A stretch of 64,000 bases of DNA from Microcoleus sp. bin48.metabat.b7b8b9.023 (lineage in GTDB: Bacteria; Cyanobacteriota; Cyanobacteriia; Cyanobacteriales; Microcoleaceae): assembly GCF_013299185.1 (NCBI RefSeq), contig NZ_JAAFKG010000010.1, forward strand, positions 1 through 64,000. The letters run 5' to 3'. Under the pieces are notes generated by a model that made no database searches, was not told where the DNA came from, and worked only from the letters and a program-made list of their open reading frames with translations. The stretch's first letter is position 1. Every line of letters starts with the position of its first letter. Both the position numbers and the translations under genes were made by a program. Shown here piece after piece: positions 1 through 64,000 of this stretch.

Positions 1-167
1 AATATCTCGCTACTTTTGAGCTTGGGAGATTCTAATAATAATTTTTTGTACGGCACTATACTTGATTTACTTTTTTATACATCATACCTAGTGTACCACT
101 TGTTCGACCTTAAGTAAACCGTATTGATATATACTCTATTAATCCTCTATAGCGAATTATCAAAAAC

Positions 168-689
168 ATGAAACAAATTCTCAGTATTATTTTAGTTTTG
201 GGTGCGTGTTTGAGTCCTCTGACTGTGCCGGTGATGGTGCAACCTAGTTGGGCACAAAGTCAAGATGCACAGAGTGAAGAACTTCTGAAACTGATAGAGG
301 AAGCAGATCGACTGCAAAAGCAAGAAAAACACCAACAGGCGATCGAAATATGGCAGCAAATTTTAGCCACTGCACAAAAACTTAAAAATAGAGAACTTGA
401 AGGCATAGCACTCAATGCTATTGGTCTTAACTACTACGTTATTTCTAGGCTGGAAGAAGCTTTGAAATACTTTAACCAAGCTTTGCCGATCGCCCGAGAA
501 GTCGGCGATCGCTCTGAGGAAGCTGATATTTTGGATAGTATCGGTTCAGTATACCAGACTATGGGACAGCCGCCTGAAGCTTTGAAATACTATAACCAAG
601 CTTTGGCAATTGCGCGACAAATAGGCGATCGCGCGCTGGAATCTAGTATTTTGGAGAATATCAAAGAAGTCAACAAAACCAGTAAATAA
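168..689 (+). CDS. Secreted TPR-repeat protein
   Basis: The protein has 173 residues. An N-terminal signal peptide (residues 1-30, hydrophobic core followed by an Ala-x-Ala-like WAQS site) points to export. The mature part is alpha-helical, with at least two clear tetratricopeptide units near residues 80-160; the second carries the repeat LKYYNQALAIARQIGDR. TPR proteins act as scaffolds for protein contacts, and no catalytic motif is visible. The family usually has more repeats, so this is a short member. The copies at 470-500 and 585-620 are nearly identical in DNA, showing recent internal duplication. The partner is unknown. The next gene is convergent and unrelated. Confidence 0.8.
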   Translation: MKQILSIILVLGACLSPLTVPVMVQPSWAQSQDAQSEELLKLIEEADRLQKQEKHQQAIEIWQQILATAQKLKNRELEGIALNAIGLNYYVISRLEEALKYFNQALPIAREVGDRSEEADILDSIGSVYQTMGQPPEALKYYNQALAIARQIGDRALESSILENIKEVNKTSK

Positions 690-698
690 GTCAGAGTT

Positions 699-847
699 CA
701 CCAAGAAGAATGGGTTTAAAGCCTCCTCCTTCGAGGGGGGAAATAAAACAAAATTATTCACTGTTTCATTCCTCGGACTTAAGGGTAGAGGGCGGGCACG
801 GGGGCACCGCCCCTACAACGGATCGACTGTCAACTGTCAACTGTTGA
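699..847 (+). repeat. Composite hairpin/heptamer element, copy 1
   Basis: First of six related elements in the window. It has a variant of the AATTGGTTGAAAGCC head, a C-rich/G-rich hairpin near 728-742, an ATTCATT...CCTCGGACTTAAGGGTAGAG core, and a short GTCAACT heptamer tail. This copy also holds a GC-rich insertion near 790-822. The tail enters the 3' end of the gene on the opposite strand and supplies its stop codon. Confidence 0.6.
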
Positions 848-1432
848 AACTCTCTGCCACAAAGCCAATCCGCCGCCCCTTCCCCTAGCAGCAATTATCC
901 CAGGTTCTACCAGAAAATATGCAAAAAATGCCTGTTTCCCCACACTCAAACTAAAAAATTCCGCTTCCCGCGCTTCACCACCGCGAATAAATCCTTGATA
1001 CACGGTTTTACCCAACAATTTCACCCTAATTCTGGTAAAATCAAATGCTAATATATTCTGATTGACCAAAAACTTCGTCGGCCCGGAAAGAGTTAATTCG
1101 ATCGCACCAACGAGCACCGAATTCTCCACTCTGCCGGTTTCACTAGGCTTTTCGCCTTCAGCAACAGGTTCAACTGAGTAAGCAATTTGAATTTTCGCCA
1201 CCCATTCGGGGATGTAACGTCCGGCGCCTAGCACAATTCCCGCTTTTTGTCGAGTCTTTTTGGTGCCAGTTATAAAGCACAAGCGCCAATTACCGATTAG
1301 TTGCTCTAAGGAATAGCGAGTTTTATTTTTTTTGGCGTTTTTCTCAGCTTCTAGGAGGGCTGCGACTACGGTGGTGGATGATGGTTTAGGATTGGATTTG
1401 GCGGCTTGTTCTAGAATTGATATGTTTTCCAT
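830..1432 (-). CDS. Fibrillin/PAP-like cyanobacterial protein
   Basis: The protein has 200 residues and starts at an ATG at 1432. The segment LIGNWRLCFITG near residue 45, followed by beta-strand-rich sequence and a glycine-rich end, resembles the plastid lipid-associated (PAP/fibrillin) fold, whose members bind lipids or quinones near thylakoids. No catalytic residues are evident. The last few codons and the stop lie inside a GTCAACT heptamer tract, so the C-terminus (residues after LALWQR) has probably been replaced by repeat DNA. The family assignment rests on the WRL motif and overall pattern and is moderate. No operon partner is apparent. Confidence 0.6.
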   Translation of the reverse strand: MENISILEQAAKSNPKPSSTTVVAALLEAEKNAKKNKTRYSLEQLIGNWRLCFITGTKKTRQKAGIVLGAGRYIPEWVAKIQIAYSVEPVAEGEKPSETGRVENSVLVGAIELTLSGPTKFLVNQNILAFDFTRIRVKLLGKTVYQGFIRGGEAREAEFFSLSVGKQAFFAYFLVEPGIIAARGRGGGLALWQRVSTVDS

Positions 1433-1575
1433 TTAACTAACAGTAATATAGGAAGGTTCGTTTGCTATTGGATTTTTTTGAGGTAATGAACCGCAGAGGC
1501 CGCAGAGGCCGCAGAGGGAGAGGGAAAGAGAGGGGTTTGTAATAATATTAGGGGATGTAGGTAGCGGAGAACAAC

Positions 1576-1883
1576 ATGGTGACGATCGCCCCCACGGATA
1601 CAGAAATCATCATCATCGGCAGCGGTATCGGTGGGTTGAGTTGCGGTGCAATGCTTGCCAGCTATGGCTTTGATGTGATTGTCTGCGAAAGCCATTCGAT
1701 CGCGGGCGGGGCAGCACACGGGTTCAAAGATAGTCGAGGAGTGTCAACCTACAGCCCCTCTGCGAATCCGCTGCGACAAGTTCTTGATGCGCTGTTGCTG
1801 CTAGCGGGGCGATCGCAGCTAATACGATCGCACCCCTGCACAAACATTTAGAAATGCTGCGGGATCTCGGTCTAAAATCTTAG
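1576..1883 (+). pseudogene. Relic of a carotenoid-isomerase-like FAD oxidoreductase
   Basis: Residues 6-60 of the frame starting at 1576 are a textbook N-terminus of the CrtH/CrtI-like oxidoreductases: IIIIGSGIGGLSCGAML is the FAD-binding Rossmann motif, followed by the conserved ESHSIAGGAAHGF. The enzyme should have about 500 residues, but the frame jumps to SPSANPLRQVLDA and ends after 91. From about 1791 another frame reads AVAASGAIAANTIAPLHKHL and runs to a stop at 1881-1883, which matches the expected C-terminus. Both ends therefore survive and the middle is deleted, with a frame change at the junction. A second lesion near codon 54 (KDSRG) also departs from the family. It is not expected to make an active enzyme. 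Confidence 0.8.
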
Positions 1884-1918
1884 ACTTATTGCATGAAATA
1901 CCGCAAATAAACGTAGAT

Positions 1919-2062
1919 AGGTTCGTAGTGAGGACTTTAGTCCGCATCCAAATCAGAGGACTCGCATTCCGAACGATCAAACCAGATAACCAATAGGTTC
2001 GTAGTGAGGACTTTAGTCCGCATCAAATTTAGATAGGACTAAAGTCCGAACGATCAAACCTA
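1919..2062. repeat. Two palindromic AGGACT-type repeats
   Basis: Two copies begin GGTTCGTAGTGAGGACTTTA and end with CCGAACGATCAAACC, each an imperfect hairpin. They fill most of the 447-bp gap between the oxidoreductase relic and rqcH. The rest of the gap (2063-2330) holds no convincing gene or site apart from the start region of rqcH. The same repeat family recurs near 4124, 25351, 28866, 42809 and 58183. Confidence 0.75.
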
Positions 2063-2330
2063 TGTGTTGTGTCCTGTATTTGCTAAAATGCGATCGCACA
2101 TTCTTGTGCTCGGATTTGCGATCGGCGGATTTTCAAAATATATCAAATCCGGTTGCATCGTCCTATATTAATCTCTTTATTCTCTCTCTGTGTCCTCTGC
2201 GTCCTCTGCGGTTAAATCATTCCGATCCAACCAGAAACGATATTAGGTTACAAAACTTTGATAGAATTTGTTAAATACGACCAATATCTGTCAGCATAGA
2301 AATACATAGATCGATCGCAAAGAGGCCACC

Positions 2331-4130
2331 GTGCAACCCGTAGACTTTACAACATTAACCGCAGCTTGCAGCGAACTGCGAGCCCAATGGCTGCCAGCGC
2401 GCTTAGAACAAGTCTACCAGCGCGATCGATTCACCGTGTCCCTGGCCCTGCGAACCATGAACCAACGCGGCTGGATCGACATTTCATCCCATCCAGCAGC
2501 CGCCCGCATCTGCGTCGGCGACTCCCCGCCACGAATTCCCGACACCTTCACCTTCAGCGAACAACTGCGGCACCAACTCAGCGGTTTAGCCTTAGTTTCC
2601 ATCGCCCCCGTGTCGCCTTGGGAAAGAGTCATCGACTTGCAATTCGCCAAACGTCCCGGCGAACCCGCCCTCTGGCATCTCTACGCCGAAATCATGGGTA
2701 AGTACAGCAACGTCATCCTCACCGCCGAAGATAATCTCGTTGTCACCTGCGCCCACCAAGTCAGCGCCAAACAGTCCAGCGTGCGTCCCATCCAAACCGG
2801 GCAACCCTACGAATTGCCCCCATCTTTGACCGATGCAGTGCCAAGCGCGATCGAATCTCTCGATCGCTGGCAAGAACGAATTAGCCTGGTTCCCGGGCAA
2901 ATAAAGACCAATCTGTTGAAGAATTACCGAGGGTTGAGTAAGGTCTTAGTTGTATCGATGATTCGATCGGCAAATCTCGACCCCGAACAATCCACCGACA
3001 GCCTAAATCCCCACCAATGGCAGCAACTATTTCAGCGCTGGCTGTACTGGTTGCAATGCCTAGAAAACTCCAAATTTCAACCGAGTTTTACCCCCGAAGG
3101 CTACAGCGTCATCGACTGGCCAAAACCAGACGAAAAACAGCCCGAATCTGAATCTGAAAACGAATCTAATTCCCCCAATCCGTTACATCCAGAACAAAAT
3201 CCGCTGCCGAACCCTTCCGTCCAACAATTACTCAACATTTATTACACAGGCGAAATCAACCAACAAGTATTTTCCCAACTGCGACATCAGCTTACCCAAA
3301 AACTCAACAACGTTCTAGCAAAACTGCGCCTCAAAGCCAACACATTTAAAGAACGCTTGCAGCAATCGGCAGATGCAGATACTCACAAATCCCAAGCCGA
3401 CTTGTTAATGGCAAACTTGCAGCATTGGGAACCGGGAATGAAATCAATTTCCCTCCCAGACTTTGAAACCGAAAAACCAGTTGTCATTCCGCTAAACGTG
3501 GAAAAAAACGCCGTTCAAAACGCTCAAGCAATCTACAAAAAACACCAAAAACTTAAAAGAGCTCGCATTGCAGTAGAACCTTTATTAGCCGCCGTACAAG
3601 AAGAAATCGACTATTTAGAACAAGTCGAAGCCGCACTTTCGGTATTGGAAACCTACCGCAACACCCAAGATTTGCAAACCCTCGCCGAAATCCGCGAAGA
3701 ACTAATCCAGCAAAAATATCTAGTTGTATCAGATTACCGTGGCAGTGACAAAAATGCTGCGATCGAATTTCACCGCTACCAAACCCCCAGCGGCTTTGAA
3801 CTATTAATCGGGCGCAACAACCGCCAAAACGACCAACTCACCTTTCGTACAGCCAACGACTACGATTTGTGGTTTCACACCCTAGAGATTCCCGGAAGTC
3901 ACGCCTTGCTGCGCCTCACACCCGGTACAGTTGCTGAAGAAACCGATTTGCAATATGCGGCAGACATGACTGCATACTACAGTCGCGCCCGTCACAGCGA
4001 ACAAGTTCCGGTGGTTTATACCGAACCGAAATATGTTTACAAGCCCAAGGGTGCTAAGCCTGGTATGGTTGTGTACAAGCAAGAGCGCATTGTCTGGGGT
4101 CGGCCGCAGCAAGCCCCAGCAAGTTCGTAG
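2331..4130 (+). CDS. rqcH: NFACT-family ribosome quality-control protein RqcH
   Basis: The protein has 599 residues, starts at GTG and is preceded by GAGG eight bases upstream. It belongs to the NFACT family (bacterial RqcH, eukaryotic Rqc2/NEMF), which binds stalled 50S-peptidyl-tRNA complexes and adds alanine tails that mark aborted chains for degradation. Residues 1-200 form the NFACT-N part, residues about 330-450 a long coiled coil, and residues about 470-590 the NFACT-R domain with DLWFH, IPGSHALL and a lysine-rich VYKPKGAKPGMV. A low-complexity insert of Glu/Ser/Asn lies near residues 260-300. Older annotations call this fibronectin-binding protein, which is misleading here. It appears to be transcribed alone. 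Confidence 0.9.
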   Translation: MQPVDFTTLTAACSELRAQWLPARLEQVYQRDRFTVSLALRTMNQRGWIDISSHPAAARICVGDSPPRIPDTFTFSEQLRHQLSGLALVSIAPVSPWERVIDLQFAKRPGEPALWHLYAEIMGKYSNVILTAEDNLVVTCAHQVSAKQSSVRPIQTGQPYELPPSLTDAVPSAIESLDRWQERISLVPGQIKTNLLKNYRGLSKVLVVSMIRSANLDPEQSTDSLNPHQWQQLFQRWLYWLQCLENSKFQPSFTPEGYSVIDWPKPDEKQPESESENESNSPNPLHPEQNPLPNPSVQQLLNIYYTGEINQQVFSQLRHQLTQKLNNVLAKLRLKANTFKERLQQSADADTHKSQADLLMANLQHWEPGMKSISLPDFETEKPVVIPLNVEKNAVQNAQAIYKKHQKLKRARIAVEPLLAAVQEEIDYLEQVEAALSVLETYRNTQDLQTLAEIREELIQQKYLVVSDYRGSDKNAAIEFHRYQTPSGFELLIGRNNRQNDQLTFRTANDYDLWFHTLEIPGSHALLRLTPGTVAEETDLQYAADMTAYYSRARHSEQVPVVYTEPKYVYKPKGAKPGMVVYKQERIVWGRPQQAPASS

Positions 4131-4986
4131 TGAGGACGAAGAGTCCGCATCCAATAACGGAGGACTGAAGTCCGAACCATCGAAGATAAAAATCTGTCTC
4201 CCATGTAACGTTTTATTGCAAAAAATAAATTTTCTTGCTAAAATACCGCTGAAGAGGGATGATATTGCTCTTGTAACCCGCTGCAAAGAAACGTGCAACT
4301 TGGGTTTCCTCACTGTGAGAAAAACACTGTGGGAAAAAACACAACGGATTTAACTATTTTGCAGACCAGCTTTGCTAAAGCTGGTCGTTTCTGTTTAAAC
4401 TTGAAACTCAAGGTCGCATTCTACAACAGACTTGAATACCTCTTCATTCGCTTTATCTTCTAGAAATTATTTGCCTTAATCCGCGGTTTTCTCTTCCTGC
4501 ATCAAAGATTTACGCAACTCAAATCTAAATTTTATGTAATTTGCCGTCATTTTTTCCTATCTAATCGCTGCTGCCCTTCTTGCCGCCGATACTAGCTAAA
4601 CTACAATTAGTGCGATCGCTTTTTCTAAAAAAATTCGCCCTAAAAAAGAATTATTACCTATTGACTTTGCTCGACTTCCGGGGTATATTTTAGATAATGG
4701 AAGTGGTGACTTAAAATTTAATTTTGCCAATATTTCCATTATTTAATTATACTTGATTGAATGCTCGCAGTCAAGGTGTGAACCCTAAAAAAAAGGCAAT
4801 TTTTTTTAATACAATCAATTAAAATTAATCTGACCCACAACTAATTCTCTCTTAGCATGAATAAATTGTCAATAAGTCCGATCGCCCGAAATATTCTAAA
4901 ATTCAAACCTACGATTGAATGAGAAGACAGGCCTATACCTTACACAACAAGCCTTGAGCGCATCGGAATTGCACCCTACAACCACA
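4131..4986. other. Long intergenic region, mostly AT-rich
   Basis: These 856 bases start with a degenerate AGGACT-type repeat (4124-4176) and a hairpin at 4364-4386. The remainder is AT-rich, with homopolymer runs at 4790-4810. I see no convincing gene. The region presumably carries the promoter of the phosphorelay gene that follows. Confidence 0.6.
4364..4386 (+). terminator. Hairpin, possible terminator
   Basis: Nine-base arms GACCAGCTT and AAGCTGGTC flank a short loop and are followed by GTTTCTGTTT. The strong stem with a T-rich 3' side is terminator-like, although it lies 234 bases beyond the rqcH stop. Confidence 0.45.
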
Positions 4987-6909
4987 ATGAACAAGTCTCC
5001 GATCAGAATTCTGCTAGTAGAAGATGATACATTACTGAGTGCGACACTGGCAAAGGTGTTGGAAGCAAATGACTACACGATCGATCGCGCCAGCGACGGA
5101 CAAGCGGGCTTAGACTTGGCAACATTGATTGAGTATGACCTGATTTTGCTCGACGTGCAGGTTCCAAAACTAGATGGAATTAGTCTGTGCCGGCAACTGC
5201 GATCGCAAAACTACCGCAAACCAATCTTGTTACTGACAGCAAACGATTCAGATGCCGATGTGGTAGCAGGGTTCGACGCCGGAGCCGATGATTACATCAA
5301 CAAGCCTTGCGGTACGGAAGTATTGCTAGCAAGAATCCGCACATTATTGCGGCGCTCTAAAGCAGTTTCTCCTGGGAGTTTTGCTAAAGACTCATCCACT
5401 ACATTGACTTGGGGAAATCTTTGTTTAGACATGGATTCAGGCCGAGTAACCTTTGGCGAACAACTTATTTCACTGACAGCGAAAGAATACAACCTGCTGG
5501 AATTGTTTATGCGAAATCCCGATCGCATCTTCAGCCGCAGCGCCATTCTCGATCGCCTGTGGGGATTTGACGATGCACCAACCGATCGCGCCATAAACAC
5601 TCATATTAAGGATATCCGAAAAAAACTCAAAGCAGGCGGCTTGACTGAAGAAATGATCGAAACAGTTTATGGCATGGGCTATCGACTCAAGACACGTCCC
5701 CAACCCGCACCGCTGCTTTCAAACAATTCTAGCACCAACAGCACCAACAAACAGAAATCTCGCGCTGGAGATCCGTCTGCGCTCGACAAAGTGCTAGAGC
5801 GGTTTCGAGGAGTATTTCAGCAACAAATTGCCGTCTTGTCGGAAGCAAAAACCGCTCTGATTGCCGGAAATTTGGAACTCGAATTATATCGAGCGGCTAA
5901 GCAAGAAGCGCATAAATTAGCAGGCTCTATGGCATCCTTTGGATATCCAGAAGGATCGAAATTAGCGCGATCGGCAGAGCATTTACTAATCTCCGTTAGC
6001 CCAGTCAACCCCTCTGGTGTTCTTCGCCCTTTCACTGCTGAAGAAATCACACGATTTTCGGAACTGGTGACAGGATTAGAGCAGGAATTAGCCAAACCAA
6101 CAGTTACGTCAACCACTTCACCAGTGCCTACCGCAGTATCTCATCGAGTGCTAGTAGTTGACGATGATACTGCTTTGACGGAATGCTTAAAAGCAGAATC
6201 CGAAAGTTGGAAAATTCGGATGAAAATTGCTCCGAATGTTGCTACTGCCCGATCGCGCTTGGCTATGTCAATGCCCGATCTGATTTTAATAGATTTAAGC
6301 TTTCCCGACACCGAAGAAGATGGATTAACCCTGCTGCGAGAGCTCAACGAGCGATCGCCCAACCTACCCGTAATTGTATTTACAGGGCGCGACAGTTTGG
6401 GCGATCGGCTAGCAGTATCTCGCCTAGGTGCCAAACAATTTTTACACAAACCTGCCACCACCGACCAAATTTTTCAAGCCATATCCCGTATCTTAACCAA
6501 AACAGAAGCATTACAAGCCAAAGTATTAATTGTTGACGACGATCCTGCGATTTTAGCTCACTTATCTGCACTGCTAACACCTTGGGGTTTGGACGTGGTA
6601 AAATTAACCGATCCTCAAGGATTTTGGGAAGTGCTGGTTACAACTTCACCCAACTTAGTCATACTCGATTTGGAGATGCCACAAATTAGCGGGCTAGACT
6701 TGTGCCAGGTGGTGCGGCAGGATACGCAGTGGGGAGATTTGCCAATCTTAGTTGTAACTGCTCGCACCGATGCAGATTCCCTCAGCCAAGCCTTTGTAGC
6801 CGGAGCCGATGACTTCATTACCAAACCAGTGCTAGGGCCAGAACTCGTGACACGGGTACTCAGCCGCATCAAACGCACCGCTCCGAACCTGAAGTCGCGA
6901 AATAATTAA
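4987..6909 (+). CDS. Multi-domain response regulator REC-wHTH-Hpt-REC-REC
   Basis: The protein has 640 residues from the ATG at 4987; an in-frame TTG at 4915 is less likely because the family begins right before the receiver. Domains in order: REC1 (about 6-120, acceptor Asp56, TKP-type lysine in INKPCG), an OmpR-type winged helix (about 140-235), a histidine phosphotransfer domain (about 260-350, motif HKLAGS), REC2 (about 380-495, Asp in LILIDLSFP) and REC3 (about 510-635, Asp in LVILDLEMP). All three receivers keep their acidic pocket. One polypeptide thus holds transmitter-receiver relays plus DNA binding. It lies directly upstream of a giant hybrid kinase and two single receivers, which likely act in the same relay. 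Confidence 0.92.
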   Translation: MNKSPIRILLVEDDTLLSATLAKVLEANDYTIDRASDGQAGLDLATLIEYDLILLDVQVPKLDGISLCRQLRSQNYRKPILLLTANDSDADVVAGFDAGADDYINKPCGTEVLLARIRTLLRRSKAVSPGSFAKDSSTTLTWGNLCLDMDSGRVTFGEQLISLTAKEYNLLELFMRNPDRIFSRSAILDRLWGFDDAPTDRAINTHIKDIRKKLKAGGLTEEMIETVYGMGYRLKTRPQPAPLLSNNSSTNSTNKQKSRAGDPSALDKVLERFRGVFQQQIAVLSEAKTALIAGNLELELYRAAKQEAHKLAGSMASFGYPEGSKLARSAEHLLISVSPVNPSGVLRPFTAEEITRFSELVTGLEQELAKPTVTSTTSPVPTAVSHRVLVVDDDTALTECLKAESESWKIRMKIAPNVATARSRLAMSMPDLILIDLSFPDTEEDGLTLLRELNERSPNLPVIVFTGRDSLGDRLAVSRLGAKQFLHKPATTDQIFQAISRILTKTEALQAKVLIVDDDPAILAHLSALLTPWGLDVVKLTDPQGFWEVLVTTSPNLVILDLEMPQISGLDLCQVVRQDTQWGDLPILVVTARTDADSLSQAFVAGADDFITKPVLGPELVTRVLSRIKRTAPNLKSRNN

Positions 6910-7012
6910 ACTTACTAAAACCATTCATTCTAACATTTTTCGACTTTCTCAGTAATACCAACATGAAAAAATCATGCAACATTATTAGTAGGGTAAACGA
7001 CTGTTGACAATT

Positions 7013-7146
7013 CACCAGAAATAATTGGTTGCAAGCCTCTGGGTTTGGCGTAGAAATTAAAAGAAGAGGATTCATTACTCCAATCCTCGGAATTCCAGGT
7101 AGAGGTTGCTGTCAACTGTCAACTGTCAACTGTCAACTGTCAACTG
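7013..7146 (+). repeat. Composite hairpin/heptamer element, copy 2
   Basis: It contains CACCAGAAATAATTGGTTG, a weak hairpin, ATTCATTACTCCAATCCTCGG and a tail of about five GTCAACT heptamers. It occupies a third of the 421-bp gap 6910-7330; the rest shows no gene. Confidence 0.7.
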
Positions 7147-7330
7147 AATGAACTAGACTTACCTAGATGCTACAAACAAGGGGCGAATGGTTATATTTTG
7201 AAACAAATGGGGATCTCTGCTTTGACCGAGACGATACACACTTTATTTCGATATTGGTTTGAATTTCTCATTTGACCGGAATTATCATAATTTGATTTAT
7301 TTATCACCACTTTAAAAAACAGCAAGTAAT

Positions 7331-10300
7331 ATGCAAGATCGGGACAAAACTAAAGACGAACTGATTGCTGAATTAGAGTTGTTGCGCTCAGAAGTGGCGG
7401 CTCTCCAGCAGGCTGGACGATCGCAATCCGCAACTGGGCTACCGCAGATAGCATCGGGAGTGGCAACCTTAACCCTCCCGGACTCTCTGGGTTTAGCCAC
7501 CCGCCCTGAAGCAACCGGCCAATACACCATTCTGTTCGTAGACGACTCAGAAGTCGATCGCGCTACCTACCGCCGATTTTTGTTGCAAGATAGCGATCGC
7601 ACCTACAATATTGTGGAATTTAATAACGGTGAAGATGCGCTGCAATGGTGCCAGCACCAGATCCCAGATATTTTGCTACTAGATTACTATTTACCCGATA
7701 TAGATGGGTTAGAGTTGTTGGAGGAACTGCTGCAACAGAGTGGGCGAAATACCCTTCCCGCGATCGTGCTTACAGGGCAGGGAAATCTCCAAATTGCCGT
7801 TGATTTACTCAAAAGCGGCGCTCAGGATTATTTAGAAAAAAGCCAGATTACCCCAGAAGTTTTGCAGCGTTCCATTAGCTATGTCCTGCGACACAGCCAA
7901 CTAATGAGAGAGCGGGAATGGCAGCGACAGCAACAGCAAATCCTGGCTAAAACAGCACTTGCTATCCGCGATTCCCTGAAATTAGAAGATATTCTCAACA
8001 CCACGGTAACAGAAATTAGAAATATTCTGCTCTGCGATCGCGTCATTATCTTTCAATTAGCCCCAGACTGGAGCGGCAGGGTTGTGGTAGAGTCAGTTGG
8101 TTCAGAAGCGACACCAATCCTATCCACTCAGATACACGATCCTTGCCTTAGTGAAAGCTATTTTGAACCCTTCAGACAAGGCTTAGTCACTGCTAAATCA
8201 GATATTTATAAGGCACAAATTGCAGCCTGTCACCTAGAATTGCTGACAAATCTCCAAGTCAGGGCAAACTTAGTCGTGCCGATTCTCCAAGGTGAAAATC
8301 TTTGGGGTTTGCTAATTGCTCATCACTGCGTCGCGCCGCGAGAATGGCAAGCTTCAGAAATAGAATTGCTGCGACAGTTGTCTGCACAAGCTAGTATTGC
8401 CATCCAACAAGCTGATTTATTGGAACAGCTACAAACCGAACTTAGAGATCGCAAACAAGCAGAACTAACATTACAGGAGACTCAGGAAAAACTGCAATTG
8501 TTCATCAAATATGCTCCCGCCAGTATTGTGATGTTCGATCGCTCCATGTGTTACCTAGCCGCCAGCCAGCGATGGGTTGATGAATTTCAGATGGATGACC
8601 TAGGATCGATAATTGGGCGATCGCACTACGAGCTTTTTCCGAATATTCCAGACGAGTGGAAGCAATTCCACCAGCGCGGTTTAGCAGGTTTCATTGAAAA
8701 ATGCGATGAAGATCGGTTTGTGCACTCAGATGGCTCGCAGCAATGGTTGCGGTGGGAAATTCACCCTTGGTATCGCAGCAATGGCGATGTTGGTGGCATC
8801 ATTCTCTTCACTGAAGATATTACCGATCGCAAACAAGCACAAATTGCCCTCCAACAAATCAATACCGAACTCGAAAAACGGGTAGCATCAAGAACAACTG
8901 AACTCACCGAAGTCAACGATCGCCTGCTAGTTACCTTACTCGAAAAAGACCACGCCTATCAACTGCTCAAAGAACAAGCACAACTGCTCGATCTCGCCCA
9001 CGACAGTATTATCACCTGGGATTTAAACTCAGTCATCAGCTTTTGGAATCAGGGAGCCGAGTTGATGTATGGCTGGACAAAAGCCGAGGTCTTCGGACAA
9101 GAGTTGCACAGTTTGTTCAAAACCCAATTTCCCCAGCCCTTGGCAGAAATTAAAGCAGAACTGTTTGAAACAGGTTACTGGGAAGGAGAACTAATTCATT
9201 GCACTAGGGACAAGCACCAAATTACTGTATCTAGCCGTTGGGTCGTCCAAAAAGATGATGCAGGTAGACCAATTAAAATCCTAGAAATCAATCATGATGT
9301 TACCCCAAAAAAACAAGCAGAATTAGTCTTACAGCAATATATCCATGAAATAGAAGACCTCTACAATCAAGCTCCATGCGGCTATCACTCCCTAGACGCA
9401 GTAGGAACTATAGTTCGGATTAACGATACGGAACTGAAATGGTTGGGCTATGACCGCGATGAAATCGTGAATAAAAAGAATTTTTTAGATTTACTTAAGC
9501 AAGATAGCAAAAAGATTTTTTACGATAACTTTCCCTTATTCAAAAAACAGGGATGGATCGATAATTTGGAGTTTGAGATCTTGAATAAAGACGGCTCGAC
9601 GCGCTGGATCAGCCTAAATGCCAGCGCCATCAAAGATGATGCAGGTAACTTTTTAATGAGTCGCTCCAGTATGTTTGACATTAGCGATCGCAAACAGATC
9701 GAAATCGAGCGAAAACAAGCCGAATTAGCTCTAAGAGAAAGCGAAGAAAGCCGCCGACTAGCACTAGATTTAACTAATACTGGCTTTTGGGATATGGACA
9801 CAGCCACCAAAAGCCAAATCTGGAATGATAATCTCTTTAAATTACTGGGTTTTACTAATGATAGGGAAGCAACCTATCAGCTTTGGCGCGAGCGCGTACA
9901 TCCAGAAGATTTGAGTTGGGTCGAACAAAAGTTTTTAGAATCGTTGGAAAACCGTACTTATTATGAAGCCGAATATCGAGTGGTGCATCCCGATGGCTCT
10001 GTTCATTGGATACTGGGGCGCGGCAAAGGCATCTATGATGAATTGGGGAAACCCGTGCGATCTCTAGGCGTGCTCCTCGATATTAGCGATCGCAAACGTG
10101 CTGAAGAAGCCCTCCGAAAATACGAGCGCATTGTATCCAATACCAAAGATGGGATTGCGTTGATAAATCGCAACTATATTTATCAGATAGCTAATCAAGG
10201 TTATTTGACTTGGTGCAACAAATCCGCAAGCGAAGTTGTGGGAAATTTCGTTAAGAATATCCTGGGTGCGGACTTGTTCGATAACTTCATTCAACCTTTG

Positions 10301-12484
10301 TTAGATCGATGTTTAGCGGGAGAAACAATTCAGTATGAAAGATGGTTTGACTCTCCCAATTTAGTCCCGCAATTTTTGAGCGTTACCTACACGCCTTTCT
10401 GCGATGCAGGCGAAAAAAATTCCGGCGTTATCATCAGTCTGCGCGATCTAACTCAACTCAAACAGGTACAACAAACGCTAGAGCTTCAGGCTGTGATTAC
10501 CCGCAATATGGCGGAAGGTATTTGCTTGGTGAGAACCGATAATGCAGCCATTGTTTATGCTAATCCTAAATTTGAGCAGATGTTTGGCTATGACTGCGAG
10601 GAACTCAACGGTAAGCACGTTTCGATTCTCAACTATGCCCGCGAATCGCTAAGTCCTGAAGATGTATATCAAGCCATTAGATCTGCTGTTTTACACGGCG
10701 GTGAATTTAGCTATGAAGTCGAAAATGTCAAGAAAGATGGTACTTTGCTTTGGTGCAGTGCAACTTGCTCTGTATTCAAGCATCCCGAATACGGGGATGT
10801 TTTGGTTGCAGTGCAACAAGATATCACTGAAAGCAAACAAGCCCAAGCAGCATTACTACAGAAATCTCGCCAGGAAAATTTGCTCTGGACTATTACTCAA
10901 GCGATTCGCCAATCTTTAGACCTCAATGACATTCTGAATACTGCCGTCACAGAAGTCAAGCAAACATTACAAGTCGATCGCGCTGCGATTTATCGTTTCA
11001 CTCCCGATTGGAGTGGAGATTTTGTGGTGGAGTCAGTCGATCCGCAGTGGGTAAAACTGGTGGAATGCAATATTCAAAAAGCTTGTGAAGATGTCTACCT
11101 GCAAGAAACCAAAGGAGGTCGCTTCCGCAATCACGAAACCTTTGCGATCGCCGATATTGACGAAGCTGGACTTCATCCCTGTCACATCCAACTCTTGCAA
11201 CAATTTCAAGCCAAGGCATATTTGGCAGTTCCCATATTTTCGGGAGAATTGCTCTGGGGATTGTTAATCATCTACCAAAATACTGCACCTCGCAATTGGC
11301 AATCTTGGGAAATTGAATTGCTCGAACAGATTAGCAGCCAATTGGCGATCGCCATTCAGCAATCCCAACTCTACACCCAACTCGAACTCGAATTGCAAGA
11401 ACGCCAACAAGCCACCGCCGTAATCCGAGAAGCCGAACGTCGCTGGCGATCGCTTTTGGAGAATGTGCAGTTGATTGTTGTCGGACTCGATGCGTCGGGA
11501 AATATCAATTACGTAAATCCATTTTTTGTCGGTCTCACGGGGTATACTAACGAAGAAGTTTTAGGCAATAACTGGTTTGAAAACTTCTTGCCTAGCTCTA
11601 GTCAACAATCAACTGAAGCCGACTTCTTGGAACTCTTGACTCACAATGCTCATCCCTATTATCGAAATGTCATCTTGACCAAATCCGGCGAAGAACGATT
11701 CATTGCTTGGAACAATACAATGCTACAAGATTCAGATGGAACCATCATCGGCAGTATCAACATTGGCGAAGATATCACCGAACGAAACAAAGTCGAACAA
11801 ATTAAGGATGAATTCATCGGCATTGTCAGCCATGAATTGCGGACTCCTTTGACAGCAATTCAAATGTCCTTGGGACTATTAAAAACAGGAATTTACGATA
11901 AAAAACCAGAAAAGTCCCGGCGCATGATCGAAATTGCCCTAATTGATACCAATCGTTTGGTAAACCTGGTTAATGATATTTTAGATTTGGAACGGCTGGA
12001 GTCCGGGCGAGCATTTTTGGATAAAACCGTTTGCAAAGCCGCAGATTTGATGCAGCAAGTAGTAGATGCCCTCCAGGCGATCGCCACTCAAAACCAGATT
12101 TCATTAATTATTACCCCCACCGATGCAGAAGTCTGGGCCGCAGCAGATGCCATCCTCCAAACCTTGACAAATTTACTTAGTAATGCTCTTAAATTCTCGG
12201 ATGTCGGTTCCGCCATTTACCTGAGTGCCCAAAAGCAAACAGACTGCGTGCTCTTCCAAGTTCGCGATCGCGGGCGGGGCATTCCAGCCGATAAATTAGA
12301 ACTCGTTTTTGGGCGATTTCAGCAAGTCGATGCCTCAGATTCTCGCGAAAAAGGAGGAACCGGGTTAGGATTGCCCATCTGTCGCAGTATTATTGAGCAG
12401 CACGGTGGAAAAATCTGGGTTGAAAGTATCTTCGGTGAAGGCAGCACGTTTTTCTTTACACTACCCTTACCTGCGATCGAATAA
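7331..12484 (+). CDS. Hybrid sensor histidine kinase with two cyanobacteriochrome-type GAF domains
   Basis: The protein has 1717 residues. Order: coiled coil (1-40), REC (about 63-188, LLLDYYLP acceptor), GAF1 (about 205-350), several PAS/PAC domains (about 385-1170), GAF2 (about 1190-1350), a last PAS, HisKA with SHELRTPL (His1501), and HATPase with an N-box (SNALKF), DRGRGIP and GGTGLGLPI. Both GAFs carry a Cys-His pair: Cys300-His301 in AACHLELL and Cys1284-His1285 in HPCHIQLL. In cyanobacteriochromes this cysteine anchors the bilin. GAF1 also has PDWSG and DPC, as in red/green types. No membrane segment is visible, so it is probably cytoplasmic. The likely partners are the flanking regulators. 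Confidence 0.9.
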   Translation: MQDRDKTKDELIAELELLRSEVAALQQAGRSQSATGLPQIASGVATLTLPDSLGLATRPEATGQYTILFVDDSEVDRATYRRFLLQDSDRTYNIVEFNNGEDALQWCQHQIPDILLLDYYLPDIDGLELLEELLQQSGRNTLPAIVLTGQGNLQIAVDLLKSGAQDYLEKSQITPEVLQRSISYVLRHSQLMREREWQRQQQQILAKTALAIRDSLKLEDILNTTVTEIRNILLCDRVIIFQLAPDWSGRVVVESVGSEATPILSTQIHDPCLSESYFEPFRQGLVTAKSDIYKAQIAACHLELLTNLQVRANLVVPILQGENLWGLLIAHHCVAPREWQASEIELLRQLSAQASIAIQQADLLEQLQTELRDRKQAELTLQETQEKLQLFIKYAPASIVMFDRSMCYLAASQRWVDEFQMDDLGSIIGRSHYELFPNIPDEWKQFHQRGLAGFIEKCDEDRFVHSDGSQQWLRWEIHPWYRSNGDVGGIILFTEDITDRKQAQIALQQINTELEKRVASRTTELTEVNDRLLVTLLEKDHAYQLLKEQAQLLDLAHDSIITWDLNSVISFWNQGAELMYGWTKAEVFGQELHSLFKTQFPQPLAEIKAELFETGYWEGELIHCTRDKHQITVSSRWVVQKDDAGRPIKILEINHDVTPKKQAELVLQQYIHEIEDLYNQAPCGYHSLDAVGTIVRINDTELKWLGYDRDEIVNKKNFLDLLKQDSKKIFYDNFPLFKKQGWIDNLEFEILNKDGSTRWISLNASAIKDDAGNFLMSRSSMFDISDRKQIEIERKQAELALRESEESRRLALDLTNTGFWDMDTATKSQIWNDNLFKLLGFTNDREATYQLWRERVHPEDLSWVEQKFLESLENRTYYEAEYRVVHPDGSVHWILGRGKGIYDELGKPVRSLGVLLDISDRKRAEEALRKYERIVSNTKDGIALINRNYIYQIANQGYLTWCNKSASEVVGNFVKNILGADLFDNFIQPLLDRCLAGETIQYERWFDSPNLVPQFLSVTYTPFCDAGEKNSGVIISLRDLTQLKQVQQTLELQAVITRNMAEGICLVRTDNAAIVYANPKFEQMFGYDCEELNGKHVSILNYARESLSPEDVYQAIRSAVLHGGEFSYEVENVKKDGTLLWCSATCSVFKHPEYGDVLVAVQQDITESKQAQAALLQKSRQENLLWTITQAIRQSLDLNDILNTAVTEVKQTLQVDRAAIYRFTPDWSGDFVVESVDPQWVKLVECNIQKACEDVYLQETKGGRFRNHETFAIADIDEAGLHPCHIQLLQQFQAKAYLAVPIFSGELLWGLLIIYQNTAPRNWQSWEIELLEQISSQLAIAIQQSQLYTQLELELQERQQATAVIREAERRWRSLLENVQLIVVGLDASGNINYVNPFFVGLTGYTNEEVLGNNWFENFLPSSSQQSTEADFLELLTHNAHPYYRNVILTKSGEERFIAWNNTMLQDSDGTIIGSINIGEDITERNKVEQIKDEFIGIVSHELRTPLTAIQMSLGLLKTGIYDKKPEKSRRMIEIALIDTNRLVNLVNDILDLERLESGRAFLDKTVCKAADLMQQVVDALQAIATQNQISLIITPTDAEVWAAADAILQTLTNLLSNALKFSDVGSAIYLSAQKQTDCVLFQVRDRGRGIPADKLELVFGRFQQVDASDSREKGGTGLGLPICRSIIEQHGGKIWVESIFGEGSTFFFTLPLPAIE

Positions 12485-12490
12485 CTGTCA

Positions 12491-12759
12491 CCAAAAAGGT
12501 ACGTTGTTGCGCTTGGGCGCTCTTTCATATAGATCCCTCCAGCGCAGCCAGATACCAAAAAGGTACGTTGTTGCGCTTGGGCGCTCTTCGATCCAGATCC
12601 CTCAATCGCAGCCAGATACCAAAAAGGTACGTTGTTGCGCTTGGGCGCTCTTCGATCCAGATCCCTCAATCGCAGCCAGATACCAAAAAGGTACGTTGTT
12701 GCGCTTGGGCGCTCTTCGATCCAGATCCCTCAATCGCAGCCAGATACCAAAAAGGTATG
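12491..12759. repeat. Tandem array, 64-bp period, four copies plus a partial
   Basis: Copies begin at 12491, 12555, 12619 and 12683 with CCAAAAAGGTACGTTGTTGC, and a truncated fifth starts at 12747. Copies two to four are identical by eye, while the first differs in its second half. Each contains GGTACGTTGTTG...GCTTGGGCGCTC, related to the GGTACGTTGTTGGGCTT family at 44979 and 47637. Reading frames through the array encode only the repeat. Confidence 0.9.
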
Positions 12760-12907
12760 TATAGCCTTTCTCAAAAATATGAGGTATGACAGACAGCTTA
12801 CAAAACCACTAAACCCAGAGGGCTAAAGCCCAACAACGTACCTAAACCATTTAGTGCCAGTTGCGATCGCAACTTTCTAAAATCCAACATCTAAAATCTA
12901 AAATTTC

Positions 12908-13294
12908 ATGAGTGACAGATTAATTCTAGTAGTTGACGATCAAGAACACCTCCGAGAATTGGTGCAAGCGTGTTTAGAAGATCTCGGCGGATGGGAAACG
13001 CTGGTAGCCGGATCGGGAGAAGAGTGTTTACAAATAGTCCAAACACAACAACCATCAGCCATTTTGCTCGATGTATCTATGCCGGGAATGGATGGGATTG
13101 CTGTCTACGAGGGCCTTCAATCCGATCCCAAGACGCGATCGATTCCGGTGATTCTGCTGACAGCAAAAGTCCTGCCGAGCGATCGGGCAAAATTTGCCGA
13201 AATGGGCGTCACAGGCGTAATTGCCAAACCAATCCAACCCACCAGCCTGACGGTAGAAGTCGCAGAGATTTTGGGGTGGGATGAAGAATTTTAA
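12908..13294 (+). CDS. Single-domain response regulator (CheY-like)
   Basis: The protein has 128 residues and consists of one receiver. All active-site residues are present: the acidic pair in LVVDDQ, the acceptor Asp in ILLDVSMP, Thr in ILLTAK and Lys in IAKPI. There is no output domain, so it relays phosphate or acts by protein contact. It follows the giant hybrid kinase, separated by a repeat array, and is a likely phosphoacceptor for it. Its DLGGW segment and C-terminal ILGWD are shared with the degenerate receiver at 13837, so the two are tandem paralogues. Confidence 0.9.
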   Translation: MSDRLILVVDDQEHLRELVQACLEDLGGWETLVAGSGEECLQIVQTQQPSAILLDVSMPGMDGIAVYEGLQSDPKTRSIPVILLTAKVLPSDRAKFAEMGVTGVIAKPIQPTSLTVEVAEILGWDEEF

Positions 13295-13403
13295 AATGAT
13301 TTGTCAAGTTTTGTAACGATAGCAGAATCTTTACCAATTCCTTACCGTTACTATCTACTCTCCTACTATCGAACCAAAAACAGGTGGTATAGGAGAAAAG
13401 TGA

Positions 13404-13607
13404 ATGAATGGTTTTCAGGCATCGAAGGAGCTGAACCCGTATCTGGATGGCCTATTTTCCAGTTTGCTCAATCGTACTCAGCAATCAACACTTTGGATTG
13501 GCAATACAGAAGAAACGCCGATCGCAGCCATTACGATTCACGCAAGGGAAACAACCCCGATGGTGTGGAAATTCAGTTTGCTAAGGAATGGCAATTTAAT
13601 AACTTAA
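13404..13607 (+). CDS. Small protein of unknown function
   Basis: The predicted 67-residue protein has an AGGAG Shine-Dalgarno site eight bases before its ATG, which favours it over an overlapping 130-residue frame that needs a TTG start. It is soluble, has no signal peptide or recognised domain, and ends WKFSLLRNGNLIT. It lies between two receiver genes in the same orientation. I do not recognise the family; coding status depends on conservation elsewhere. Confidence 0.4.
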   Translation: MNGFQASKELNPYLDGLFSSLLNRTQQSTLWIGNTEETPIAAITIHARETTPMVWKFSLLRNGNLIT

Positions 13608-13836
13608 GCAATCTCGAACTTTCAATCCTTGCCTGCAAAGCTAGCGGGCGTAAAGATGCTGAAATTATTGAATTTTCATTCCTAAGCAGTTGAGAGTTCC
13701 GCAATCCAAACTTTCGATTGAACTCCCAACTGCCAATTTGGTCGATCGCTAAAAAAAGTGAACACAACACTTAAATTAGCAACCCAACACTTTATATTTG
13801 AATGCTAATTCAATGAAGGCTTTGGAAGTGGTTGCT

Positions 13837-14226
13837 ATGACCACCAAAACAATTTTACTGATTTACAAAGAACCAAATATGCAGGAAGTAGTAAAAGCTT
13901 GTTTAACCGATTTAGGAGGTTGGAACGTGCGAGTTGCCAATTCAACCCTAGAAGGCTTGCGACAAGCAATACTCTACCAGCCCGATAGCATAATTTTGGA
14001 TATTTCCACCGGCGCCATGGATGAATTCCTATTTCTCAAAGAACTAAGAACACTACCCACCACCCAAGGAATTCCGGTTGTGCTGTTAACTCTCAAAGCG
14101 AAATGGGTCGATCTACAAAAGACCTTGTTCCCACAAGATAAAATAGCAGCAGTGATTGTAAATCCCCTCGATCCAGCTATGCTGTCCGTTCAGATTGCTC
14201 AGGTATTAGGCTGGGACTTACACTAA
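13837..14226 (+). CDS. Degenerate (pseudo-)receiver protein
   Basis: The protein has 129 residues from the ATG at 13837, chosen because GGAAG lies eight bases upstream and the receiver fold begins right there; in-frame starts at 13798 and 13813 are alternatives. It aligns along its length with the CheY-like protein at 12908. The acidic pair DD is replaced by YKE, and the conserved lysine before the final helix is replaced (IVNPLD). The acceptor Asp (IILDIS) and Thr (LLTLK) remain. Receivers without the acidic pair usually cannot bind magnesium and act without phosphorylation. It probably works as a constitutive or protein-binding partner in the same relay. The function is inferred. Confidence 0.75.
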   Translation: MTTKTILLIYKEPNMQEVVKACLTDLGGWNVRVANSTLEGLRQAILYQPDSIILDISTGAMDEFLFLKELRTLPTTQGIPVVLLTLKAKWVDLQKTLFPQDKIAAVIVNPLDPAMLSVQIAQVLGWDLH

Positions 14227-14255
14227 AATCTCACATCCCTCAGCCTTAGGATCGC

Positions 14256-14325
14256 GAATTAAATAATTTACACATATTTGTGGGACGGGCCAGAAGAACA
14301 ATAAAAATTGTAAGTTATTTAATTC
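14256..14325. mobile_element. MITE-like palindromic element, deleted copy
   Basis: It opens with GAATTAAATAATTTACA and ends with TGTAAGTTATTTAATTC, 17-base inverted ends with one mismatch. A fuller copy lies at 23030-23142. This copy has lost one arm of the internal GGGAYGGGCC hairpin. Confidence 0.65.
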
Positions 14326-14345
14326 TCATTCCTTAGTAGCCGTAG

Positions 14346-14403
14346 GGTGCGTCGCCAGTAAAAATCTCTCGCCTAAAAATCAACAATTTCATAGCGACGC
14401 ACC
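14346..14403. repeat. Inverted repeat element
   Basis: Perfect 10-base arms GGTGCGTCGC and GCGACGCACC enclose about 38 bases. It is part of the 756-bp gap 14227-14982, which is filled with repeats and shows no gene. Confidence 0.6.
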
Positions 14404-14551
14404 TCTGCTGTGCGGGAGCCGAGTCAAAACAACCCGGACATTCACTTCGCCCAACAATTATGTTTTAGCAAGACTTGACAGAAATGGTATAATGACGCGC
14501 TTTAAAAGCAGAATCTAAATTGCGGATAATTCTCAAACCCCAGAGGTGACA

Positions 14552-14707
14552 TTACCAGAAATAATTGGTTGAAAGCCCGCCCGCCGGAGCGGGAGAAATT
14601 AAAATCAGACTATTCATTACTCCAATCCTCGGACTTAAGGGTAGAGGTCGCTCTCCCATGGTCAACTGTCAACTGTCAACTGTCAACTGTCAACTGTCAA
14701 CTGTTGA
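14552..14707 (+). repeat. Composite hairpin/heptamer element, copy 3
   Basis: The best preserved copy: TTACCAGAAATAATTGG head, a perfect CCCGC/GCGGG hairpin, ATTAAAATCAGACTATTC, CCTCGGACTTAAGGGTAGAG and about six GTCAACT heptamers. An ATTTGAGATTTGAGA segment at 14726 follows and is also found near 55660 and 57320. Confidence 0.75.
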
Positions 14708-14982
14708 AGCTCTGCCGATGTGGGAGACAATACCATTTGAGATTTGAGAATAGGGAATGACTTACTGCATAAGAGTTTGAAGCTTCCCTCAACCTGCATT
14801 TTTTTTTAACAAGTCTGACTATTGTTGCGAAATATTTAAAATCAACTCAATTCCTTAACAACCTTATATTTTTCACCAAATCTTTACTTTTCACTTTTAC
14901 AGTGATGTCGTTGGTACTTCAAGCCAGCTTACAGCACTTTCGCACAACAGTGAAATAAATCTGAGTTAAAAAAGAGGTTTTT

Positions 14983-15237
14983 ATGATAGACAACGCAGGC
15001 AGCTCAAATCAAATCCTCGGTCAAGTTAACCAGAATACAGACTGTCCCTGCTGCTCCAATCCGATGCTTCGTCACTTTCGCCAGCATCAGGTGTACTGGT
15101 TTTGTCGCGAGTGTTGGCAAGAAATGCCCGTCTACAATCTTAACCAATATTGTTTATTGCCATCTATAGCAACTCTCAATAAAGCACGGGTGCCACAGAA
15201 TCTGAGTTTTTCAACCAGTTTGAAATTGGCGGCTTGA
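14983..15237 (+). CDS. Small zinc-ribbon protein
   Basis: The protein has 84 residues, with GAGG eight bases before the ATG. Two cysteine pairs, CPCC near residue 22 and CREC near residue 46, with RHFRQHQVYWF between them, form a probable zinc ribbon. There are no membrane segments or enzymatic motifs. Such small ribbons are common in cyanobacteria and may bind nucleic acid or protein; I do not recognise a named family. It lies alone between repeat-rich spacers and converges with the porin gene. Confidence 0.7.
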   Translation: MIDNAGSSNQILGQVNQNTDCPCCSNPMLRHFRQHQVYWFCRECWQEMPVYNLNQYCLLPSIATLNKARVPQNLSFSTSLKLAA

Positions 15238-15302
15238 GATTTGAGATTAAAACTGCCAATCCCAAATCCCAAATCCCAAATTCCAAATTCCAAATGCTGA
15301 GC

Positions 15303-17369
15303 CTAGAAAGTAAACGTAGTTCTCACCACCCCAATCACCAGATCAGAATTATTCTTATTGTGATCGGGAGCAGTCAGCCAAATCAGACCAGGAGTGATCG
15401 AAATATTGTCACTCAACTTAAACTGATAGAACCCTTCAATGTGAAGGGAAGTATCCTTATCTTCCGGCAAAGTCCGATTAGTAGAACTTGTTACTCGCGG
15501 CTCCATACCTACGAGAAAGCCCGCCACATTTCCCTCTTTCAACAAATCGGGAAAAGCCACAGTAACAGCCCAGTTCCAGATTTTTTGGTCTCCGCGCTGC
15601 ACAGAACCGGTAGGAGTAGCCAAGTTAGATAAAATGCGCTGGTTAGTGTAACCAGCCCAACCGCCAATTGCCAATCCAGGCCGCACTCTCCACGAAGCCT
15701 GTGCGCCGTAGGAATTGCTAGAAACTGGCAGATTGCTGTCGCTGTCGATGCCGAAGGAACCGAGACGTACCGGGAAATTAGAAGCGTTGCTGCCCGTACC
15801 GGTGACGAAGTTGTAGGAATTGACGTAAGTTAAACCTAGAGCCATAGTGCTTGTCGGTTTGAAAGTCAACTGAGCCAAAGCGCCGTAAGAACCGTTGAAC
15901 AAACCGTTACCCTGCGTCGGGCTTGCAGCGTTGCCGGCCAAATATCCCAAACTCAGCTCAAGTTTTTCTCCCAATTGCTGCCGCACAGCGATACCAGTAC
16001 CCGCAGTCAAATAGTAAATCGGGTTGCGAGTGCCGAAGTTAGAAAGAGCACCGCTGCCGCCATCTCCGTCAAAGTAAGGATTGACAGTGTTAGTAAAATC
16101 GTCAGCGGCACCGGCATTGGCTTCGAGAATTACAGTAGTGCTTTTGCCGAGGGGAAATTGATAAAACAGCGCATCTAAACCGACTGTATTGCTAGCTGTT
16201 CCAAAAGGCCCAGCATTAAACCGCAATTCCCCTTCAGCAGTTTTAGTATTATTAGTAGAAAACGCACCTAGATTCAAAACTTGCAGTCGAGTTCTGAGCA
16301 AATCTTTGCCGGTAAAACTCGTGTCGAAATTGAGACGAACCCTGCTACCAAAAGCCGTGCTTCTATCAGCGTCGCGGCCGTCAGCATCCTCTCCCCTGGC
16401 GATACCTGTCAATGCAAATATGACTTCGCCGTTGAGTTTAGTCGTAGTCGAAAACTGATTGGCTTCTAATTCGGAGGTGCGCGCTTCCAAAGCATCGACG
16501 CGGCCGCGCAAAGTTGCCAATTCCGCTGCAAACTCTTCTTGCAGTTTTTGCACAGCAGCCAAATCTTCTTTGGTTGCGAGATTTCTGCCACCGCTTTTAA
16601 TCAGTTCGTTCACCTTATCCAAACAGGCATTTAAACCCGCTGCAAACTCGTAGCGAGTCATCGCCCGGTTGCCGCGATAGGTGCCGTCAGGATAGCCGGC
16701 AATGCACCCGTAGCGCTCTACTAGGGATTGCAAAGCTTGGAATGCCCAATCGGTGGGCCGAACGTCGGAAAGTTGCGAAACGGAGGTTACTTGGCCAACT
16801 GCATCTTCGCTGGTGCCTTCTGCGCTGTATTGGTTGATTTGTTCTAAAACATTTGACTGCGCTTGAGGTTGCGGAATGGGAGGAGTTGATTGGGAAATCT
16901 GCTGGGGTTGTGGGGCTGCTTTTTCGGCGCTTAAATTAGTCGGCGTGGCGGGTAGCCTTTCGCTGGAGTTGGCGGGCGCGACTGCGGGTATTTGCTCCGC
17001 GACAGGTGGTTCGGTACTTAGGTTGGCGGGCGCGACTGCGGGTTTGGTTTCGCTTAAGTCTGCTGCTGCAACTGCGTTGTTTTCCGCTGATGCGGCTGGT
17101 TCGGCAACTGGGGCTACTTTCGCTGCAATACTTTTTTTATCAATAGTGTCAACAGTTAAGTTGGTAGCTAGTGACGTTTGTTCGGCCGTCACTGCTGCTA
17201 TTTCAGGCTGTGCTGCCTCGGTTGCAGCACCTGCTAATTCCAATTGATTGGCTTGAGCTGCGGCAATTTCTACAGGTTGCTCTGCTGCTAGGGCAGTTGA
17301 AGAGACTAATAAACTTGCTGCTAGTACAGCGGGACTTGCTAAAAGTCCTTTCCACAAAAATTTGGACAT
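15303..17369 (-). CDS. SLH-domain outer-membrane porin (OprB-like)
   Basis: The protein has 688 residues from the ATG at 17369, which has AGGA five bases upstream and starts a clear signal peptide (MSKFLWKG...SSTALAAEQ); the upstream in-frame extension has no signal peptide. Order: signal peptide (1-28), an Ala/Pro-rich linker with repeated PAVAPANLS-like units (about 100-190), an SLH domain (about 205-265, DVRPTDWAFQAL and AGYPDGTYRGNRAMTRYEF), a coiled coil (about 270-315) and a beta-barrel ending in phenylalanine, typical of outer-membrane proteins. Cyanobacterial members of this family pass small solutes and ions, and SLH anchors them to peptidoglycan. The substrate cannot be read from sequence. 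Confidence 0.9.
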   Translation of the reverse strand: MSKFLWKGLLASPAVLAASLLVSSTALAAEQPVEIAAAQANQLELAGAATEAAQPEIAAVTAEQTSLATNLTVDTIDKKSIAAKVAPVAEPAASAENNAVAAADLSETKPAVAPANLSTEPPVAEQIPAVAPANSSERLPATPTNLSAEKAAPQPQQISQSTPPIPQPQAQSNVLEQINQYSAEGTSEDAVGQVTSVSQLSDVRPTDWAFQALQSLVERYGCIAGYPDGTYRGNRAMTRYEFAAGLNACLDKVNELIKSGGRNLATKEDLAAVQKLQEEFAAELATLRGRVDALEARTSELEANQFSTTTKLNGEVIFALTGIARGEDADGRDADRSTAFGSRVRLNFDTSFTGKDLLRTRLQVLNLGAFSTNNTKTAEGELRFNAGPFGTASNTVGLDALFYQFPLGKSTTVILEANAGAADDFTNTVNPYFDGDGGSGALSNFGTRNPIYYLTAGTGIAVRQQLGEKLELSLGYLAGNAASPTQGNGLFNGSYGALAQLTFKPTSTMALGLTYVNSYNFVTGTGSNASNFPVRLGSFGIDSDSNLPVSSNSYGAQASWRVRPGLAIGGWAGYTNQRILSNLATPTGSVQRGDQKIWNWAVTVAFPDLLKEGNVAGFLVGMEPRVTSSTNRTLPEDKDTSLHIEGFYQFKLSDNISITPGLIWLTAPDHNKNNSDLVIGVVRTTFTF

Positions 17370-17786
17370 TTTTTCCTCACACCACGTTAGTTCGATCGCC
17401 CGTTCCACACATTTGGGCGATCGCAAATCCCTTACAGTATTCCGCCTAATAGTATTTTTTGTCAACAATCGGCGGGAAATTGTCGCAAAGTTGGGTTTTG
17501 CTATCCCCGATTTGACAAAAACTGGTTGCTGCCAAAAATTATTGGTTTGAAGCACCAACAAAAATTCCTACAAACACGCGACGCTCGTGAGTGTGGAGTC
17601 GAAAATTTAAGACTTATATTCAAAATCCCAGATTAATCCATCGAGTAAATCTAAGATCTAAAATCTAAAATCCAGTTGCCTGCGTAGAAACACGGTTGAT
17701 GGCTTGAGGGTGCGTAAGCGATCCCTCGGTAAGACTAATATTGACAGAACTGGCGCTCACAAATCGTTCGATCGACTACATAACAA
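17370..17786. other. Divergent intergenic region
   Basis: These 417 bases separate the porin (leftward) from the glycosyltransferase (rightward) and should hold both promoters. There is a short run of AAGATCTAAAATCTAAAATCC repeats near 17652. I see no gene. Confidence 0.5.
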
Positions 17787-18950
17787 GTGAAAAAACTCAA
17801 ATACGCCCTAGTTCATGAATGGTTGACGCCCTTAGCTACCGGCGGTTCAGAACTCGTAGTTGCCGAAATCCTCAAATACATAGACGCTGATATCTATGCC
17901 CTCATTGACTTTGAATCGACGAATCCCGAAAGCTATCTGTTCGGGCGACAGATTGGCACGACATTTTTGCAGCATTTCCCTAAGGCCCGCAGCGGCGTGC
18001 AAAAATATTTGCCATTCCTGCCGATCGCGATCGAACAAATCGATCTGCGAGAATACGACATCATCCTCTCATCCTCCCACGCCGTCGCCAAAGGCATCCT
18101 CAGCAGTCCAGGGCAAATGCACGTCTGCTACTGCCACACGCCCATGCGCTACGCCTGGGACTTAACTTTTGACTATTTACGCAGCAGCAAAGCCGGACGG
18201 GGCATCCCGGGCTTGCTGACGCGATATTTGTTGCACCGACTGCGGCAGTGGGATGTACTTTCAGCCAACCGCGTCGATTATTTCATCGCCAACTCCCAAC
18301 ACACCGCGCGCCGAATTTGGCGGTGCTACCGACGGCGCGCCGAGGTGATTTATCCGCCGGTAAATATCGAGAGATTTTCCTTGATGCGGCAAAAACAAGA
18401 CTTTTACGTGACAGTGTGCCGATTGGTAAGCTACAAAAACGTAAGTGCGATCGTCCAAGCATTCAATCAACTCGGGCATACTCTCATTGTCATCGGCACC
18501 GGGCCAGAATTAGACATGATTCGGCAAATCGCCAAACCCAACGTGCAACTACTCGGCTGGCAGCCCGCCTCCGTAGTGGAAAAGTACATGGCCCAAGCAA
18601 AAGCCTTTGTGTATGCAGCTTGCGAAGATTTTGGCATCGCTTTAGTAGAAGCTCAAGCTTGCGGGACACCAGTAATTGCCTATGCAGCAGGCGGCGCTTT
18701 GGAGACAGTGCTCGACATTCGCCAACACCCAGAGACTGGGACAGGTTTATTTTTCCCCTCCCAAACCGCAGCAGCAATAGTCGAAGCTGTCGAAGAATTT
18801 GAGCAGTTGCAAGGCAAATTTGAGCCAGAAATGGCACGCTGGCGCGCCTCCCAGTTTGCCCCAGAAGTCTTTGAGCAGCGCTATCTAGCTTTTGTGGAAC
18901 ACTCCTATCAGGAATTTCAATCAGTCAACTTTACCAAGTCTGGGAGGTGA
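17787..18950 (+). CDS. Glycosyltransferase family 4
   Basis: The protein has 387 residues with a GTG start. It has the GT-B fold of GT4 retaining enzymes: an N-terminal acceptor half starting ALVHEWLTPLATGGSE and a C-terminal nucleotide-sugar half with the E-x7-E motif in EDFGIALVE, then AQACGTPVIAY. It probably adds a sugar during assembly of exopolysaccharide, as the next genes encode a polyprenyl-phosphate sugar transferase and GDP-fucose enzymes. Donor and acceptor are unknown. It has no membrane segments. A heptamer tract starts ten bases after the stop. Confidence 0.88.
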   Translation: MKKLKYALVHEWLTPLATGGSELVVAEILKYIDADIYALIDFESTNPESYLFGRQIGTTFLQHFPKARSGVQKYLPFLPIAIEQIDLREYDIILSSSHAVAKGILSSPGQMHVCYCHTPMRYAWDLTFDYLRSSKAGRGIPGLLTRYLLHRLRQWDVLSANRVDYFIANSQHTARRIWRCYRRRAEVIYPPVNIERFSLMRQKQDFYVTVCRLVSYKNVSAIVQAFNQLGHTLIVIGTGPELDMIRQIAKPNVQLLGWQPASVVEKYMAQAKAFVYAACEDFGIALVEAQACGTPVIAYAAGGALETVLDIRQHPETGTGLFFPSQTAAAIVEAVEEFEQLQGKFEPEMARWRASQFAPEVFEQRYLAFVEHSYQEFQSVNFTKSGR

Positions 18951-18960
18951 GAGAGGGGTT

Positions 18961-19040
18961 CAACAGTTGACAGTTGACAGTTGACAGTTGACAGTTGGGG
19001 GAGAGGGGGGAGAGGGGGAGAGGGGGAGAGGGGGAGAGGG
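18961..19040. repeat. TTGACAG heptamer tract followed by a G-rich purine tract
   Basis: About five CAGTTGA heptamers (18961-18997) run straight into alternating GGGGGAGA blocks up to 19040. The purine tract has several runs of four to six G and could form quadruplex or triplex DNA. Confidence 0.8.
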
Positions 19041-19064
19041 CAACACATTCATTGTTCAAAATGG

Positions 19065-19290
19065 CTTCAGAAGCGCTCAAAGTCTGTCTGTATAAGTGCT
19101 TTATCGGTTCTATCACCTTCGTTTTTACTGATTCCGAAGCCTGATTCCGAAGGTCTTCAGAATCCCTGAAAACCTCTCCGCATAATTGCTTTGTCCATTA
19201 TTCCGACTTCCAGATTCGTGATTCCGAAGGTCTTCAGAATCCCTGAAAGCCTCTCTGCATAAGTGCTTTGTCGGTTCTTCCGGCTTCCTT
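19065..19290. repeat. 77-bp repeats, about three copies
   Basis: GATTCCGAAGGTCTTCAGAA occurs at 19143 and 19220, each followed by CCCTGAAA.CCTCTC.GCATAA and TGCTTTGTC; a diverged copy starts near 19065. With the tract before it, this fills the 471-bp gap 18951-19421, and no gene is seen. Confidence 0.7.
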
Positions 19291-19421
19291 CTGCCTGATT
19301 TTTTCTTGCTACTTGCTTCTTCCGAAGACAGAAAATTGAGTATTGGAAACATAATTCAGAGAACAAAGCGTCTTGAGGCTTTATGATCGTGACTGTGTGT
19401 GGTGTGAAGTGAAGGAGTAAG

Positions 19422-20153
19422 ATGACTGCCGACAGCCAACTAATCTCCGGCAAGGTAATTCGAGCGATCGCAAGACGCGGTTTTGCGCCTGTCCTGCAAG
19501 GAGATAGACTTATCAGTCGTTCTCTAGAGAGACTCGACGGAGAATTTTTCAAGCGGTTATTTGACATTCTCTTTTCCTTATCGGTTCTAATCCTGTTTGC
19601 TCCGGTTTACCTGCTTTTGGCTCTCTCAATCGCCTTAAGCTCGTCCGGGCCTATCTTTTACGTACAGGAACGAGTAGGCAAAAACCGTAAAATGTTTTAT
19701 TGCCTTAAATTTAGAACGATGGTGGAAAATGCGGACGACATATTGCTGGAAATCATGGAAAAATCTCCGCATTTGCGTCAAGAGTTTGAGGACAATTTCA
19801 AACTTAAACAAGACCCTCGAATTACCTGGATTGGAAGATTTTTACGAATGACCAGTTTAGACGAGTTCCCCCAGTTTTGGAATGTATTAAAAGGAGATAT
19901 GAGCGTCGTCGGGCCGAGACCTTTAGTTGAAGAAGAACTGCCGAGATACGGCCGTCACATCAACAAAATTCTCACCATCAGACCTGGAATTACAGGCTTG
20001 TGGCAAGTGTCCGGTCGCAACGACATTCCATATCCCCGGCGAGTCCAAATCGACCTCTATTACGCCAATGACAAAAACCTTTGGATGGATATGTGGATTG
20101 TTTTCAAAACAATTGGAGTTGTGATTTTCCCCAAAAATAACGGCGCATATTAA
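19422..20153 (+). CDS. Polyprenyl-phosphate sugar phosphotransferase
   Basis: The protein has 243 residues with GGAG five bases before the ATG. It is a bacterial sugar transferase of the WbaP/PglC superfamily: one N-terminal membrane helix (about 48-70), then the cytoplasmic catalytic core with KFRTM, the catalytic Asp-Glu in SLDEFPQ, MSVVGPRPL and RPGITGLWQVSGR. It transfers a sugar phosphate from a nucleotide sugar to undecaprenyl phosphate, starting a polysaccharide repeat unit. Only the catalytic half found in longer WbaP proteins is present, with a short N-terminus. It fits the neighbouring exopolysaccharide genes. Confidence 0.9.
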   Translation: MTADSQLISGKVIRAIARRGFAPVLQGDRLISRSLERLDGEFFKRLFDILFSLSVLILFAPVYLLLALSIALSSSGPIFYVQERVGKNRKMFYCLKFRTMVENADDILLEIMEKSPHLRQEFEDNFKLKQDPRITWIGRFLRMTSLDEFPQFWNVLKGDMSVVGPRPLVEEELPRYGRHINKILTIRPGITGLWQVSGRNDIPYPRRVQIDLYYANDKNLWMDMWIVFKTIGVVIFPKNNGAY

Positions 20154-20379
20154 TTTTTGTCGGCAGTCAGCCATCGGTAGTTAGTTTTGTTTGTTACTGA
20201 CCACTGATGCTGACTACTGACAGCAAGCGGCAAACTCTTTACTCAAACAAAACACTTCCTTGATGCCGATCGAAGAATTGTGAGTTAAGGTAGAGCTTGA
20301 GCATACGACGGGCAGGCAACAACAGCCTCTACCCTAAAAGTCCCAAGTGAATTAACACAGCCTGTCAAAGGAAAATCAG

Positions 20380-21411
20380 ATGACGCAACGCAAGCGAGCG
20401 CTAATAACAGGTATTACAGGTCAAGACGGCTCCTACTTGAGCGAATTACTGTTAGAAAAAGGATACGAAGTTCACGGCATTATCCGGCGCAGTTCTAGTT
20501 TCAATACCGATCGCATTGACCATATCTATGTCGATCCTCACAGCGAGGATGCAAAGTTGTTTCTGCACTACGGCGACTTGACCGACGGCACTACTCTCCG
20601 CCGAATATTGGAACAAGTTCAGCCTGTAGAAGTTTATAACTTAGGCGCTCAATCCCACGTTAGAGTCAGTTTTGACTCGCCGGAATATACGGTTGATGCC
20701 GTAGGGATGGGGGTACTCCGACTACTAGAAGCAATTCGGGACTACCAGAATCGCACAGGCATAGAAGTGCGGTTTTATCAAGCAGGTTCTTCTGAAATGT
20801 TTGGCTTAGTGCAGGAAGTTCCGCAGAAGGAAACAACTCCCTTTTATCCCAGAAGTCCCTACGCTTGTGCCAAAGTTTACGGTCACTGGCAAACAATAAA
20901 TTATCGCGAATCCTACGGACTTTTTGCTTGTAACGGCATCTTGTTCAATCACGAGTCTCCGCGCCGTGGCGAAACTTTTGTAACTCGCAAAATTACTCGG
21001 GCTGTTGCCAGAATTGTCACAGGCCAGCAGAAAAAACTTTATTTGGGCAACCTCGATTCCAAGCGGGACTGGGGCTTTGCTAAAGACTACGTGCGGGCAA
21101 TGTGGCTGATGCTGCAACAAGACAAGCCTGACGATTACGTAATTGCTACCAACGAAACCCATTCCATTAAAGAATTTCTAGATTTGGCCTTTACTTACGT
21201 CAATTTAGATTGGCAAAAATATGTGGAGTTTGACGAACGTTACTTGCGTCCGGCAGAAGTTGAACTGTTGATTGGTGATTCGACTAAGGCGCGCCAGCAA
21301 TTAAATTGGGAACCTTCTGTAACTTTTGAGCAGTTAGTGCATTTAATGGTAGATGCTGACATGAAATCGCTCAAAAAGCAAGAACGAGGTTCTGGCAATG
21401 GATTTGATTGA
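20380..21411 (+). CDS. gmd: GDP-mannose 4,6-dehydratase
   Basis: The protein has 343 residues with AAGGA before the ATG. It converts GDP-D-mannose to GDP-4-keto-6-deoxymannose, the first step to GDP-L-fucose. The Rossmann motif [11 protein letters not shown] (about 10-20), [10 protein letters not shown], the SSEMFG segment with catalytic Ser/Glu, the Tyr-x3-Lys pair in YACAKVY, and [16 protein letters not shown] are all present and collinear with the family. The length is normal. The fcl gene follows 535 bases downstream and completes the pathway. Confidence 0.95.
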
Positions 21412-21946
21412 TCCACAAAACTAAACCGTCAGTCGATTTTAGATTTTAGATTTTAGATTTTAGATTTTAGATTTTGGACTTACTCCACAGATGAATCTGA
21501 AAGTTGGAACTCTTAGTCTAAAATTTTTGACACTCCCCGAATCCTGTCACGTGCTTGTATCCGTTTCCAGGTGTGGTGACTGCTAACAATTTGTATGGGT
21601 AGCGTCCCGTCTGTTACCCGATTCGCGTACCGGGCATTACCCATACAAACAGTTTACAAGTGATGAGAGGATTGTTGTAGCTATTAGTGCGGGCATTCCA
21701 ACAACCAGCTTAACTGCTGGCCAAATTTTCGCCTGTGCGGGCCAGCAAAAACATTAAAATCATCGTTGAGGACTCGCAAGCCCATAAATCTCACTTTCGG
21801 GTACAAACTGAGCAATTTTTCCCTATCTGGGACAGCTAAAACTGACTTGTTAGCGCCTGCTGTAGCGGAAAGCTTTTTTGCTAAAGTAACAATTTTAGAC
21901 TGGAAATTGTCGATCGACCTTTATTGCCAATCCCGAGGATAAAATT
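21412..21946. other. Repeat-bearing spacer between gmd and fcl
   Basis: The spacer holds an ATTTTAG heptamer run (about 21436-21476) and an inverted repeat at 21590-21649 with arms TTTGTATGGGTA and TACCCATACAAA. No coding sequence is convincing. Confidence 0.6.
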
Positions 21947-22891
21947 ATGACAAGCTTGGATTTAAGCAACAAACGCATTCTAGTCACGGGCGGCGCCGGT
22001 TTCCTCGGCCGTCAGGTAATCGACCAATTAGTCAAAGCAGGGGCCGATGCTGATAAAATTTCAGTTAGTCGATCGCGCGACTGCGACTTGCGCGTCATGG
22101 AAAACTGCAAGCGCGCCGCCGACCAACAAGACATCATCATCCACTTAGCAGCCCACGTCGGTGGCATCGGTTTAAACTTAATCAAACCAGCAGAACTATT
22201 TTACGACAATTTGATGATGGGCGCGCAACTAATCCACGCAGCCTACGAAGCAGGAGTCGAAAAATTCGTCTGCGTCGGCACAATTTGCGCCTATCCCAAC
22301 TTAACCCCAGTTCCCTTCAAAGAAGACGACATCTGGAACGGCTATCCCGAAGTAACCAACGCACCCTACGGAATAGCAAAGAAAGCCTTATTAGTGCAAC
22401 TACAATCCTACCGCCAGCAGTACGGATTCAACGGTATCTATTTGCTACCAGTTAATTTGTACGGCCCAGAAGATAACTTCGATCCGAAAAGTTCCCATGT
22501 AATTCCCGCATTAATTCGCAAAGTCCACGAAGCCCAAGAAAGAGGAGACAAAACATTACCAGTTTGGGGAGACGGCAGCCCCAGTCGCGAGTTTTTGTAT
22601 TCCACAGATGCCGCGCGCGGGATTGTGATGGCAGCTCAATCTTACAACGAATCTGACCCAGTTAATTTGGGAACCAATAGCGAAGTTAAAATTCGCAATT
22701 TAGTAGAAACGATTTGCGAATTGATGGGATATGAGGGAGAAATTGTTTGGGAAACAGACAAACCAAACGGTCAGCCGCGCCGCTGTTTGGACACCCAAAG
22801 GGCTAAGGAAAGGTTTGGTTTTGTAGCCGAAGTCGAGTTTAAGGAAGGCTTAAAAAATACGATTGATTGGTATCGAAAACACGCAGTTTGA
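21947..22891 (+). CDS. fcl: GDP-L-fucose synthase
   Basis: The protein has 314 residues with GAGG upstream of the ATG. It epimerises and reduces GDP-4-keto-6-deoxymannose to GDP-L-fucose using NADPH. The Rossmann motif [12 protein letters not shown] lies near residue 12, [10 protein letters not shown] near 65, the catalytic Tyr-x3-Lys in YGIAKKA near 142, and [10 protein letters not shown] plus [10 protein letters not shown] follow. The length matches the family. With gmd upstream it forms the complete two-step route to GDP-fucose. A strong terminator follows directly. Confidence 0.94.
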
Positions 22892-22895
22892 GTGT

Positions 22896-22932
22896 AAAAA
22901 AATCCGGTTTCTTGAAGAAACCGGATTTTTTT
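22896..22932 (+). terminator. Rho-independent terminator after fcl
   Basis: AATCCGGTTTCTT and AAGAAACCGGATT pair around a one- or two-base loop and are followed by a run of eight T. The 5' A-run makes it potentially bidirectional. Confidence 0.9.
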
Positions 22933-23029
22933 TAGAAAATTTCTTTATAATACTCGGCGGTTGAAACCGCTACTACACAAACAAAGTCCGCCTTCGCGGA
23001 CTAAGAATAAGAAATTAGGCTCGCATTGC

Positions 23030-23142
23030 GAATTAAATAATTTACACATATTTGTGGGATGGGCCAAAAAAGCCGGTCTAGAAAGGACGGGTTCTTTGGG
23101 CCCATCCCACAAGAACAATAAAAATTGTAAGTTATTTAATTC
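23030..23142. mobile_element. MITE-like palindromic element, full copy
   Basis: The same 17-base inverted ends as at 14256 (GAATTAAATAATTTACA / TGTAAGTTATTTAATTC) enclose an inner perfect hairpin TGTGGGATGGGCC / GGCCCATCCCACA. There is no coding capacity. It lies in the gap 22892-23252. Confidence 0.7.
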
Positions 23143-23252
23143 TCATTCCTTATATCAATCGATCGCCTCTCGGGTAGAACTCTCCTACAATAATTACTTG
23201 TGCAACACCTTTATTGTAAAATATATGATTTTCCCCAGATGTTTATTTCAGA

Positions 23253-23747
23253 ATGGAACTGAACCAGCAGAAAGAACTTTTCAGCAAAGCTTATGTACGT
23301 GCCGTTGCAGCCGTAGCAGGTTTCTCTGTCAGTCAGCCAGAGGTAGATGACGACAGCATTGATTTAAAAATCGTGGCAAGAGGCGGTGAGGGAGTAGTTT
23401 TTTCCCCTGAGCTTAACTTACAATTGAAATGTACCTCAAGGGATTTACTGGACGGGCAGTTCATCCGATATCCGGTAAGGATAAAAAACTACAGGGATTT
23501 GATAATCAATTCCCAGGTTCCGCGCCTGTTAGTGGTAGTTTTAGTGCCGGAAAATCTAGAAAACTGGTTGCAGCAGTCTGAAGACGAAATGTGCATGAGG
23601 TATTGCGCCTACTGGGTGTCGCTGCGGGGACAGCCAGAAAGACTCAATACAGCGAATGTAACAGTTGAGTTATCCCGCTCTAATCAGTTCACTGTACAGG
23701 CTCTCAAGTCTATTATGCAGCGTCTCAGTCAAGGAGATTTACCGTGA
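23253..23747 (+). CDS. DUF4365 domain protein
   Basis: The protein has 164 residues. The pattern VDDDSIDLKIVARGG, then LNLQLKCTSRD, is typical of DUF4365, which has a restriction-endonuclease-like arrangement (acidic residue in the first strand, then Q-x-K). A nuclease-like role is possible from family knowledge but unproven here. No membrane segment or signal is present. The next gene overlaps its stop by four bases, so the two are translationally coupled and probably act together. Confidence 0.7.
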   Translation: MELNQQKELFSKAYVRAVAAVAGFSVSQPEVDDDSIDLKIVARGGEGVVFSPELNLQLKCTSRDLLDGQFIRYPVRIKNYRDLIINSQVPRLLVVVLVPENLENWLQQSEDEMCMRYCAYWVSLRGQPERLNTANVTVELSRSNQFTVQALKSIMQRLSQGDLP

Positions 23748-24289
23748 AAGTAACTGTAAAAGATAAGGAAATTTTCCAAACTATAGATCCAAATGTGCTA
23801 GGGGAACACTTAGAGGCAAATGGTTGGCAAAAAGTTGCTTTAGTATATGAAAATACTTGGATTTGGCACAAAAAGAATGATGCTGGTCAGGTTTTTGAAA
23901 TCAAGCAGCCTGTGAGACAAGAATTTGATGCTCCTCAGCTTATTGCTGAAGCTTTCAAGACGCTAGAAGTGGTAGAAAATCGCTCTCAGCTAGATATTCT
24001 CAGCGATTTAATCACGGTTTTACCTAATGTTGCAATCTCGGGATGGATTAATAAAGTACACGAGGAAGAATCGGCAACCTGCAAAATTATATTAATGGGA
24101 TTTGTGGTGGGGAAACTGAGAAAAATTAATCTGGAATTGAGCGACTCAGATTATCAGTTGGCCCTCAAAGCTTATGAAGCCCGATCGCCTGTCACCTGTT
24201 TTGGTGATTTAATTAAAGAAAATGACGGTTTCGTGTTAAACAATCCCCGCGATTTTGCCCTGCTGACTGAGGCAGAATTAATCTCATAG
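23744..24289 (+). CDS. Partner protein of the DUF4365 gene, unknown function
   Basis: The protein has 181 residues with a GTG start overlapping the TGA of the DUF4365 gene. It is soluble and acidic, with no recognisable domain. The N-terminal half contains WQKVALVYENTWIWHKKN, the central part a hydrophobic stretch ILSDLITVLPNVAISGWI, and the C-terminus PRDFALLTEAEL. The tight coupling suggests a two-component module, such as nuclease and inhibitor or effector and chaperone, but the sequence gives no direct proof. Confidence 0.65.
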   Translation: MKVTVKDKEIFQTIDPNVLGEHLEANGWQKVALVYENTWIWHKKNDAGQVFEIKQPVRQEFDAPQLIAEAFKTLEVVENRSQLDILSDLITVLPNVAISGWINKVHEEESATCKIILMGFVVGKLRKINLELSDSDYQLALKAYEARSPVTCFGDLIKENDGFVLNNPRDFALLTEAELIS

Positions 24290-24362
24290 TTTGGGAAATC
24301 CTGGTTGTGGTACAATATCAAGCAAAAATTATTGTGCCGATCGCATTACAGGAAAACAGGTT

Positions 24363-25187
24363 GTGCAAACTCTAAAATTAGGTGCATCGGGTTCCGATGT
24401 TGTGAAACTTCAAAAACGCTTGCTGGAGTTAGGGTTGAATCCGGGGAGGGCAGACGGCAAGTTTGGGCCGAAAACAGAAGCCTCTCTCAAACAGTTTCAA
24501 ACCAATCAAAAATTTTTGGCAAACGGCATAGTGGGCCCGGAAACGCTAGCTGCTTTGTTCCCTGGGGAACCTTTGGGGTCGTCACTTTTATCATACAGGG
24601 CGATCGAGCTAATCTTAGAATTCGAGGTCGGCGGCGGGCGGAAATATTACGAAAAGCTGTTGCAGCGTCCAACTTGGCCGGAAGGAGCATCGGGAATTAC
24701 GATCGGCATCGGCTACGATCTAGGTTACAACACAGTAGAAGTTTTCAACCAAGATTGGCAGAAATTAGGGGATGTTGAGCGCAAGCGTTTGAGTGACTGC
24801 TGCGAGTTAACAGGAGAAGCTGCGAACAACCTTTTAGATAGTGTTCGAGACATTATTGTTGCTTGGGAATTAGCATGGGATGTTTTTAATATTGTCACAG
24901 TACCGAAATTTTACAATCAGACAAAAGCAGCCTTTCCAGGTTTAGAAGAATTGCCGGTAGATGTTCAGGGAGGATTGGTAAGTTTGGTGTTCAATCGCGG
25001 CCCGAGTATGGAGGGAAACCGCCGCCGGGAAATGCGTGCAATCCGCGATTTAGTGCCGAAAAAAGATATCCAGGGAATTGCTGCACAAATCCGGGAAATG
25101 AAACGGATTTGGGTGGGTACGAGCATTGAAAAAGGTATCGGGAGACGGCGGGATGCGGAAGCTGATTTAATTCAGGAAAGTGCTTAA
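24363..25187 (+). CDS. Peptidoglycan-binding lysozyme-like protein
   Basis: The protein has 274 residues from a GTG at 24363 with AGGAAAACAGG just upstream; the longer in-frame reading from 24291 adds a stretch unlike the family. Residues 1-65 are a PG_binding_1 domain (LKLGASGSDVVKLQKRLLEL, DGKFGPKTEASLKQFQ). Residues about 80-270 resemble phage-type lysozymes: a glutamate in ILEFEVGGG, GITIGIGYDLGY near 115, and NRG near 215. No signal peptide is seen, so export would need a holin, lysis or another route. It could be a prophage or contractile-device remnant, or a self-lytic enzyme. Confidence 0.72.
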   Translation: MQTLKLGASGSDVVKLQKRLLELGLNPGRADGKFGPKTEASLKQFQTNQKFLANGIVGPETLAALFPGEPLGSSLLSYRAIELILEFEVGGGRKYYEKLLQRPTWPEGASGITIGIGYDLGYNTVEVFNQDWQKLGDVERKRLSDCCELTGEAANNLLDSVRDIIVAWELAWDVFNIVTVPKFYNQTKAAFPGLEELPVDVQGGLVSLVFNRGPSMEGNRRREMRAIRDLVPKKDIQGIAAQIREMKRIWVGTSIEKGIGRRRDAEADLIQESA

Positions 25188-25350
25188 TTACCAATGAATA
25201 ATGACTAATTGGGAACATCTCATTTTTGTAAAAAGTATTTTTTATTTGAGTGCTGTCCGCGCTATAAATGCAAAACTGAGATGCTCCCAACTCATTTAAC
25301 AACTTTTGCAGGATGACAAATATCTATCTTGAAGAAATTTGGTGCGTCGT

Positions 25351-25660
25351 CAGGAGTTGAATATTGAAAAAAAGAAGGACTGAAGTCCTTACTACGAACC
25401 AATCTGTTTGAGCGTCAGGAGTTGAATATTGAAAAAAAGAAGGACTGAAGTCCTTACTACGAACCAATCTGTTTGAGCGTCAGGAGTTGAATATTGAAAA
25501 AAAGAAGGACTGAAGTCCTTACTACGAACCAATCTGTTTGAGCGTCAGGAGTTGAATATTGAAAAAAAGAAGGACTGAAGTCCTTACTACGAACCAATCT
25601 GTTTGAGCGTCAGGAGTTGAATATTGAAAAAAAGAAGGACTGAAGTCCTTACTACGAACC
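25351..25660. repeat. Tandem array, 65-bp period, five copies
   Basis: CAGGAGTTGAATATTG begins copies at 25351, 25416, 25481, 25546 and 25611. Each unit contains the palindrome AAGGACTGAAGTCCTT followed by ACTACGAACC, i.e. half of the dispersed AGGACT family. The copies look identical. They fill most of the 488-bp gap between the lysozyme-like gene and desC. Confidence 0.92.
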
Positions 25661-25675
25661 TTGTAAGTCTAATAA

Positions 25676-26536
25676 TTAAAACTTTGAACTGGCAGCAATT
25701 CGCGGTGGTAGCACAACTTTCTTAGCTAAACCCAGCACTTTTAAAATTTTAATTGCCCACCAAGTCATGTCAATTTCCCACCATTTCCATCCAGCTTTTG
25801 CTACGTTCGGATAAGCGTGATGGTTGTTGTGCCAGCCTTCTCCGTAGGTGAGAATTGCTGCCCACCAAAGGTTGCGAGAATTGTCTTGGGATTTGAATGT
25901 GCGGTAGCCTGTCATGTGGCTGGCAGAGTTGATTAACCAAGTGCTGTGCCACAGCAAAACTGCCCTGAGAAATACGCCGTAAATCACAAATGACCAACCG
26001 CCAATTAGGTACAGCAAGATTCCTAAAGGAAGTTGCAATATCAGAAAGTTACGATTTAACCAGCGGTAAAAAGGATCTTTAGCTAAATCGGGAGCGTACT
26101 GTTTGTAAGTTTCGTAATTAAAAAACTCTGGGTGCGGGTAAAATATCCACATCATGTGACTCCACCAAAAACCGCGCCGCGCGGAGTAAGGATCTTTATT
26201 GTTATCTTCTGTGTAGAGGTGATGCTGGCGGTGTCCGGAAACCCAAAAAATCGGCCCGCCTTGTAATGCTAAAGCACCCATTGTGCCGATCGCATATTCT
26301 AGCCATTTAGGCACTTGCAAACTGCGGTGAGTTAACATTCGGTGATATCCCAAGCAAATGCCAATGCTGCCAAACAGCCAGTGCAGAAATATCGCTACAC
26401 CTAAAGCATACCAAGAAAAAAACCAAGGGGCTAATAAAGCTAGGCCGTGTATTGCCCCAAAAAATGCCGCAGTCGTCCAGTCAAACGCGATCGGCTGTTT
26501 GCCCTCAAGGGCAGTTTCGACGGAATTAGAATTCAT
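25676..26536 (-). CDS. desC: Delta-9 acyl-lipid desaturase
   Basis: The protein has 286 residues from the ATG at 26536, which has AAGGAC five bases upstream; in-frame starts further up lie inside the shared promoter. It introduces the first double bond into membrane-lipid acyl chains, using ferredoxin and oxygen. The three histidine boxes that bind the di-iron centre are HRMLTHRS (about 95), HRQHH (about 132) and HNNHH (about 262). Two pairs of membrane helices flank them. The gene diverges from a TetR-type regulator with operator-like palindromes between, so regulation by that protein is likely. The delta-9 specificity is assigned from family resemblance. Confidence 0.92.
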   Translation of the reverse strand: MNSNSVETALEGKQPIAFDWTTAAFFGAIHGLALLAPWFFSWYALGVAIFLHWLFGSIGICLGYHRMLTHRSLQVPKWLEYAIGTMGALALQGGPIFWVSGHRQHHLYTEDNNKDPYSARRGFWWSHMMWIFYPHPEFFNYETYKQYAPDLAKDPFYRWLNRNFLILQLPLGILLYLIGGWSFVIYGVFLRAVLLWHSTWLINSASHMTGYRTFKSQDNSRNLWWAAILTYGEGWHNNHHAYPNVAKAGWKWWEIDMTWWAIKILKVLGLAKKVVLPPRIAASSKF

Positions 26537-26652
26537 GAAAGTCCTTAATTTTAGATAACGGCGATCTGCTGACAAAACATCGATCGACCTTCCCTGTACA
26601 CTGGTTAAAACTGACGCTTGTGAAAGCATACGATTACAGGCCGAACGCTGCG

Positions 26653-26669
26653 TGCAAGTTTTACTTACA
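26653..26669. promoter_or_regulatory. Operator-like palindrome 1
   Basis: TGCAAGT-TTT-ACTTACA is a 17-bp inverted repeat with one mismatch. It lies in the divergent promoter region between desC and the TetR-type regulator. Confidence 0.65.
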
Positions 26670-26698
26670 TATTTAGCTTAACAGGCGTTTCTTTTTTG

Positions 26699-26715
26699 TG
26701 CAAGTACAACTTGCA
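26699..26715. promoter_or_regulatory. Operator-like palindrome 2
   Basis: TGCAAGT-ACA-ACTTGCA is a perfect 17-bp inverted repeat ending eight bases before the regulator ATG. Its centre is 46 bp from that of palindrome 1. Binding here would block translation initiation or transcription of the regulator, as in TetR autoregulation. Confidence 0.72.
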
Positions 26716-26722
26716 ATATATT

Positions 26723-28114
26723 ATGCCCGCTCAACGAAATCCAACTCGACAGCGTTTAATCGGTGCAGCGCTAGAGTTATTTGCCTCTAGGGGAGTTACC
26801 GAAACCACCACCAAGCAAATTGCAGAACTAGCAGAAGTTAATGAGGTAACTCTGTTTCGGCAGTTTGGAAGCAAGCAGGGCTTGCTTTTGTCGGTCATTG
26901 AAGAGGCTGCTGTATTTGCTAAGTTGGGTCAAACTTTGGTCGATCGGGCAAATCAGACTAGCAGCATCCACCAAGCGCTCAATGACTACGCTATTGCCTG
27001 TTTGGATGCCCTAGAACGGGTTCCGGAAGTCGTGCGATCGGTGGTGGGCGAAGCGGGACAGTACCCGGCAGAAAACCGTGCGGCGCTGGGTAGAGGCTTT
27101 ACGGAAGTCAACCGCTACGCAGCGGAATATTTTGCTGCTGCGATCGATCGCGAACAGTTGCACGCCCATGTGACTGCCGAAAAGCTGGCTAGTTTGCTCA
27201 ACGGAATCTTGCTGGGATACGCGGTGATTGAGTTTACTAGCGAGTTTCACGAACTTTGGCAGGATCGGGAGGATTTTTTGGAGAATTTGCTCGCGCTGTT
27301 TTTGCACGGGGCTGTATCGTCTTCCGATCGCGTCCAGTCTGAAGTTGAGTTCGATCGAGTCACCGCAAAGGCCCAAAGAGAACAACAGGAGAATGTTAAT
27401 TTTTTGAGTGCGAACCAACAGGTGGAATCTGAGATTTGGCCAGCATCTGGAGGGTTTGGCGCCAAAATTCGCGACAGCCCGGCCCAAAATCAATTTGCTG
27501 TCAAATCGGAGTTAGCGATCGAAAAAACTGCTGGGGAAAATGTGTCGGATGTGCCCGCAAATTTAGTCGCTGCCATTTTGCAGCGGGCTAAAAAGCTGGG
27601 AATGCAAGAATATGCTTTAGCATACGTTTTGTTTGGATCGGGATTGAGTGCCAATGAGATTGTTGACTTGGGACGATCGCACCACATTAGCGATTCTCGC
27701 CAACAATTGCTGCAAGTCACCCAAGGTTTGGGGCGGCAAGTTCCCGTAAATCAGTGGATTTTGGGCAAGCGCTACGGTTCTTATACTAACAACCCGCTAA
27801 CTCAGTGGTTGAAAAGCCGCAAAGACAGCGAATCAGCTTTGTTTTTAAATCGAACTGGAAAACGGCTGTCGGAAAATGAGTTAGTGCAGTTGTGGGAAGA
27901 AATGACTGCGGGATTGCTTGGTGTTGAAGCAGAGGCGATCGCGATCGAACAAACTCAACAAACCTGGTGCGTGGAGATGTTAATGCGGGGTATGAATTTG
28001 GAAGATATGCAGATATTGACTGGGTGGGATGCTGCTAAGTTGCAGCCTTACGCGCGCAGATCCAGGGAAAAAACTGCTTTAGAACAGGCGATTCGTCTCG
28101 ATCGCAAAGCCTAG
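26723..28114 (+). CDS. TetR regulator fused to a catalytically dead tyrosine-recombinase-like domain
   Basis: The protein has 463 residues from the ATG at 26723. Residues 1-60 are a TetR helix-turn-helix (RQRLIGAALELFASRG, TTKQIAELAEVNEVTLFRQF), and residues about 65-190 an effector-binding helical domain. After a Gln/Glu-rich linker, residues about 275-455 follow the layout of phage integrases: LFGSGLSANEIVDL, LGRQVPVN, ALFLNRTGKRLSE, and WCVEMLMRGMNLEDMQIL. The box-I arginine (here GLS) and the HxxR pair (here QQTW) are lost, so no recombinase activity is expected; the tyrosine in PYARR remains. It probably regulates itself and desC, comparable to the DesT regulator of Pseudomonas. Confidence 0.8.
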   Translation: MPAQRNPTRQRLIGAALELFASRGVTETTTKQIAELAEVNEVTLFRQFGSKQGLLLSVIEEAAVFAKLGQTLVDRANQTSSIHQALNDYAIACLDALERVPEVVRSVVGEAGQYPAENRAALGRGFTEVNRYAAEYFAAAIDREQLHAHVTAEKLASLLNGILLGYAVIEFTSEFHELWQDREDFLENLLALFLHGAVSSSDRVQSEVEFDRVTAKAQREQQENVNFLSANQQVESEIWPASGGFGAKIRDSPAQNQFAVKSELAIEKTAGENVSDVPANLVAAILQRAKKLGMQEYALAYVLFGSGLSANEIVDLGRSHHISDSRQQLLQVTQGLGRQVPVNQWILGKRYGSYTNNPLTQWLKSRKDSESALFLNRTGKRLSENELVQLWEEMTAGLLGVEAEAIAIEQTQQTWCVEMLMRGMNLEDMQILTGWDAAKLQPYARRSREKTALEQAIRLDRKA

Positions 28115-28219
28115 ACAAATCAAACTACCATCATAAGATTGGCTCGATCGTTCGGAATGCAAGTCCTTAAAATTCAAGGACTAAAGTCCTCACTACCAAC
28201 AATTTTTTATGACTGTATG

Positions 28220-28819
28220 ATGAACACTCCTGAACCTTCATTAACTAAAACCGAATTAAGAAAATCGCTCCTAAACACCCGCAAATCCCTACCAGCCCAA
28301 GAATGGACACAAAAGAGCGAGATCCTTTGCAACCACCTGCACAACTCGCCCCTATTTACCCAAGCAAAAACAATCCTCGCCTACTTTAGCTTTCGCCAAG
28401 AACCAGATTTAAGTCCCCTATTTGCCACCCCTAAAAAATGGGGATTTCCCCGCTGTGTCGGCAAAGAGCTATCCTGGCACGTCTGGCAGCCCGGAGATGC
28501 TTTACATACTGGAGCTTATGGCATCCTAGAACCACTGCCGGATGCTCGGAAAATCGATCGCTCAGAAGTAGATTTAATCCTCGTACCCGCTGTTGGTTGC
28601 GATGTTCGCGGCTATCGCTTGGGCTACGGTGGCGGCTATTACGATCGAATGTTCAGTTTAGCTGAGTGGGAATCAAAAATGGCGATCGGCACAATCTTTG
28701 AATTTGCCTTGCTAGCCCAGCTACCAGTAGACTCCTGGGACAAACCGCTGCACGGAATTTGTACCGAAAGTGGGTTAAAAATGATACACGAGAAATCCCA
28801 AAGGTCGATCGAGCCATAA
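28220..28819 (+). CDS. 5-formyltetrahydrofolate cyclo-ligase
   Basis: The protein has 199 residues from the ATG at 28220 (an ATG directly before it is equally possible). It converts 5-formyl-THF to methenyl-THF with ATP. The N-terminal TKTELRKSLLNTRKSL (substrate/ATP Lys-Arg patch) and the signature GCDVRGYRLGYGGGYYDR near residue 135 are both present, and the length is normal. The upstream extension in frame runs into a dispersed repeat and is not used. It is probably monocistronic. Confidence 0.92.
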   Translation: MNTPEPSLTKTELRKSLLNTRKSLPAQEWTQKSEILCNHLHNSPLFTQAKTILAYFSFRQEPDLSPLFATPKKWGFPRCVGKELSWHVWQPGDALHTGAYGILEPLPDARKIDRSEVDLILVPAVGCDVRGYRLGYGGGYYDRMFSLAEWESKMAIGTIFEFALLAQLPVDSWDKPLHGICTESGLKMIHEKSQRSIEP

Positions 28820-28865
28820 ATTTTCAGTAATCATATCATATCCGCTAAAACAACCACAGTAAAAT

Positions 28866-28926
28866 TGGTTCGTAGTGAGGACTTCAGTCCTCATGAAAAT
28901 CAGAGGACTGAAGTCCTCACTACAAA
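28866..28926. repeat. Palindromic AGGACT-type repeat
   Basis: GGTTCGTAGTGAGGACTTCA and its complement form long arms around CATGAAAATCAGA. This is the all-A-arm version of the hairpin family. Confidence 0.8.
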
Positions 28927-29037
28927 CTTACAACAGTTATTTTACGGGACATGATATTATCCCTAGATCCGTGTTTATATGTATCCTACTGAAAGTCCTA
29001 TTTAATCTAAAATCCAAAATCTAAAATCTAAAATATT

Positions 29038-29811
29038 ATGGCCCAGCGCTACGTTCGAGTTAAAACAACACAAGGACACATCCATTACGGTTTGCTGCAA
29101 CTTAGCCGCAGCGTTCAAGTATTTGATGCACCACCCTGGTTAAAAGGACAACCAACAGATTTGGAACTTTCACCAGATAGTTACCAAATTCTCGCCCCGT
29201 GCTCTCCCTCAAAAATTGTAGCCGTCGGCAAAAATTATGTCGATCACGCCGCCGAGATGGGAACGCCAGTACCCGAAGAACCGCTGCTGTTTTTCAAGCC
29301 TCCCAGCGCTGTCATCGCAGCAGGTGCAGCGATTCGCTATCCGCAGCAGTCGGAAAGGGTAGACTACGAGGGAGAATTGGCCCTGGTAATTGGCGAACAC
29401 TGTACCAACTGCACTCCCGAACAAGCACATGGCAAAATTTGGGGTTACACAATAGCCAACGACGTAACAGCCAGAGATTTGCAAAAGCGAGACAACCAGT
29501 GGGCGAGGGCCAAAGGGTTTGATACGTTTTGTCCTTTGGGGCCTTGGATTGTGCGCGAATTGAGTCCTGCTGCACAGTTACAGACTTTTGTCAATGGGAG
29601 CGATCGACCGACACAGTCATCTCAGATCGATCGCATGGTATTTTCCCCAGACTTTCTCGTCTCCTATATCAGTCAAATCATGACCCTAAATCCCGGCGAT
29701 GTGATACTAACTGGAACACCCCAAGGAGTTGGGCCGCTGCAAATAGGCGATCGAGTTCGCATTGAAATTGAAGGCATCGGCAGTCTTGAAAATACAGTCA
29801 TTAGTCATTAG
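29038..29811 (+). CDS. Fumarylacetoacetate hydrolase-family protein
   Basis: The protein has 257 residues. The FAH fold is shown by KIVAVGKNYVDHAAEMG near residue 60, the metal-binding E-x-E in DYEGELALVIGE near residue 112, NDVTARDLQ near 140 and GDVILTGTPQGVG near 220. Members cleave carbon-carbon bonds in beta-diketo acids or decarboxylate oxaloacetate (FAHD1 type). The length fits the FAHD1 group with a short N-terminal domain. The exact substrate cannot be read from the sequence. Confidence 0.88.
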   Translation: MAQRYVRVKTTQGHIHYGLLQLSRSVQVFDAPPWLKGQPTDLELSPDSYQILAPCSPSKIVAVGKNYVDHAAEMGTPVPEEPLLFFKPPSAVIAAGAAIRYPQQSERVDYEGELALVIGEHCTNCTPEQAHGKIWGYTIANDVTARDLQKRDNQWARAKGFDTFCPLGPWIVRELSPAAQLQTFVNGSDRPTQSSQIDRMVFSPDFLVSYISQIMTLNPGDVILTGTPQGVGPLQIGDRVRIEIEGIGSLENTVISH

Positions 29812-30051
29812 TTATTAGTTATTAGTTATTGGTCATCAGTCATGAGTAAGCGCAAAAACCACAATATCTTCCACGGACTTTTCTGGTTGGTTTAGCGATG
29901 ATTCGGACTACTGAACGAGCCAACAATTTGACGCACCTACTATCCCCACTAATGACAGTTGACAGCAAACAGGTTGACAGTTGACCGTTACCAATGCCCA
30001 ATTCCCAATTCCCAAGGACAACTGACTAATGACTAATGACTAATGACTGAT

Positions 30052-30522
30052 TTATGGTACCTGCATATAAACAGCATCGGAAAGCGGAGGAATCTCTGCA
30101 TAGCGTCCCAATGCCGACTGAACGACTGCATAAACAAATGCAGCTAAAACACCCAAAAACACCATGTTATACAGCGTCTCTGCAATAAATGCGACTTGGA
30201 ATCCTGTAAAAATCTTCAAAACTAGACCGCACAGCATCAAAACAATGTCTAAAAGAATCGCTTGCATCGCATTAAAACGAATGAAGTGACAGATGCTTTC
30301 GTTTCTAACTACTGCTAAATACAGGGCAAAGAAAATAATTAAGCTAGCGAAGGGCAAATTATAAATTTGCATCAAAGGATCTAGCGGTAGGAACAACAGT
30401 TGCAGGGCAGGAAACTGTCTAAACAGATACCCGCCAAAGGCAAGCCCGTCAATCAGCGGCAGCAAATAAGGCAAACAAGCAAAAATCCGGTCTGGAACAG
30501 TCGTAGATCCGCGCCAAGTCAT
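30052..30522 (-). CDS. Tic20-family protein
   Basis: The protein has 156 residues with four predicted membrane helices (about 14-32, 58-72, 85-108 and 115-140). It starts MTWRGSTTVPDRIFACLPYL and has the family pattern RFNAMQAILLDI in the third helix. The chloroplast homologue Tic20 forms part of the inner-envelope protein import channel; the cyanobacterial role is uncertain. The AATGAACTCTCCTGAG stretch upstream provides GGAG-like sequence before the ATG at 30522. No operon partner is present. Confidence 0.88.
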   Translation of the reverse strand: MTWRGSTTVPDRIFACLPYLLPLIDGLAFGGYLFRQFPALQLLFLPLDPLMQIYNLPFASLIIFFALYLAVVRNESICHFIRFNAMQAILLDIVLMLCGLVLKIFTGFQVAFIAETLYNMVFLGVLAAFVYAVVQSALGRYAEIPPLSDAVYMQVP

Positions 30523-30756
30523 AATGAACTCTCCTGAGTCGATCGACTAAATATCAATTCCCATTAAACTCAGGATAACGCAGCAGCAGGCAAGCGTTCC
30601 GACTCGCCCGGAATTTGCCCACACCCACAGCCGAGTAGATTCAGGGGTACTTATATCAAGTCGGGTTCAATAGTCACCATTCCTGATGCCCGATGCCCGA
30701 TGCCCAATTCCCCATGCCCTGTTTGGCCCATGCCCCATGCCCTGTTTGGCCGATGA

Positions 30757-30954
30757 TTATTTAATATTGGCAATGACGAAGCCCATTTGACACTCGTATC
30801 GATCGGGCAAATTTTCCGTAGGTTTGGCAACTGGATGACCGCAGCGAAGCTCTCCACCGCTCCAGCGCGGTTGGCCAGTGCGATCGGCAAGCACACAACT
30901 TTGGCAAACACACTGAGGGGCAAGCATCTGATTTTCCATTAGAATGACTAACAT
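30757..30954 (-). CDS. Small cysteine-rich protein
   Basis: The protein has 65 residues from the ATG at 30954, which has an excellent GGAGG site six bases upstream; ATG 30939 is an alternative. CVCQSC near residue 16, then LRCGHPV and a cysteine in DRYECQM, form a probable zinc site. No signal or membrane segment is seen. I do not recognise a named family. It stands upstream of and diverges from glyA, sharing the intergenic promoter region with it. Confidence 0.65.
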   Translation of the reverse strand: MLVILMENQMLAPQCVCQSCVLADRTGQPRWSGGELRCGHPVAKPTENLPDRYECQMGFVIANIK

Positions 30955-31122
30955 TTGATACCTCCGGCAGGTTTCACACCAGTAATTTCATTGTATGTCA
31001 GGAATTTGGGACAAACGGCTTAACCTGAACACAACGTAATATTTCTGTCAATGGTGCGAAATCCGTAGTAGGCTAAAAGATCCCCAATTCCCAATCCCAA
31101 AATTGTCAAAAGGTTGATTATT

Positions 31123-32406
31123 GTGACGGACACTAACTTAGACTTCCTTTCCAAAACCGATCCGCTAATTGCCGATTTAATCGGGCAAGAGCTCCAGCGG
31201 CAGCGAGATCACCTAGAACTGATCGCCAGCGAAAACTTTACCTCCGCAGCCGTAATGGCAGCTCAAGGCTCAGTGCTGACCAATAAATACGCCGAAGGGC
31301 TGCCAGCAAAACGCTACTACGGCGGTTGCGAATTTATTGACGGCATCGAGCAAATCGCGATCGATCGCGCTAAAGAGCTGTTTGGCGCAGCCCACGCCAA
31401 CGTCCAGCCCCACTCCGGCGCTCAAGCTAACTTTGCAGTATTTTTGAGCTTGTTAGAGCCTGGTGACGGAATTATGGGCATGGATTTGTCCCACGGCGGA
31501 CACTTGACCCACGGTTCGCCCGTTAATGTATCCGGTAAATGGTTCAAAGCTTTTCACTACGGCGTCAACCAAGAAACTGAACAGCTCGACTACGACGAAA
31601 TTTTGGCACTGGCTAAAGAAAACCGACCGAAATTGCTGATTTGCGGCTATTCAGCATATTCGCGAATTATCGACTTTGAAAAGTTTAGAGCGATCGCCGA
31701 CGAAATTGGAGCTTACCTGCTCGCCGACATCGCCCACATTGCCGGGTTAGTCGCCACAGGCCACCATCCCAGCCCCCTCGCCCACTGTCACGCAGTCACC
31801 ACCACCACTCACAAAACCCTGCGCGGCCCCCGTGGCGGCTTGATTTTGACCAATGACCCCGAACTGGGCAAAAAGTTCGACAAATCAGTATTTCCCGGCA
31901 CTCAAGGCGGCCCCTTAGAGCACGTGATTGCGGGCAAAGCTGTAGCTTTCGGCGAAGCATTAAAACCGGAATTTAAAACTTATTCCGGTCAAGTAATTGA
32001 AAATGCGCGGGCTTTAGCTGCACAGTTGCAGCAGCGGGGTTTAAAACTCGTTTCCGGCGGCACCGACAATCATTTAATGCTAGTAGATTTGCGATCGGCA
32101 AACATGACAGGCAAGCGAGCCGACCAATTAGTTAGCGGTGTAAATATTACTGCTAATAAAAATACTGTGCCTTTCGATCCGGCATCGCCTTTTGTCACCA
32201 GCGGTTTGAGACTCGGTTCGGCTGCGATGACGACGAGGGGAATGGGAACTCCAGAATTTACCGAGATTGGTGATATTATTGCCGATCGACTCCTGAATCC
32301 CGAAGATGAAAGCGTCGCCGCTGAATGCCTGCGACGAGTAGCAGCACTGTGCTCACGCTTCCCCTTATACCCGCACTTGTTCTTAAAAGTGCCGGCATTA
32401 GCTTAA
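31123..32406 (+). CDS. glyA: Serine hydroxymethyltransferase
   Basis: The protein has 427 residues from a GTG at 31123 with AAGG nine bases upstream; the TTG nine bases further up gives three extra residues. This PLP enzyme interconverts serine and glycine with tetrahydrofolate. Visible are LIASENFTS near residue 35, KRYYGGCEF near 60, and the PLP lysine in [11 protein letters not shown] near 228. The length is standard. The order glyA, WecA-like, cinA is in one orientation, though spacers of 170-590 bp make one transcript doubtful. Confidence 0.96.
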
Positions 32407-32993
32407 TTTTCCTGATCGGCAATGGGGAATTGGTAGTTGGAAGTGTACGGTTCATCAGTTGACAGTTGACAGTTGACAGTTGACAGCTACCTCTTCCATC
32501 GATAGAAGAGGATTGGATCAATGAATCATTTTGTTTGATTTCCCCCGTTTAGGGGGAGGCTTTAGACCTAATTTTTAGGGGTAAAAGAGTAAAAGATCTG
32601 AAAAAGATTGAGAGTTGTTCGTTGCGATCTTGATAAGCGGTTTTTATCGAAAATCTCGATCGCAAAAGGCAGTTTTTACTAAAAATATTTGTCGAGCGGG
32701 GCTGGTTTGATTAACGGTATTTGTCGATCGCGAAAGATACCGCTCAACTCGGCTCGCTTGGCAAGTATCGATATCGAAAAAGTCGATCGACATTGCGATT
32801 GAAAGACGATTAATTCGAGAGTCATCATTTAAAAACCGGACAATTCCCGTCCCAGCAACTTCCACTCCGGCAAATCTCCGCCTCCCAAACCCCCAGTCGC
32901 TCTTAAAGATGTTTGCTTGTGATAAGCCATCCCAAATGTAGTAGACTCTGCCTGACACCCTAATTGCCCCGCACTATTTAAAATTGATTTCAG
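32407..32993. other. Repeat-rich spacer upstream of the WecA-like gene
   Basis: It contains composite element copy 4 (32456-32583). From 32590 to 32990 I see no gene; several imperfect GATCG-rich inverted repeats occur near 32640-32800. Confidence 0.5.
32456..32583 (-). repeat. Composite hairpin/heptamer element, copy 4
   Basis: Reading on the minus strand it has a CCCCC/GGGGG hairpin, AAATGATTCATTGATCC, AATCCTCTTC and about four GTCAACT heptamers at the end nearest glyA. Confidence 0.7.
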
Positions 32994-34049
32994 ATGCCGT
33001 ATCAGTATCTGTACCACGTAATAGCTTTTCTGGTTTCTGCAAGCGTCGTCCTCTGGAGTACGCCAATAGTTAAAAAAATTGGTCTCAAAAGCGGGCGAGT
33101 CGATCGGCCAGGCGAGCGAAAAGTCCACCAGCGCCCCATGGTACGCTTGGGAGGAGTCTCTATCTTTCTCGGCACTCTGATTGCCCTGTTATTTGTCTGG
33201 CTCTGTGGAGGCTTCATCGATGCTAACGGACAAGTTCTCAATCCCAAAGACGAATACGAAATTTGGGGAGTCACCCTCGGCGGCATCGGATTCTTCCTCA
33301 TCGGTTTAGCAGACGACCTATTTTCGCTCTCGGCCATAAAACGCTTGCTCATGCAAGTTGGCGTATCCACCATCGTTTGGATGGCAGGAGTACAAATTGA
33401 GTTTCTAACAGTTCCTTCCCTGGGACTGACGGATCTTGGCTGGCTGAGCTTGCCCATTACGGTGATTTGGCTTGTCGGTATGGCCAACGCCATCAACTGG
33501 ATTGACGGTTTGGACGGTTTAGCAGCCGGAGTTTCTGGGATTGCAGCAGTTGTAATGCTGATTGTCAGTTTGTCGATGCACCAACCGGCGGCAGCCTTAA
33601 TTGCAGCCGCTTTAGCTGGGGGGGCATTGGGATTTCTGCGCTACAACTTCAATCCGGCTCAAATCTTTATGGGAGATGGTGGGGCTTATTTTATCGGGTT
33701 TACTCTGGCTGGAGTCGGAGTAATTGGGTTAGTTAAAACTACGGCTGTTACTTCTGTGTTGCTGCCATATTTAATCTTAGCTGTACCGATTTTAGATATG
33801 TCGGCGGTGATTCTCGATCGACTCCGTAACGGCAAATCACCCTTTATTGCTGACAAACGCCACCTGCACCACCGACTCTTAGAAGCCGGACTATCCCATA
33901 GATTTGCGGTTTTATTTATTTACTCGCTGACTCTTTGGGTAGGAAGTTTAGCCCTAGCTTTTTCGGTTCCAAGCGGCATAGTTTACGCTATGGGAGCTAC
34001 AAGTTTGCTGGGATACGCTAGCTGGAAAGTTTGGAGACACGCAAGATAG
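32994..34049 (+). CDS. Undecaprenyl-phosphate N-acetylglucosaminyl-1-phosphate transferase (WecA/TagO-like)
   Basis: The protein has 351 residues and about ten membrane helices. It belongs to the MraY/WecA family: RPMVRLGGVSIFLG after the first helix, the Asp pair in GLADDLFSL near residue 104, NAINWIDGLDGLAAG near 165, FMGDGGAYFIG near 223 and DKRHLHHRLL near 283. It links a sugar phosphate to the polyprenyl carrier and so starts a surface polysaccharide or wall polymer. The HIHH-type cytosolic loop (HLHHRLLEAG) suits GlcNAc transferases. The stop codon abuts a TTGACAG tract. Confidence 0.9.
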   Translation: MPYQYLYHVIAFLVSASVVLWSTPIVKKIGLKSGRVDRPGERKVHQRPMVRLGGVSIFLGTLIALLFVWLCGGFIDANGQVLNPKDEYEIWGVTLGGIGFFLIGLADDLFSLSAIKRLLMQVGVSTIVWMAGVQIEFLTVPSLGLTDLGWLSLPITVIWLVGMANAINWIDGLDGLAAGVSGIAAVVMLIVSLSMHQPAAALIAAALAGGALGFLRYNFNPAQIFMGDGGAYFIGFTLAGVGVIGLVKTTAVTSVLLPYLILAVPILDMSAVILDRLRNGKSPFIADKRHLHHRLLEAGLSHRFAVLFIYSLTLWVGSLALAFSVPSGIVYAMGATSLLGYASWKVWRHAR

Positions 34050-34217
34050 TTGACAGTTGACAGTTGACAGTTGACAGTTGACGGTTGTTAGTAAGAATCA
34101 CCAATCACTAATAACTAATGACCAATGACCAATGACCAATGACCGATGCCCAATGCCCAATGCCCGATGCCCGATGCCCGATGCCCAATTCCCAATTCCC
34201 CAATCTAAAATCCAATA
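34050..34217. repeat. Heptamer tract and CCGATGCC/AATTCCC short repeats
   Basis: Several TTGACAG heptamers directly after the WecA-like stop are followed by runs of ATGACCA, GATGCCC and AATTCCC. The same mixtures recur near 29812-30045, 30675-30760, 38270-38460 and 43620-43690. No gene is present. Confidence 0.75.
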
Positions 34218-35474
34218 ATGGTTGCTGAAATTATTTGTGTTGGTACAGAATTGCTATTAGGCGATATTCTTAATAGCAATTCCCAGTTTTTAGCGAAAGA
34301 ATTAGCGAGTTTGGGAATCCCTCACTACTATCAAACAGTGGTGGGGGACAATCCCGATCGCATTAAACAGGTGATAGAAATAGCTATAGGTCGATCGCAA
34401 CTTTTGCTCTTCACCGGAGGCCTCGGCCCAACACCAGACGACCTCACAGTCGAAACTATCGCCGATTATTTTGGTGTTCCTCTCATCGAAAGGCCGGAAA
34501 TTATCGCCGATATCGAACAAAAATTTGCTCAGTACGGACGCACCATGAGCAAGAGCAACCGCAAACAAGCCTTAATCCCCGAAGGTGCGGACATTCTATC
34601 AAACCGCACAGGTTCTGCACCGGGGATTATTTGGCAGCCGGTTCCCAATGTCACAATAATGACATTTCCCGGCGTACCGACGGAAATGCACTTGATGTGG
34701 CAAGAAATAGCTGTTCCTTACTTGAAAAATAACGGTTGGTGCAGCTCAACTATTTGCAGTCGCACGTTGAAATTTTGGGGAATTGCTGAGTCTGCACTCG
34801 CGGAAAAAGTAGATAGTTTTCTGAATTTAACTAATCCTACCGTGGCTCCCTACGCCAATCACGGCGAAGTCAAACTGCGAATTTCGGCCCGCGCTGAGTC
34901 GGAAGTGGCGGCGAAAAAGTTAATTGAGCCGATCGAACAACAGTTGCTCCAGATTGCTGGCCTAGACTGTTACGGTGCCGATACCGATACCCTCGCCTCC
35001 ACTGTCGGTAAATTGTTGCTGTTGGCTGGCGAAACTCTTAGCGTGGCTGAATCCTGCACGGGAGGTGGGTTGGGAGCGATGCTGACTGGTGTTGCCGGCA
35101 GTTCGAGATATTTTTTGGGCGGGGTAATTTCCTATGACGATCGGGTTAAGGAAAGATTATTAGGTGTTAATCCCCAAGATTTAGCCGAATTTGGGGCAGT
35201 CAGCACCAGCGTGGCAAAACAAATGGCTGCGGGAGTGCGCGCTAGCCTTAACACTGATTGGGGATTGAGCATTACAGGCATCGCTGGGCCAGGAGGCGGC
35301 ACCGATGCTAAACCTGTCGGACTGGTTTATATCGGTTTAGCGGGCCCCAACGGCGAGGCTGAAAGTTTTGAATACCGCTTCGGCTATGCCCGCACTCGCG
35401 ATTGGATTAGAAATCTCAGTAGCTGTACCGCGCTCGATCGGCTGCGGCGTAAATTATTATTGGCAAAAGCATAG
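34218..35474 (+). CDS. cinA: CinA-like competence/damage-inducible protein
   Basis: The protein has 418 residues. Residues about 1-170 form the MoCF/COG1058 domain (MVAEIICVGTELLLGDILNS, FTGGLGPTPDD); residues about 255-415 form the CinA nicotinamide-nucleotide amidase domain with AESCTGGGLGAMLTGVAGSS and SITGIAGPGGGTDAKPVG. Known activities are NMN deamidation and ADP-ribose pyrophosphatase action in NAD recycling, and a link to natural competence in some bacteria. The length is typical. It lies downstream of glyA and the WecA-like gene. Confidence 0.94.
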   Translation: MVAEIICVGTELLLGDILNSNSQFLAKELASLGIPHYYQTVVGDNPDRIKQVIEIAIGRSQLLLFTGGLGPTPDDLTVETIADYFGVPLIERPEIIADIEQKFAQYGRTMSKSNRKQALIPEGADILSNRTGSAPGIIWQPVPNVTIMTFPGVPTEMHLMWQEIAVPYLKNNGWCSSTICSRTLKFWGIAESALAEKVDSFLNLTNPTVAPYANHGEVKLRISARAESEVAAKKLIEPIEQQLLQIAGLDCYGADTDTLASTVGKLLLLAGETLSVAESCTGGGLGAMLTGVAGSSRYFLGGVISYDDRVKERLLGVNPQDLAEFGAVSTSVAKQMAAGVRASLNTDWGLSITGIAGPGGGTDAKPVGLVYIGLAGPNGEAESFEYRFGYARTRDWIRNLSSCTALDRLRRKLLLAKA

Positions 35475-35785
35475 AAAACCTCTAACACTTTGTCAATTGT
35501 CAATACTCAGCCGTAAGCTTAAGCTTTATTTAATAATTGCAATCCGAGATATTTCAGTAATTTTCCCCTTGCCTATTGATTATCTGTAAAGATTCGTTAT
35601 GATAATAAGATAGGGCTGATTGGCAAATATACTGACTCTCTGCTTTGCTTAAAAGCGTTGCTCCCAACAACCAGCAAGCGAGAAAGCAAGTTTGACCTTG
35701 GATTTCAAAGTCGTGCTTGCTTATTTTCAGGGATTTAGCCGTCGGTTTAGCAATCTAGACTATAAAAAAAGGAGCTATCCGTTCA

Positions 35786-35923
35786 ATGGAAGACATTGAA
35801 AAGGTGCTGGAACAAATTAAAGAATGGGTTCGCAAGCTGATAGAAGGACTGCTGAATCCAGAAGCTCAACCGGAACTCGAACCGATTCCTATTCCAGTCA
35901 ACCAACCCAGGCATCGCCGGTAG
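35786..35923 (+). CDS. Small charged protein, 45 residues
   Basis: An ATG preceded by AAAAAAAGGAG (12-base spacing) opens a 45-codon frame. Residues 1-23 form an amphipathic helix (IEKVLEQIKEWVRKLIEGLL), followed by a Pro-rich tail ELEPIPIPVNQP and a basic end RHRR. It has no signal peptide. It lies in a 480-bp gap between cinA and aroQ. I do not recognise it; it may be a conserved cyanobacterial microprotein. The 311 bases upstream (35475-35785) show no other gene. Confidence 0.55.
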   Translation: MEDIEKVLEQIKEWVRKLIEGLLNPEAQPELEPIPIPVNQPRHRR

Positions 35924-36037
35924 TCGGGACTAGATGTGAAATCTGAGGTTTGAGGTTTGAGGTTGAAGGCTGGTTCTAAATCCCAAGTCAAAATTCTGAT
36001 AAATCTCATAAACTTTGTTGCGCTGGAATTTTTAAAA

Positions 36038-36478
36038 TTGTTAAATATCCTGGTACTTCACGGCCCTAATCTGAATCTATTGGGTCAGCGAGAACCTGGA
36101 GTTTATGGTTCTGCGACTTTAAATGATATCAACAAGTTGCTAGAACGAGAAGCGCAAGCCCTCCAGGTGCAAGTCTCTATTCAGCAGTCGAATCATGAAG
36201 GGGTTTTGGTGGATGCAATTCACTCGATGTTAGGGCAGCACCAAGGCTTGTTGATTAACGCTGGAGCTTATACTCATACGAGTGTGGCAATTAGAGACGC
36301 GATCGCCGCTGTGAATATCCCTGCGGTGGAAGTTCATTTGAGCAATATTTACCGACGGGAAGCTTTTCGGCACCACTCGTATATCGCAGCGGTGGCGATC
36401 GGGCAAATCAGCGGTTTTGGCTCAGAAAGTTATCGGCTGGGGCTGCAAGCTCTAGTTAGTTATCTGATTAAAAATTAA
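36038..36478 (+). CDS. aroQ: Type II 3-dehydroquinate dehydratase
   Basis: The protein has 146 residues from a TTG start at 36038 with GGAA nine bases upstream; the frame is open further up but the family starts with [13 protein letters not shown]. It catalyses the third step of the shikimate pathway. Signature segments are all present: the catalytic Tyr in [38 protein letters not shown] and [19 protein letters not shown]. The length is standard for the type II dodecameric enzyme. The IscB locus follows directly. Confidence 0.92.
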
Positions 36479-36534
36479 AATTTCACCGATTTTTGCTATC
36501 CACCAATCACCGGACATAACTGGACAACCATTAA

Positions 36535-36726
36535 CTAAAGGTGAAGAGATAGCCAGCCTCAGTTACAACTACGTTTTCAGGGTGATGACACCTACAGGTA
36601 CTTTCCAGCCTGTGGCTCTGTCGTCAATCGTTAAACATCTGTATTTGGTTAAAGAAGTGCGGTTGACTCAACAAGCCCTGAAAACATTGGCGAGGAAAAC
36701 ATTACCCGAGCAATCGGAGGACGATT
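36535..36726 (+). ncRNA. Candidate omega (HEARO) RNA of the IscB locus
   Basis: IscB genes are preceded by a structured RNA (the HEARO/omega RNA) whose 5' end is the guide. The 250 bases between aroQ and iscB fit. AGAGATAGCCA (36546-) can pair with TGGCTCT (36612-36618) with a two-base bulge; GGTG-ATGA-CACC and ACAGG...CCTGT form inner hairpins; GTTGA-CT-CAAC follows near 36663. No ORF is present. The exact 5' end, and so the guide within about 36480-36540, cannot be fixed by eye. Confidence 0.65.
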
Positions 36727-38022
36727 ATGTCTAATTTTGTCTTCGTTTTAGACACAAACAAACAACCGTTAGATCCTGTAACTTCAGGTCTTGCCAGACG
36801 GATGTTAACTCAAGGTAAAGCAGCAGTTTACAAACGTTATCCGTTCACAATAATCCTGAAGTATTCCTGTGACAAACCGCAAACAAAGTCACACGAAATT
36901 AAGATCGATCCCGGCTCGAAAACCACAGGATTAGCACTACTGCAAGGTGACGAGGTAATCTGGGCAGCCGAGTTAGCTCATCGGGGAAATCACATCACTG
37001 GTGACTTAGCATCCCGATCCGCAATTCGTCGCAACCGCAGGAATCGCAAGACTAGATACCGTCAACCTAGGTTTCTCAATCGTACTCGCACTCCCGGATG
37101 GTTGCCACCTAGTTTAGCCTCAAGAGTATCGAATATTGTGACTTGGGTGAATCGATTGCGACGGTATGTTCCTGTAACAGCTATATCTCAAGAGTTAGTT
37201 AAATTCGACACCCAAGCCATGTTGGCTCCTGAAATATCAGGAATTGAATATACTCAAGGCGAACTAGCAGGTTATGAAATCCGACAATATTTGTTAGAAA
37301 AATGGGGCAGGAAATGTGCTTACTGCGGTGTAGAAAATACCCCTTTAGAAGTCGAACACATTCACCCTAAGTCAAAGGGAGGAAGTTCGCGGGTGTCGAA
37401 TCTGACTCTTGCCTGTAGAAACTGCAATCTGGCTAAATGCAATCGAGATATCAAAGATTTTCTCTCGGAAAAACCCGACATTTTATCGAGAGTTTTAAAA
37501 TTTGCTTGCTTGCCATTGAAAGATGCAGCAGTAGTGAATTCTACTCGATGGTCGCTGTTTGAGAAACTCCAACAAACAGGCTTGCCAGTAACAACGGGTA
37601 CGGGAGGGCGCACTCAGTACAATCGAACTCGAATGGGACTGCCTAAAAGTCACTGGCTGGATGCTGCCTGTGTAGGTGAAGTCGAACAACTGGTGATACT
37701 GACAAGGCAACCATTACTGATAACCGCTAAAGGATGGGGTAACCGTCAAATGTGTACGCCCAATAAATACGGGTTTCCCAACAAGCATAGAACTAGGTGT
37801 AAGACTTTTTTTGGGTTCCAGACTGGAGATATGGTGAGAGCAGTTTTGCCGAGTGGGAAATTTGCAGGTACTCATGTTGGTAGGTTGGCAGTTAGAGAGA
37901 GTGGAGTCTTTGATTTAAGGACAGCTTGGGGAAAAATTAGCCCCATGCGTCACAAATACTGCAAAACTGTTCACCGCAATGATGGTTATATGTATGGGTT
38001 TTCCACTCTTGTCCGCTATTAG
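36727..38022 (+). CDS. iscB: IscB RNA-guided nuclease
   Basis: The protein has 431 residues with GGAGG six bases before the ATG. Order: PLMP-like domain (about 10-45), RuvC-I with Asp61 (IKIDPGSKTTGLAL), an arginine-rich bridge helix (about 97-120), RuvC-II with Glu156 (ISQELVKFD), an HNH domain (about 190-245) with Cys197/Cys200, Glu210-His211 and Cys230/Cys233, RuvC-III with His309/Asp312 (SHWLDAACVG), and a C-terminal target-interaction region (about 330-431). All catalytic residues are intact. IscB is the ancestor-type relative of Cas9 and cuts DNA using an omega RNA. No tnpA transposase is in the window. It is likely a mobile IS200/IS605-related cargo. Confidence 0.95.
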   Translation: MSNFVFVLDTNKQPLDPVTSGLARRMLTQGKAAVYKRYPFTIILKYSCDKPQTKSHEIKIDPGSKTTGLALLQGDEVIWAAELAHRGNHITGDLASRSAIRRNRRNRKTRYRQPRFLNRTRTPGWLPPSLASRVSNIVTWVNRLRRYVPVTAISQELVKFDTQAMLAPEISGIEYTQGELAGYEIRQYLLEKWGRKCAYCGVENTPLEVEHIHPKSKGGSSRVSNLTLACRNCNLAKCNRDIKDFLSEKPDILSRVLKFACLPLKDAAVVNSTRWSLFEKLQQTGLPVTTGTGGRTQYNRTRMGLPKSHWLDAACVGEVEQLVILTRQPLLITAKGWGNRQMCTPNKYGFPNKHRTRCKTFFGFQTGDMVRAVLPSGKFAGTHVGRLAVRESGVFDLRTAWGKISPMRHKYCKTVHRNDGYMYGFSTLVRY

Positions 38023-38051
38023 AGGCGATTAGAGGCGTACCGATCGGATGA

Positions 38052-38079
38052 GGGCCGGTTTTAGATGGAAAACCAGCCC
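38052..38079 (+). repeat. Right-end hairpin of the IscB element
   Basis: GGGC-C-GGTTTT and AAAACC-A-GCCC form a stem with one internal mismatch around AGATGG, 30 bases after the iscB stop. Subterminal hairpins of this kind mark the right ends of IS200/IS605-type elements; it could also end transcription. Confidence 0.6.
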
Positions 38080-38120
38080 TTATATGTTTGGGTTTAATTA
38101 AAATTAATCAGAAGAATGGT

Positions 38121-38263
38121 TCAACAGTTGACAGTTGACAGTTGACAGTTGACAGTTTGAAGGCAACCTCTACCATTAAGTCCGAGAATTAGAGTAATAA
38201 ATAGTCTGATTTTAATTTCTCCCTCAAAGACTTGGGGCTTTCAACCAATTCTTTCTGGTAATG
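38121..38263 (-). repeat. Composite hairpin/heptamer element, copy 5
   Basis: On the minus strand: CATTACCAGAAAGAATTGG, a CCCC.AA / TTG.GGG hairpin, GAAATTAAAATCAGAC and four GTCAACT heptamers. It lies just outside the IscB right-end hairpin. The rest of the 462-bp gap (38264-38484) is short GGGTAAT and AATTCCC repeats. Confidence 0.75.
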
Positions 38264-38484
38264 GGCATCGGCTAAAGAGGGCATCGGGCATCGGGTAATG
38301 GGTAATGGGTAATGGGTGATAGTTACTTGTTAGTGATTTTTATAATAACCAATTCGCAATTCCCTGTTTGACCAATTCGCAATTCCCTATTCCCAATTCC
38401 CTGTTTGACCAATTCGCAATTCCCTATTCCCAATTCCCTACTAATTACCGATTACCAATTACTAGCAACTTGAGTTGAATTCAA

Positions 38485-39627
38485 ATGCGGCATTCCCTGT
38501 TGAGCAAGTTTCAAGGAACCATCCTGGGGGCACTTTTAGGAGACTCTATAGGCCTGCAATACCAGAGGCAGCTAGCGGGTATTCCCTCCCAAACAGAAGA
38601 CTTGCAGCCGATTTTACAACTGACGAAACACCAACTATTGACCCTGAGTGGGGCAACATTAGCCCTGAATTCTCCCAACACCAAAATACTCAGGGGCAAA
38701 TACTCCGAATGCGGGAGACTTGCAGTAGCGTGGACTCAAAGTTTAATTCGGTGTAATGGTTTAGATTTAAAAGATTGGCGCGATACTTGGGAATTATTGG
38801 CAAAGTCCGAAATCTACCAGTCTCCAAATAGAGAGTTTCAAAGCCTGCTTAACCCTAGTGAAGCTGCGGTTGCTGCTCTGCCATGCGTGATGTTTTTTCA
38901 CGAAAATAAAGCCAAGCTGCGAGAAAAAATAATGCTGGCGACAGATGTTTTGCCCAAGGAAAATCAGGCAGAATTGCAGACAGCAGTGTTAGCTACAGGA
39001 TATGCGATCGCCCGATCGCTCAAACAAAGACTTGACCCCGCCACAGCGATCGAACAAACCATTGCCTACCTAAACATAGATACTGCCTTAACCGAGTTGC
39101 TGCGGCAAGTGCAAATACTACTAGAACAGGGAGCAGATTTAGAAACAGCCACCACTCACCTGTGCAAAAGCGCCACAGCGTTGCGAGAAAAACCAGAAGA
39201 GGGCGAGAAAAAAGCAGAAACTCACTCAATTGTCAATCCAGGAAATTTTATTCCCATTGCCCTAGCTTTCTACTGCTTCTTGAGCACCCCAGAACACCTA
39301 CGCTTGTCAGTAGTGCGGGCAGCCCGCTGCGGGATAGCGGGACAACTCACCTGCGCTTTGACGGGAGCTTTGTCTGGAGCATACAACGGCGCTGCTGCGA
39401 TTCCTGTAGAATGGCGACAAGTATTGTCGGCGGTTGAATCGCAGCCGCTAGTCGAGGGCCGAGAACCCTCCCTGTGGGGAACGGGCAGCGATGCAAAAAT
39501 TTTGGAGTTAGCAAGCAACCTGTTTGCTGTTTGGGCTGGAGTTTACAACCCTTCGGCGGAGCCGGATTCCGCAGCCCTAGCCCGCGCAGTGGCTGCACCT
39601 TATGTCATTAGACCTCGAAACATATAA
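38485..39627 (+). CDS. ADP-ribosylglycohydrolase-like protein lacking metal ligands
   Basis: The protein has 380 residues. The N-terminus KFQGTILGALLGDSIG (about 8-23) and C-terminal GALSGAYNGAAAIPVEW (about 285-300) are diagnostic of the ARH/DraG fold, which removes ADP-ribose from proteins using two magnesium ions. The C-terminal DTD motif that should precede the GALSGAY helix is replaced by IAGQLT, and the N-terminal DDT-like motif is not visible. Catalysis is therefore doubtful; it may bind ADP-ribose or have a structural role. It stands alone in the same orientation as pgpH. Confidence 0.7.
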   Translation: MRHSLLSKFQGTILGALLGDSIGLQYQRQLAGIPSQTEDLQPILQLTKHQLLTLSGATLALNSPNTKILRGKYSECGRLAVAWTQSLIRCNGLDLKDWRDTWELLAKSEIYQSPNREFQSLLNPSEAAVAALPCVMFFHENKAKLREKIMLATDVLPKENQAELQTAVLATGYAIARSLKQRLDPATAIEQTIAYLNIDTALTELLRQVQILLEQGADLETATTHLCKSATALREKPEEGEKKAETHSIVNPGNFIPIALAFYCFLSTPEHLRLSVVRAARCGIAGQLTCALTGALSGAYNGAAAIPVEWRQVLSAVESQPLVEGREPSLWGTGSDAKILELASNLFAVWAGVYNPSAEPDSAALARAVAAPYVIRPRNI

Positions 39628-40203
39628 AGTTGGGAGCTTTGAACAGGAGGGGAAAGCAGAAACTATAGCCTTTCTCAAAAAGATGAGGTATGGCTGACAG
39701 CTTACATAACCGCTGAAATCAAGAGGGCTCTCTTCCCAACAACGTCCGCGAATCTTTGTGAAAACCGCTATAGCAATTAAGAATTAGCAGTTAACAATTA
39801 GCAATTAGCAATTAGCAAGTCACAAGTGACAGCCAAAGGAGAGCGACAATTAAAAATTAACAAGTAACAACTTAAATTGGAGGCGCTTGCTTCCTCAAAC
39901 CAGATTTCTAGGAGAGTATAGGATTGGGAAACTAGGAATCGACCGAGAAAGCGGGTTTTTAGCCACACCGCACGAGAGCTGTTTGAGATAGACAAAGGCA
40001 GGAAATAAGCAGCAGAAGCTTGAGGACACTGCTGGCGTTGTTGGCGACACTTAGATAGAAAATCGATCGGCTGTCGAGTGTCTGGTAAATTAGCCTGCTT
40101 GTTTAGAATATTCAGGTACGGTAGTTCGGATAAACTCAATCAAGATGCACAGTCAGAATTTCTGACAAAGCTGCTGAGTAACAGTGATATATCTTCGACA
40201 CAA
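39628..40203. other. Spacer with a dispersed repeat
   Basis: Near 39667-39755 the sequence TATAGCCTTTCTCAAAAAGA, then GAGGTATG...GACAGCTTACA, matches the stretch at 12762-12845. After 39780 come short TTAGCAA repeats. I see no gene. Confidence 0.55.
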
Positions 40204-42753
40204 ATGAATACGCTCTCCTCATTAATGCGACAGATTGAGCAGTTAGGGGCTACGCGCTCGCTGCGCCAACACATTGCTCAAGTGCAAAATGGTGACAGTA
40301 AAACAGCCGATCGCCCTGGCGGGCCTCTCCTGAGCCGTTTTTTGCGCCAGAAATGGCCTGGGCCCGAGACTTTTATTAGATTGACAAGTAAAACCTCAAA
40401 ATCTAGCCTCAAAAATCAGGCTCGTTCCCCGATGTTGGCCCTGGTAGCAGTAGTTTCCCTCAGCAGCACTCTTGGCCACCGCTTCTACAACCAGCCGAAA
40501 TTGGATGTGGGGACGAAAGCTCCTCAGACGATTAAGGCTCCTGCTAGTGTTAGCATTCCCGATCACAAAACTACTGAAGAACACCGTTCATCAGCACGAA
40601 TCGGGGCTGTACCGATATTAATGCTCGATCGCGCGGTCGATCGACAAATCGAGCGAGAATTGCAACAATTTTGGCAACAGGGGAGCCAACTCCGGCGGGC
40701 GGTAGGCCCGTTTCCGTTTGCGACGCCCTCGGCGCTCTCAAATGCGGCTCAGGTTTACTTGAGGGGGTGTCCGGAGTGGGAGTGGCGAGCGATTTTGGCG
40801 CAAGCAGGGGACAACAGTGCAAATTTTGAGCGGTTGAATTTGAATTCCCCGGCAATTGCTGCACCGACGGATAACAAGTCTCAGCAGGATGCGATCGCTC
40901 AATTGCAAGCTTACAGCCGATCGGTCCGGGCAGCAGATTTTCAAAGCCTGACAGATAGTATTTCCGAGGCTCGCCGGCGCTATGCGAATGCTGTGGAGGC
41001 GCTTGAAAAACCGTCGGTTTCCGCGCTCCGAAAGATTTATGATACTTCCCTGTTTGATTTGTCGGATGCAGCTTGGCAGAAAACCCAAACGGGTATGAGT
41101 CGGGTGGCAAAAATGATGCTGGCTCAAGGTATCCCGCAGGGGTTGCCAAAAGAGATTTTGAAAGAAGCTGTGAAGCTGCAAGTCGCAGAGGAAGTGCCGT
41201 TAGAGTCCCAAGCTTTGGCGGTTGAGGCTTTAAGTGCGATTTTGCAGCCAAATCTGGTGAGAGATCCCGAGGAAACCAAACAGCTAGCGGAATTGGCAGC
41301 GCAAAAGGTGAAACCGGTGACGATCGCCGTAGAGAAGGGCGATATTATTGTTGCAGAAGGAAAACTTATCGCGCAGCAAGATTTCGTATTGCTGGACTAT
41401 TTTGGTTTGAGCCGGCGGGGTGTAAATTGGTTGGGGCTGGCGGGTTTTGTTTGTTTAGTCGCGGGGGCTATTGCGATCGTGTTGCTGGTAGAAAGGCACT
41501 ACCGCTTGCGCCGGAGAGATCATTTGCTGTTGCTGCTGCTGACGTTGAGCGCGCCGGTGCTGGTGAGTTTGGGGCTGCCTTGGACGACTTTACCGGCGAT
41601 CGGGATTTTAGCAGGCGGCTTCTACGGTTCGGCGGTGGGAGTGACTGTGGTGGGGCTGCTGTCGGCGCTGCTACCCATTGGCTTGGATGTAGAGTTGATT
41701 CATTTGGTGGCTAGCGCGGCGGGGGGATTGCTGGGCGCTTTTATGGCCGGAAGATTGCGATCGCGCGAGGAATTGGCTCTTTTGGGCGTGGCTGTCGGCT
41801 TGGCTCAGGGCAGCGTCTATCTGGTGGGGACTTTGATTGCTAGCGCTGCTGCGGGTGCGATTTGGTACGTCGTACTGGGTACGGTGGGTTGCCAAAGTTT
41901 GGCTGGTTTGGCTTGGAGCGTGGTGGCGATCGGCATCAGCCCTTATTTAGAACACGTTTTCGACTTGATTACCCCGATCCGGCTAGCGGAACTTGCCAAT
42001 CCCAACCGCCCGCTGTTAAAGAGGTTGGCTGCCGAAGCTCCGGGGACTTTTCAGCACACGCTGTTTGTGGCTAGTTTGGCGGAGGCTGCGGCGAGGGAAC
42101 TCGGCTGCAATGTTGAGTTAGTTAGAGCTGGTACGCTATACCACGATATTGGAAAAATGCACGACCCAAGCGGATTTTGCGAAAATCAAATGGGCGGCGG
42201 CAACAAACACGATGAAATTAATAACCCTTGGGCGAGCGCCGAAATTATTAAAAAGCACGTTAGCGAAGGGTTGGTAATGGCGCGGAAGCATCGATTGCCG
42301 AAGTCGATTCAGGCATTTATTCCTGAACATCAAGGCACAATGTTAATTGCTTATTTCTACCATCAAGCGCAGCAAATTGCTGTAAAAGAACCTGAAAATT
42401 TAAATATTACTTTGGCAGATGCGGATAATTCAAAGTTAGCAATCGAAACCCGGGAAGTGAGGGAGCAGGATTTTCGCTACGACGGGCCGATTCCGCAGTC
42501 GCGGGAAACTGGAATTTTGATGTTGGCAGATTCTTGTGAAGCTGCTTTGCGATCGCTCAAGGATGCCACTCATGAGGAAGCTTTGAATATGGTTAATCGG
42601 ATTTTGCGGGCTCGCTGGCAGGATAATCAGTTGCTAGATTCGGGTTTGAATCGGGAGGATATGTCTTTAATTGCGGAGATTTTTGTGCGGGTTTGGGAAC
42701 AGTTCAATCACAAGCGGATTGCTTATCCTAGTGCAGTTTTTACTCCGAGGTAG
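40204..42753 (+). CDS. PgpH-type 7TM-HD phosphodiesterase (probably c-di-AMP)
   Basis: The protein has 849 residues from the ATG at 40204; the frame is open upstream but lacks family resemblance. A first membrane helix (about 80-98) is followed by a large extracytoplasmic 7TM-HDED domain (about 110-400), seven membrane helices (about 415-620), and a cytoplasmic HD domain (about 635-800) with HDIGKMHDPSGFCENQ, KHDEINNPWASAEII and EHQGT. This is the layout of PgpH, which hydrolyses cyclic di-AMP and so affects potassium and osmotic balance. The HD metal ligands are intact. The substrate assignment follows from the family. Confidence 0.88.
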   Translation: MNTLSSLMRQIEQLGATRSLRQHIAQVQNGDSKTADRPGGPLLSRFLRQKWPGPETFIRLTSKTSKSSLKNQARSPMLALVAVVSLSSTLGHRFYNQPKLDVGTKAPQTIKAPASVSIPDHKTTEEHRSSARIGAVPILMLDRAVDRQIERELQQFWQQGSQLRRAVGPFPFATPSALSNAAQVYLRGCPEWEWRAILAQAGDNSANFERLNLNSPAIAAPTDNKSQQDAIAQLQAYSRSVRAADFQSLTDSISEARRRYANAVEALEKPSVSALRKIYDTSLFDLSDAAWQKTQTGMSRVAKMMLAQGIPQGLPKEILKEAVKLQVAEEVPLESQALAVEALSAILQPNLVRDPEETKQLAELAAQKVKPVTIAVEKGDIIVAEGKLIAQQDFVLLDYFGLSRRGVNWLGLAGFVCLVAGAIAIVLLVERHYRLRRRDHLLLLLLTLSAPVLVSLGLPWTTLPAIGILAGGFYGSAVGVTVVGLLSALLPIGLDVELIHLVASAAGGLLGAFMAGRLRSREELALLGVAVGLAQGSVYLVGTLIASAAAGAIWYVVLGTVGCQSLAGLAWSVVAIGISPYLEHVFDLITPIRLAELANPNRPLLKRLAAEAPGTFQHTLFVASLAEAAARELGCNVELVRAGTLYHDIGKMHDPSGFCENQMGGGNKHDEINNPWASAEIIKKHVSEGLVMARKHRLPKSIQAFIPEHQGTMLIAYFYHQAQQIAVKEPENLNITLADADNSKLAIETREVREQDFRYDGPIPQSRETGILMLADSCEAALRSLKDATHEEALNMVNRILRARWQDNQLLDSGLNREDMSLIAEIFVRVWEQFNHKRIAYPSAVFTPR

Positions 42754-42808
42754 AGATTTGTGAGTTAGATTTTTGGAGAGATATATTATAGTAAAAATAC
42801 CGTTATTA

Positions 42809-43027
42809 GGTTCGTAGTGAGGACTTCAGTCCTTGGATTTTATGCGGACTGAAGTCCGAACGATCGAACCTATTTAATGGTTATTAGGTTCGATCGTTCG
42901 GACTTCAGTCCTCTGATTTTATGCGGACTGAAGTCCGAACGATCGAACCTATTTAATGGTTATTAGGTTCGATCGTTCGGACTTCAGTCCTCTGATTTTA
43001 TGCGGACTGAAGTCCTCACTACGAACC
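42809..43027. repeat. Three long hairpins of the AGGACT family, mosaic arms
   Basis: Hairpins at 42809-42870, 42887-42949 and 42966-43027, 78-79 bp apart. Arms are of two kinds: A (GGTTCGTAGTGAGGACTTCA) and B (GGTTCGATCGTTCGGACTTC). The arrangement is A/B', B/B' and B/A' around a constant TGATTTTATGC-type loop. They fill the 324-bp gap after pgpH. Confidence 0.9.
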
Positions 43028-43077
43028 TATTTTAGGTTAAATTATCCCCAATCCCTAAATCTAAAATCTAAAATGGT

Positions 43078-43554
43078 TTAAGATGTACCGCGCAGCGCAC
43101 CGTGAACCTGAGGATTGCCGGTAACAATCACCACGGTTTGCTTGATTCCGTCAATCAGCCAATTTCCGTCTGTTGTTTGAATCAAAGAGTGAAAATAGTT
43201 TCCTGCTGTATCCAGCCGATTTTGTCCTGCTTCGCGACTGGGGTCAAGTCGATAAATTTGGTATGCAGAATGACATTTGGCTGTATTGTGGTGAATAGTC
43301 AATTCATGATTCGTGCTGACGTGCAGCGTTCGCAAACCTGCAAGTCCCTCTACCCGCTGTTTTATATATTCTTCTGCGGTTACTCGTCGGGGAGTTTCAC
43401 CCCGAAATTCCGAATAGTCGATATCTATTTCGTCGGCTAGATGCGATCGCAATTTGTCCCAGTCTTTAGCATCGATCGCATTGGCGAATGCTACGATCGC
43501 ATCTATGACAGCAGCGCGGTCAACAATCCCCCGGATGTCTGGCAGTTCGTACAT
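43078..43554 (-). CDS. NTF2-like (SnoaL-type) protein
   Basis: The protein has 158 residues with a cone-shaped alpha+beta fold signature: ATG, helix RAAVIDAIVAFANAIDAKDWDKLRSHL (about 12-38), then strands with DIDYSEFRG, STNHELTIHH, GNYFHSLIQTTDGNWLIDG. SnoaL_4-type members include small dehydratases, isomerases and non-enzymatic proteins. A histidine/aspartate pocket is possible but the reaction cannot be deduced. It lies between pgpH and an ABC permease on the opposite strand from pgpH. Confidence 0.8.
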   Translation of the reverse strand: MYELPDIRGIVDRAAVIDAIVAFANAIDAKDWDKLRSHLADEIDIDYSEFRGETPRRVTAEEYIKQRVEGLAGLRTLHVSTNHELTIHHNTAKCHSAYQIYRLDPSREAGQNRLDTAGNYFHSLIQTTDGNWLIDGIKQTVVIVTGNPQVHGALRGTS

Positions 43555-43697
43555 AACAAATAAATTTTGTGAGTTGTATGACGAAGGAAGAAGGAAGAAG
43601 GAAGAAGGAAGAATTTTAGACTAACAATGCCCAATGCCCTGTTTGCCCAATCCCTCCGCTACGCTCCGCCCAATGCCCAATGCCCAATTCCCTAATT

Positions 43698-44564
43698 CTA
43701 TCCCTTGACTCCGGCGGCAGTTTCGGTCGGCACAATGTATTTTTGCAACAGCAAAAACAGTCCTAAAACTGGAATTATAGAAATAATCGAACCCGCCGCC
43801 ACCAAACGCCAATCTAAAGAAAATGTCCCGGCTAAATTAGCTACGCCTAAAGGTAGCGTATAATATTCGGGTCTGTCTAAAACTAGCAGCGGCCACAAAA
43901 AGTCACTCCAAGAACCGATAAATACAAAAATCCCTAAAGTAACTAAAGCTGGCTTAATTGCGGGAATCATTACGTGCCACCAAATGCCTAATTCGGTGCA
44001 GCCGTCGATGCGGGCGGCTTCTTCTAATTCCTTGGGAACTGCTAGAAATGCTTGTCTCAATAAAAATATGCCGAAGGCTGAGGCTAGTCCGGGAAATATT
44101 ACGCCTAAATAGCTATTTTTTAATCCGAGTTGTACTGTCAAAATGTACAGCGGAATCATGACTATTTGGAAGGGTATCATGATCGTGGAAATAATCGTAA
44201 TTAAAATGGCTTCGCGGCCGCGAAAGTTAAGTCTGGCTAAGGGGTAAGCCGCAAGCGCGCAAAACAAAACGTTGATGCTGACTGTGAGGCCTGCAATCAG
44301 GGTGCTGTTGAACAGGTAGCGCCCGAAGGGGTTGGTTTCCCAGACTTTGATGAAGTTTTCGAGGGTTGGCTGTTGCGGCCACAGTTGCGGGGGATATTGA
44401 AAGATGTTTTCGCTGGGGGATTTGAGGGAGGTGCTGAGCAGCCACAGCAAGGGGAAGAGCATTAAAAGTGCGATCGCCCCCATCATCCCATAGATCCACA
44501 GCGTCTTCCAGCGCGATCGACTGCTATTTGGGGAATTAGGTTTTTTAGTTTTGAGATTGTTCAT
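43698..44564 (-). CDS. Sugar ABC transporter permease (MalG/UgpE type)
   Basis: The protein has 288 residues from the ATG at 44564 (MNNLKTKK); an open frame further upstream overlaps rpsF on the other strand and is not used. Six membrane helices and the cytoplasmic EAA loop [21 protein letters not shown] (about 190) define the binding-protein-dependent sugar permease family. The partner permease, binding protein and ATPase are not in this window, so it is an isolated gene, as is common in cyanobacteria. The substrate is unknown. It diverges from rpsF, sharing a short 66-base region. Confidence 0.92.
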
Positions 44565-44630
44565 TGTTGGGATATGATGATAAGTCCTTGCTTCGTGAGA
44601 AGCCTTGTTGTCCATAAGGGAATTATTGCC

Positions 44631-44966
44631 ATGAAACCGTTTATTTACGAAACAATGTACATTCTGCGCCCTGACTTGGGTGAAGAAATGACTGACCAGG
44701 CGATCGCGAAATATCAAACCATTTTGCGCGATCAAGGTGCTGAAAATATCGAAACTCAGCACCGCGGCAAGCGTCGCTTGGCTTACGAAATCGGCAAGCA
44801 CCGCGACGGGGTATACGTTCAAATGAACTATACAGCTCCGGGCGCTGCAATTTTTCCTATGGAACGCGCGATGCGTCTGAGCGAAGAGGTGATTCGCTAT
44901 TTGACGATTAAGCAAGATGTGCCAGATGCACCTGAAGCTGAAGCTGAAGAGGAAGCTGCTGCGTAG
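44631..44966 (+). CDS. rpsF: 30S ribosomal protein S6
   Basis: The protein has 111 residues from the ATG at 44631 with AAGGG upstream; the extra residues from 44574 do not belong to S6. Family features are [27 protein letters not shown] and [14 protein letters not shown]6 binds the central domain of 16S rRNA together with S18. The tail is acidic ([10 protein letters not shown]). In cyanobacteria it often stands alone, as here. A long hairpin repeat starts 12 bases after the stop and may also end transcription. Confidence 0.96.
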
Positions 44967-44978
44967 CATTCGTGTCTA

Positions 44979-45204
44979 AGGTATGTTGTTGGGCTTGGGC
45001 CCTCTTTAGACATATATATAAAGAGGGCTAAAGCCCAACAACGTACCTTTGGGCTAAAGCCCAACAACGTACCTTTGGGCTAAAGCCCAACAACGTACCT
45101 TTGGGCTAAAGCCCAACAACGTACCTTTGGGCTAAAGCCCAACAACGTACCTTTGGGCTAAAGCCCAACAACGTACCTTTGGGCTAAAGCCCAACAACGT
45201 ACCT
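44979..45204. repeat. Long hairpin followed by seven 26-bp repeats
   Basis: The left arm AGGTATGTTGTTGGGCTTGG pairs with the first right arm ending at 45048. The right-arm core GGGCTAAAGCCCAACAACGT then repeats at 45025, 45051, 45077, 45103, 45129, 45155 and 45181 with a 26-bp period. Only the 3' arm was amplified. It fills most of the 323-bp gap after rpsF. Confidence 0.92.
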
Positions 45205-45289
45205 TCTATAAAACCGCCCTGCTTTTTAAGGGAGATTTAGGGATATCTGGCCTCGGATCGAAACCAGATTTATCAAGTTCACGCAATTG

Positions 45290-46036
45290 TTAATCTGAGT
45301 TCAAAAACTCCAAATAATTATTAGTCAATTCTTTGACTGCTAAATCGTGAAATTGTTGGCCGTGTTCGGGAGTTGCTAAGGCTGGATTTGAACCCATTCT
45401 CCCGTCGGGAAATCGGCGGCGGAAGTCAGCAGCACTATAAATTTTATGCCCAGATCCAACTTCTTCCGAAAGCGGTGCTTGCTTGATTGCTTCTGGATAA
45501 AGGTACTGGGTTACGGCAATTTCGCTGGGGGTGGCGTGGGAACCTTCTTGGTTTCCGTACAATTCTTTGGCGAGTTTGTAGACTGAACCGCACATGAACC
45601 AGTTGCCGATTTGACACTGGATTCGATCGCCATTTGGTACATTTAAGTCCGACAAATGCGCGTATGTCTCGGAAAATGCTGCTTTCATCGTGGCAATATT
45701 GCCGCCGTGACCGTTAATAAAGAAATATTTCTCAAATCCAGCTTTTGCTAAAGATGTGATATAATCTCTGATTACCAAAATTAGGGTCTGCGGTCGGAGG
45801 CTGATGCTACCGGGAAAGCTGGTGTGGTGCAAAGCCATGCCGACATTAATTGTCGGGCCGACTAAGGCATTGGCTGCTTCGCCGACACTCTGGGCGATCG
45901 CACCAGCAGTAATCGCGTCAGTTCCGATTAAACCGGTGGGCCCGTGTTGTTCGGTGGAGCCGATCGGGATAATTATGCCTCGGGAGCTCTCAAGATAAGC
46001 TTCAACAAGAGGCCAGGTACTCAAATGCAGCAACAT
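45290..46036 (-). CDS. Creatininase-family amidohydrolase
   Basis: The protein has 248 residues from the ATG at 46036; an in-frame TTG nine bases upstream is possible. The metal-binding segments STEQHGPTGLIGTDAI (about 25-40) and INGHGGNIA (about 105) are diagnostic of creatininase-like hydrolases, which include creatininase, the riboflavin/F420 enzyme ArfB and mycofactocin peptidase MftE. The glutamate in GNQEGSHATPSE near residue 165 completes the metal site. The particular substrate cannot be read; cyanobacteria generally carry one such gene of unknown role. Confidence 0.88.
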   Translation of the reverse strand: MLLHLSTWPLVEAYLESSRGIIIPIGSTEQHGPTGLIGTDAITAGAIAQSVGEAANALVGPTINVGMALHHTSFPGSISLRPQTLILVIRDYITSLAKAGFEKYFFINGHGGNIATMKAAFSETYAHLSDLNVPNGDRIQCQIGNWFMCGSVYKLAKELYGNQEGSHATPSEIAVTQYLYPEAIKQAPLSEEVGSGHKIYSAADFRRRFPDGRMGSNPALATPEHGQQFHDLAVKELTNNYLEFLNSD

Positions 46037-46154
46037 TATAGGCAATCTACAGAATTTTTACTTGTAAGTTCGATCGTAGCGGGCCTGGGTCAGTTGTAGC
46101 TCGCGTTCAAAACTCCTCGCCTTTGCCCCCGCTTGCGTCCGGTTCCTGTCTAGT

Positions 46155-46242
46155 GCTCGCGTCTAACCCACGACACCCGCTCGCGTCTAACCCACGACAC
46201 CCGCTCGCGTCTAACCCACGAAGCTCGCGTCTAACCCACAAA
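46155..46242. repeat. 24-bp tandem repeat, four copies
   Basis: GCTCGCGTCTAACCCACGAC starts at 46155, 46179 and 46203 (24-bp period) and again at 46223 with four bases missing. The rest of the 478-bp gap 46037-46514 shows no gene. Confidence 0.88.
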
Positions 46243-46514
46243 ACACTATTCCTCAAAAACCCGTTAGATTGCCAGATTTATCGTTAATTTAGCGCCATAT
46301 TTTTAGAGTTACCAGGTTTCGGAGCGTAAATTCGATCGGGGTAGTATCTTCAACCAAAGCTGTAGGGTTCGGTTAAACTTTAAGAACAACATTACTAATC
46401 TTTAATAAATTAACCATTTATTTACTAAAACTTTACCTTTTAATAACCTTTTGCCTGTACGATAAAGCCATCTCCCTATATATTGGGTGTAACCTGGTCA
46501 ATCACAAGCGGGCA

Positions 46515-46679
46515 ATGTTTTACAAAGTAATACCGACCCCTAACAATGACCAGGCTTCTAACGCCTGGACGGAGGCAGACAGCGCAGCTATCGCAACTGC
46601 TCAACGGCTATATTTCTTGCACGAACAAGTAAAAAAAGTCGAGCGTATGTCTGTCGGATGGACTGGCGAAAGATTATAA
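46515..46679 (+). CDS. Small protein of unknown function, 54 residues
   Basis: An ATG opens a 54-codon frame: MFYKVIPTPNNDQ, then a helical AWTEADSAAIATAQRLYFLH and a basic HEQVKKVERM, ending GWTGERL. There is no strong Shine-Dalgarno site. It lies 112 bases upstream of an OmpR-type regulator in the same direction. I do not recognise a family; codon use looks ordinary for this genome. Coding status is likely but unproven. Confidence 0.45.
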   Translation: MFYKVIPTPNNDQASNAWTEADSAAIATAQRLYFLHEQVKKVERMSVGWTGERL

Positions 46680-46791
46680 GTGATTGAATAGTCGATCGTT
46701 CATAAAGAGCGATCGCAGCGCGAAAGTGCCTCAGCTACTGAAGAAGGCACCTCCCGCTAGCCACATACAAACATAACCCCCACTGATATTT

Positions 46792-47532
46792 ATGTCTTCT
46801 GCTGAATTAAGCGAAAGTCCTTCAAGGCTGGCTGTTGGACAAGCCGGCCGCATCTTGTTACTGGAAGGTGAAGACCTGTTGCGGGAGATGCTAGCTTTAG
46901 CTCTGAAAGAACAGGGCTATGAGGTGGTGGTTACTAGCGACGGGCGCAACGCTCTGCCTTCTGTGCAGGCTTCCTCGTCTTACCACAGTGAATTTGGTTT
47001 TAACCTGTTAATTATGGACTCAATTAACGGTTTAGATCTGTGTCGAATGTTACGACATCAAGGAAATCCCGTTCCTATTTTGATTATCGGTGCTAGAGGA
47101 AGTGCAAACAACTGCGCTTTTTATCTAGAAGCCGGATCGGATGATTATCTCACCAAGCCTTTTGGAATGCGGGAGTTTATCGCCCGGTGTCGGGCACTGA
47201 TGCGGCGCCAGCGCCTCGGTCAGTTGCCACAACCGATGATGCTGCAATATAAGAACATAACTCTGTATCCTGAAGAGTGCCGCGTCTTGGTTCACGGCAT
47301 TGAAGTAAAATTTTCTCCTAAACAGTTTCGCTTACTAGAACTATTTATGAGTAATCCCCGGCGAGTTTGGTCTCGCGATCAGTTGCTGGAAAAAATTTGG
47401 GGTCAAGATTTTATCGGAGACAGCAAAACAGTAGATGTTCACATCCGCTGGCTGCGCGAAAAGTTGGAAATCGATCCGGGTCAACCGGAATATATCATTA
47501 CAGTACGGGGGTTCGGCTATCGATTTGGTTGA
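46792..47532 (+). CDS. OmpR-type response regulator with atypical receiver
   Basis: The protein has 246 residues: receiver (about 18-135) and winged helix (about 148-245, with KQFRLLELFMSNPRRVWSR and TVRGFGYRFG). The DNA-binding half is typical. The receiver departs from the norm: the acidic pair region reads LLLEGEDLL, the acceptor loop is shortened (IMDSINGLDLC), and the conserved Thr/Ser after strand 4 is glycine (ILIIGARGS); the lysine in YLTKPF is kept. Phosphorylation may be weak or absent. No kinase gene is adjacent. Confidence 0.88.
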   Translation: MSSAELSESPSRLAVGQAGRILLLEGEDLLREMLALALKEQGYEVVVTSDGRNALPSVQASSSYHSEFGFNLLIMDSINGLDLCRMLRHQGNPVPILIIGARGSANNCAFYLEAGSDDYLTKPFGMREFIARCRALMRRQRLGQLPQPMMLQYKNITLYPEECRVLVHGIEVKFSPKQFRLLELFMSNPRRVWSRDQLLEKIWGQDFIGDSKTVDVHIRWLREKLEIDPGQPEYIITVRGFGYRFG

Positions 47533-47636
47533 TTGTTTTAATCTGTTGTATGGTTACCAGTTCGAGTTAAATATGACATAGGTAGGGATACAACAATGTT
47601 GTGTCCTTATTTGTATGTATAGGGCAATTATTGATG

Positions 47637-47706
47637 AGGTACGTTGTTGGGCTTGGGCCCTCTTGAGACGTATAGATAAACGGGGCTAAAGCCCAACTAC
47701 ATACCT
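47637..47706. repeat. 70-bp hairpin repeat, copy 1 of 2 upstream of phoX
   Basis: AGGTACGTTGTTGGGCTTGG at one end and GGGGCTAAAGCCC...ATACCT at the other form a long stem. The second copy at 47781 is the same length and looks identical by eye. Confidence 0.85.
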
Positions 47707-47780
47707 TTATTAAATTGGAATATATCCTTAAGTCCAGCAAATTGTGTTACAAAAAGCTAGAGATTAGTGTTCGAGTGCAT

Positions 47781-47850
47781 AGGTACGTTGTTGGGCTTGG
47801 GCCCTCTTGAGACGTATAGATAAACGGGGCTAAAGCCCAACTACATACCT
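47781..47850. repeat. 70-bp hairpin repeat, copy 2 of 2 upstream of phoX
   Basis: Second copy, 144 bp after the first and ending 68 bases before the phoX ATG. The rest of the 386-bp gap has no gene. Confidence 0.85.
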
Positions 47851-47918
47851 TTCAAAAAAATGACCGTCAATTGAGTTTATAGTCTGCGGATAATTAGTCC
47901 TTAACCATTTTTTTACCT

Positions 47919-50177
47919 ATGACTGTCAAGCGTCGAGAATTCCTAATTTTCTTGGGTGCAACTGCCGGTGGTGTTGCACTCAATTCTTGCCAACAAAAAT
48001 TTACGATGCCCTTCTCACCGCCAGTTAACTCTGCCAAGAGTGTGGATAATATGGCACGAGGCATAAACTTCCAACCAGTCAAAGGGCCGATGCCTTTGCT
48101 AACCAGCAGCACCTTGACAGAAACTGGACAATTCATCCCCATTAGCAGCGCGTCCACCCAGCAGCAAACGCAAGCTTACAGCGCTTACGAAGTAGCAGAC
48201 GACCTCCTGCTTCCAGAAGGCTTTACCTACGATATCGTAGCTGCTTGGGGAGACAAAGTGGGCGATTCTCACTTCGGCTACAACAATGACTATCTCTCTT
48301 TTGTAGAAACTGGCAAAGGTGAGGGATTGTTGACCGTTAATTTCGAGTATATCAGTGCCAAGCCTTGGATTCAAAGTTATCAAAAAGTTATTGGCAAATC
48401 TCTGCCTTTTGCTAAGTTAGAAGCGGCAGTTACCTCCGCCGGAAAAGTAGGAATTAATGCCTTTTCTGCGTCGGACAAAGACCAGACAAAAAAAATGGTT
48501 GCGGAAGTGTCGAAAGCAGCTTTAATTGAGGTGGGAATGGGGGTAATTTCTATCAAAATAAATGATGATGGCAAATGGGTAAGAACGCATTCTCCAGCCG
48601 ATCGCCGAATTACGGGTATTTCCGGCCTAGAAGACGGGCGCTACCTCAAATCCACCGGCCCGGGGGTAGCCGTGTTTAACAAAAAAGGTAAAGGCTACTC
48701 GGACAAATTGGGATCAAAAATCATCGGCACCTTTCATAACTGTGCGGGCGGGACTACGCCTTGGGGAACGGTTTTTAGCGCTGAAGAAAACATCCAGAAT
48801 TTCGTACCGGAACCTGTGTTTGCAGACGGTACATCTTTCGATCCAAGCAAGAAAAATTTCTACATCGATACGGAAGAAATTGGCGGTTTGGGGAATGTCT
48901 TCGGCTTGGCGGGTAATAAATACGGCTGGATGGTAGAAGTAGATCCGGCTAACCCCAAGGACTACGGCACCAAACACACTTGGCTGGGACGCTGCCGCCA
49001 CGAAGCTGTAGGCATTCGCGTAGTAGCCGGAAAACCATTAGCATTTTACTCGGGGTGCGATCGGCGCAGCGGACATATTTACAAATTCGTCAGCAAAAAC
49101 CCTGTTAAAAACCCCAAAGATAAAGCTAATTCCCAGCTATTGACAGACGGAATGCTTTATGCTGCCAAGTTTAACGCTGACGGCACCGGTAGGTGGATTC
49201 CATTAAAAACTGACACCCCTGTGAATCCAGATTTGCCTAGCTTGCATGGAGGCGGAATGATTAATTTGCCGCTGCGTCCAGCAGGTGGTTTTGTCAAAGT
49301 CGAAAAAGATGCAGAAGCAGTTGCTTTCAAACAAAAATTCAAGACTTTAAATGACCTCTACGAAGGCACAGCTAAGGAAAAACAAGGTGCAATTTTAATA
49401 GACGCTCATTATGCCGCCAGCGCCGCAGGAGCTACTTGCACTGCTCGTCCCGAAGACACTAAAATTGCTCCTGACGGTTCTCTATACATTACCTTTACTT
49501 CCGGTTCTGCCAGCGATAGCGACGGCGGGCCGGATTTGCGAATTTTTCAAGGCAAGGATGGCAAATCTTACGAATATGGCTGGATTATGCGCTTAGTTGA
49601 AGAGGGTAACGATCCCTCTGCAATGACTTTTCAGTGGAAAATGTTTGCGACGGGTGGCGAACCGGCTGAGGGCGGATTGGGTTTTTCTAATCCAGATAAT
49701 TTACTGATTGACAAGGGTGGCAATGTTTGGATGGTAAATGATATGTCTTCTGACAAACTGAATGCGCCTGTTGCTGCTGGCAGAGTTGATAAAGATGGGA
49801 AACCGATTAGCCAATCTAATTTGCGCGGTTTGTACGGTAACAATGCAATTTGGTTTTTGCCGGCTTCTGGCCCCAATGCTGGGGAGGCTTTTTTGTTTGG
49901 AATTGGGCCGATGGAGTGCGAAACTACTGGGCCGTTTTTTACTGAGGATGAAAAGACTTTGTTTTTGGCGATTCAGCATCCAGGAGAAATTAACGGGATG
50001 CGGCAGGATATGGCGGCAGACGATCGCAATTTTGCCATGAAGACTATTGATGGTAAGGAATTTTTGCAGGCTCGAAAAGTGCCGGTAGGATCGAATTGGC
50101 CTGGGAAAACAGTTAATAATCCACCTAAACCTGCGGTGGTGGCAATTCGGCGGGTGAATTCGCAGCCGTTGACTTAG
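47919..50177 (+). CDS. phoX: PhoX-family alkaline phosphatase
   Basis: The protein has 752 residues. The N-terminus KRREFLIFLGATAGGVALNS is a twin-arginine signal, ending near a Cys (LNSC) that could be lipidated, so it is exported folded. The body is DUF839/PhoX: LGRCRHEAVGIRV near residue 355, SGCDRRSGHIYKF, CTARPEDTKIAPDG near 507, and FSNPDNLLIDKGG near 590. PhoX uses calcium and iron to hydrolyse phosphate esters. The order of the conserved acidic, cysteine and arginine residues fits the family. It is likely induced by phosphate starvation, although no clear Pho box is visible. Confidence 0.9.
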   Translation: MTVKRREFLIFLGATAGGVALNSCQQKFTMPFSPPVNSAKSVDNMARGINFQPVKGPMPLLTSSTLTETGQFIPISSASTQQQTQAYSAYEVADDLLLPEGFTYDIVAAWGDKVGDSHFGYNNDYLSFVETGKGEGLLTVNFEYISAKPWIQSYQKVIGKSLPFAKLEAAVTSAGKVGINAFSASDKDQTKKMVAEVSKAALIEVGMGVISIKINDDGKWVRTHSPADRRITGISGLEDGRYLKSTGPGVAVFNKKGKGYSDKLGSKIIGTFHNCAGGTTPWGTVFSAEENIQNFVPEPVFADGTSFDPSKKNFYIDTEEIGGLGNVFGLAGNKYGWMVEVDPANPKDYGTKHTWLGRCRHEAVGIRVVAGKPLAFYSGCDRRSGHIYKFVSKNPVKNPKDKANSQLLTDGMLYAAKFNADGTGRWIPLKTDTPVNPDLPSLHGGGMINLPLRPAGGFVKVEKDAEAVAFKQKFKTLNDLYEGTAKEKQGAILIDAHYAASAAGATCTARPEDTKIAPDGSLYITFTSGSASDSDGGPDLRIFQGKDGKSYEYGWIMRLVEEGNDPSAMTFQWKMFATGGEPAEGGLGFSNPDNLLIDKGGNVWMVNDMSSDKLNAPVAAGRVDKDGKPISQSNLRGLYGNNAIWFLPASGPNAGEAFLFGIGPMECETTGPFFTEDEKTLFLAIQHPGEINGMRQDMAADDRNFAMKTIDGKEFLQARKVPVGSNWPGKTVNNPPKPAVVAIRRVNSQPLT

Positions 50178-50182
50178 TTTCA

Positions 50183-50220
50183 ATTTGAGCGCAAAGGGCG
50201 ATCGCCCTTTGCACTCAAAT
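50183..50220. terminator. Long palindrome after phoX
   Basis: ATTTGAG/CTCAAAT outer arms and GCAAAGGGCGATCGCCCTTT inner palindrome with a HIP1 octamer at the centre, six bases after the phoX stop. It lacks a T-run but could end transcription or stabilise the mRNA. Confidence 0.6.
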
Positions 50221-50291
50221 CCCTCAATCCAAAACCTAAGTATGTCGGGTGCTTGTGTCTGCACCTTATATCGTTTCCGGGTGGTGCATCG

Positions 50292-50360
50292 GAATTATAT
50301 AGTGCGAGCGTCCATAGCGAACGAACCAATCGCGAGCGAGACGCTCGCACTACATAATTC
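50292..50360. mobile_element. MITE-like element with 21-bp inverted ends
   Basis: GAATTATATAGTGCGAGCGT at one end and the complementary ACGCTCGCACTACATAATTC at the other differ at one position. The loop is about 27 bases. The rest of the 744-bp gap 50178-50921 has no convincing gene. Confidence 0.65.
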
Positions 50361-50921
50361 AAATATATTATTCCGACGCTAGCGGATTTGATATTACTGC
50401 TATTGGGCAAAACCATGCAGGCGATCGCTTATGGCTTATGGCTTCTGCTCTGAATTTGTACGATCGATAAATTACCACCACAGCCCGAAGCTTGCACTCC
50501 CGGCACTTTCACTTAAAAAGTGCAACAAATACCCCAGCGCTCGCAATATTACCTCTATGTATTGTAGAATCGAAAGCAAGCGTTTGTATTTATTCATTCA
50601 TTCAATAAAAAATGTTGTACAGTCGTGCGGTGCACGCTGCTGTTCAAAAGTTGCATCTCAAAAATCAGCAGGCTCAGGCAACACTGAATAACCAGAATAA
50701 AACTTACGAAAAGAAACCGGGTTTTTACAACAAATCTTGGTTTGACAGCGACGAATCTGCTTGCTAAATCCGTTTCTCAATTCCTGTGCATCCCAAAGAA
50801 AGGGAAATACCGGATGGCGATTTGGGCGGGCCGTCAATTTTTTCCAGGTGGATGTCGCCCGCCTGCGAGTATTTTTGAACTCAAAACAATCCCGATCCTA
50901 ATCAGATCCAGCACTAACGTT

Positions 50922-53675
50922 GTGAACAAAACCCCATCTACTACCACCGAAGCCGCAAAAACGGCTGGCTCCCGAACCCTCCGAACAGTTCTGATAGTTC
51001 CCTTCGTCTTGCAACTGTTCGCGGCGGTGGGACTGGTAGGATATCTCTCATTTAAAAACGGACAGAAGGCAGTCAACGAAATTGCCGATCGACTAATGAC
51101 AGAAGTAGGCAGCCGCGTCCAACAGAATCTCGGTGCTTACCTGACTGTACCCCATCAGGTCAACCAGATCAATGCTGCTGCGATCGATCTCGGCACCCTC
51201 AACCTGGAAGATGTACCTCTTTTACAGCGTCATTTTTGGCGGCAGCTTCAGATATTTAACACCCTCACTTTTACTGGTTTAGGATTAGAACAAAGAGACA
51301 ACTTAGGGGCAGAAAGGCTCGACAATGGCTCGCTGACTTGGAGAGTATCGACAGCAGCAAGTAACTATGATTTCCGCACCTATGCCACCAATGAATCCGG
51401 CGAAATCGGCGCAGTATTAAACAACAAAATTAATTTTGACCCGCGCACTCGCCCCTGGTACAAAGCTGCGGTAGCTGCTGGTAAACCCACCTGGAGTCAA
51501 ATTTATCCCAATACAGCGGGTATTACTGCCTATCTCGGCGCGTCTATGCCTTTCTACGACAAACAAGGGAAATTGCAAGGGGTATTGCTAACTAATATTA
51601 ATTTGTCCACCATTGGCAAATTTTTGCAAAGTTTGAAAATTGGCGAAACCGGACAGGTTTTTATTGTAGAGCGATCGGGAATGCTAGTCGCAACTTCGAC
51701 AGGAGAAAGACCGTTTCATACCATCAATAAAGAATACGGAGCAGAACGAGTTAAAGCAATTGACAGTAAAAATACTTTCACTCAAACCACGGCTAAATAT
51801 TTACGATCTAATTTTAACGAGTTCCAATCTCTAAAAACGGCGCAGTCACTAGAATTTGATGTTGAGGGGAAAAAACAATATTTACAAGTTCTACCTTGGC
51901 AAGATGACAAAGGATTGGATTGGTTGATTGTGGTCGTTGTTCCAGAATCTGATTTCATGGCACAAATTAATGCCAATACTAAGGCGACAATTTTGTTGTG
52001 TGCTGCTGCGGGACTCGTGGCGATAATTGTCGGAGTTGTTACAGCTAGATGGGTGACAAAACCAATTTTATCTTTGAACGAGGCTGCCAAAAATATTGCT
52101 AAAGGTGAATGGGGCAAAAGTGTAACGCTCAACCGATCCGATGAAGTCGGGGAACTTGCCAATTCATTTAATAGTATGGCGGCACAATTGCAAGTATCCT
52201 TCACGGAAATGCAAGCTTTGAATGCCGAATTATCCCAGAGTGAAAGCAGACTCAACCAAATTTTAGAAGCGGTGCCGGTGGGTATATTTGTCGCCGAGTC
52301 TAGTGGCAAACCTTACTATGTTAATTCTCGCGCTCAGGATTTATTGGGGAGGGGTATAGTAGCTAATACTTCGGGGGAACTGCGAGAGATTTATCAAGCT
52401 TATTTGGCAGGTACCAACGAACTTTATCCAGCAGACAAAGAACCCCTTGCTAATGCTTTTAAAGGAGCCAGCGTTAACGTTGATGATATGGAAATTCGCC
52501 AGTCTGACAGGATTATTCCGATCGAGGTTTGGGGAACGCCCATTTATGATGATAAAGGAAAGGTGAGTTATGCGATCGCAGCTTTTGCCGATATCACCCA
52601 GCGCAAACAAGCCGAGAAATTGGTAGCGGAATACAACCGCACTCTCGAAGTCCAAGTCACCGAAAGAACCCAAGAGCTCAAAACAGCCTTAGACAACCTC
52701 CAAACCACTCAAGAAGAGCTGATTCAATCGGAAAAAATGGCTGCTTTAGGCCAATTAGTCGCCGGAGTTGCCCACGAATTGAATACTCCTCTGGGCGCAA
52801 TTCGATCGACAGCCGGAAGTATGACTACTTTTTTAGAGCAAACCATCACCAATTTGCCCTCACTGTTTCAGTCGCTTTCCCCCGCAGAATCTGAAAGTTT
52901 TAACACACTACTGTATCGTTCGCTACAAAAAGATCTGACTTTAACAGCTAAAGAAGAAAGGAAGTTAAAGCGGGCTTTGATTAGTCAACTCGAAGACGAA
53001 AACATTGACGAGGCGAATGCGATCGCCGACACTTTGGTAGATATGGGGATTTACGAGGCGGACGACTTTCTGTCTCTGCTGCAAAAGGTCGATCGCGATC
53101 GTATCTTAGAAATGGCTTACAAACTCTCCGAAATCCAGCGAGGAACCCAAACAATCAACACCGCAGCCGATCGCGCTTCTAAAGTCGTATTCGCCTTGAA
53201 AACCTATGGCCGTTACGACTCATCAGAAACGATGGCTGCATCTAATATAACCGAAGGCATAGAAACCGTACTCACCCTGTATCAAAATAACCTCAAACAC
53301 AACGTCGAAGTCATCCGCAATTTCCAAACAATACCGCCCGTAATGTGCTATGTAGACCAACTCAATCAAGTATGGACAAATCTGATTCACAACGCCCTGC
53401 AAGCGATGGACAATCAAGGCACATTAACTCTGGATATCCTTCAGGAAGGCAACAATATCAAAATCGGCGTTACAGATAGCGGCGCCGGAATTCCATCCGA
53501 AGTAATGCCCAAAATATTCGCTCCATTCTTCACCACAAAACCCCCCGGAGAAGGCAGCGGTCTGGGTCTCGATATAGTCAGAAAAATTATTGACAAACAT
53601 CGCGGTAAAATAGAAGTTGAATCTGTTCCAGGCAAAACTACTTTTACAGTTGTTCTACCTGTCAATCTCTCCTAA
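50922..53675 (+). CDS. Membrane sensor histidine kinase, Cache-HAMP-PAS type (unit 1)
   Basis: The protein has 917 residues from a GTG at 50922; an in-frame ATG at 50814 lies in a leader that resembles non-coding DNA upstream of the paralogue at 60330. Order: TM1 (about 22-44), periplasmic Cache domain (to about 350, with DPRTRPWYKAA), TM2 (about 355-380), HAMP, PAS (about 440-560), coiled coil with TLEVQVTERTQEL, H-box VAHELNTPLGAIR (His618), and an HATPase with N-box at residue 824. About 200 residues separate H- and N-box, roughly 95 more than usual. The next gene is a receiver, so they form a pair. Confidence 0.92.
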   Translation: MNKTPSTTTEAAKTAGSRTLRTVLIVPFVLQLFAAVGLVGYLSFKNGQKAVNEIADRLMTEVGSRVQQNLGAYLTVPHQVNQINAAAIDLGTLNLEDVPLLQRHFWRQLQIFNTLTFTGLGLEQRDNLGAERLDNGSLTWRVSTAASNYDFRTYATNESGEIGAVLNNKINFDPRTRPWYKAAVAAGKPTWSQIYPNTAGITAYLGASMPFYDKQGKLQGVLLTNINLSTIGKFLQSLKIGETGQVFIVERSGMLVATSTGERPFHTINKEYGAERVKAIDSKNTFTQTTAKYLRSNFNEFQSLKTAQSLEFDVEGKKQYLQVLPWQDDKGLDWLIVVVVPESDFMAQINANTKATILLCAAAGLVAIIVGVVTARWVTKPILSLNEAAKNIAKGEWGKSVTLNRSDEVGELANSFNSMAAQLQVSFTEMQALNAELSQSESRLNQILEAVPVGIFVAESSGKPYYVNSRAQDLLGRGIVANTSGELREIYQAYLAGTNELYPADKEPLANAFKGASVNVDDMEIRQSDRIIPIEVWGTPIYDDKGKVSYAIAAFADITQRKQAEKLVAEYNRTLEVQVTERTQELKTALDNLQTTQEELIQSEKMAALGQLVAGVAHELNTPLGAIRSTAGSMTTFLEQTITNLPSLFQSLSPAESESFNTLLYRSLQKDLTLTAKEERKLKRALISQLEDENIDEANAIADTLVDMGIYEADDFLSLLQKVDRDRILEMAYKLSEIQRGTQTINTAADRASKVVFALKTYGRYDSSETMAASNITEGIETVLTLYQNNLKHNVEVIRNFQTIPPVMCYVDQLNQVWTNLIHNALQAMDNQGTLTLDILQEGNNIKIGVTDSGAGIPSEVMPKIFAPFFTTKPPGEGSGLGLDIVRKIIDKHRGKIEVESVPGKTTFTVVLPVNLS

Positions 53676-53695
53676 AAATTAGTTAATTAGCAAAA

Positions 53696-54088
53696 ATGTC
53701 TAAACCAATTATCCTGTGTGTTGATGACGAGAAAGTAGTTTTAAAAAGTCTGAAAACGCAACTAAAATCTGCCTTTGGGAATGCTTATCTTTACGAGATA
53801 GCAGAAAGTCCCGCCGATGCTCTAGAGTTAATTGATGAATTCACTGACGACGAAATCTCAGTTATCTTGATTGTATCGGATTGGTTAATGCCAGGAATGA
53901 AAGGAGATGAATTTCTGATTCGAGTTCATCAAAAATTTCCAAAAACAGTAAAAATTATGCTGACAGGTCAAGCCGATGAAGAGGCAGTCAAAAGGGCTTT
54001 TGACGAAGCCAACCTCCATCGGTGTTTGCAGAAACCTTGGTCGGAATCAGAGTTGATCGAAACCATTAAAACAGCCTTATCGTTATGA
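53696..54088 (+). CDS. Single receiver protein (unit 1)
   Basis: The protein has 130 residues with every active-site residue: CVDDEK, acceptor Asp62 in VSDWLMPGMKGDEF, Thr in MLTGQAD and Lys in LQKPW. The spacing to the kinase upstream is 20 bases and its stop overlaps the start of the cyclase downstream, so the three genes form one operon. The protein at 63240 differs at about 17 of 130 positions by eye. It probably carries phosphate from the kinase to the next receiver. Confidence 0.93.
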   Translation: MSKPIILCVDDEKVVLKSLKTQLKSAFGNAYLYEIAESPADALELIDEFTDDEISVILIVSDWLMPGMKGDEFLIRVHQKFPKTVKIMLTGQADEEAVKRAFDEANLHRCLQKPWSESELIETIKTALSL

Positions 54089-55395
54089 CCAAACAAGTCA
54101 TTATTTGCGTTGACGATGAAAAAACCATTCTGAAAAGTCTTAAAACAGAATTAAAAGAAGCTTTAGGCAATACTTATGAGATTGAAATTGCCGAAGGAGG
54201 TAAAGACGCCCTAGAGTTAATTGCTGAATTGCTCGAAGACGGCTATGAAATTCCTTTGATTATCTCCGATTACGTGATGCCTGACATGAAAGGCGATGAA
54301 TTGTTGCGGCTAGTTCACGAAATTTCCCCCAAAACTCTCAAGGTGATGCTGACGGGTCAGGCGACTATTGAAGCGGTAGGAAATGCCATCAAACAGGCAA
54401 AACTCTACCGCTACATCGGCAAACCTTGGCAAACTGAAGACTTAAGATTGACTGTGACAGAAGCCGTACACAGCTACAGTCAGGATAAAAAACTAGCAGA
54501 ACAAAATGCCGAACTTCGGAAAATAAATCAGAAGTTAGAAGTTGCTCTGTCACAGCAATTAAAATTAACAGAAGCGGCTAAACGCTTTGTGCCAAATGAA
54601 TTTGTATCCCTCCTAAGCCACGATAGCTTGAGCGAAGTTCGACTCGGCGACAGCGTGGAAAAGGAAATGTCAATATTGTTTTCCGATATTCGGGATTTTA
54701 CGGCTCTTTCTGAGAGCCTGACACCTCAAGAAAATTTCAATTTTATTAATTCCTATTTGAGTCGAATGGAGCCAAACATTATTAAAAATCACGGCTTTAT
54801 TGATAAATATATTGGCGATGCAATTATGGCTTTATTCGGTCAGAGTGCCAGCGATGCCGTGAATGCTGCAATTTCTATGTTGCACAGTCTCGCTGAATAC
54901 AATCAACATCGCATGAGTTGCAGTTACGCACCTATTAAAATTGGGATTGGCATCAATACGGGTTCATTGATGTTAGGAACAGTTGGGTCAACTAACAGGA
55001 TGGACAGTACGGTGATTGGCGACGCTGTAAATTTAGCCTCGCGGCTGGAAACTATGACGAAAAGTTACGGGGTGTCGATGTTGATCGCTCAAAATACTTT
55101 TTTGCAGTTGACCGATCCCACAAGTTACTCAATCCGAAATATCGGCTGTGTTCGAGTAAAAGGTAAATCGGATTTGATGACAATTTACGAAGTTTTTGAT
55201 GCCGATCCACCTGAATTGAAAGAGCGTAAGTTAGCAACTTTACCCGTATTTGTCGAAGCACTGTATAATTACGCTGCTGCTAAACATCAAGAAGCGGCAG
55301 AACTGTTTGCGGATTGTGTACGCAAGAATCCCCTAGATAGGGTGGCGCAAAATTATCTGCAACGCTGTCACGAAATGCACGCAATATTGCCCTAA
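54085..55395 (+). CDS. Receiver-class III adenylate cyclase (unit 1)
   Basis: The protein has 436 residues; its ATG overlaps the preceding stop. REC (about 1-130, ISDYVMPDMKGDEL), a coiled coil (about 132-160) and a cyclase domain (about 190-365). Metal-binding Asp residues are in FSDIRDFT and DKYIGDAIMALF; the Lys of DKYIGD and Thr of DSTVIGD form the adenine-selecting pair, and Asn/Arg in VNLASRLE are the transition-state residues. It should make cAMP under control of the receiver. The C-terminal helices (about 385-436) resemble a TPR. A truncated homologue lies at 63629. Confidence 0.92.
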   Translation: MTKQVIICVDDEKTILKSLKTELKEALGNTYEIEIAEGGKDALELIAELLEDGYEIPLIISDYVMPDMKGDELLRLVHEISPKTLKVMLTGQATIEAVGNAIKQAKLYRYIGKPWQTEDLRLTVTEAVHSYSQDKKLAEQNAELRKINQKLEVALSQQLKLTEAAKRFVPNEFVSLLSHDSLSEVRLGDSVEKEMSILFSDIRDFTALSESLTPQENFNFINSYLSRMEPNIIKNHGFIDKYIGDAIMALFGQSASDAVNAAISMLHSLAEYNQHRMSCSYAPIKIGIGINTGSLMLGTVGSTNRMDSTVIGDAVNLASRLETMTKSYGVSMLIAQNTFLQLTDPTSYSIRNIGCVRVKGKSDLMTIYEVFDADPPELKERKLATLPVFVEALYNYAAAKHQEAAELFADCVRKNPLDRVAQNYLQRCHEMHAILP

Positions 55396-55856
55396 AGTAA
55401 TTCTGACTTTATTTAATATAATAAATTGAATACATTCCGGTCAGTACCAACTATAAATGAACCGGAAACAGGAAAGAAAGCTTTGGGTTTGAGTCCATAA
55501 TCTTATCTCAAAAACCCGGTTTTTTTACTCTCAGAGTGAGAAACCAGGTTCCTTTCAAAAATCCTGGGTTGAGCAACAAAAAATACAGTAATACAGCGGG
55601 TTGATGAGCGTCTAGTGCCTAGCAGCGTTCTCTCTTCAGAGAACAGTCTCATACGATTTTCCATTTTCCGATTTGAGATTTGAGATTCGTAATGACTGGC
55701 ATGAGGGTTGGGATCCTGCATAGAGTTGCATTCTTTTTTTGAACTGATATCAGTTGAGTGAAAGTCGCGACTATCTTGGCAAATCAGTTGAACTGCGGTA
55801 AAATAGTGATTTTAATTGACAGCTCTAAAAAATAACACAAGAGAGTTTAAGCGATC
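55396..55856. other. Intergenic region with short repeats
   Basis: It contains an ATTTGAGATTTGAGATTCGT segment near 55670, also found at 14726 and 57318, and CCCGGTTT/AAACCAGGT inverted sequence near 55513-55553. No gene is seen. Confidence 0.5.
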
Positions 55857-57302
55857 GTGAGCAGCCAGCAAATAGTCCCACCAACGGCGAATATTCTTGT
55901 AGTTGACGACACTCCAGCTAATTTGCGCCTTCTCGCTGGGATTTTGACAGAACAAGGGTACAATGTTAGACCCGCACGGGATGGAAACCAAGCTATATCA
56001 ATTGCCCAAACCATTGCTTTGGATTTGATTTTGCTGGATATTAATATGCCGGTGATGGACGGCTATCAAGTATGCGAAAAGCTCAAAGCGGACGATCGCA
56101 CTCGCGGCATACCCGTGATCTTCATCAGTGCCTTGAGCGATGTACTGGATAAAATCAAAGCTTTTGGCGTCGGCGGAGTAGACTACATTACCAAACCTTT
56201 TCAAGTAGAAGAAGTTTTGGCTCGTGTCGCAACTCACTTGAGTTTACAAAATCTGCAAAACAATTTGCAATCTAAAAATGATGAGCTAGCGGAAACTAAT
56301 GAGAGATTGAATGCTACTTTGCTAGAATTAAAGTCTACTCAAAACGAACTAATTAATTCAGAAAAAATGGCTGCGTTGGGACAATTAATCGCAGGAATTG
56401 CTCACGAAATCAATACTCCATTGGGAGCAATTCGCTCTTCGGCGGGGAACATTTTTAAGTTTTTAGAGCAATCTCTACAGCAGTTGCCTGCACTATTTCA
56501 GTCTTTATCTATAGAAGAAGCGGAAATTTTTTTAGCATTAATCAATAGGTCGCTCCAAGAAAAACCCAGTTTCTCTGCCAAAGAAGACCGCAAAGTGAAA
56601 AGGCTTTTTATCAGTCAATTTAACTCCGAACAAGTTGCAAAACCCGAGGATTTGGCTGATACGATTGTGGACATGAGAATTTATGACAAAATAGAGCCTT
56701 TTTTGCCACTGTTCAAAAGATCTGATAGTTTGTATATCTTAGATAGTGCTTATAAAATATCCGGTATGCAAAGAGGTATGCAAACCATAGCAATAGCAGC
56801 AGATAGAGCGGCAAAAATAATATTTGCTCTCAAAGAATACACAGGAGGTCAACCGTCGAGCGATAAGAGTTTAGCCAAGATAGCTGATGGTATCGAAACG
56901 GTGTTGACTCTGTATCACAATCAAATCAAAAATCGAGTGAATATAGTGCTGAACCTTCCAGAACTACCCCCTGTACTTTGCTATCCTGACGAACTCAATC
57001 AGGTGTGGACAAATATCGTCCACAATGCTTTACAAGCTATGGACTATCAAGGTACTTTAACTATTGACGCGATTGAGGCAGGTGAGCAGATAAAGATTAC
57101 TATTGCCGATACAGGCAAAGGTATACCGTTGGATATTCAAGAGAAAATATTTGAGCCTTTTTTTACAACAAAATCCTTAGGGGAAGGTAGTGGTTTAGGG
57201 TTGCATATTGTTAAACAAATAATTGACAAACATCAAGGTAAAATAGAAGTAAAATCACTTCCCAGACAAACCACGTTTACAGTTTATTTACCGAGGAATT
57301 AG
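55857..57302 (+). CDS. Cytoplasmic hybrid kinase REC-HisKA-HATPase (unit 2)
   Basis: The protein has 481 residues from a GTG start. REC (about 10-130, acceptor in LILLDINMP, Lys in ITKPFQ), coiled coil (about 130-165), H-box IAHEINTPLGAIR (His183), a helical insert with FQSLSIEEAEIF and IAIAADRAAKIIFALKEY, and HATPase (N-box at residue 390, ADTGKGIP, GEGSGLGLHI). The kinase core has the same 206-residue H- to N-box spacing as the two membrane kinases of units 1 and 3, so they share ancestry. It lacks membrane segments. The receiver at 57531 is its likely partner. Confidence 0.9.
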   Translation: MSSQQIVPPTANILVVDDTPANLRLLAGILTEQGYNVRPARDGNQAISIAQTIALDLILLDINMPVMDGYQVCEKLKADDRTRGIPVIFISALSDVLDKIKAFGVGGVDYITKPFQVEEVLARVATHLSLQNLQNNLQSKNDELAETNERLNATLLELKSTQNELINSEKMAALGQLIAGIAHEINTPLGAIRSSAGNIFKFLEQSLQQLPALFQSLSIEEAEIFLALINRSLQEKPSFSAKEDRKVKRLFISQFNSEQVAKPEDLADTIVDMRIYDKIEPFLPLFKRSDSLYILDSAYKISGMQRGMQTIAIAADRAAKIIFALKEYTGGQPSSDKSLAKIADGIETVLTLYHNQIKNRVNIVLNLPELPPVLCYPDELNQVWTNIVHNALQAMDYQGTLTIDAIEAGEQIKITIADTGKGIPLDIQEKIFEPFFTTKSLGEGSGLGLHIVKQIIDKHQGKIEVKSLPRQTTFTVYLPRN

Positions 57303-57530
57303 TAGCACAAAACTGAAGTCATACCATTTGAGATTTGAGATTTGAGATTTGAGATTGGGAATGACTGATGACTATCAGGGTTTGAATCGCGGGCTTACAT
57401 TTGCATTCTTTCTTGAAACTGGTATTACGGATCGACGGGTAGCTGTTTCTGCTTTCTTTTTCTCCCAATTCCCAATTTCCAATTTCCAATCTCCAATTCC
57501 CAAGTCACAATTTCTAGTGTAAAGAGTAAA

Positions 57531-57926
57531 ATGCCTAAACCAGTAATTTTATGTGTTGATGATGAAATCGCTGTATTGGAGAGTCTCAAAGTGCAACTCA
57601 AGTCAGCTTTTGGTACTGAATATTCTTATGAACTGGCCGAAAATGCGATGGATGCTCTAGAAATGCTAGAGGAGTTTACTGAAGAGGAGTCTCAAGTTCT
57701 GGTGATTGTATCAGATTGGTTAATGCCCGGGATGAAGGGGGACGATCTGCTGATTTACATCCACCAAAAATTCCCGAAAATCGTGAAAGTTATGCTAACA
57801 GGTCAAGCTGATGAAGCTGCTATTGCCAGGGTAAAAAAGGAAGCAAACCTTCATTCGTGCTTGTATAAACCTTGGTTGGAATCGGAATTAATTGAGATCA
57901 TTAAATCCGGCCTGAAAAAAACTTGA
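57531..57926 (+). CDS. Single receiver protein (unit 2)
   Basis: The protein has 131 residues, closely related to the receivers at 53696 and 63240 (CVDDEIAVLESLK, VSDWLMPGMKGDDL, VMLTGQADEAAIA, LYKPW). All phosphorylation residues are intact. It has no downstream cyclase, unlike units 1 and 3; a composite repeat follows immediately. The 228-bp gap before it carries the ATTTGAG repeat and short AATTCCC runs. Confidence 0.92.
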   Translation: MPKPVILCVDDEIAVLESLKVQLKSAFGTEYSYELAENAMDALEMLEEFTEEESQVLVIVSDWLMPGMKGDDLLIYIHQKFPKIVKVMLTGQADEAAIARVKKEANLHSCLYKPWLESELIEIIKSGLKKT

Positions 57927-57935
57927 ACCCACAAT

Positions 57936-58065
57936 TCAGTTGACAGTTGACAGTTGACAATTGACAACGAAATCTACCTAGAAGGAAGAGGATTGGAGTA
58001 ATGAATCGTCTGATTTTAATTTATTCTTAAAAGGGAGAGGCTTTCAACCAATTATTTCTGGTAAT
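57936..58065 (-). repeat. Composite hairpin/heptamer element, copy 6
   Basis: On the minus strand: ATTACCAGAAATAATTGG, TTGAAAGCCTCTCCCTTTT, ATTAAAATCAGACGATTC and TCCAATCCTCTTCC, then three or four GTCAACT/GTCAATT heptamers. Confidence 0.75.
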
Positions 58066-58182
58066 TATAGGAGGTTATGGCAAGCAAACTACGATCGCAA
58101 GTCTGAATTAATATTCCGGGGAAGTATTACTACTTTGCGATCGCACGTCACATCCAAGTCTGGGTCAAACATTTAGATGAGG

Positions 58183-58406
58183 AAGGACTAAAGTCCTCAC
58201 TACGAACCTTTTTAGAAGGACTAAAGTCCTCACTACGAACCTTTTTAGAAGGACTAAAGTCCTCACTACGAACCTTTTTAGAAGGACTAAAGTCCTCACT
58301 ACGAACCTTTTTAGAAGGACTAAAGTCCTCACTACGAACCTTTTTAGAAGTACTAAAGTCCTCACTACGAACCTTTTTAGAAGTACTAAAGTCCTCACTA
58401 CGAATC
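58183..58406. repeat. 33-bp tandem repeat, seven copies
   Basis: AAGGACTAAAGTCCTCACTA starts at 58183, 58216, 58249, 58282, 58315, 58348 and 58381; the last two read AAGTACTAAAG. Each unit is half of the AGGACT hairpin plus CGAACCTTTTTAG. The open frame through it encodes only an 11-residue repeat. It abuts the 3' end of the phosphopantetheinyl transferase. Confidence 0.93.
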
Positions 58407-58411
58407 ATAGC

Positions 58412-59167
58412 TCAAAACTTCGCTGTCCATTGCCAACAATGAAGTTTCGAGCAATCTCCTGCAACCGCAACAGCCCCCACGATATCTGAACAGGGCATTA
58501 ATTCAATTAAAGACCATTTCGATGATTCTTCGGGGTTTTGTTCAACATTTAATAGTGCTGCGGGTTCTCCTGGTGCGAGGGTCACATCAAACTGATTCAG
58601 GGGAATAGATAGTCCTTTGCCGACTGCTTTGATGTAGGCTTCTTTCCGAGTCCAGCAGGTGAAAAAAGCAGGGTTTTGGAGATGTTCGGAGAGAGAACGC
58701 AGCACGGTGTTTTCTAATGGTGAGAAAAACTTTTCAGCAATCTCTAGACATGGAAAGTTGGGATTTATGCGTTCAATATCGACGCCAATATCTCGATTTT
58801 TGGTAATGGCAATTAGCCCAAGTTCGTGAGAGTGAGACAAATTGAAACGCAGGGTATCTCCACTTTGGGCGACGATGAGAGAGGGTTTGCCGTAGGGGTT
58901 GTATTCAAAGCTTAAATGGCTGGGATTTATGTGCAGGTAGCGACTCAGAATTTCTCTCAGCGCACCGCGAGTCACAATAAATTGCGATCGATCTTTTGGA
59001 AAGTGAAAACGCTCTGCTTTTGTCTGTTCGTCGGTAGAGAGAGTCTCTGCTAAAGTCCGCACGCAAGATGCCGCTTGAGCCAGAGAGACGCGCCAAACAT
59101 GAATTTCGTTGATGTCTAATGTCAGGTTTTCTGGTGGGGAATTCCACGAAGGAACAACAGCAGTCAT
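58412..59167 (-). CDS. 4'-phosphopantetheinyl transferase (Sfp/HetI type)
   Basis: The protein has 251 residues from an ATG at 59167; the frame is open for 86 more codons upstream but these do not resemble the family. It moves phosphopantetheine from CoA onto carrier proteins of fatty-acid, polyketide or nonribosomal peptide synthesis. Segments: RFHFPKDRSQFIVTRGALR (about 54-72), NPYGKPSL, LRFNLSHSHELGLIAI, magnesium-binding GVDIERI (about 132) and WTRKEAYIKAVGKGLS (about 176). No PKS or NRPS genes are in the window. It stands alone between the kinase units and a 33-bp array. Confidence 0.9.
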   Translation of the reverse strand: MTAVVPSWNSPPENLTLDINEIHVWRVSLAQAASCVRTLAETLSTDEQTKAERFHFPKDRSQFIVTRGALREILSRYLHINPSHLSFEYNPYGKPSLIVAQSGDTLRFNLSHSHELGLIAITKNRDIGVDIERINPNFPCLEIAEKFFSPLENTVLRSLSEHLQNPAFFTCWTRKEAYIKAVGKGLSIPLNQFDVTLAPGEPAALLNVEQNPEESSKWSLIELMPCSDIVGAVAVAGDCSKLHCWQWTAKF

Positions 59168-60329
59168 GTATTTGCGCTTTTTTTGGGCTTGGTGGGTCAA
59201 AATATCGTCTCTGGCGATGAGACTATCGATCGAACTATGGGGGCTTTGGGCGGTGGGAGTTGTTTGCTTGAGGGATGTGTTTCTCGACGTGAAATCGCCA
59301 ATTACAAAGGATTGTAGCATGAGAGGTGCTAATTTTTTGCTTGAGTCTGGCGATCGCACTTGCACGATCGCACGAGTCTCGATATTATTTTGTATTAGGT
59401 AGATTTCACCCCAGAGCGATCGCACTTTTTTGTTGTCAGCGACCTGAAGAAGGAAAATTTAAGCCAATTGGCTTAAACAATTAAGACAAATTGCTAATGT
59501 ATGTGTTCCGAAAGACGAATATCTTTATTTCAGCTATCAGGTAAAAAATCCGGAATATTTAGTGTTTGTTTTGCACTCAAAATCCGGATATCCGCTCCCA
59601 AGTTCCCTTTTACATAATTACGTTTTTCTGGTTTTTATAGCAAAAATTGCAGCTTTAGGGGGGGGGAAGGATATATTTATTTTTCCTGCGAGCCATCGGG
59701 GGCAAAGCTGCCGATAGGCTCGTATTTACAATTTAATAACTTAGGACTCAGCCTAAAAAGTGATTTTACACGCTACTGATAGCCGCAAGTAAGGTGATGC
59801 ACGGCACACCCTACATCTAGAAGTTCTGCGTCTAGGACTGGAACTGCAACAAATTCCCAAATAATCCGGATATTCACTCTATTTGGTTGTAAAATTAATT
59901 ACAGTTGTTTTCCTTTGATTCGTTTTGTCAAATAAACTGCGATCGTGATAGCAAATCTAAAGGATGTCTGCTTTTTTCTGTATGCGCGATCGCCAGGATA
60001 ACTGCCTGCGTATTTACAGCATCATTTTTTTGACAGCACTGAGGAAAAAGGAAATACTGTCTGGCGATGCTTGCGAGTAGGCATCCAAATTTTTAAGGTG
60101 GATGTCGGCCACCTACAGTAGTACCTGTAACTAAAGTCAATCAAGAAGTATTAGATGGGGCGATCGCTGTTGCCGGACGATTTGCTTGCTATAATACAGC
60201 AAAAATCGCTTGCGTGCACTACAGCAAGGCCAAATTCACAATCAGGGTGCTGGGATAACAAATCATAACTTGTTGGGTGCAACTAATTAAATCCAGAAAG
60301 TGTTTTCTAAGCAACAAGTTTTTCCAAGC
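59168..60329. other. Long intergenic region before unit 3
   Basis: These 1162 bases include the possible upstream extension of the transferase to 59425, a hairpin at 59689-59722 (CGAGCC.ATCGG / CCGAT.GGCTCG) after a G-run, and a leader at 60045-60125 that resembles the one before unit 1. I see no convincing gene. Confidence 0.55.
59689..59722. repeat. Strong hairpin
   Basis: CGAGCC-ATCGG and CCGAT-A-GGCTCG make an 11-bp stem with one bulge around GGGCAAAGCTG. A run of nine or ten G lies 25 bases before it. The function is unknown. Confidence 0.6.
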
Positions 60330-63107
60330 ATGACTACTCCTTCAAACATCAAATTTTTACAACCAACCAAATCTGCTGGCAGATTAGTGGTAAAAGCAGT
60401 TCGCTCCCTCCCTTTGCGAACAGTTCTGGTAGTTCCATTCGTGGTGCAAATATTCGCAGCAGTCGGAGTTGTGGGGTATTTGTCATTTCGCAACGGACAG
60501 CAAGCTGTTAACGAAGTTGCTACCAAATTACAGGAAGAAATTAGCGATCGCATCTCCGAAAGAATCCAAGCATACATGGCATTTCCCCACCAACTAAATC
60601 AATTCAAAGCCAATGCTTTTGAACTGGGGGATCTCAACTTGCAAAACATTCCGCAAATACAGCGCCACTTCTGGAAGCAACTGCAAACTTTTGACACAGT
60701 AAGCGTTACATATATTGCCACTCCAGGCGGAGATTTTATTGCCGCGAGGCGCACTAATGAAGGAAATTTTTTATTGCAAGAACGCACCGAACTTACAGAC
60801 GGCAACATGAATTATTATGCTGCTAACAACCGCGGCGAACCAACGAACTTAGTTAAAGTAAAACCTAAATTTGACCCGCGAGTTCGTCCCTGGTACACAG
60901 CAGCAACCGAAGCACAAACGGCAACTTGGAGCAAAATTTACGCCGACTTTACCAGCAAAGGATTGGGAATTACAGCGGCGCAACCGTTATACGACGAATC
61001 GGGGCAGTTGCAGGCAATTTTAGGCACTGACTTACTATTTTCGCGAGTTAACGAGTTCCTCCAAAAGTTAAAAATTGGCAAATCTGGGCAAACGTTTATT
61101 ATCGAGCGATCGGGTGAATTAATTACGACATCAACGCAAGATCCAGTATATTTAATCAAGGGTGAAGAGACAGAAAGAATTCAGGCAACTGCCAGCCAAA
61201 ACGCCACCATCAGCCTCACTACTAAATACCTGCAAGAACACTTTGGCAACCTCAACAACATTCAGCAAGCCCAACAGCTTAGGTTAAAGATTAAAGACCA
61301 GCTACAATTCATGCAAGTTACGCCCCTAAAAGATGACAAAGGTTTGAACTGGCTGATTGTAGTAATTATTCCCGAATCAGATTTCTTGGAACAAATTAAT
61401 GCCAACAACAAAACTACTGTTCTGCTGTGTATTGCAGCTTTGGCAGCAGCTATAATTGTCGGTATACTAACAGCTAGATGGGTGACAAAACCAATTTTAT
61501 ACTTGAATGAAGCAGCAAAAAATATTACCAAAGGTCAGTGGGGCAAAACTGTAGAAATAAACCGGAATGATGAAGTTGGCGAACTTGCTAACTCATTTCA
61601 AACTATGGCACAACAACTGCAATTTTCTTTTGAGGAAATGCAAAGTTTGAATGCTGAATTATCCGAGAGTAAAAGCCGACTCAACCAAATTTTAGAAGCC
61701 GTGCCGGTGGGGATATTTGTAGCAGAACCCAGCGGTAAACCTTATTACGTTAATTCTCGAGCTCAATCTTTGCTTGGTAAAGACATGGTTGACGATATGA
61801 AATCTGCTGAAATTGGAGAGGTATATCAAATTTATCTCGCCGATAGCGGGGAAATATATCCTCAAGAAAAAGACCCGATAGTGTGTGCTTTTCGAGGGGC
61901 AAGTGTCAATGCTGACGATATAGAAATTCACCAGGAAAACAGGACTATTCCGCTGGAAGTTTGGGGAACGCCAATTTATGATGACAAAGGAAAGGTGAAT
62001 TATGCAATCGCAGCTTTTACCGACATTACCCAACGCAAAGAATCCGAAAAATTAGTAGCCGAATACAACCGCACTCTGGAAGTTCAAGTTACCGAAAGAA
62101 CCCAAGAACTTAGAACAGCATTAGAAGACCTACAAACCACCCAACAAGAGTTAGTTCATTCAGAAAAAATGGCTGCTTTAGGACAATTAGTAGCGGGAGT
62201 TGCCCACGAACTAAATACTCCGCTGGGTGCGATCCGTTCGAGTGCCGGAAATATGAGCAAATTCTTGGGACAAACCCTCTCCAACTTGCCCGAACTTTTT
62301 CAATCGTTTTCTCCCGAAGAAGCCGATAACTTCTTCATGTTATTAAATCAATCGCTGCAAAAAGATATAACTTTGACAGCCAAAGAAGAAAGGAAATTAA
62401 AGCGAACTTTGGTCGGTCAACTAGAAGATGAAAATATTGACGAAGCCGATGATATCGCGGACACCTTAGTAGATATGGGGATTTATGAAGCGGATGACTT
62501 TATGTCTTTGTTGCAAAAACCCGATCGCGAGCTAATCTTAGACATGGCTTACAAACTCACCGAAATCCAGCGAGGTACCCAAACAATTAATACCGCAACG
62601 GATCGAGCATCAAAAGTCGTCTTTGCTCTAAAAAATTATGCGAGGCATGACTCTTCAGAAGTGATGATTCAATCGGATTTAGTTGAAGGCATAGAAACCG
62701 TACTTACCCTTTATCAAAACAACTTGAAACACGGGGTAGAAGTATTGCGAAACTTCCAAGAAATTGAACCTGTACTCTGCTACCCCGATCAACTAAATCA
62801 GGTGTGGACAAATCTCATCCACAATGCCCTGCAAGCGATGGATAATAAAGGTACATTAACTCTGGATGTTTTTCAAGAAAGCAATCGTGTCAAAGTGGCT
62901 GTCACGGATAGCGGTAAGGGAATTCCTGAAGAAGTTATCTCGAAAATATTCCAGCCTTTCTTCACAACTAAGCCACCGGGAGAAGGCACAGGTTTAGGGC
63001 TTGATATTGTCAGAAAAATCATTGAAAAACATCGCGGTACAATCGAAGTTGCATCGGTTCCTGGCAAAACGACTTTTACCGTTTCTATACCCGTCAATCC
63101 CGGATAA
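60330..63107 (+). CDS. Membrane sensor histidine kinase, Cache-HAMP-PAS type (unit 3)
   Basis: The protein has 925 residues from the ATG at 60330 (a GTG at 60300 is in frame). It is a paralogue of the unit 1 kinase: TM1 (about 31-53), Cache domain with DPRVRPWYTAA, TM2, HAMP, PAS, coiled coil, H-box VAHELNTPLGAIR (His626) and HATPase (N-box at residue 832). From HAMP onward the two are very similar, while the sensory domains differ strongly. Shared output with different input is the implied design. The receiver downstream is 132 bases away. Confidence 0.92.
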   Translation: MTTPSNIKFLQPTKSAGRLVVKAVRSLPLRTVLVVPFVVQIFAAVGVVGYLSFRNGQQAVNEVATKLQEEISDRISERIQAYMAFPHQLNQFKANAFELGDLNLQNIPQIQRHFWKQLQTFDTVSVTYIATPGGDFIAARRTNEGNFLLQERTELTDGNMNYYAANNRGEPTNLVKVKPKFDPRVRPWYTAATEAQTATWSKIYADFTSKGLGITAAQPLYDESGQLQAILGTDLLFSRVNEFLQKLKIGKSGQTFIIERSGELITTSTQDPVYLIKGEETERIQATASQNATISLTTKYLQEHFGNLNNIQQAQQLRLKIKDQLQFMQVTPLKDDKGLNWLIVVIIPESDFLEQINANNKTTVLLCIAALAAAIIVGILTARWVTKPILYLNEAAKNITKGQWGKTVEINRNDEVGELANSFQTMAQQLQFSFEEMQSLNAELSESKSRLNQILEAVPVGIFVAEPSGKPYYVNSRAQSLLGKDMVDDMKSAEIGEVYQIYLADSGEIYPQEKDPIVCAFRGASVNADDIEIHQENRTIPLEVWGTPIYDDKGKVNYAIAAFTDITQRKESEKLVAEYNRTLEVQVTERTQELRTALEDLQTTQQELVHSEKMAALGQLVAGVAHELNTPLGAIRSSAGNMSKFLGQTLSNLPELFQSFSPEEADNFFMLLNQSLQKDITLTAKEERKLKRTLVGQLEDENIDEADDIADTLVDMGIYEADDFMSLLQKPDRELILDMAYKLTEIQRGTQTINTATDRASKVVFALKNYARHDSSEVMIQSDLVEGIETVLTLYQNNLKHGVEVLRNFQEIEPVLCYPDQLNQVWTNLIHNALQAMDNKGTLTLDVFQESNRVKVAVTDSGKGIPEEVISKIFQPFFTTKPPGEGTGLGLDIVRKIIEKHRGTIEVASVPGKTTFTVSIPVNPG

Positions 63108-63239
63108 CCTCTTCGAGGGTAGGCATTGCTCTTATCGCTTCTGCAACTTGCGTTATGCGTTTTTTTGGGGACAGTGCCTGCCCAACAAACTAGAGGATAC
63201 ACTCAATGGCAAACAAAGAACGGCTGAGAATAAAAAAGT

Positions 63240-63632
63240 ATGTCTAAACCTGTTATCCTGTGCGTTGACGACGAAAAAGTAGTTTTGAAAAGTCTCAAAA
63301 CTCAACTCAAATCAGCCTTTGGCAATACCTACGTTTATGAATTAGCGGAAAATCCCGCCGATGCTTTAGAATTGATAGATGAATTTAATGACGATGATAC
63401 AGCGATTATCTTGATTGTTTCTGATTGGTTGATGCCGGGAATGAAAGGAGATGAATTCCTAATTCGCGTCCATCAAAAGTTTCCGAAGATAGTTAAAGTG
63501 ATGCTGACAGGTCAAGCAGATGAAGATGCTGTTCAAAGAGCATTTGACGAAGCTGATTTGCACCGTTGTTTGCACAAACCTTGGTCGGAAGAAGAGTTAA
63601 TTGAAACCATTAAAACGGCTTTATCGCTATGA
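63240..63632 (+). CDS. Single receiver protein (unit 3)
   Basis: The protein has 130 residues and is the closest relative of the receiver at 53696, with about 17 differences. All phosphorylation residues are present (CVDDEK, VSDWLMPGMKGDEF, MLTGQAD, LHKPW). Its stop overlaps the ATG of the next gene by four bases, as in unit 1. It most likely takes phosphate from the unit 3 kinase. Cross-talk with unit 1 is plausible because the surfaces are so alike. Confidence 0.93.
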   Translation: MSKPVILCVDDEKVVLKSLKTQLKSAFGNTYVYELAENPADALELIDEFNDDDTAIILIVSDWLMPGMKGDEFLIRVHQKFPKIVKVMLTGQADEDAVQRAFDEADLHRCLHKPWSEEELIETIKTALSL

Positions 63633-64000
63633 GCAAACAAGTGATTATTTGCGTCGATGACGAAACTACGGTTCTGAAAAGCCTCAAAGCTGAATTAAAA
63701 GATGCTTTAGGCAATACTTACCGGATTGAAATTGCGGAAGGAGGTGAGGATGCTCTAGAGTTAGTTGCCGAACTTATGGAAGACGGAGAAGAGATTCCTT
63801 TAATTATCTCCGACTACGTGATGCCTGATATGAAAGGAGATGAATTATTGAGGCGGGTTCACGAAATTTCTCCCAAAACTCTCAAGGTGATGCTAACAGG
63901 GCAGGCGACAATTGAAGCTGTGGGAAGTGCGATCAAGCACGCGAAACTCTACCGCTATATCGGCAAGCCTTGGCAAACTGAAGACTTGAAATTGACCGTG
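63629..64000 (+). CDS. Receiver-adenylate cyclase, partial at window end (unit 3)
   Basis: The first 124 codons are visible and encode a complete receiver (CVDDETTVLKSLK, ISDYVMPDMKGDEL, VMLTGQATIEAVG, IGKPWQ), nearly the same as the N-terminus of the receiver-cyclase at 54085. The gene runs off the window, so the cyclase half is inferred from the paralogue and not seen. The ATG overlaps the preceding stop codon. Confidence 0.85.
   Translation, partial: MSKQVIICVDDETTVLKSLKAELKDALGNTYRIEIAEGGEDALELVAELMEDGEEIPLIISDYVMPDMKGDELLRRVHEISPKTLKVMLTGQATIEAVGSAIKHAKLYRYIGKPWQTEDLKLTV

What the first reader, a model, noticed from the sequence alone, without database searches (positions are those of the whole stretch)
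36480..38080. Complete IscB locus with a candidate guide-bearing omega RNA
iscB has a full set of RuvC and HNH residues (Asp61, Glu156, Glu210-His211, His309/Asp312) and a strong ribosome binding site, so it appears functional. The 250-bp upstream gap has no gene but several nested stems, as expected of the HEARO/omega RNA, and a right-end hairpin follows the gene. No tnpA is nearby, so mobility in trans or domestication is possible. The guide should derive from sequence at the aroQ 3' flank.
Basis: partly seen in the sequence, partly recalled or inferred. Interest (0 to 1): 0.8.

Follow-up and report, generated by a model that had tools for sequence, protein, structure and literature searches.

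The report
IscB element inserted at HIP1 site
A cyanobacterium carries an intact, apparently recent mobile element encoding an RNA-guided DNA cutter of the IscB family, a known kind of system, but this branch lands inside HIP1, the short palindrome that litters cyanobacterial genomes and whose purpose is still debated.

Summary
It is a tnpA-less OMEGA element, a known kind. Corrections: the 'right-end hairpin' is host DNA, found in 19 of 26 same-genus aroQ loci; none of the 26 has the insert, which speaks against domestication; the element is 36496-38040.

The surprise is the target. In the 3 of 4 copies whose empty site could be read, insertion is G^CGATCG, part of HIP1 (GCGATCGC), without target duplication. 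20 of 22 related copies abut CGATCG; 15 full-length ones form a clade with 100/100 support. Of 42 HEARO hits in this genome, 29 right junctions could be parsed: 27 ATGA. Mini-elements of 76-102 bp keep both ends and CGATCG, suggesting movement in trans; no transposase was identified. That IscB itself needs HIP1 as TAM is inferred; one IscB outside the clade shares the right end, so the transposase alone may set the target. I found no report of HIP1-targeting IscB, but key papers are not held. New variant of a known kind.

The parts
36479..36494 (+). guide-bearing left flank (host DNA right after the aroQ stop)
   Evidence: Unrelated in the other copies aligned; 15 of 16 bases equal the empty site in L072, L073, L083; only exact match in the own genome; the one 1-mismatch site is not followed by GCGATCG
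36495..36495 (+). target base G (first base of HIP1), also first base of helix P1 of the omega RNA
   Evidence: Present in the empty sites; the right end adds no second G; G in 20 of 21 other copies, one not resolved
36496..38040 (+). mobile element, 1545 bp, no target duplication
   Evidence: Left boundary from unrelated flanks of other copies; both boundaries from empty sites
36495..36705 (+). HEARO / omega RNA scaffold
   Evidence: Rfam RF02033 120.8 bits; 25 of 54 pairs with compensatory changes in 14 copies
36716..36720 (+). ribosome binding site GGAGG
   Evidence: sequence
36727..38022 (+). iscB, 431 aa, RuvC and HNH residues intact
38023..38040 (+). right end AGGCGATTAGAGGCGTAC
   Evidence: Core shared with related copies and mini-elements
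38041..38046 (+). CGATCG: pre-existing target (HIP1 core) and proposed TAM
   Evidence: Present in empty sites; at the right end of 20 of 22 related copies
38048..38083 (+). host hairpin, terminator-like stem of aroQ, now behind iscB; not part of the element
   Evidence: Same fold and energy in L073 without the insert; stem start in 19 of 26 relatives; not called by the terminator scan

Best explanation
It is a tnpA-less OMEGA element: a 1545-bp insertion made of an omega RNA and an IscB nuclease, moved in trans by a transposase encoded elsewhere. Its end-recognition machinery inserts it between the first and second base of HIP1 (G^CGATCG). The RNA starts in the host flank, so its guide is the sequence left of the landing site; once the element has left, the rejoined site is guide target + GCGATCG, and IscB can cut it so that repair from a copy that still has the element puts it back. 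In this picture HIP1 is both landing site and TAM, and the element is barred from cutting itself because it separates target from HIP1. Shown here: the parts, the ends, the pre-existing HIP1 half-site at three insertions, the conserved RNA fold, the shared junction of related copies, end-only derivatives. Inferred: the RNA's 5' end, cutting, TAM identity, re-homing, and movement by an unidentified transposase.
For: HEARO and IscB hits. Empty sites: aroQ, GCGATCGG at the insertion point in 17 of 26 relatives; a second copy (G008:C108, right half in L159) inside a gene whose uninterrupted form reads GTCGAG(T/C)GCGATCGATCTCC in 5 of 6 relatives read, L162-L166; a third (G001:C80) whose empty form, readable in 1 of 5 relatives tried (L205), reads GTGTAGCGATCGAGG. 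CGATCG starts at 171 of 64000 positions of this window, so 3 of 3 by chance is about 2e-8. Right ends: 20 of 22 related copies abut CGATCG, 13 of the 15 in a tree clade with support 100/100. Mini-elements of 76, 95 and 102 bp and a 386-bp deletion form, all with G|CTAT and |CGATCG. A 22-base right-end pattern (which includes CGATCG): 43 matches in 20 of 98 genomes against 2 for the reversed control. 13 of 13 related loci scanned have HEARO in front of iscB. In the main family the rule differs: at the rplF-rplR site 16 of 16 relatives without the insert have ATGA at the junction.
Against: No cutting, RNA or transposition was observed. No transposase for these ends was found (only relatives of seven own-genome Y1 proteins were looked for). 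No relative has the exact 16-base guide target (best 15 of 16), and 9 of 26 lack GCGATCGG there; one of six relatives at the second site (L167) lacks it too. The window's right flank also holds ATGA at 38048-38051, two bases past CGATCG; the other two mapped sites do not. Twelve of 14 clade-specific residues lie in the C-terminal domain, but a control clade shows the same (8 of 8; other controls 0 of 1, 2 of 6, 0 of 0, 1 of 1), and that domain diverges fastest anyway, so this does not single out a TAM change. One IscB outside the clade (L261, 56% identical) has the same right end and CGATCG, which ties the target to the ends rather than to this IscB. One related copy abuts TGATCG (L143) and one has lost the end (L137). 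One of four copies tried (G001:C26) gave no readable empty site. The mini-elements have no mapped empty sites.
Confidence: 0.7

Rival explanations
1. HIP1 is only the transposase's target; IscB's own TAM is looser (for example NNRR, which GCGA also fits) and the match to HIP1 is a by-product.
For: L261, an IscB outside the clade, shares the right end and CGATCG; mini-elements without iscB still abut CGATCG; OgeuIscB reads NNRR (PMC9640706, passages); C-terminal divergence is not specific to this clade.
Against: In the IS200/IS605 systems known to me TAM and transposase target coincide (recalled, no call).
Confidence: 0.35
2. CGATCG is part of the element's right end and the empty sites carry it by coincidence.
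For: CGATCG is common here (171 in 64 kb) and is at nearly every right end read.
Against: Three of three readable empty sites have it at the exact junction, about 2e-8 by chance.
Confidence: 0.04
3. A domesticated IscB doing host work at the aroQ locus.
For: Only full copy of this clade found in the genome, intact frame, no tnpA beside it.
Against: Absent from 26 of 26 same-genus aroQ loci found; close copies at other sites in a relative; the guide has no second exact target in the genome.
Confidence: 0.05
4. A dead copy: intact by recency only, with no expression and no transposase.
For: No transposase found for these ends; promoter-like sites not above shuffles (4 found, mean 3.7 in shuffles).
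Against: Full residues, RBS, compensatory RNA changes among related copies; insertion behind aroQ and ahead of its hairpin would allow read-through (inference).
Confidence: 0.15

Closest known systems
IscB / OMEGA systems with HEARO omega RNA (NCBIfam NF040563, Rfam RF02033)
   Same: Protein family, RNA family, gene order RNA-then-iscB, flank-derived sequence where the guide should be
   Different: Right flank is the HIP1 half-site CGATCG; the main HEARO family in the same genome has ATGA. IscB TAMs that I saw named are NTAAA, NWRGNA and NNRR (PMC13180657, PMC9640706, passages)
Other HEARO elements of the same genome (41 further hits, 33 of all 42 without iscB directly behind)
   Same: Omega RNA with its own left flank, movement presumably in trans; no duplication at the one site checked
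   Different: Longer right end (about 85 nt behind the iscB stop in L033), T-rich tip and ATGA, often before an open frame; P1 GTCAG/CTGAC instead of GCTATC/GATAGC
IS200/IS605 elements
   Same: Insertion at a fixed short motif without target duplication; many carry an RNA-guided nuclease (recalled)
   Different: No TnpA in the element; no better-than-chance hairpin at the right end
SDR5 repeats in HIP1
   Same: Precise insertion inside HIP1 (PMC4390886, passage)
   Different: SDR5 lies between the third and fourth base of HIP1; this element between the first and second, and it encodes a nuclease

Membership tests
IscB (RNA-guided endonuclease) | RuvC split by an HNH domain, catalytic residues present | tested here: met
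IscB (RNA-guided endonuclease) | N-terminal PLMP domain and arginine-rich bridge helix | tested here: met
   NF040563 matches residues 5-317 over profile 1-314; RRNRRNRKTRYR at 101-112; the name-giving motif reads PLDP here and PLNP, PLEP or QLNP in some relatives
IscB (RNA-guided endonuclease) | C-terminal WED/TAM-interacting domain | tested here: inconclusive
   Beta-rich 369-427 in a model of pLDDT 69.9, pTM 0.54; best PDB matches are IscB-RNA-DNA complexes but with rmsd of about 13 A
IscB (RNA-guided endonuclease) | Cognate omega RNA directly upstream | tested here: met
IscB (RNA-guided endonuclease) | RNA-guided, TAM-dependent cleavage | not testable with these tools
   needs biochemistry
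IS200/IS605 | Y1 tyrosine transposase in the element | tested here: not met
   None of the genome's 10 Y1 hits is in the window; no match of seven own-genome Y1 proteins beside the copies searched. Not filed as an IS605 element
IS200/IS605 | Fixed target motif, no target duplication | tested here: met
IS200/IS605 | Subterminal hairpins at both ends | tested here: inconclusive
   Right end, folded as RNA, no better than shuffles (z 0.18); left end lies inside the omega RNA and was not judged as DNA
HIP1-targeted insertion | HIP1 core present before insertion | tested here: met
   3 of 3 readable empty sites, of 4 copies tried
Domesticated IscB | Conserved at one locus across relatives | tested here: not met
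   0 of 26 same-genus aroQ loci carry it

The most novel reading that the evidence does not exclude
A clade of IscB elements has switched from ATGA to HIP1 as landing site and TAM (RTGA to GCGA+TCG), so that HIP1, whose core CGATCG lies every few hundred bases here and has a methyltransferase reported to be almost coextensive with HIP1, is the licence for an RNA-guided nuclease; methylation of CGATCG may gate insertion or cutting, and the host's own HIP1 landscape sets where the element and its mini-derivatives can live.
Probability: 0.5. Interest if true: 0.72.

Novelty: new variant of a known kind. Interest (0 to 1): 0.5.

Why it matters
HIP1 is strongly over-represented in most cyanobacteria and its role is unsettled (PMC4390886, passages). 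Here a clade of RNA-guided elements in several cyanobacterial families uses it as a landing site, at one fixed position, which gives HIP1 a concrete, testable partner. It offers an IscB with a predicted long, palindromic, methylation-prone TAM, a natural comparison of target switching (ATGA and HIP1 families in one genome), and mini-elements that narrow down the minimal ends, which should help to find the missing transposase.

Tried and rejected
Right-end hairpin as element end: rejected, it is in empty sites. Domestication: rejected. Guide aimed at a second locus: in the own genome one exact match (its own flank), one with a single mismatch, 35 with two, against 17 for the reversed control; of the 10 whose next bases I read, none but its own flank is followed by GC and none by GCGATCG; the other 27 were not read. 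C-terminal residue changes as proof of a TAM switch: weakened by controls. Transposase search: seven Y1 proteins of the own genome gave no tblastn hit in loci L101-L160 and none upstream of the right ends; no partner found, and a transposase unlike those would have been missed. Empty site of G001:C26: not readable. L261 left end: the region before its iscB holds a group II intron hit and no HEARO at threshold, so whether its left end matches is unknown. L038, a 47% IscB of the own genome with GCGATCG about 42 nt behind its stop, was left unresolved. Promoter and terminator scan: near shuffles. Structure model: too weak for residue-level mapping. Of 30 right-end loci fetched, 10 have iscB or a piece of it and 3 more are mini-elements; for the other 17 neither was found, and two of these lie at contig starts; some may be solo ends, some chance. 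The left end of L270 rests on a 15-base match; a short left-end motif alone would turn up by chance in some loci. Rows left out of the tree: partial frames, frames with stops, and two duplicates (L102, L151). Literature: Weinberg 2009, Altae-Tran 2021 and Meers 2023 are not held, so the ATGA/GTGA rule of HEARO elements and the TAM-target coupling are from recall. Listed papers that name both HIP1 and IS elements (for example PMC5101192, PMC6604393) were not opened.

Full report
What is there. The only Rfam match in the window at gathering threshold is HEARO at 36495-36705 (+), 120.8 bits against a cut-off of 83. Twenty-one bases further on starts iscB, 36727-38022, 431 aa, behind GGAGG. NCBIfam calls it guided_IscB at 446 bits (cut-off 175), Pfam finds RRXRR and HNH, and the best-scoring solved chains are IscBs. 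The RNA folds better than its shuffles (z -3.48), and in an alignment of 14 copies, two of which look identical, 25 of 54 predicted pairs show compensatory changes.

Where the element ends. The aroQ DNA was found in 53 of 59 genomes, the own one included. Of 28 same-genus relatives 26 had a match, and none of these 26 loci has omega RNA or iscB between aroQ and the next gene. Comparison with the empty sites gives ...AATTTCACCGATTTTTG | CTATCC...GGCGTAC | CGATCGGATGAGGG. The element is therefore 36496-38040 with no duplication, and CGATCG at 38041-38046 was there before: GCGATCGG is at this place in 17 of the 26; L072 has one change, and the other 8 do not show it. It now sits behind iscB, so the element has come between aroQ and its terminator-like hairpin; read-through from aroQ into the omega RNA is an inference. 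The scan did not class the hairpin as a terminator.

Other copies. A search of 386 genomes of the phylum with the element's DNA gave matches in 47, and a genome-contig scan with the protein gave 24 loci. Seven copies aligned at the left share GCTAT with unrelated flanks before it; a G precedes CTAT in 20 of 21 copies besides the window's, one not resolved. On the right, of 22 copies (19 loci, the window, G001:C80 and G341:C44) 20 have CGATCG directly after the right end; L143 has TGATCG and L137 has lost the end. Several of these 22 are partial and were placed by identity only. In an IscB tree of 44 full-length rows a clade of 15 (13 with CGATCG within 35 nt of the stop, plus L137 and L143) has support 100/100 and spans Nostoc, Scytonema, Westiellopsis, Brasilonema, Microseira, Limnofasciculus and Microcoleus.

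Two further empty sites. G008:C108 carries a copy 97% identical over the RNA inside a gene; its right half is the contig end L159, which continues the same gene. Of six relatives read, five (L162-L166, one of them the own genome) show the uninterrupted gene as GTCGAG(T or C)GCGATCGATCTCC, so G^CGATCG again; L167 differs at this place. For G001:C80 five relatives were compared and one, L205, had a readable junction, GTGTAGCGATCGAGG, again G^CGATCG. A fourth copy, G001:C26, had no readable junction in the three relatives compared. CGATCG occurs 171 times in the 64-kb window against 12.6 expected from composition, so the chance of meeting it at three given points is about 2e-8.

Contrast in the same genome. 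The genome has 42 HEARO hits, 35 above cut-off; 9 have iscB directly behind, two of these cut by contig ends, and 33 do not. A parse of the right junction succeeded in 29 of 42: 27 ATGA, 1 GTGA, 1 ATGG; 13, the window copy among them, were not parsed. The site of one (L012; gene names rplF and rplR recalled from the translation) was read in 18 same-genus loci: two carry the insert, and of the 16 without it all have ATGA at the junction, 8 with the same last bases of left flank, AACA. From 17 of the 29 junctions a frame of 60 codons or more is open, against 154 of 693 background RTGA sites in the window, so many of these elements seem to sit directly before a start codon. That HEARO elements abut ATGA or GTGA was, as I recall, reported in 2009; the paper is not held.

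Mini-elements and the missing transposase. A 22-base right-end pattern that includes CGATCG, two mismatches allowed, has 43 matches in 20 of 98 genomes, with 2 for the reversed control. Of the 30 loci fetched, 10 have iscB or a piece of it; L256, L270 and L274 are mini-elements of 76, 95 and 102 bp between G and CGATCG; L271 (386 bp, among the 10) keeps the RNA and an iscB tail. Their empty sites were not sought. Seven Y1 proteins of the own genome had no match near the copies searched. Movement in trans is therefore likely, the mover unknown. One IscB outside the clade (L261, 56% identical) has the same right end and CGATCG, which suggests that the ends and their transposase set the target.

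How it most likely works. The RNA should start in the flank, so its guide is the left flank. Once the element leaves, the rejoined site is guide target followed by GCGATCG, which IscB should cut, driving repair from a copy with the element. If helix P1 begins at G36495, as the Rfam model and an invariant G-C pair suggest, the TAM would be GCGATCG; its GA at positions 3-4 agrees with the ATGA family and with the NNRR read by OgeuIscB (PMC9640706, passages). The switch would then be RTGA to GCGA plus TCG. All of this paragraph so far is inference. The C-terminal domain holds 12 of 14 residues specific to the clade, but of five control clades one has 8 of 8 there (the others 0 of 1, 2 of 6, 0 of 0 and 1 of 1), and this domain is the most diverged in general, so that is not proof. 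The window's flank also has ATGA two bases past CGATCG (38048-38051), which the two other mapped sites lack.

Known or new. IscB with HEARO RNA is known. HEARO nucleases seldom lie beside TnpA (PMC9755519, passages). HIP1 is over-represented in cyanobacteria, its function unsettled, CGATCG is the site of a common methyltransferase, and SDR5 repeats insert between its third and fourth base (PMC4390886, passages). I found no paper that joins HIP1 with IscB or with IS200/IS605 insertion in the searches; these were listings, and passages were seen only in PMC4390886 and PMC3497702. A paper that tested 144 IscBs has no ATGA, CGATCG or GATC in its main text (word-start search); its supplements were not read. 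So: a new variant of a known kind, well supported as to the landing site, open as to the TAM.

Noticed in passing
G000 genome-wide; L001-L029, L058-L069: 42 HEARO hits in one 7.5-Mb genome, 33 without iscB directly behind; 27 of 29 parsed right junctions are ATGA, often before an open frame, among them what look like rplR, fusA and mnmA (names recalled)
   Followed up: partly
L221 (G004:C36) and L222 (own): The orphan HEARO element between rplF and rplR is shared by G004 and the own genome; the 371-bp right flank is 100% identical between them, while 16 other same-genus genomes are 86-94% identical there and lack the insert
   Followed up: no
L044 (G000:C98:32032-32487 -): A weak IscB match (30%, residues 4-156 only) in an open frame of 344 aa, behind a HEARO-like 3' end: may be IsrB
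   Followed up: no
L281 (G003:C615:6600-9400), 861-937: Group II intron hit about 140 nt before an iscB whose omega RNA is not found at threshold: perhaps an intron inserted into an OMEGA locus
   Followed up: no
L278 and L280: Solo right end GCGATTAGAGGCGTAC|CGATCG behind the same gene in G001 and the own genome, no left end found within 700 bp
   Followed up: no
window 38127-38155 and 38260-38460: Short tandem repeats (TGACAGT; GGTAATG and relatives) in the gap between the insert and the ADP-ribosylglycohydrolase gene; the gap's length varies between relatives
   Followed up: no
L131 910-957 (positions 10-57 of the query): A 48-bp repeat found in many copies across same-genus genomes
   Followed up: no
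L038 (G000:C104:88853-90130): Divergent IscB (47%), intact, no HEARO at threshold, GCGATCG about 42 nt behind its stop
   Followed up: partly
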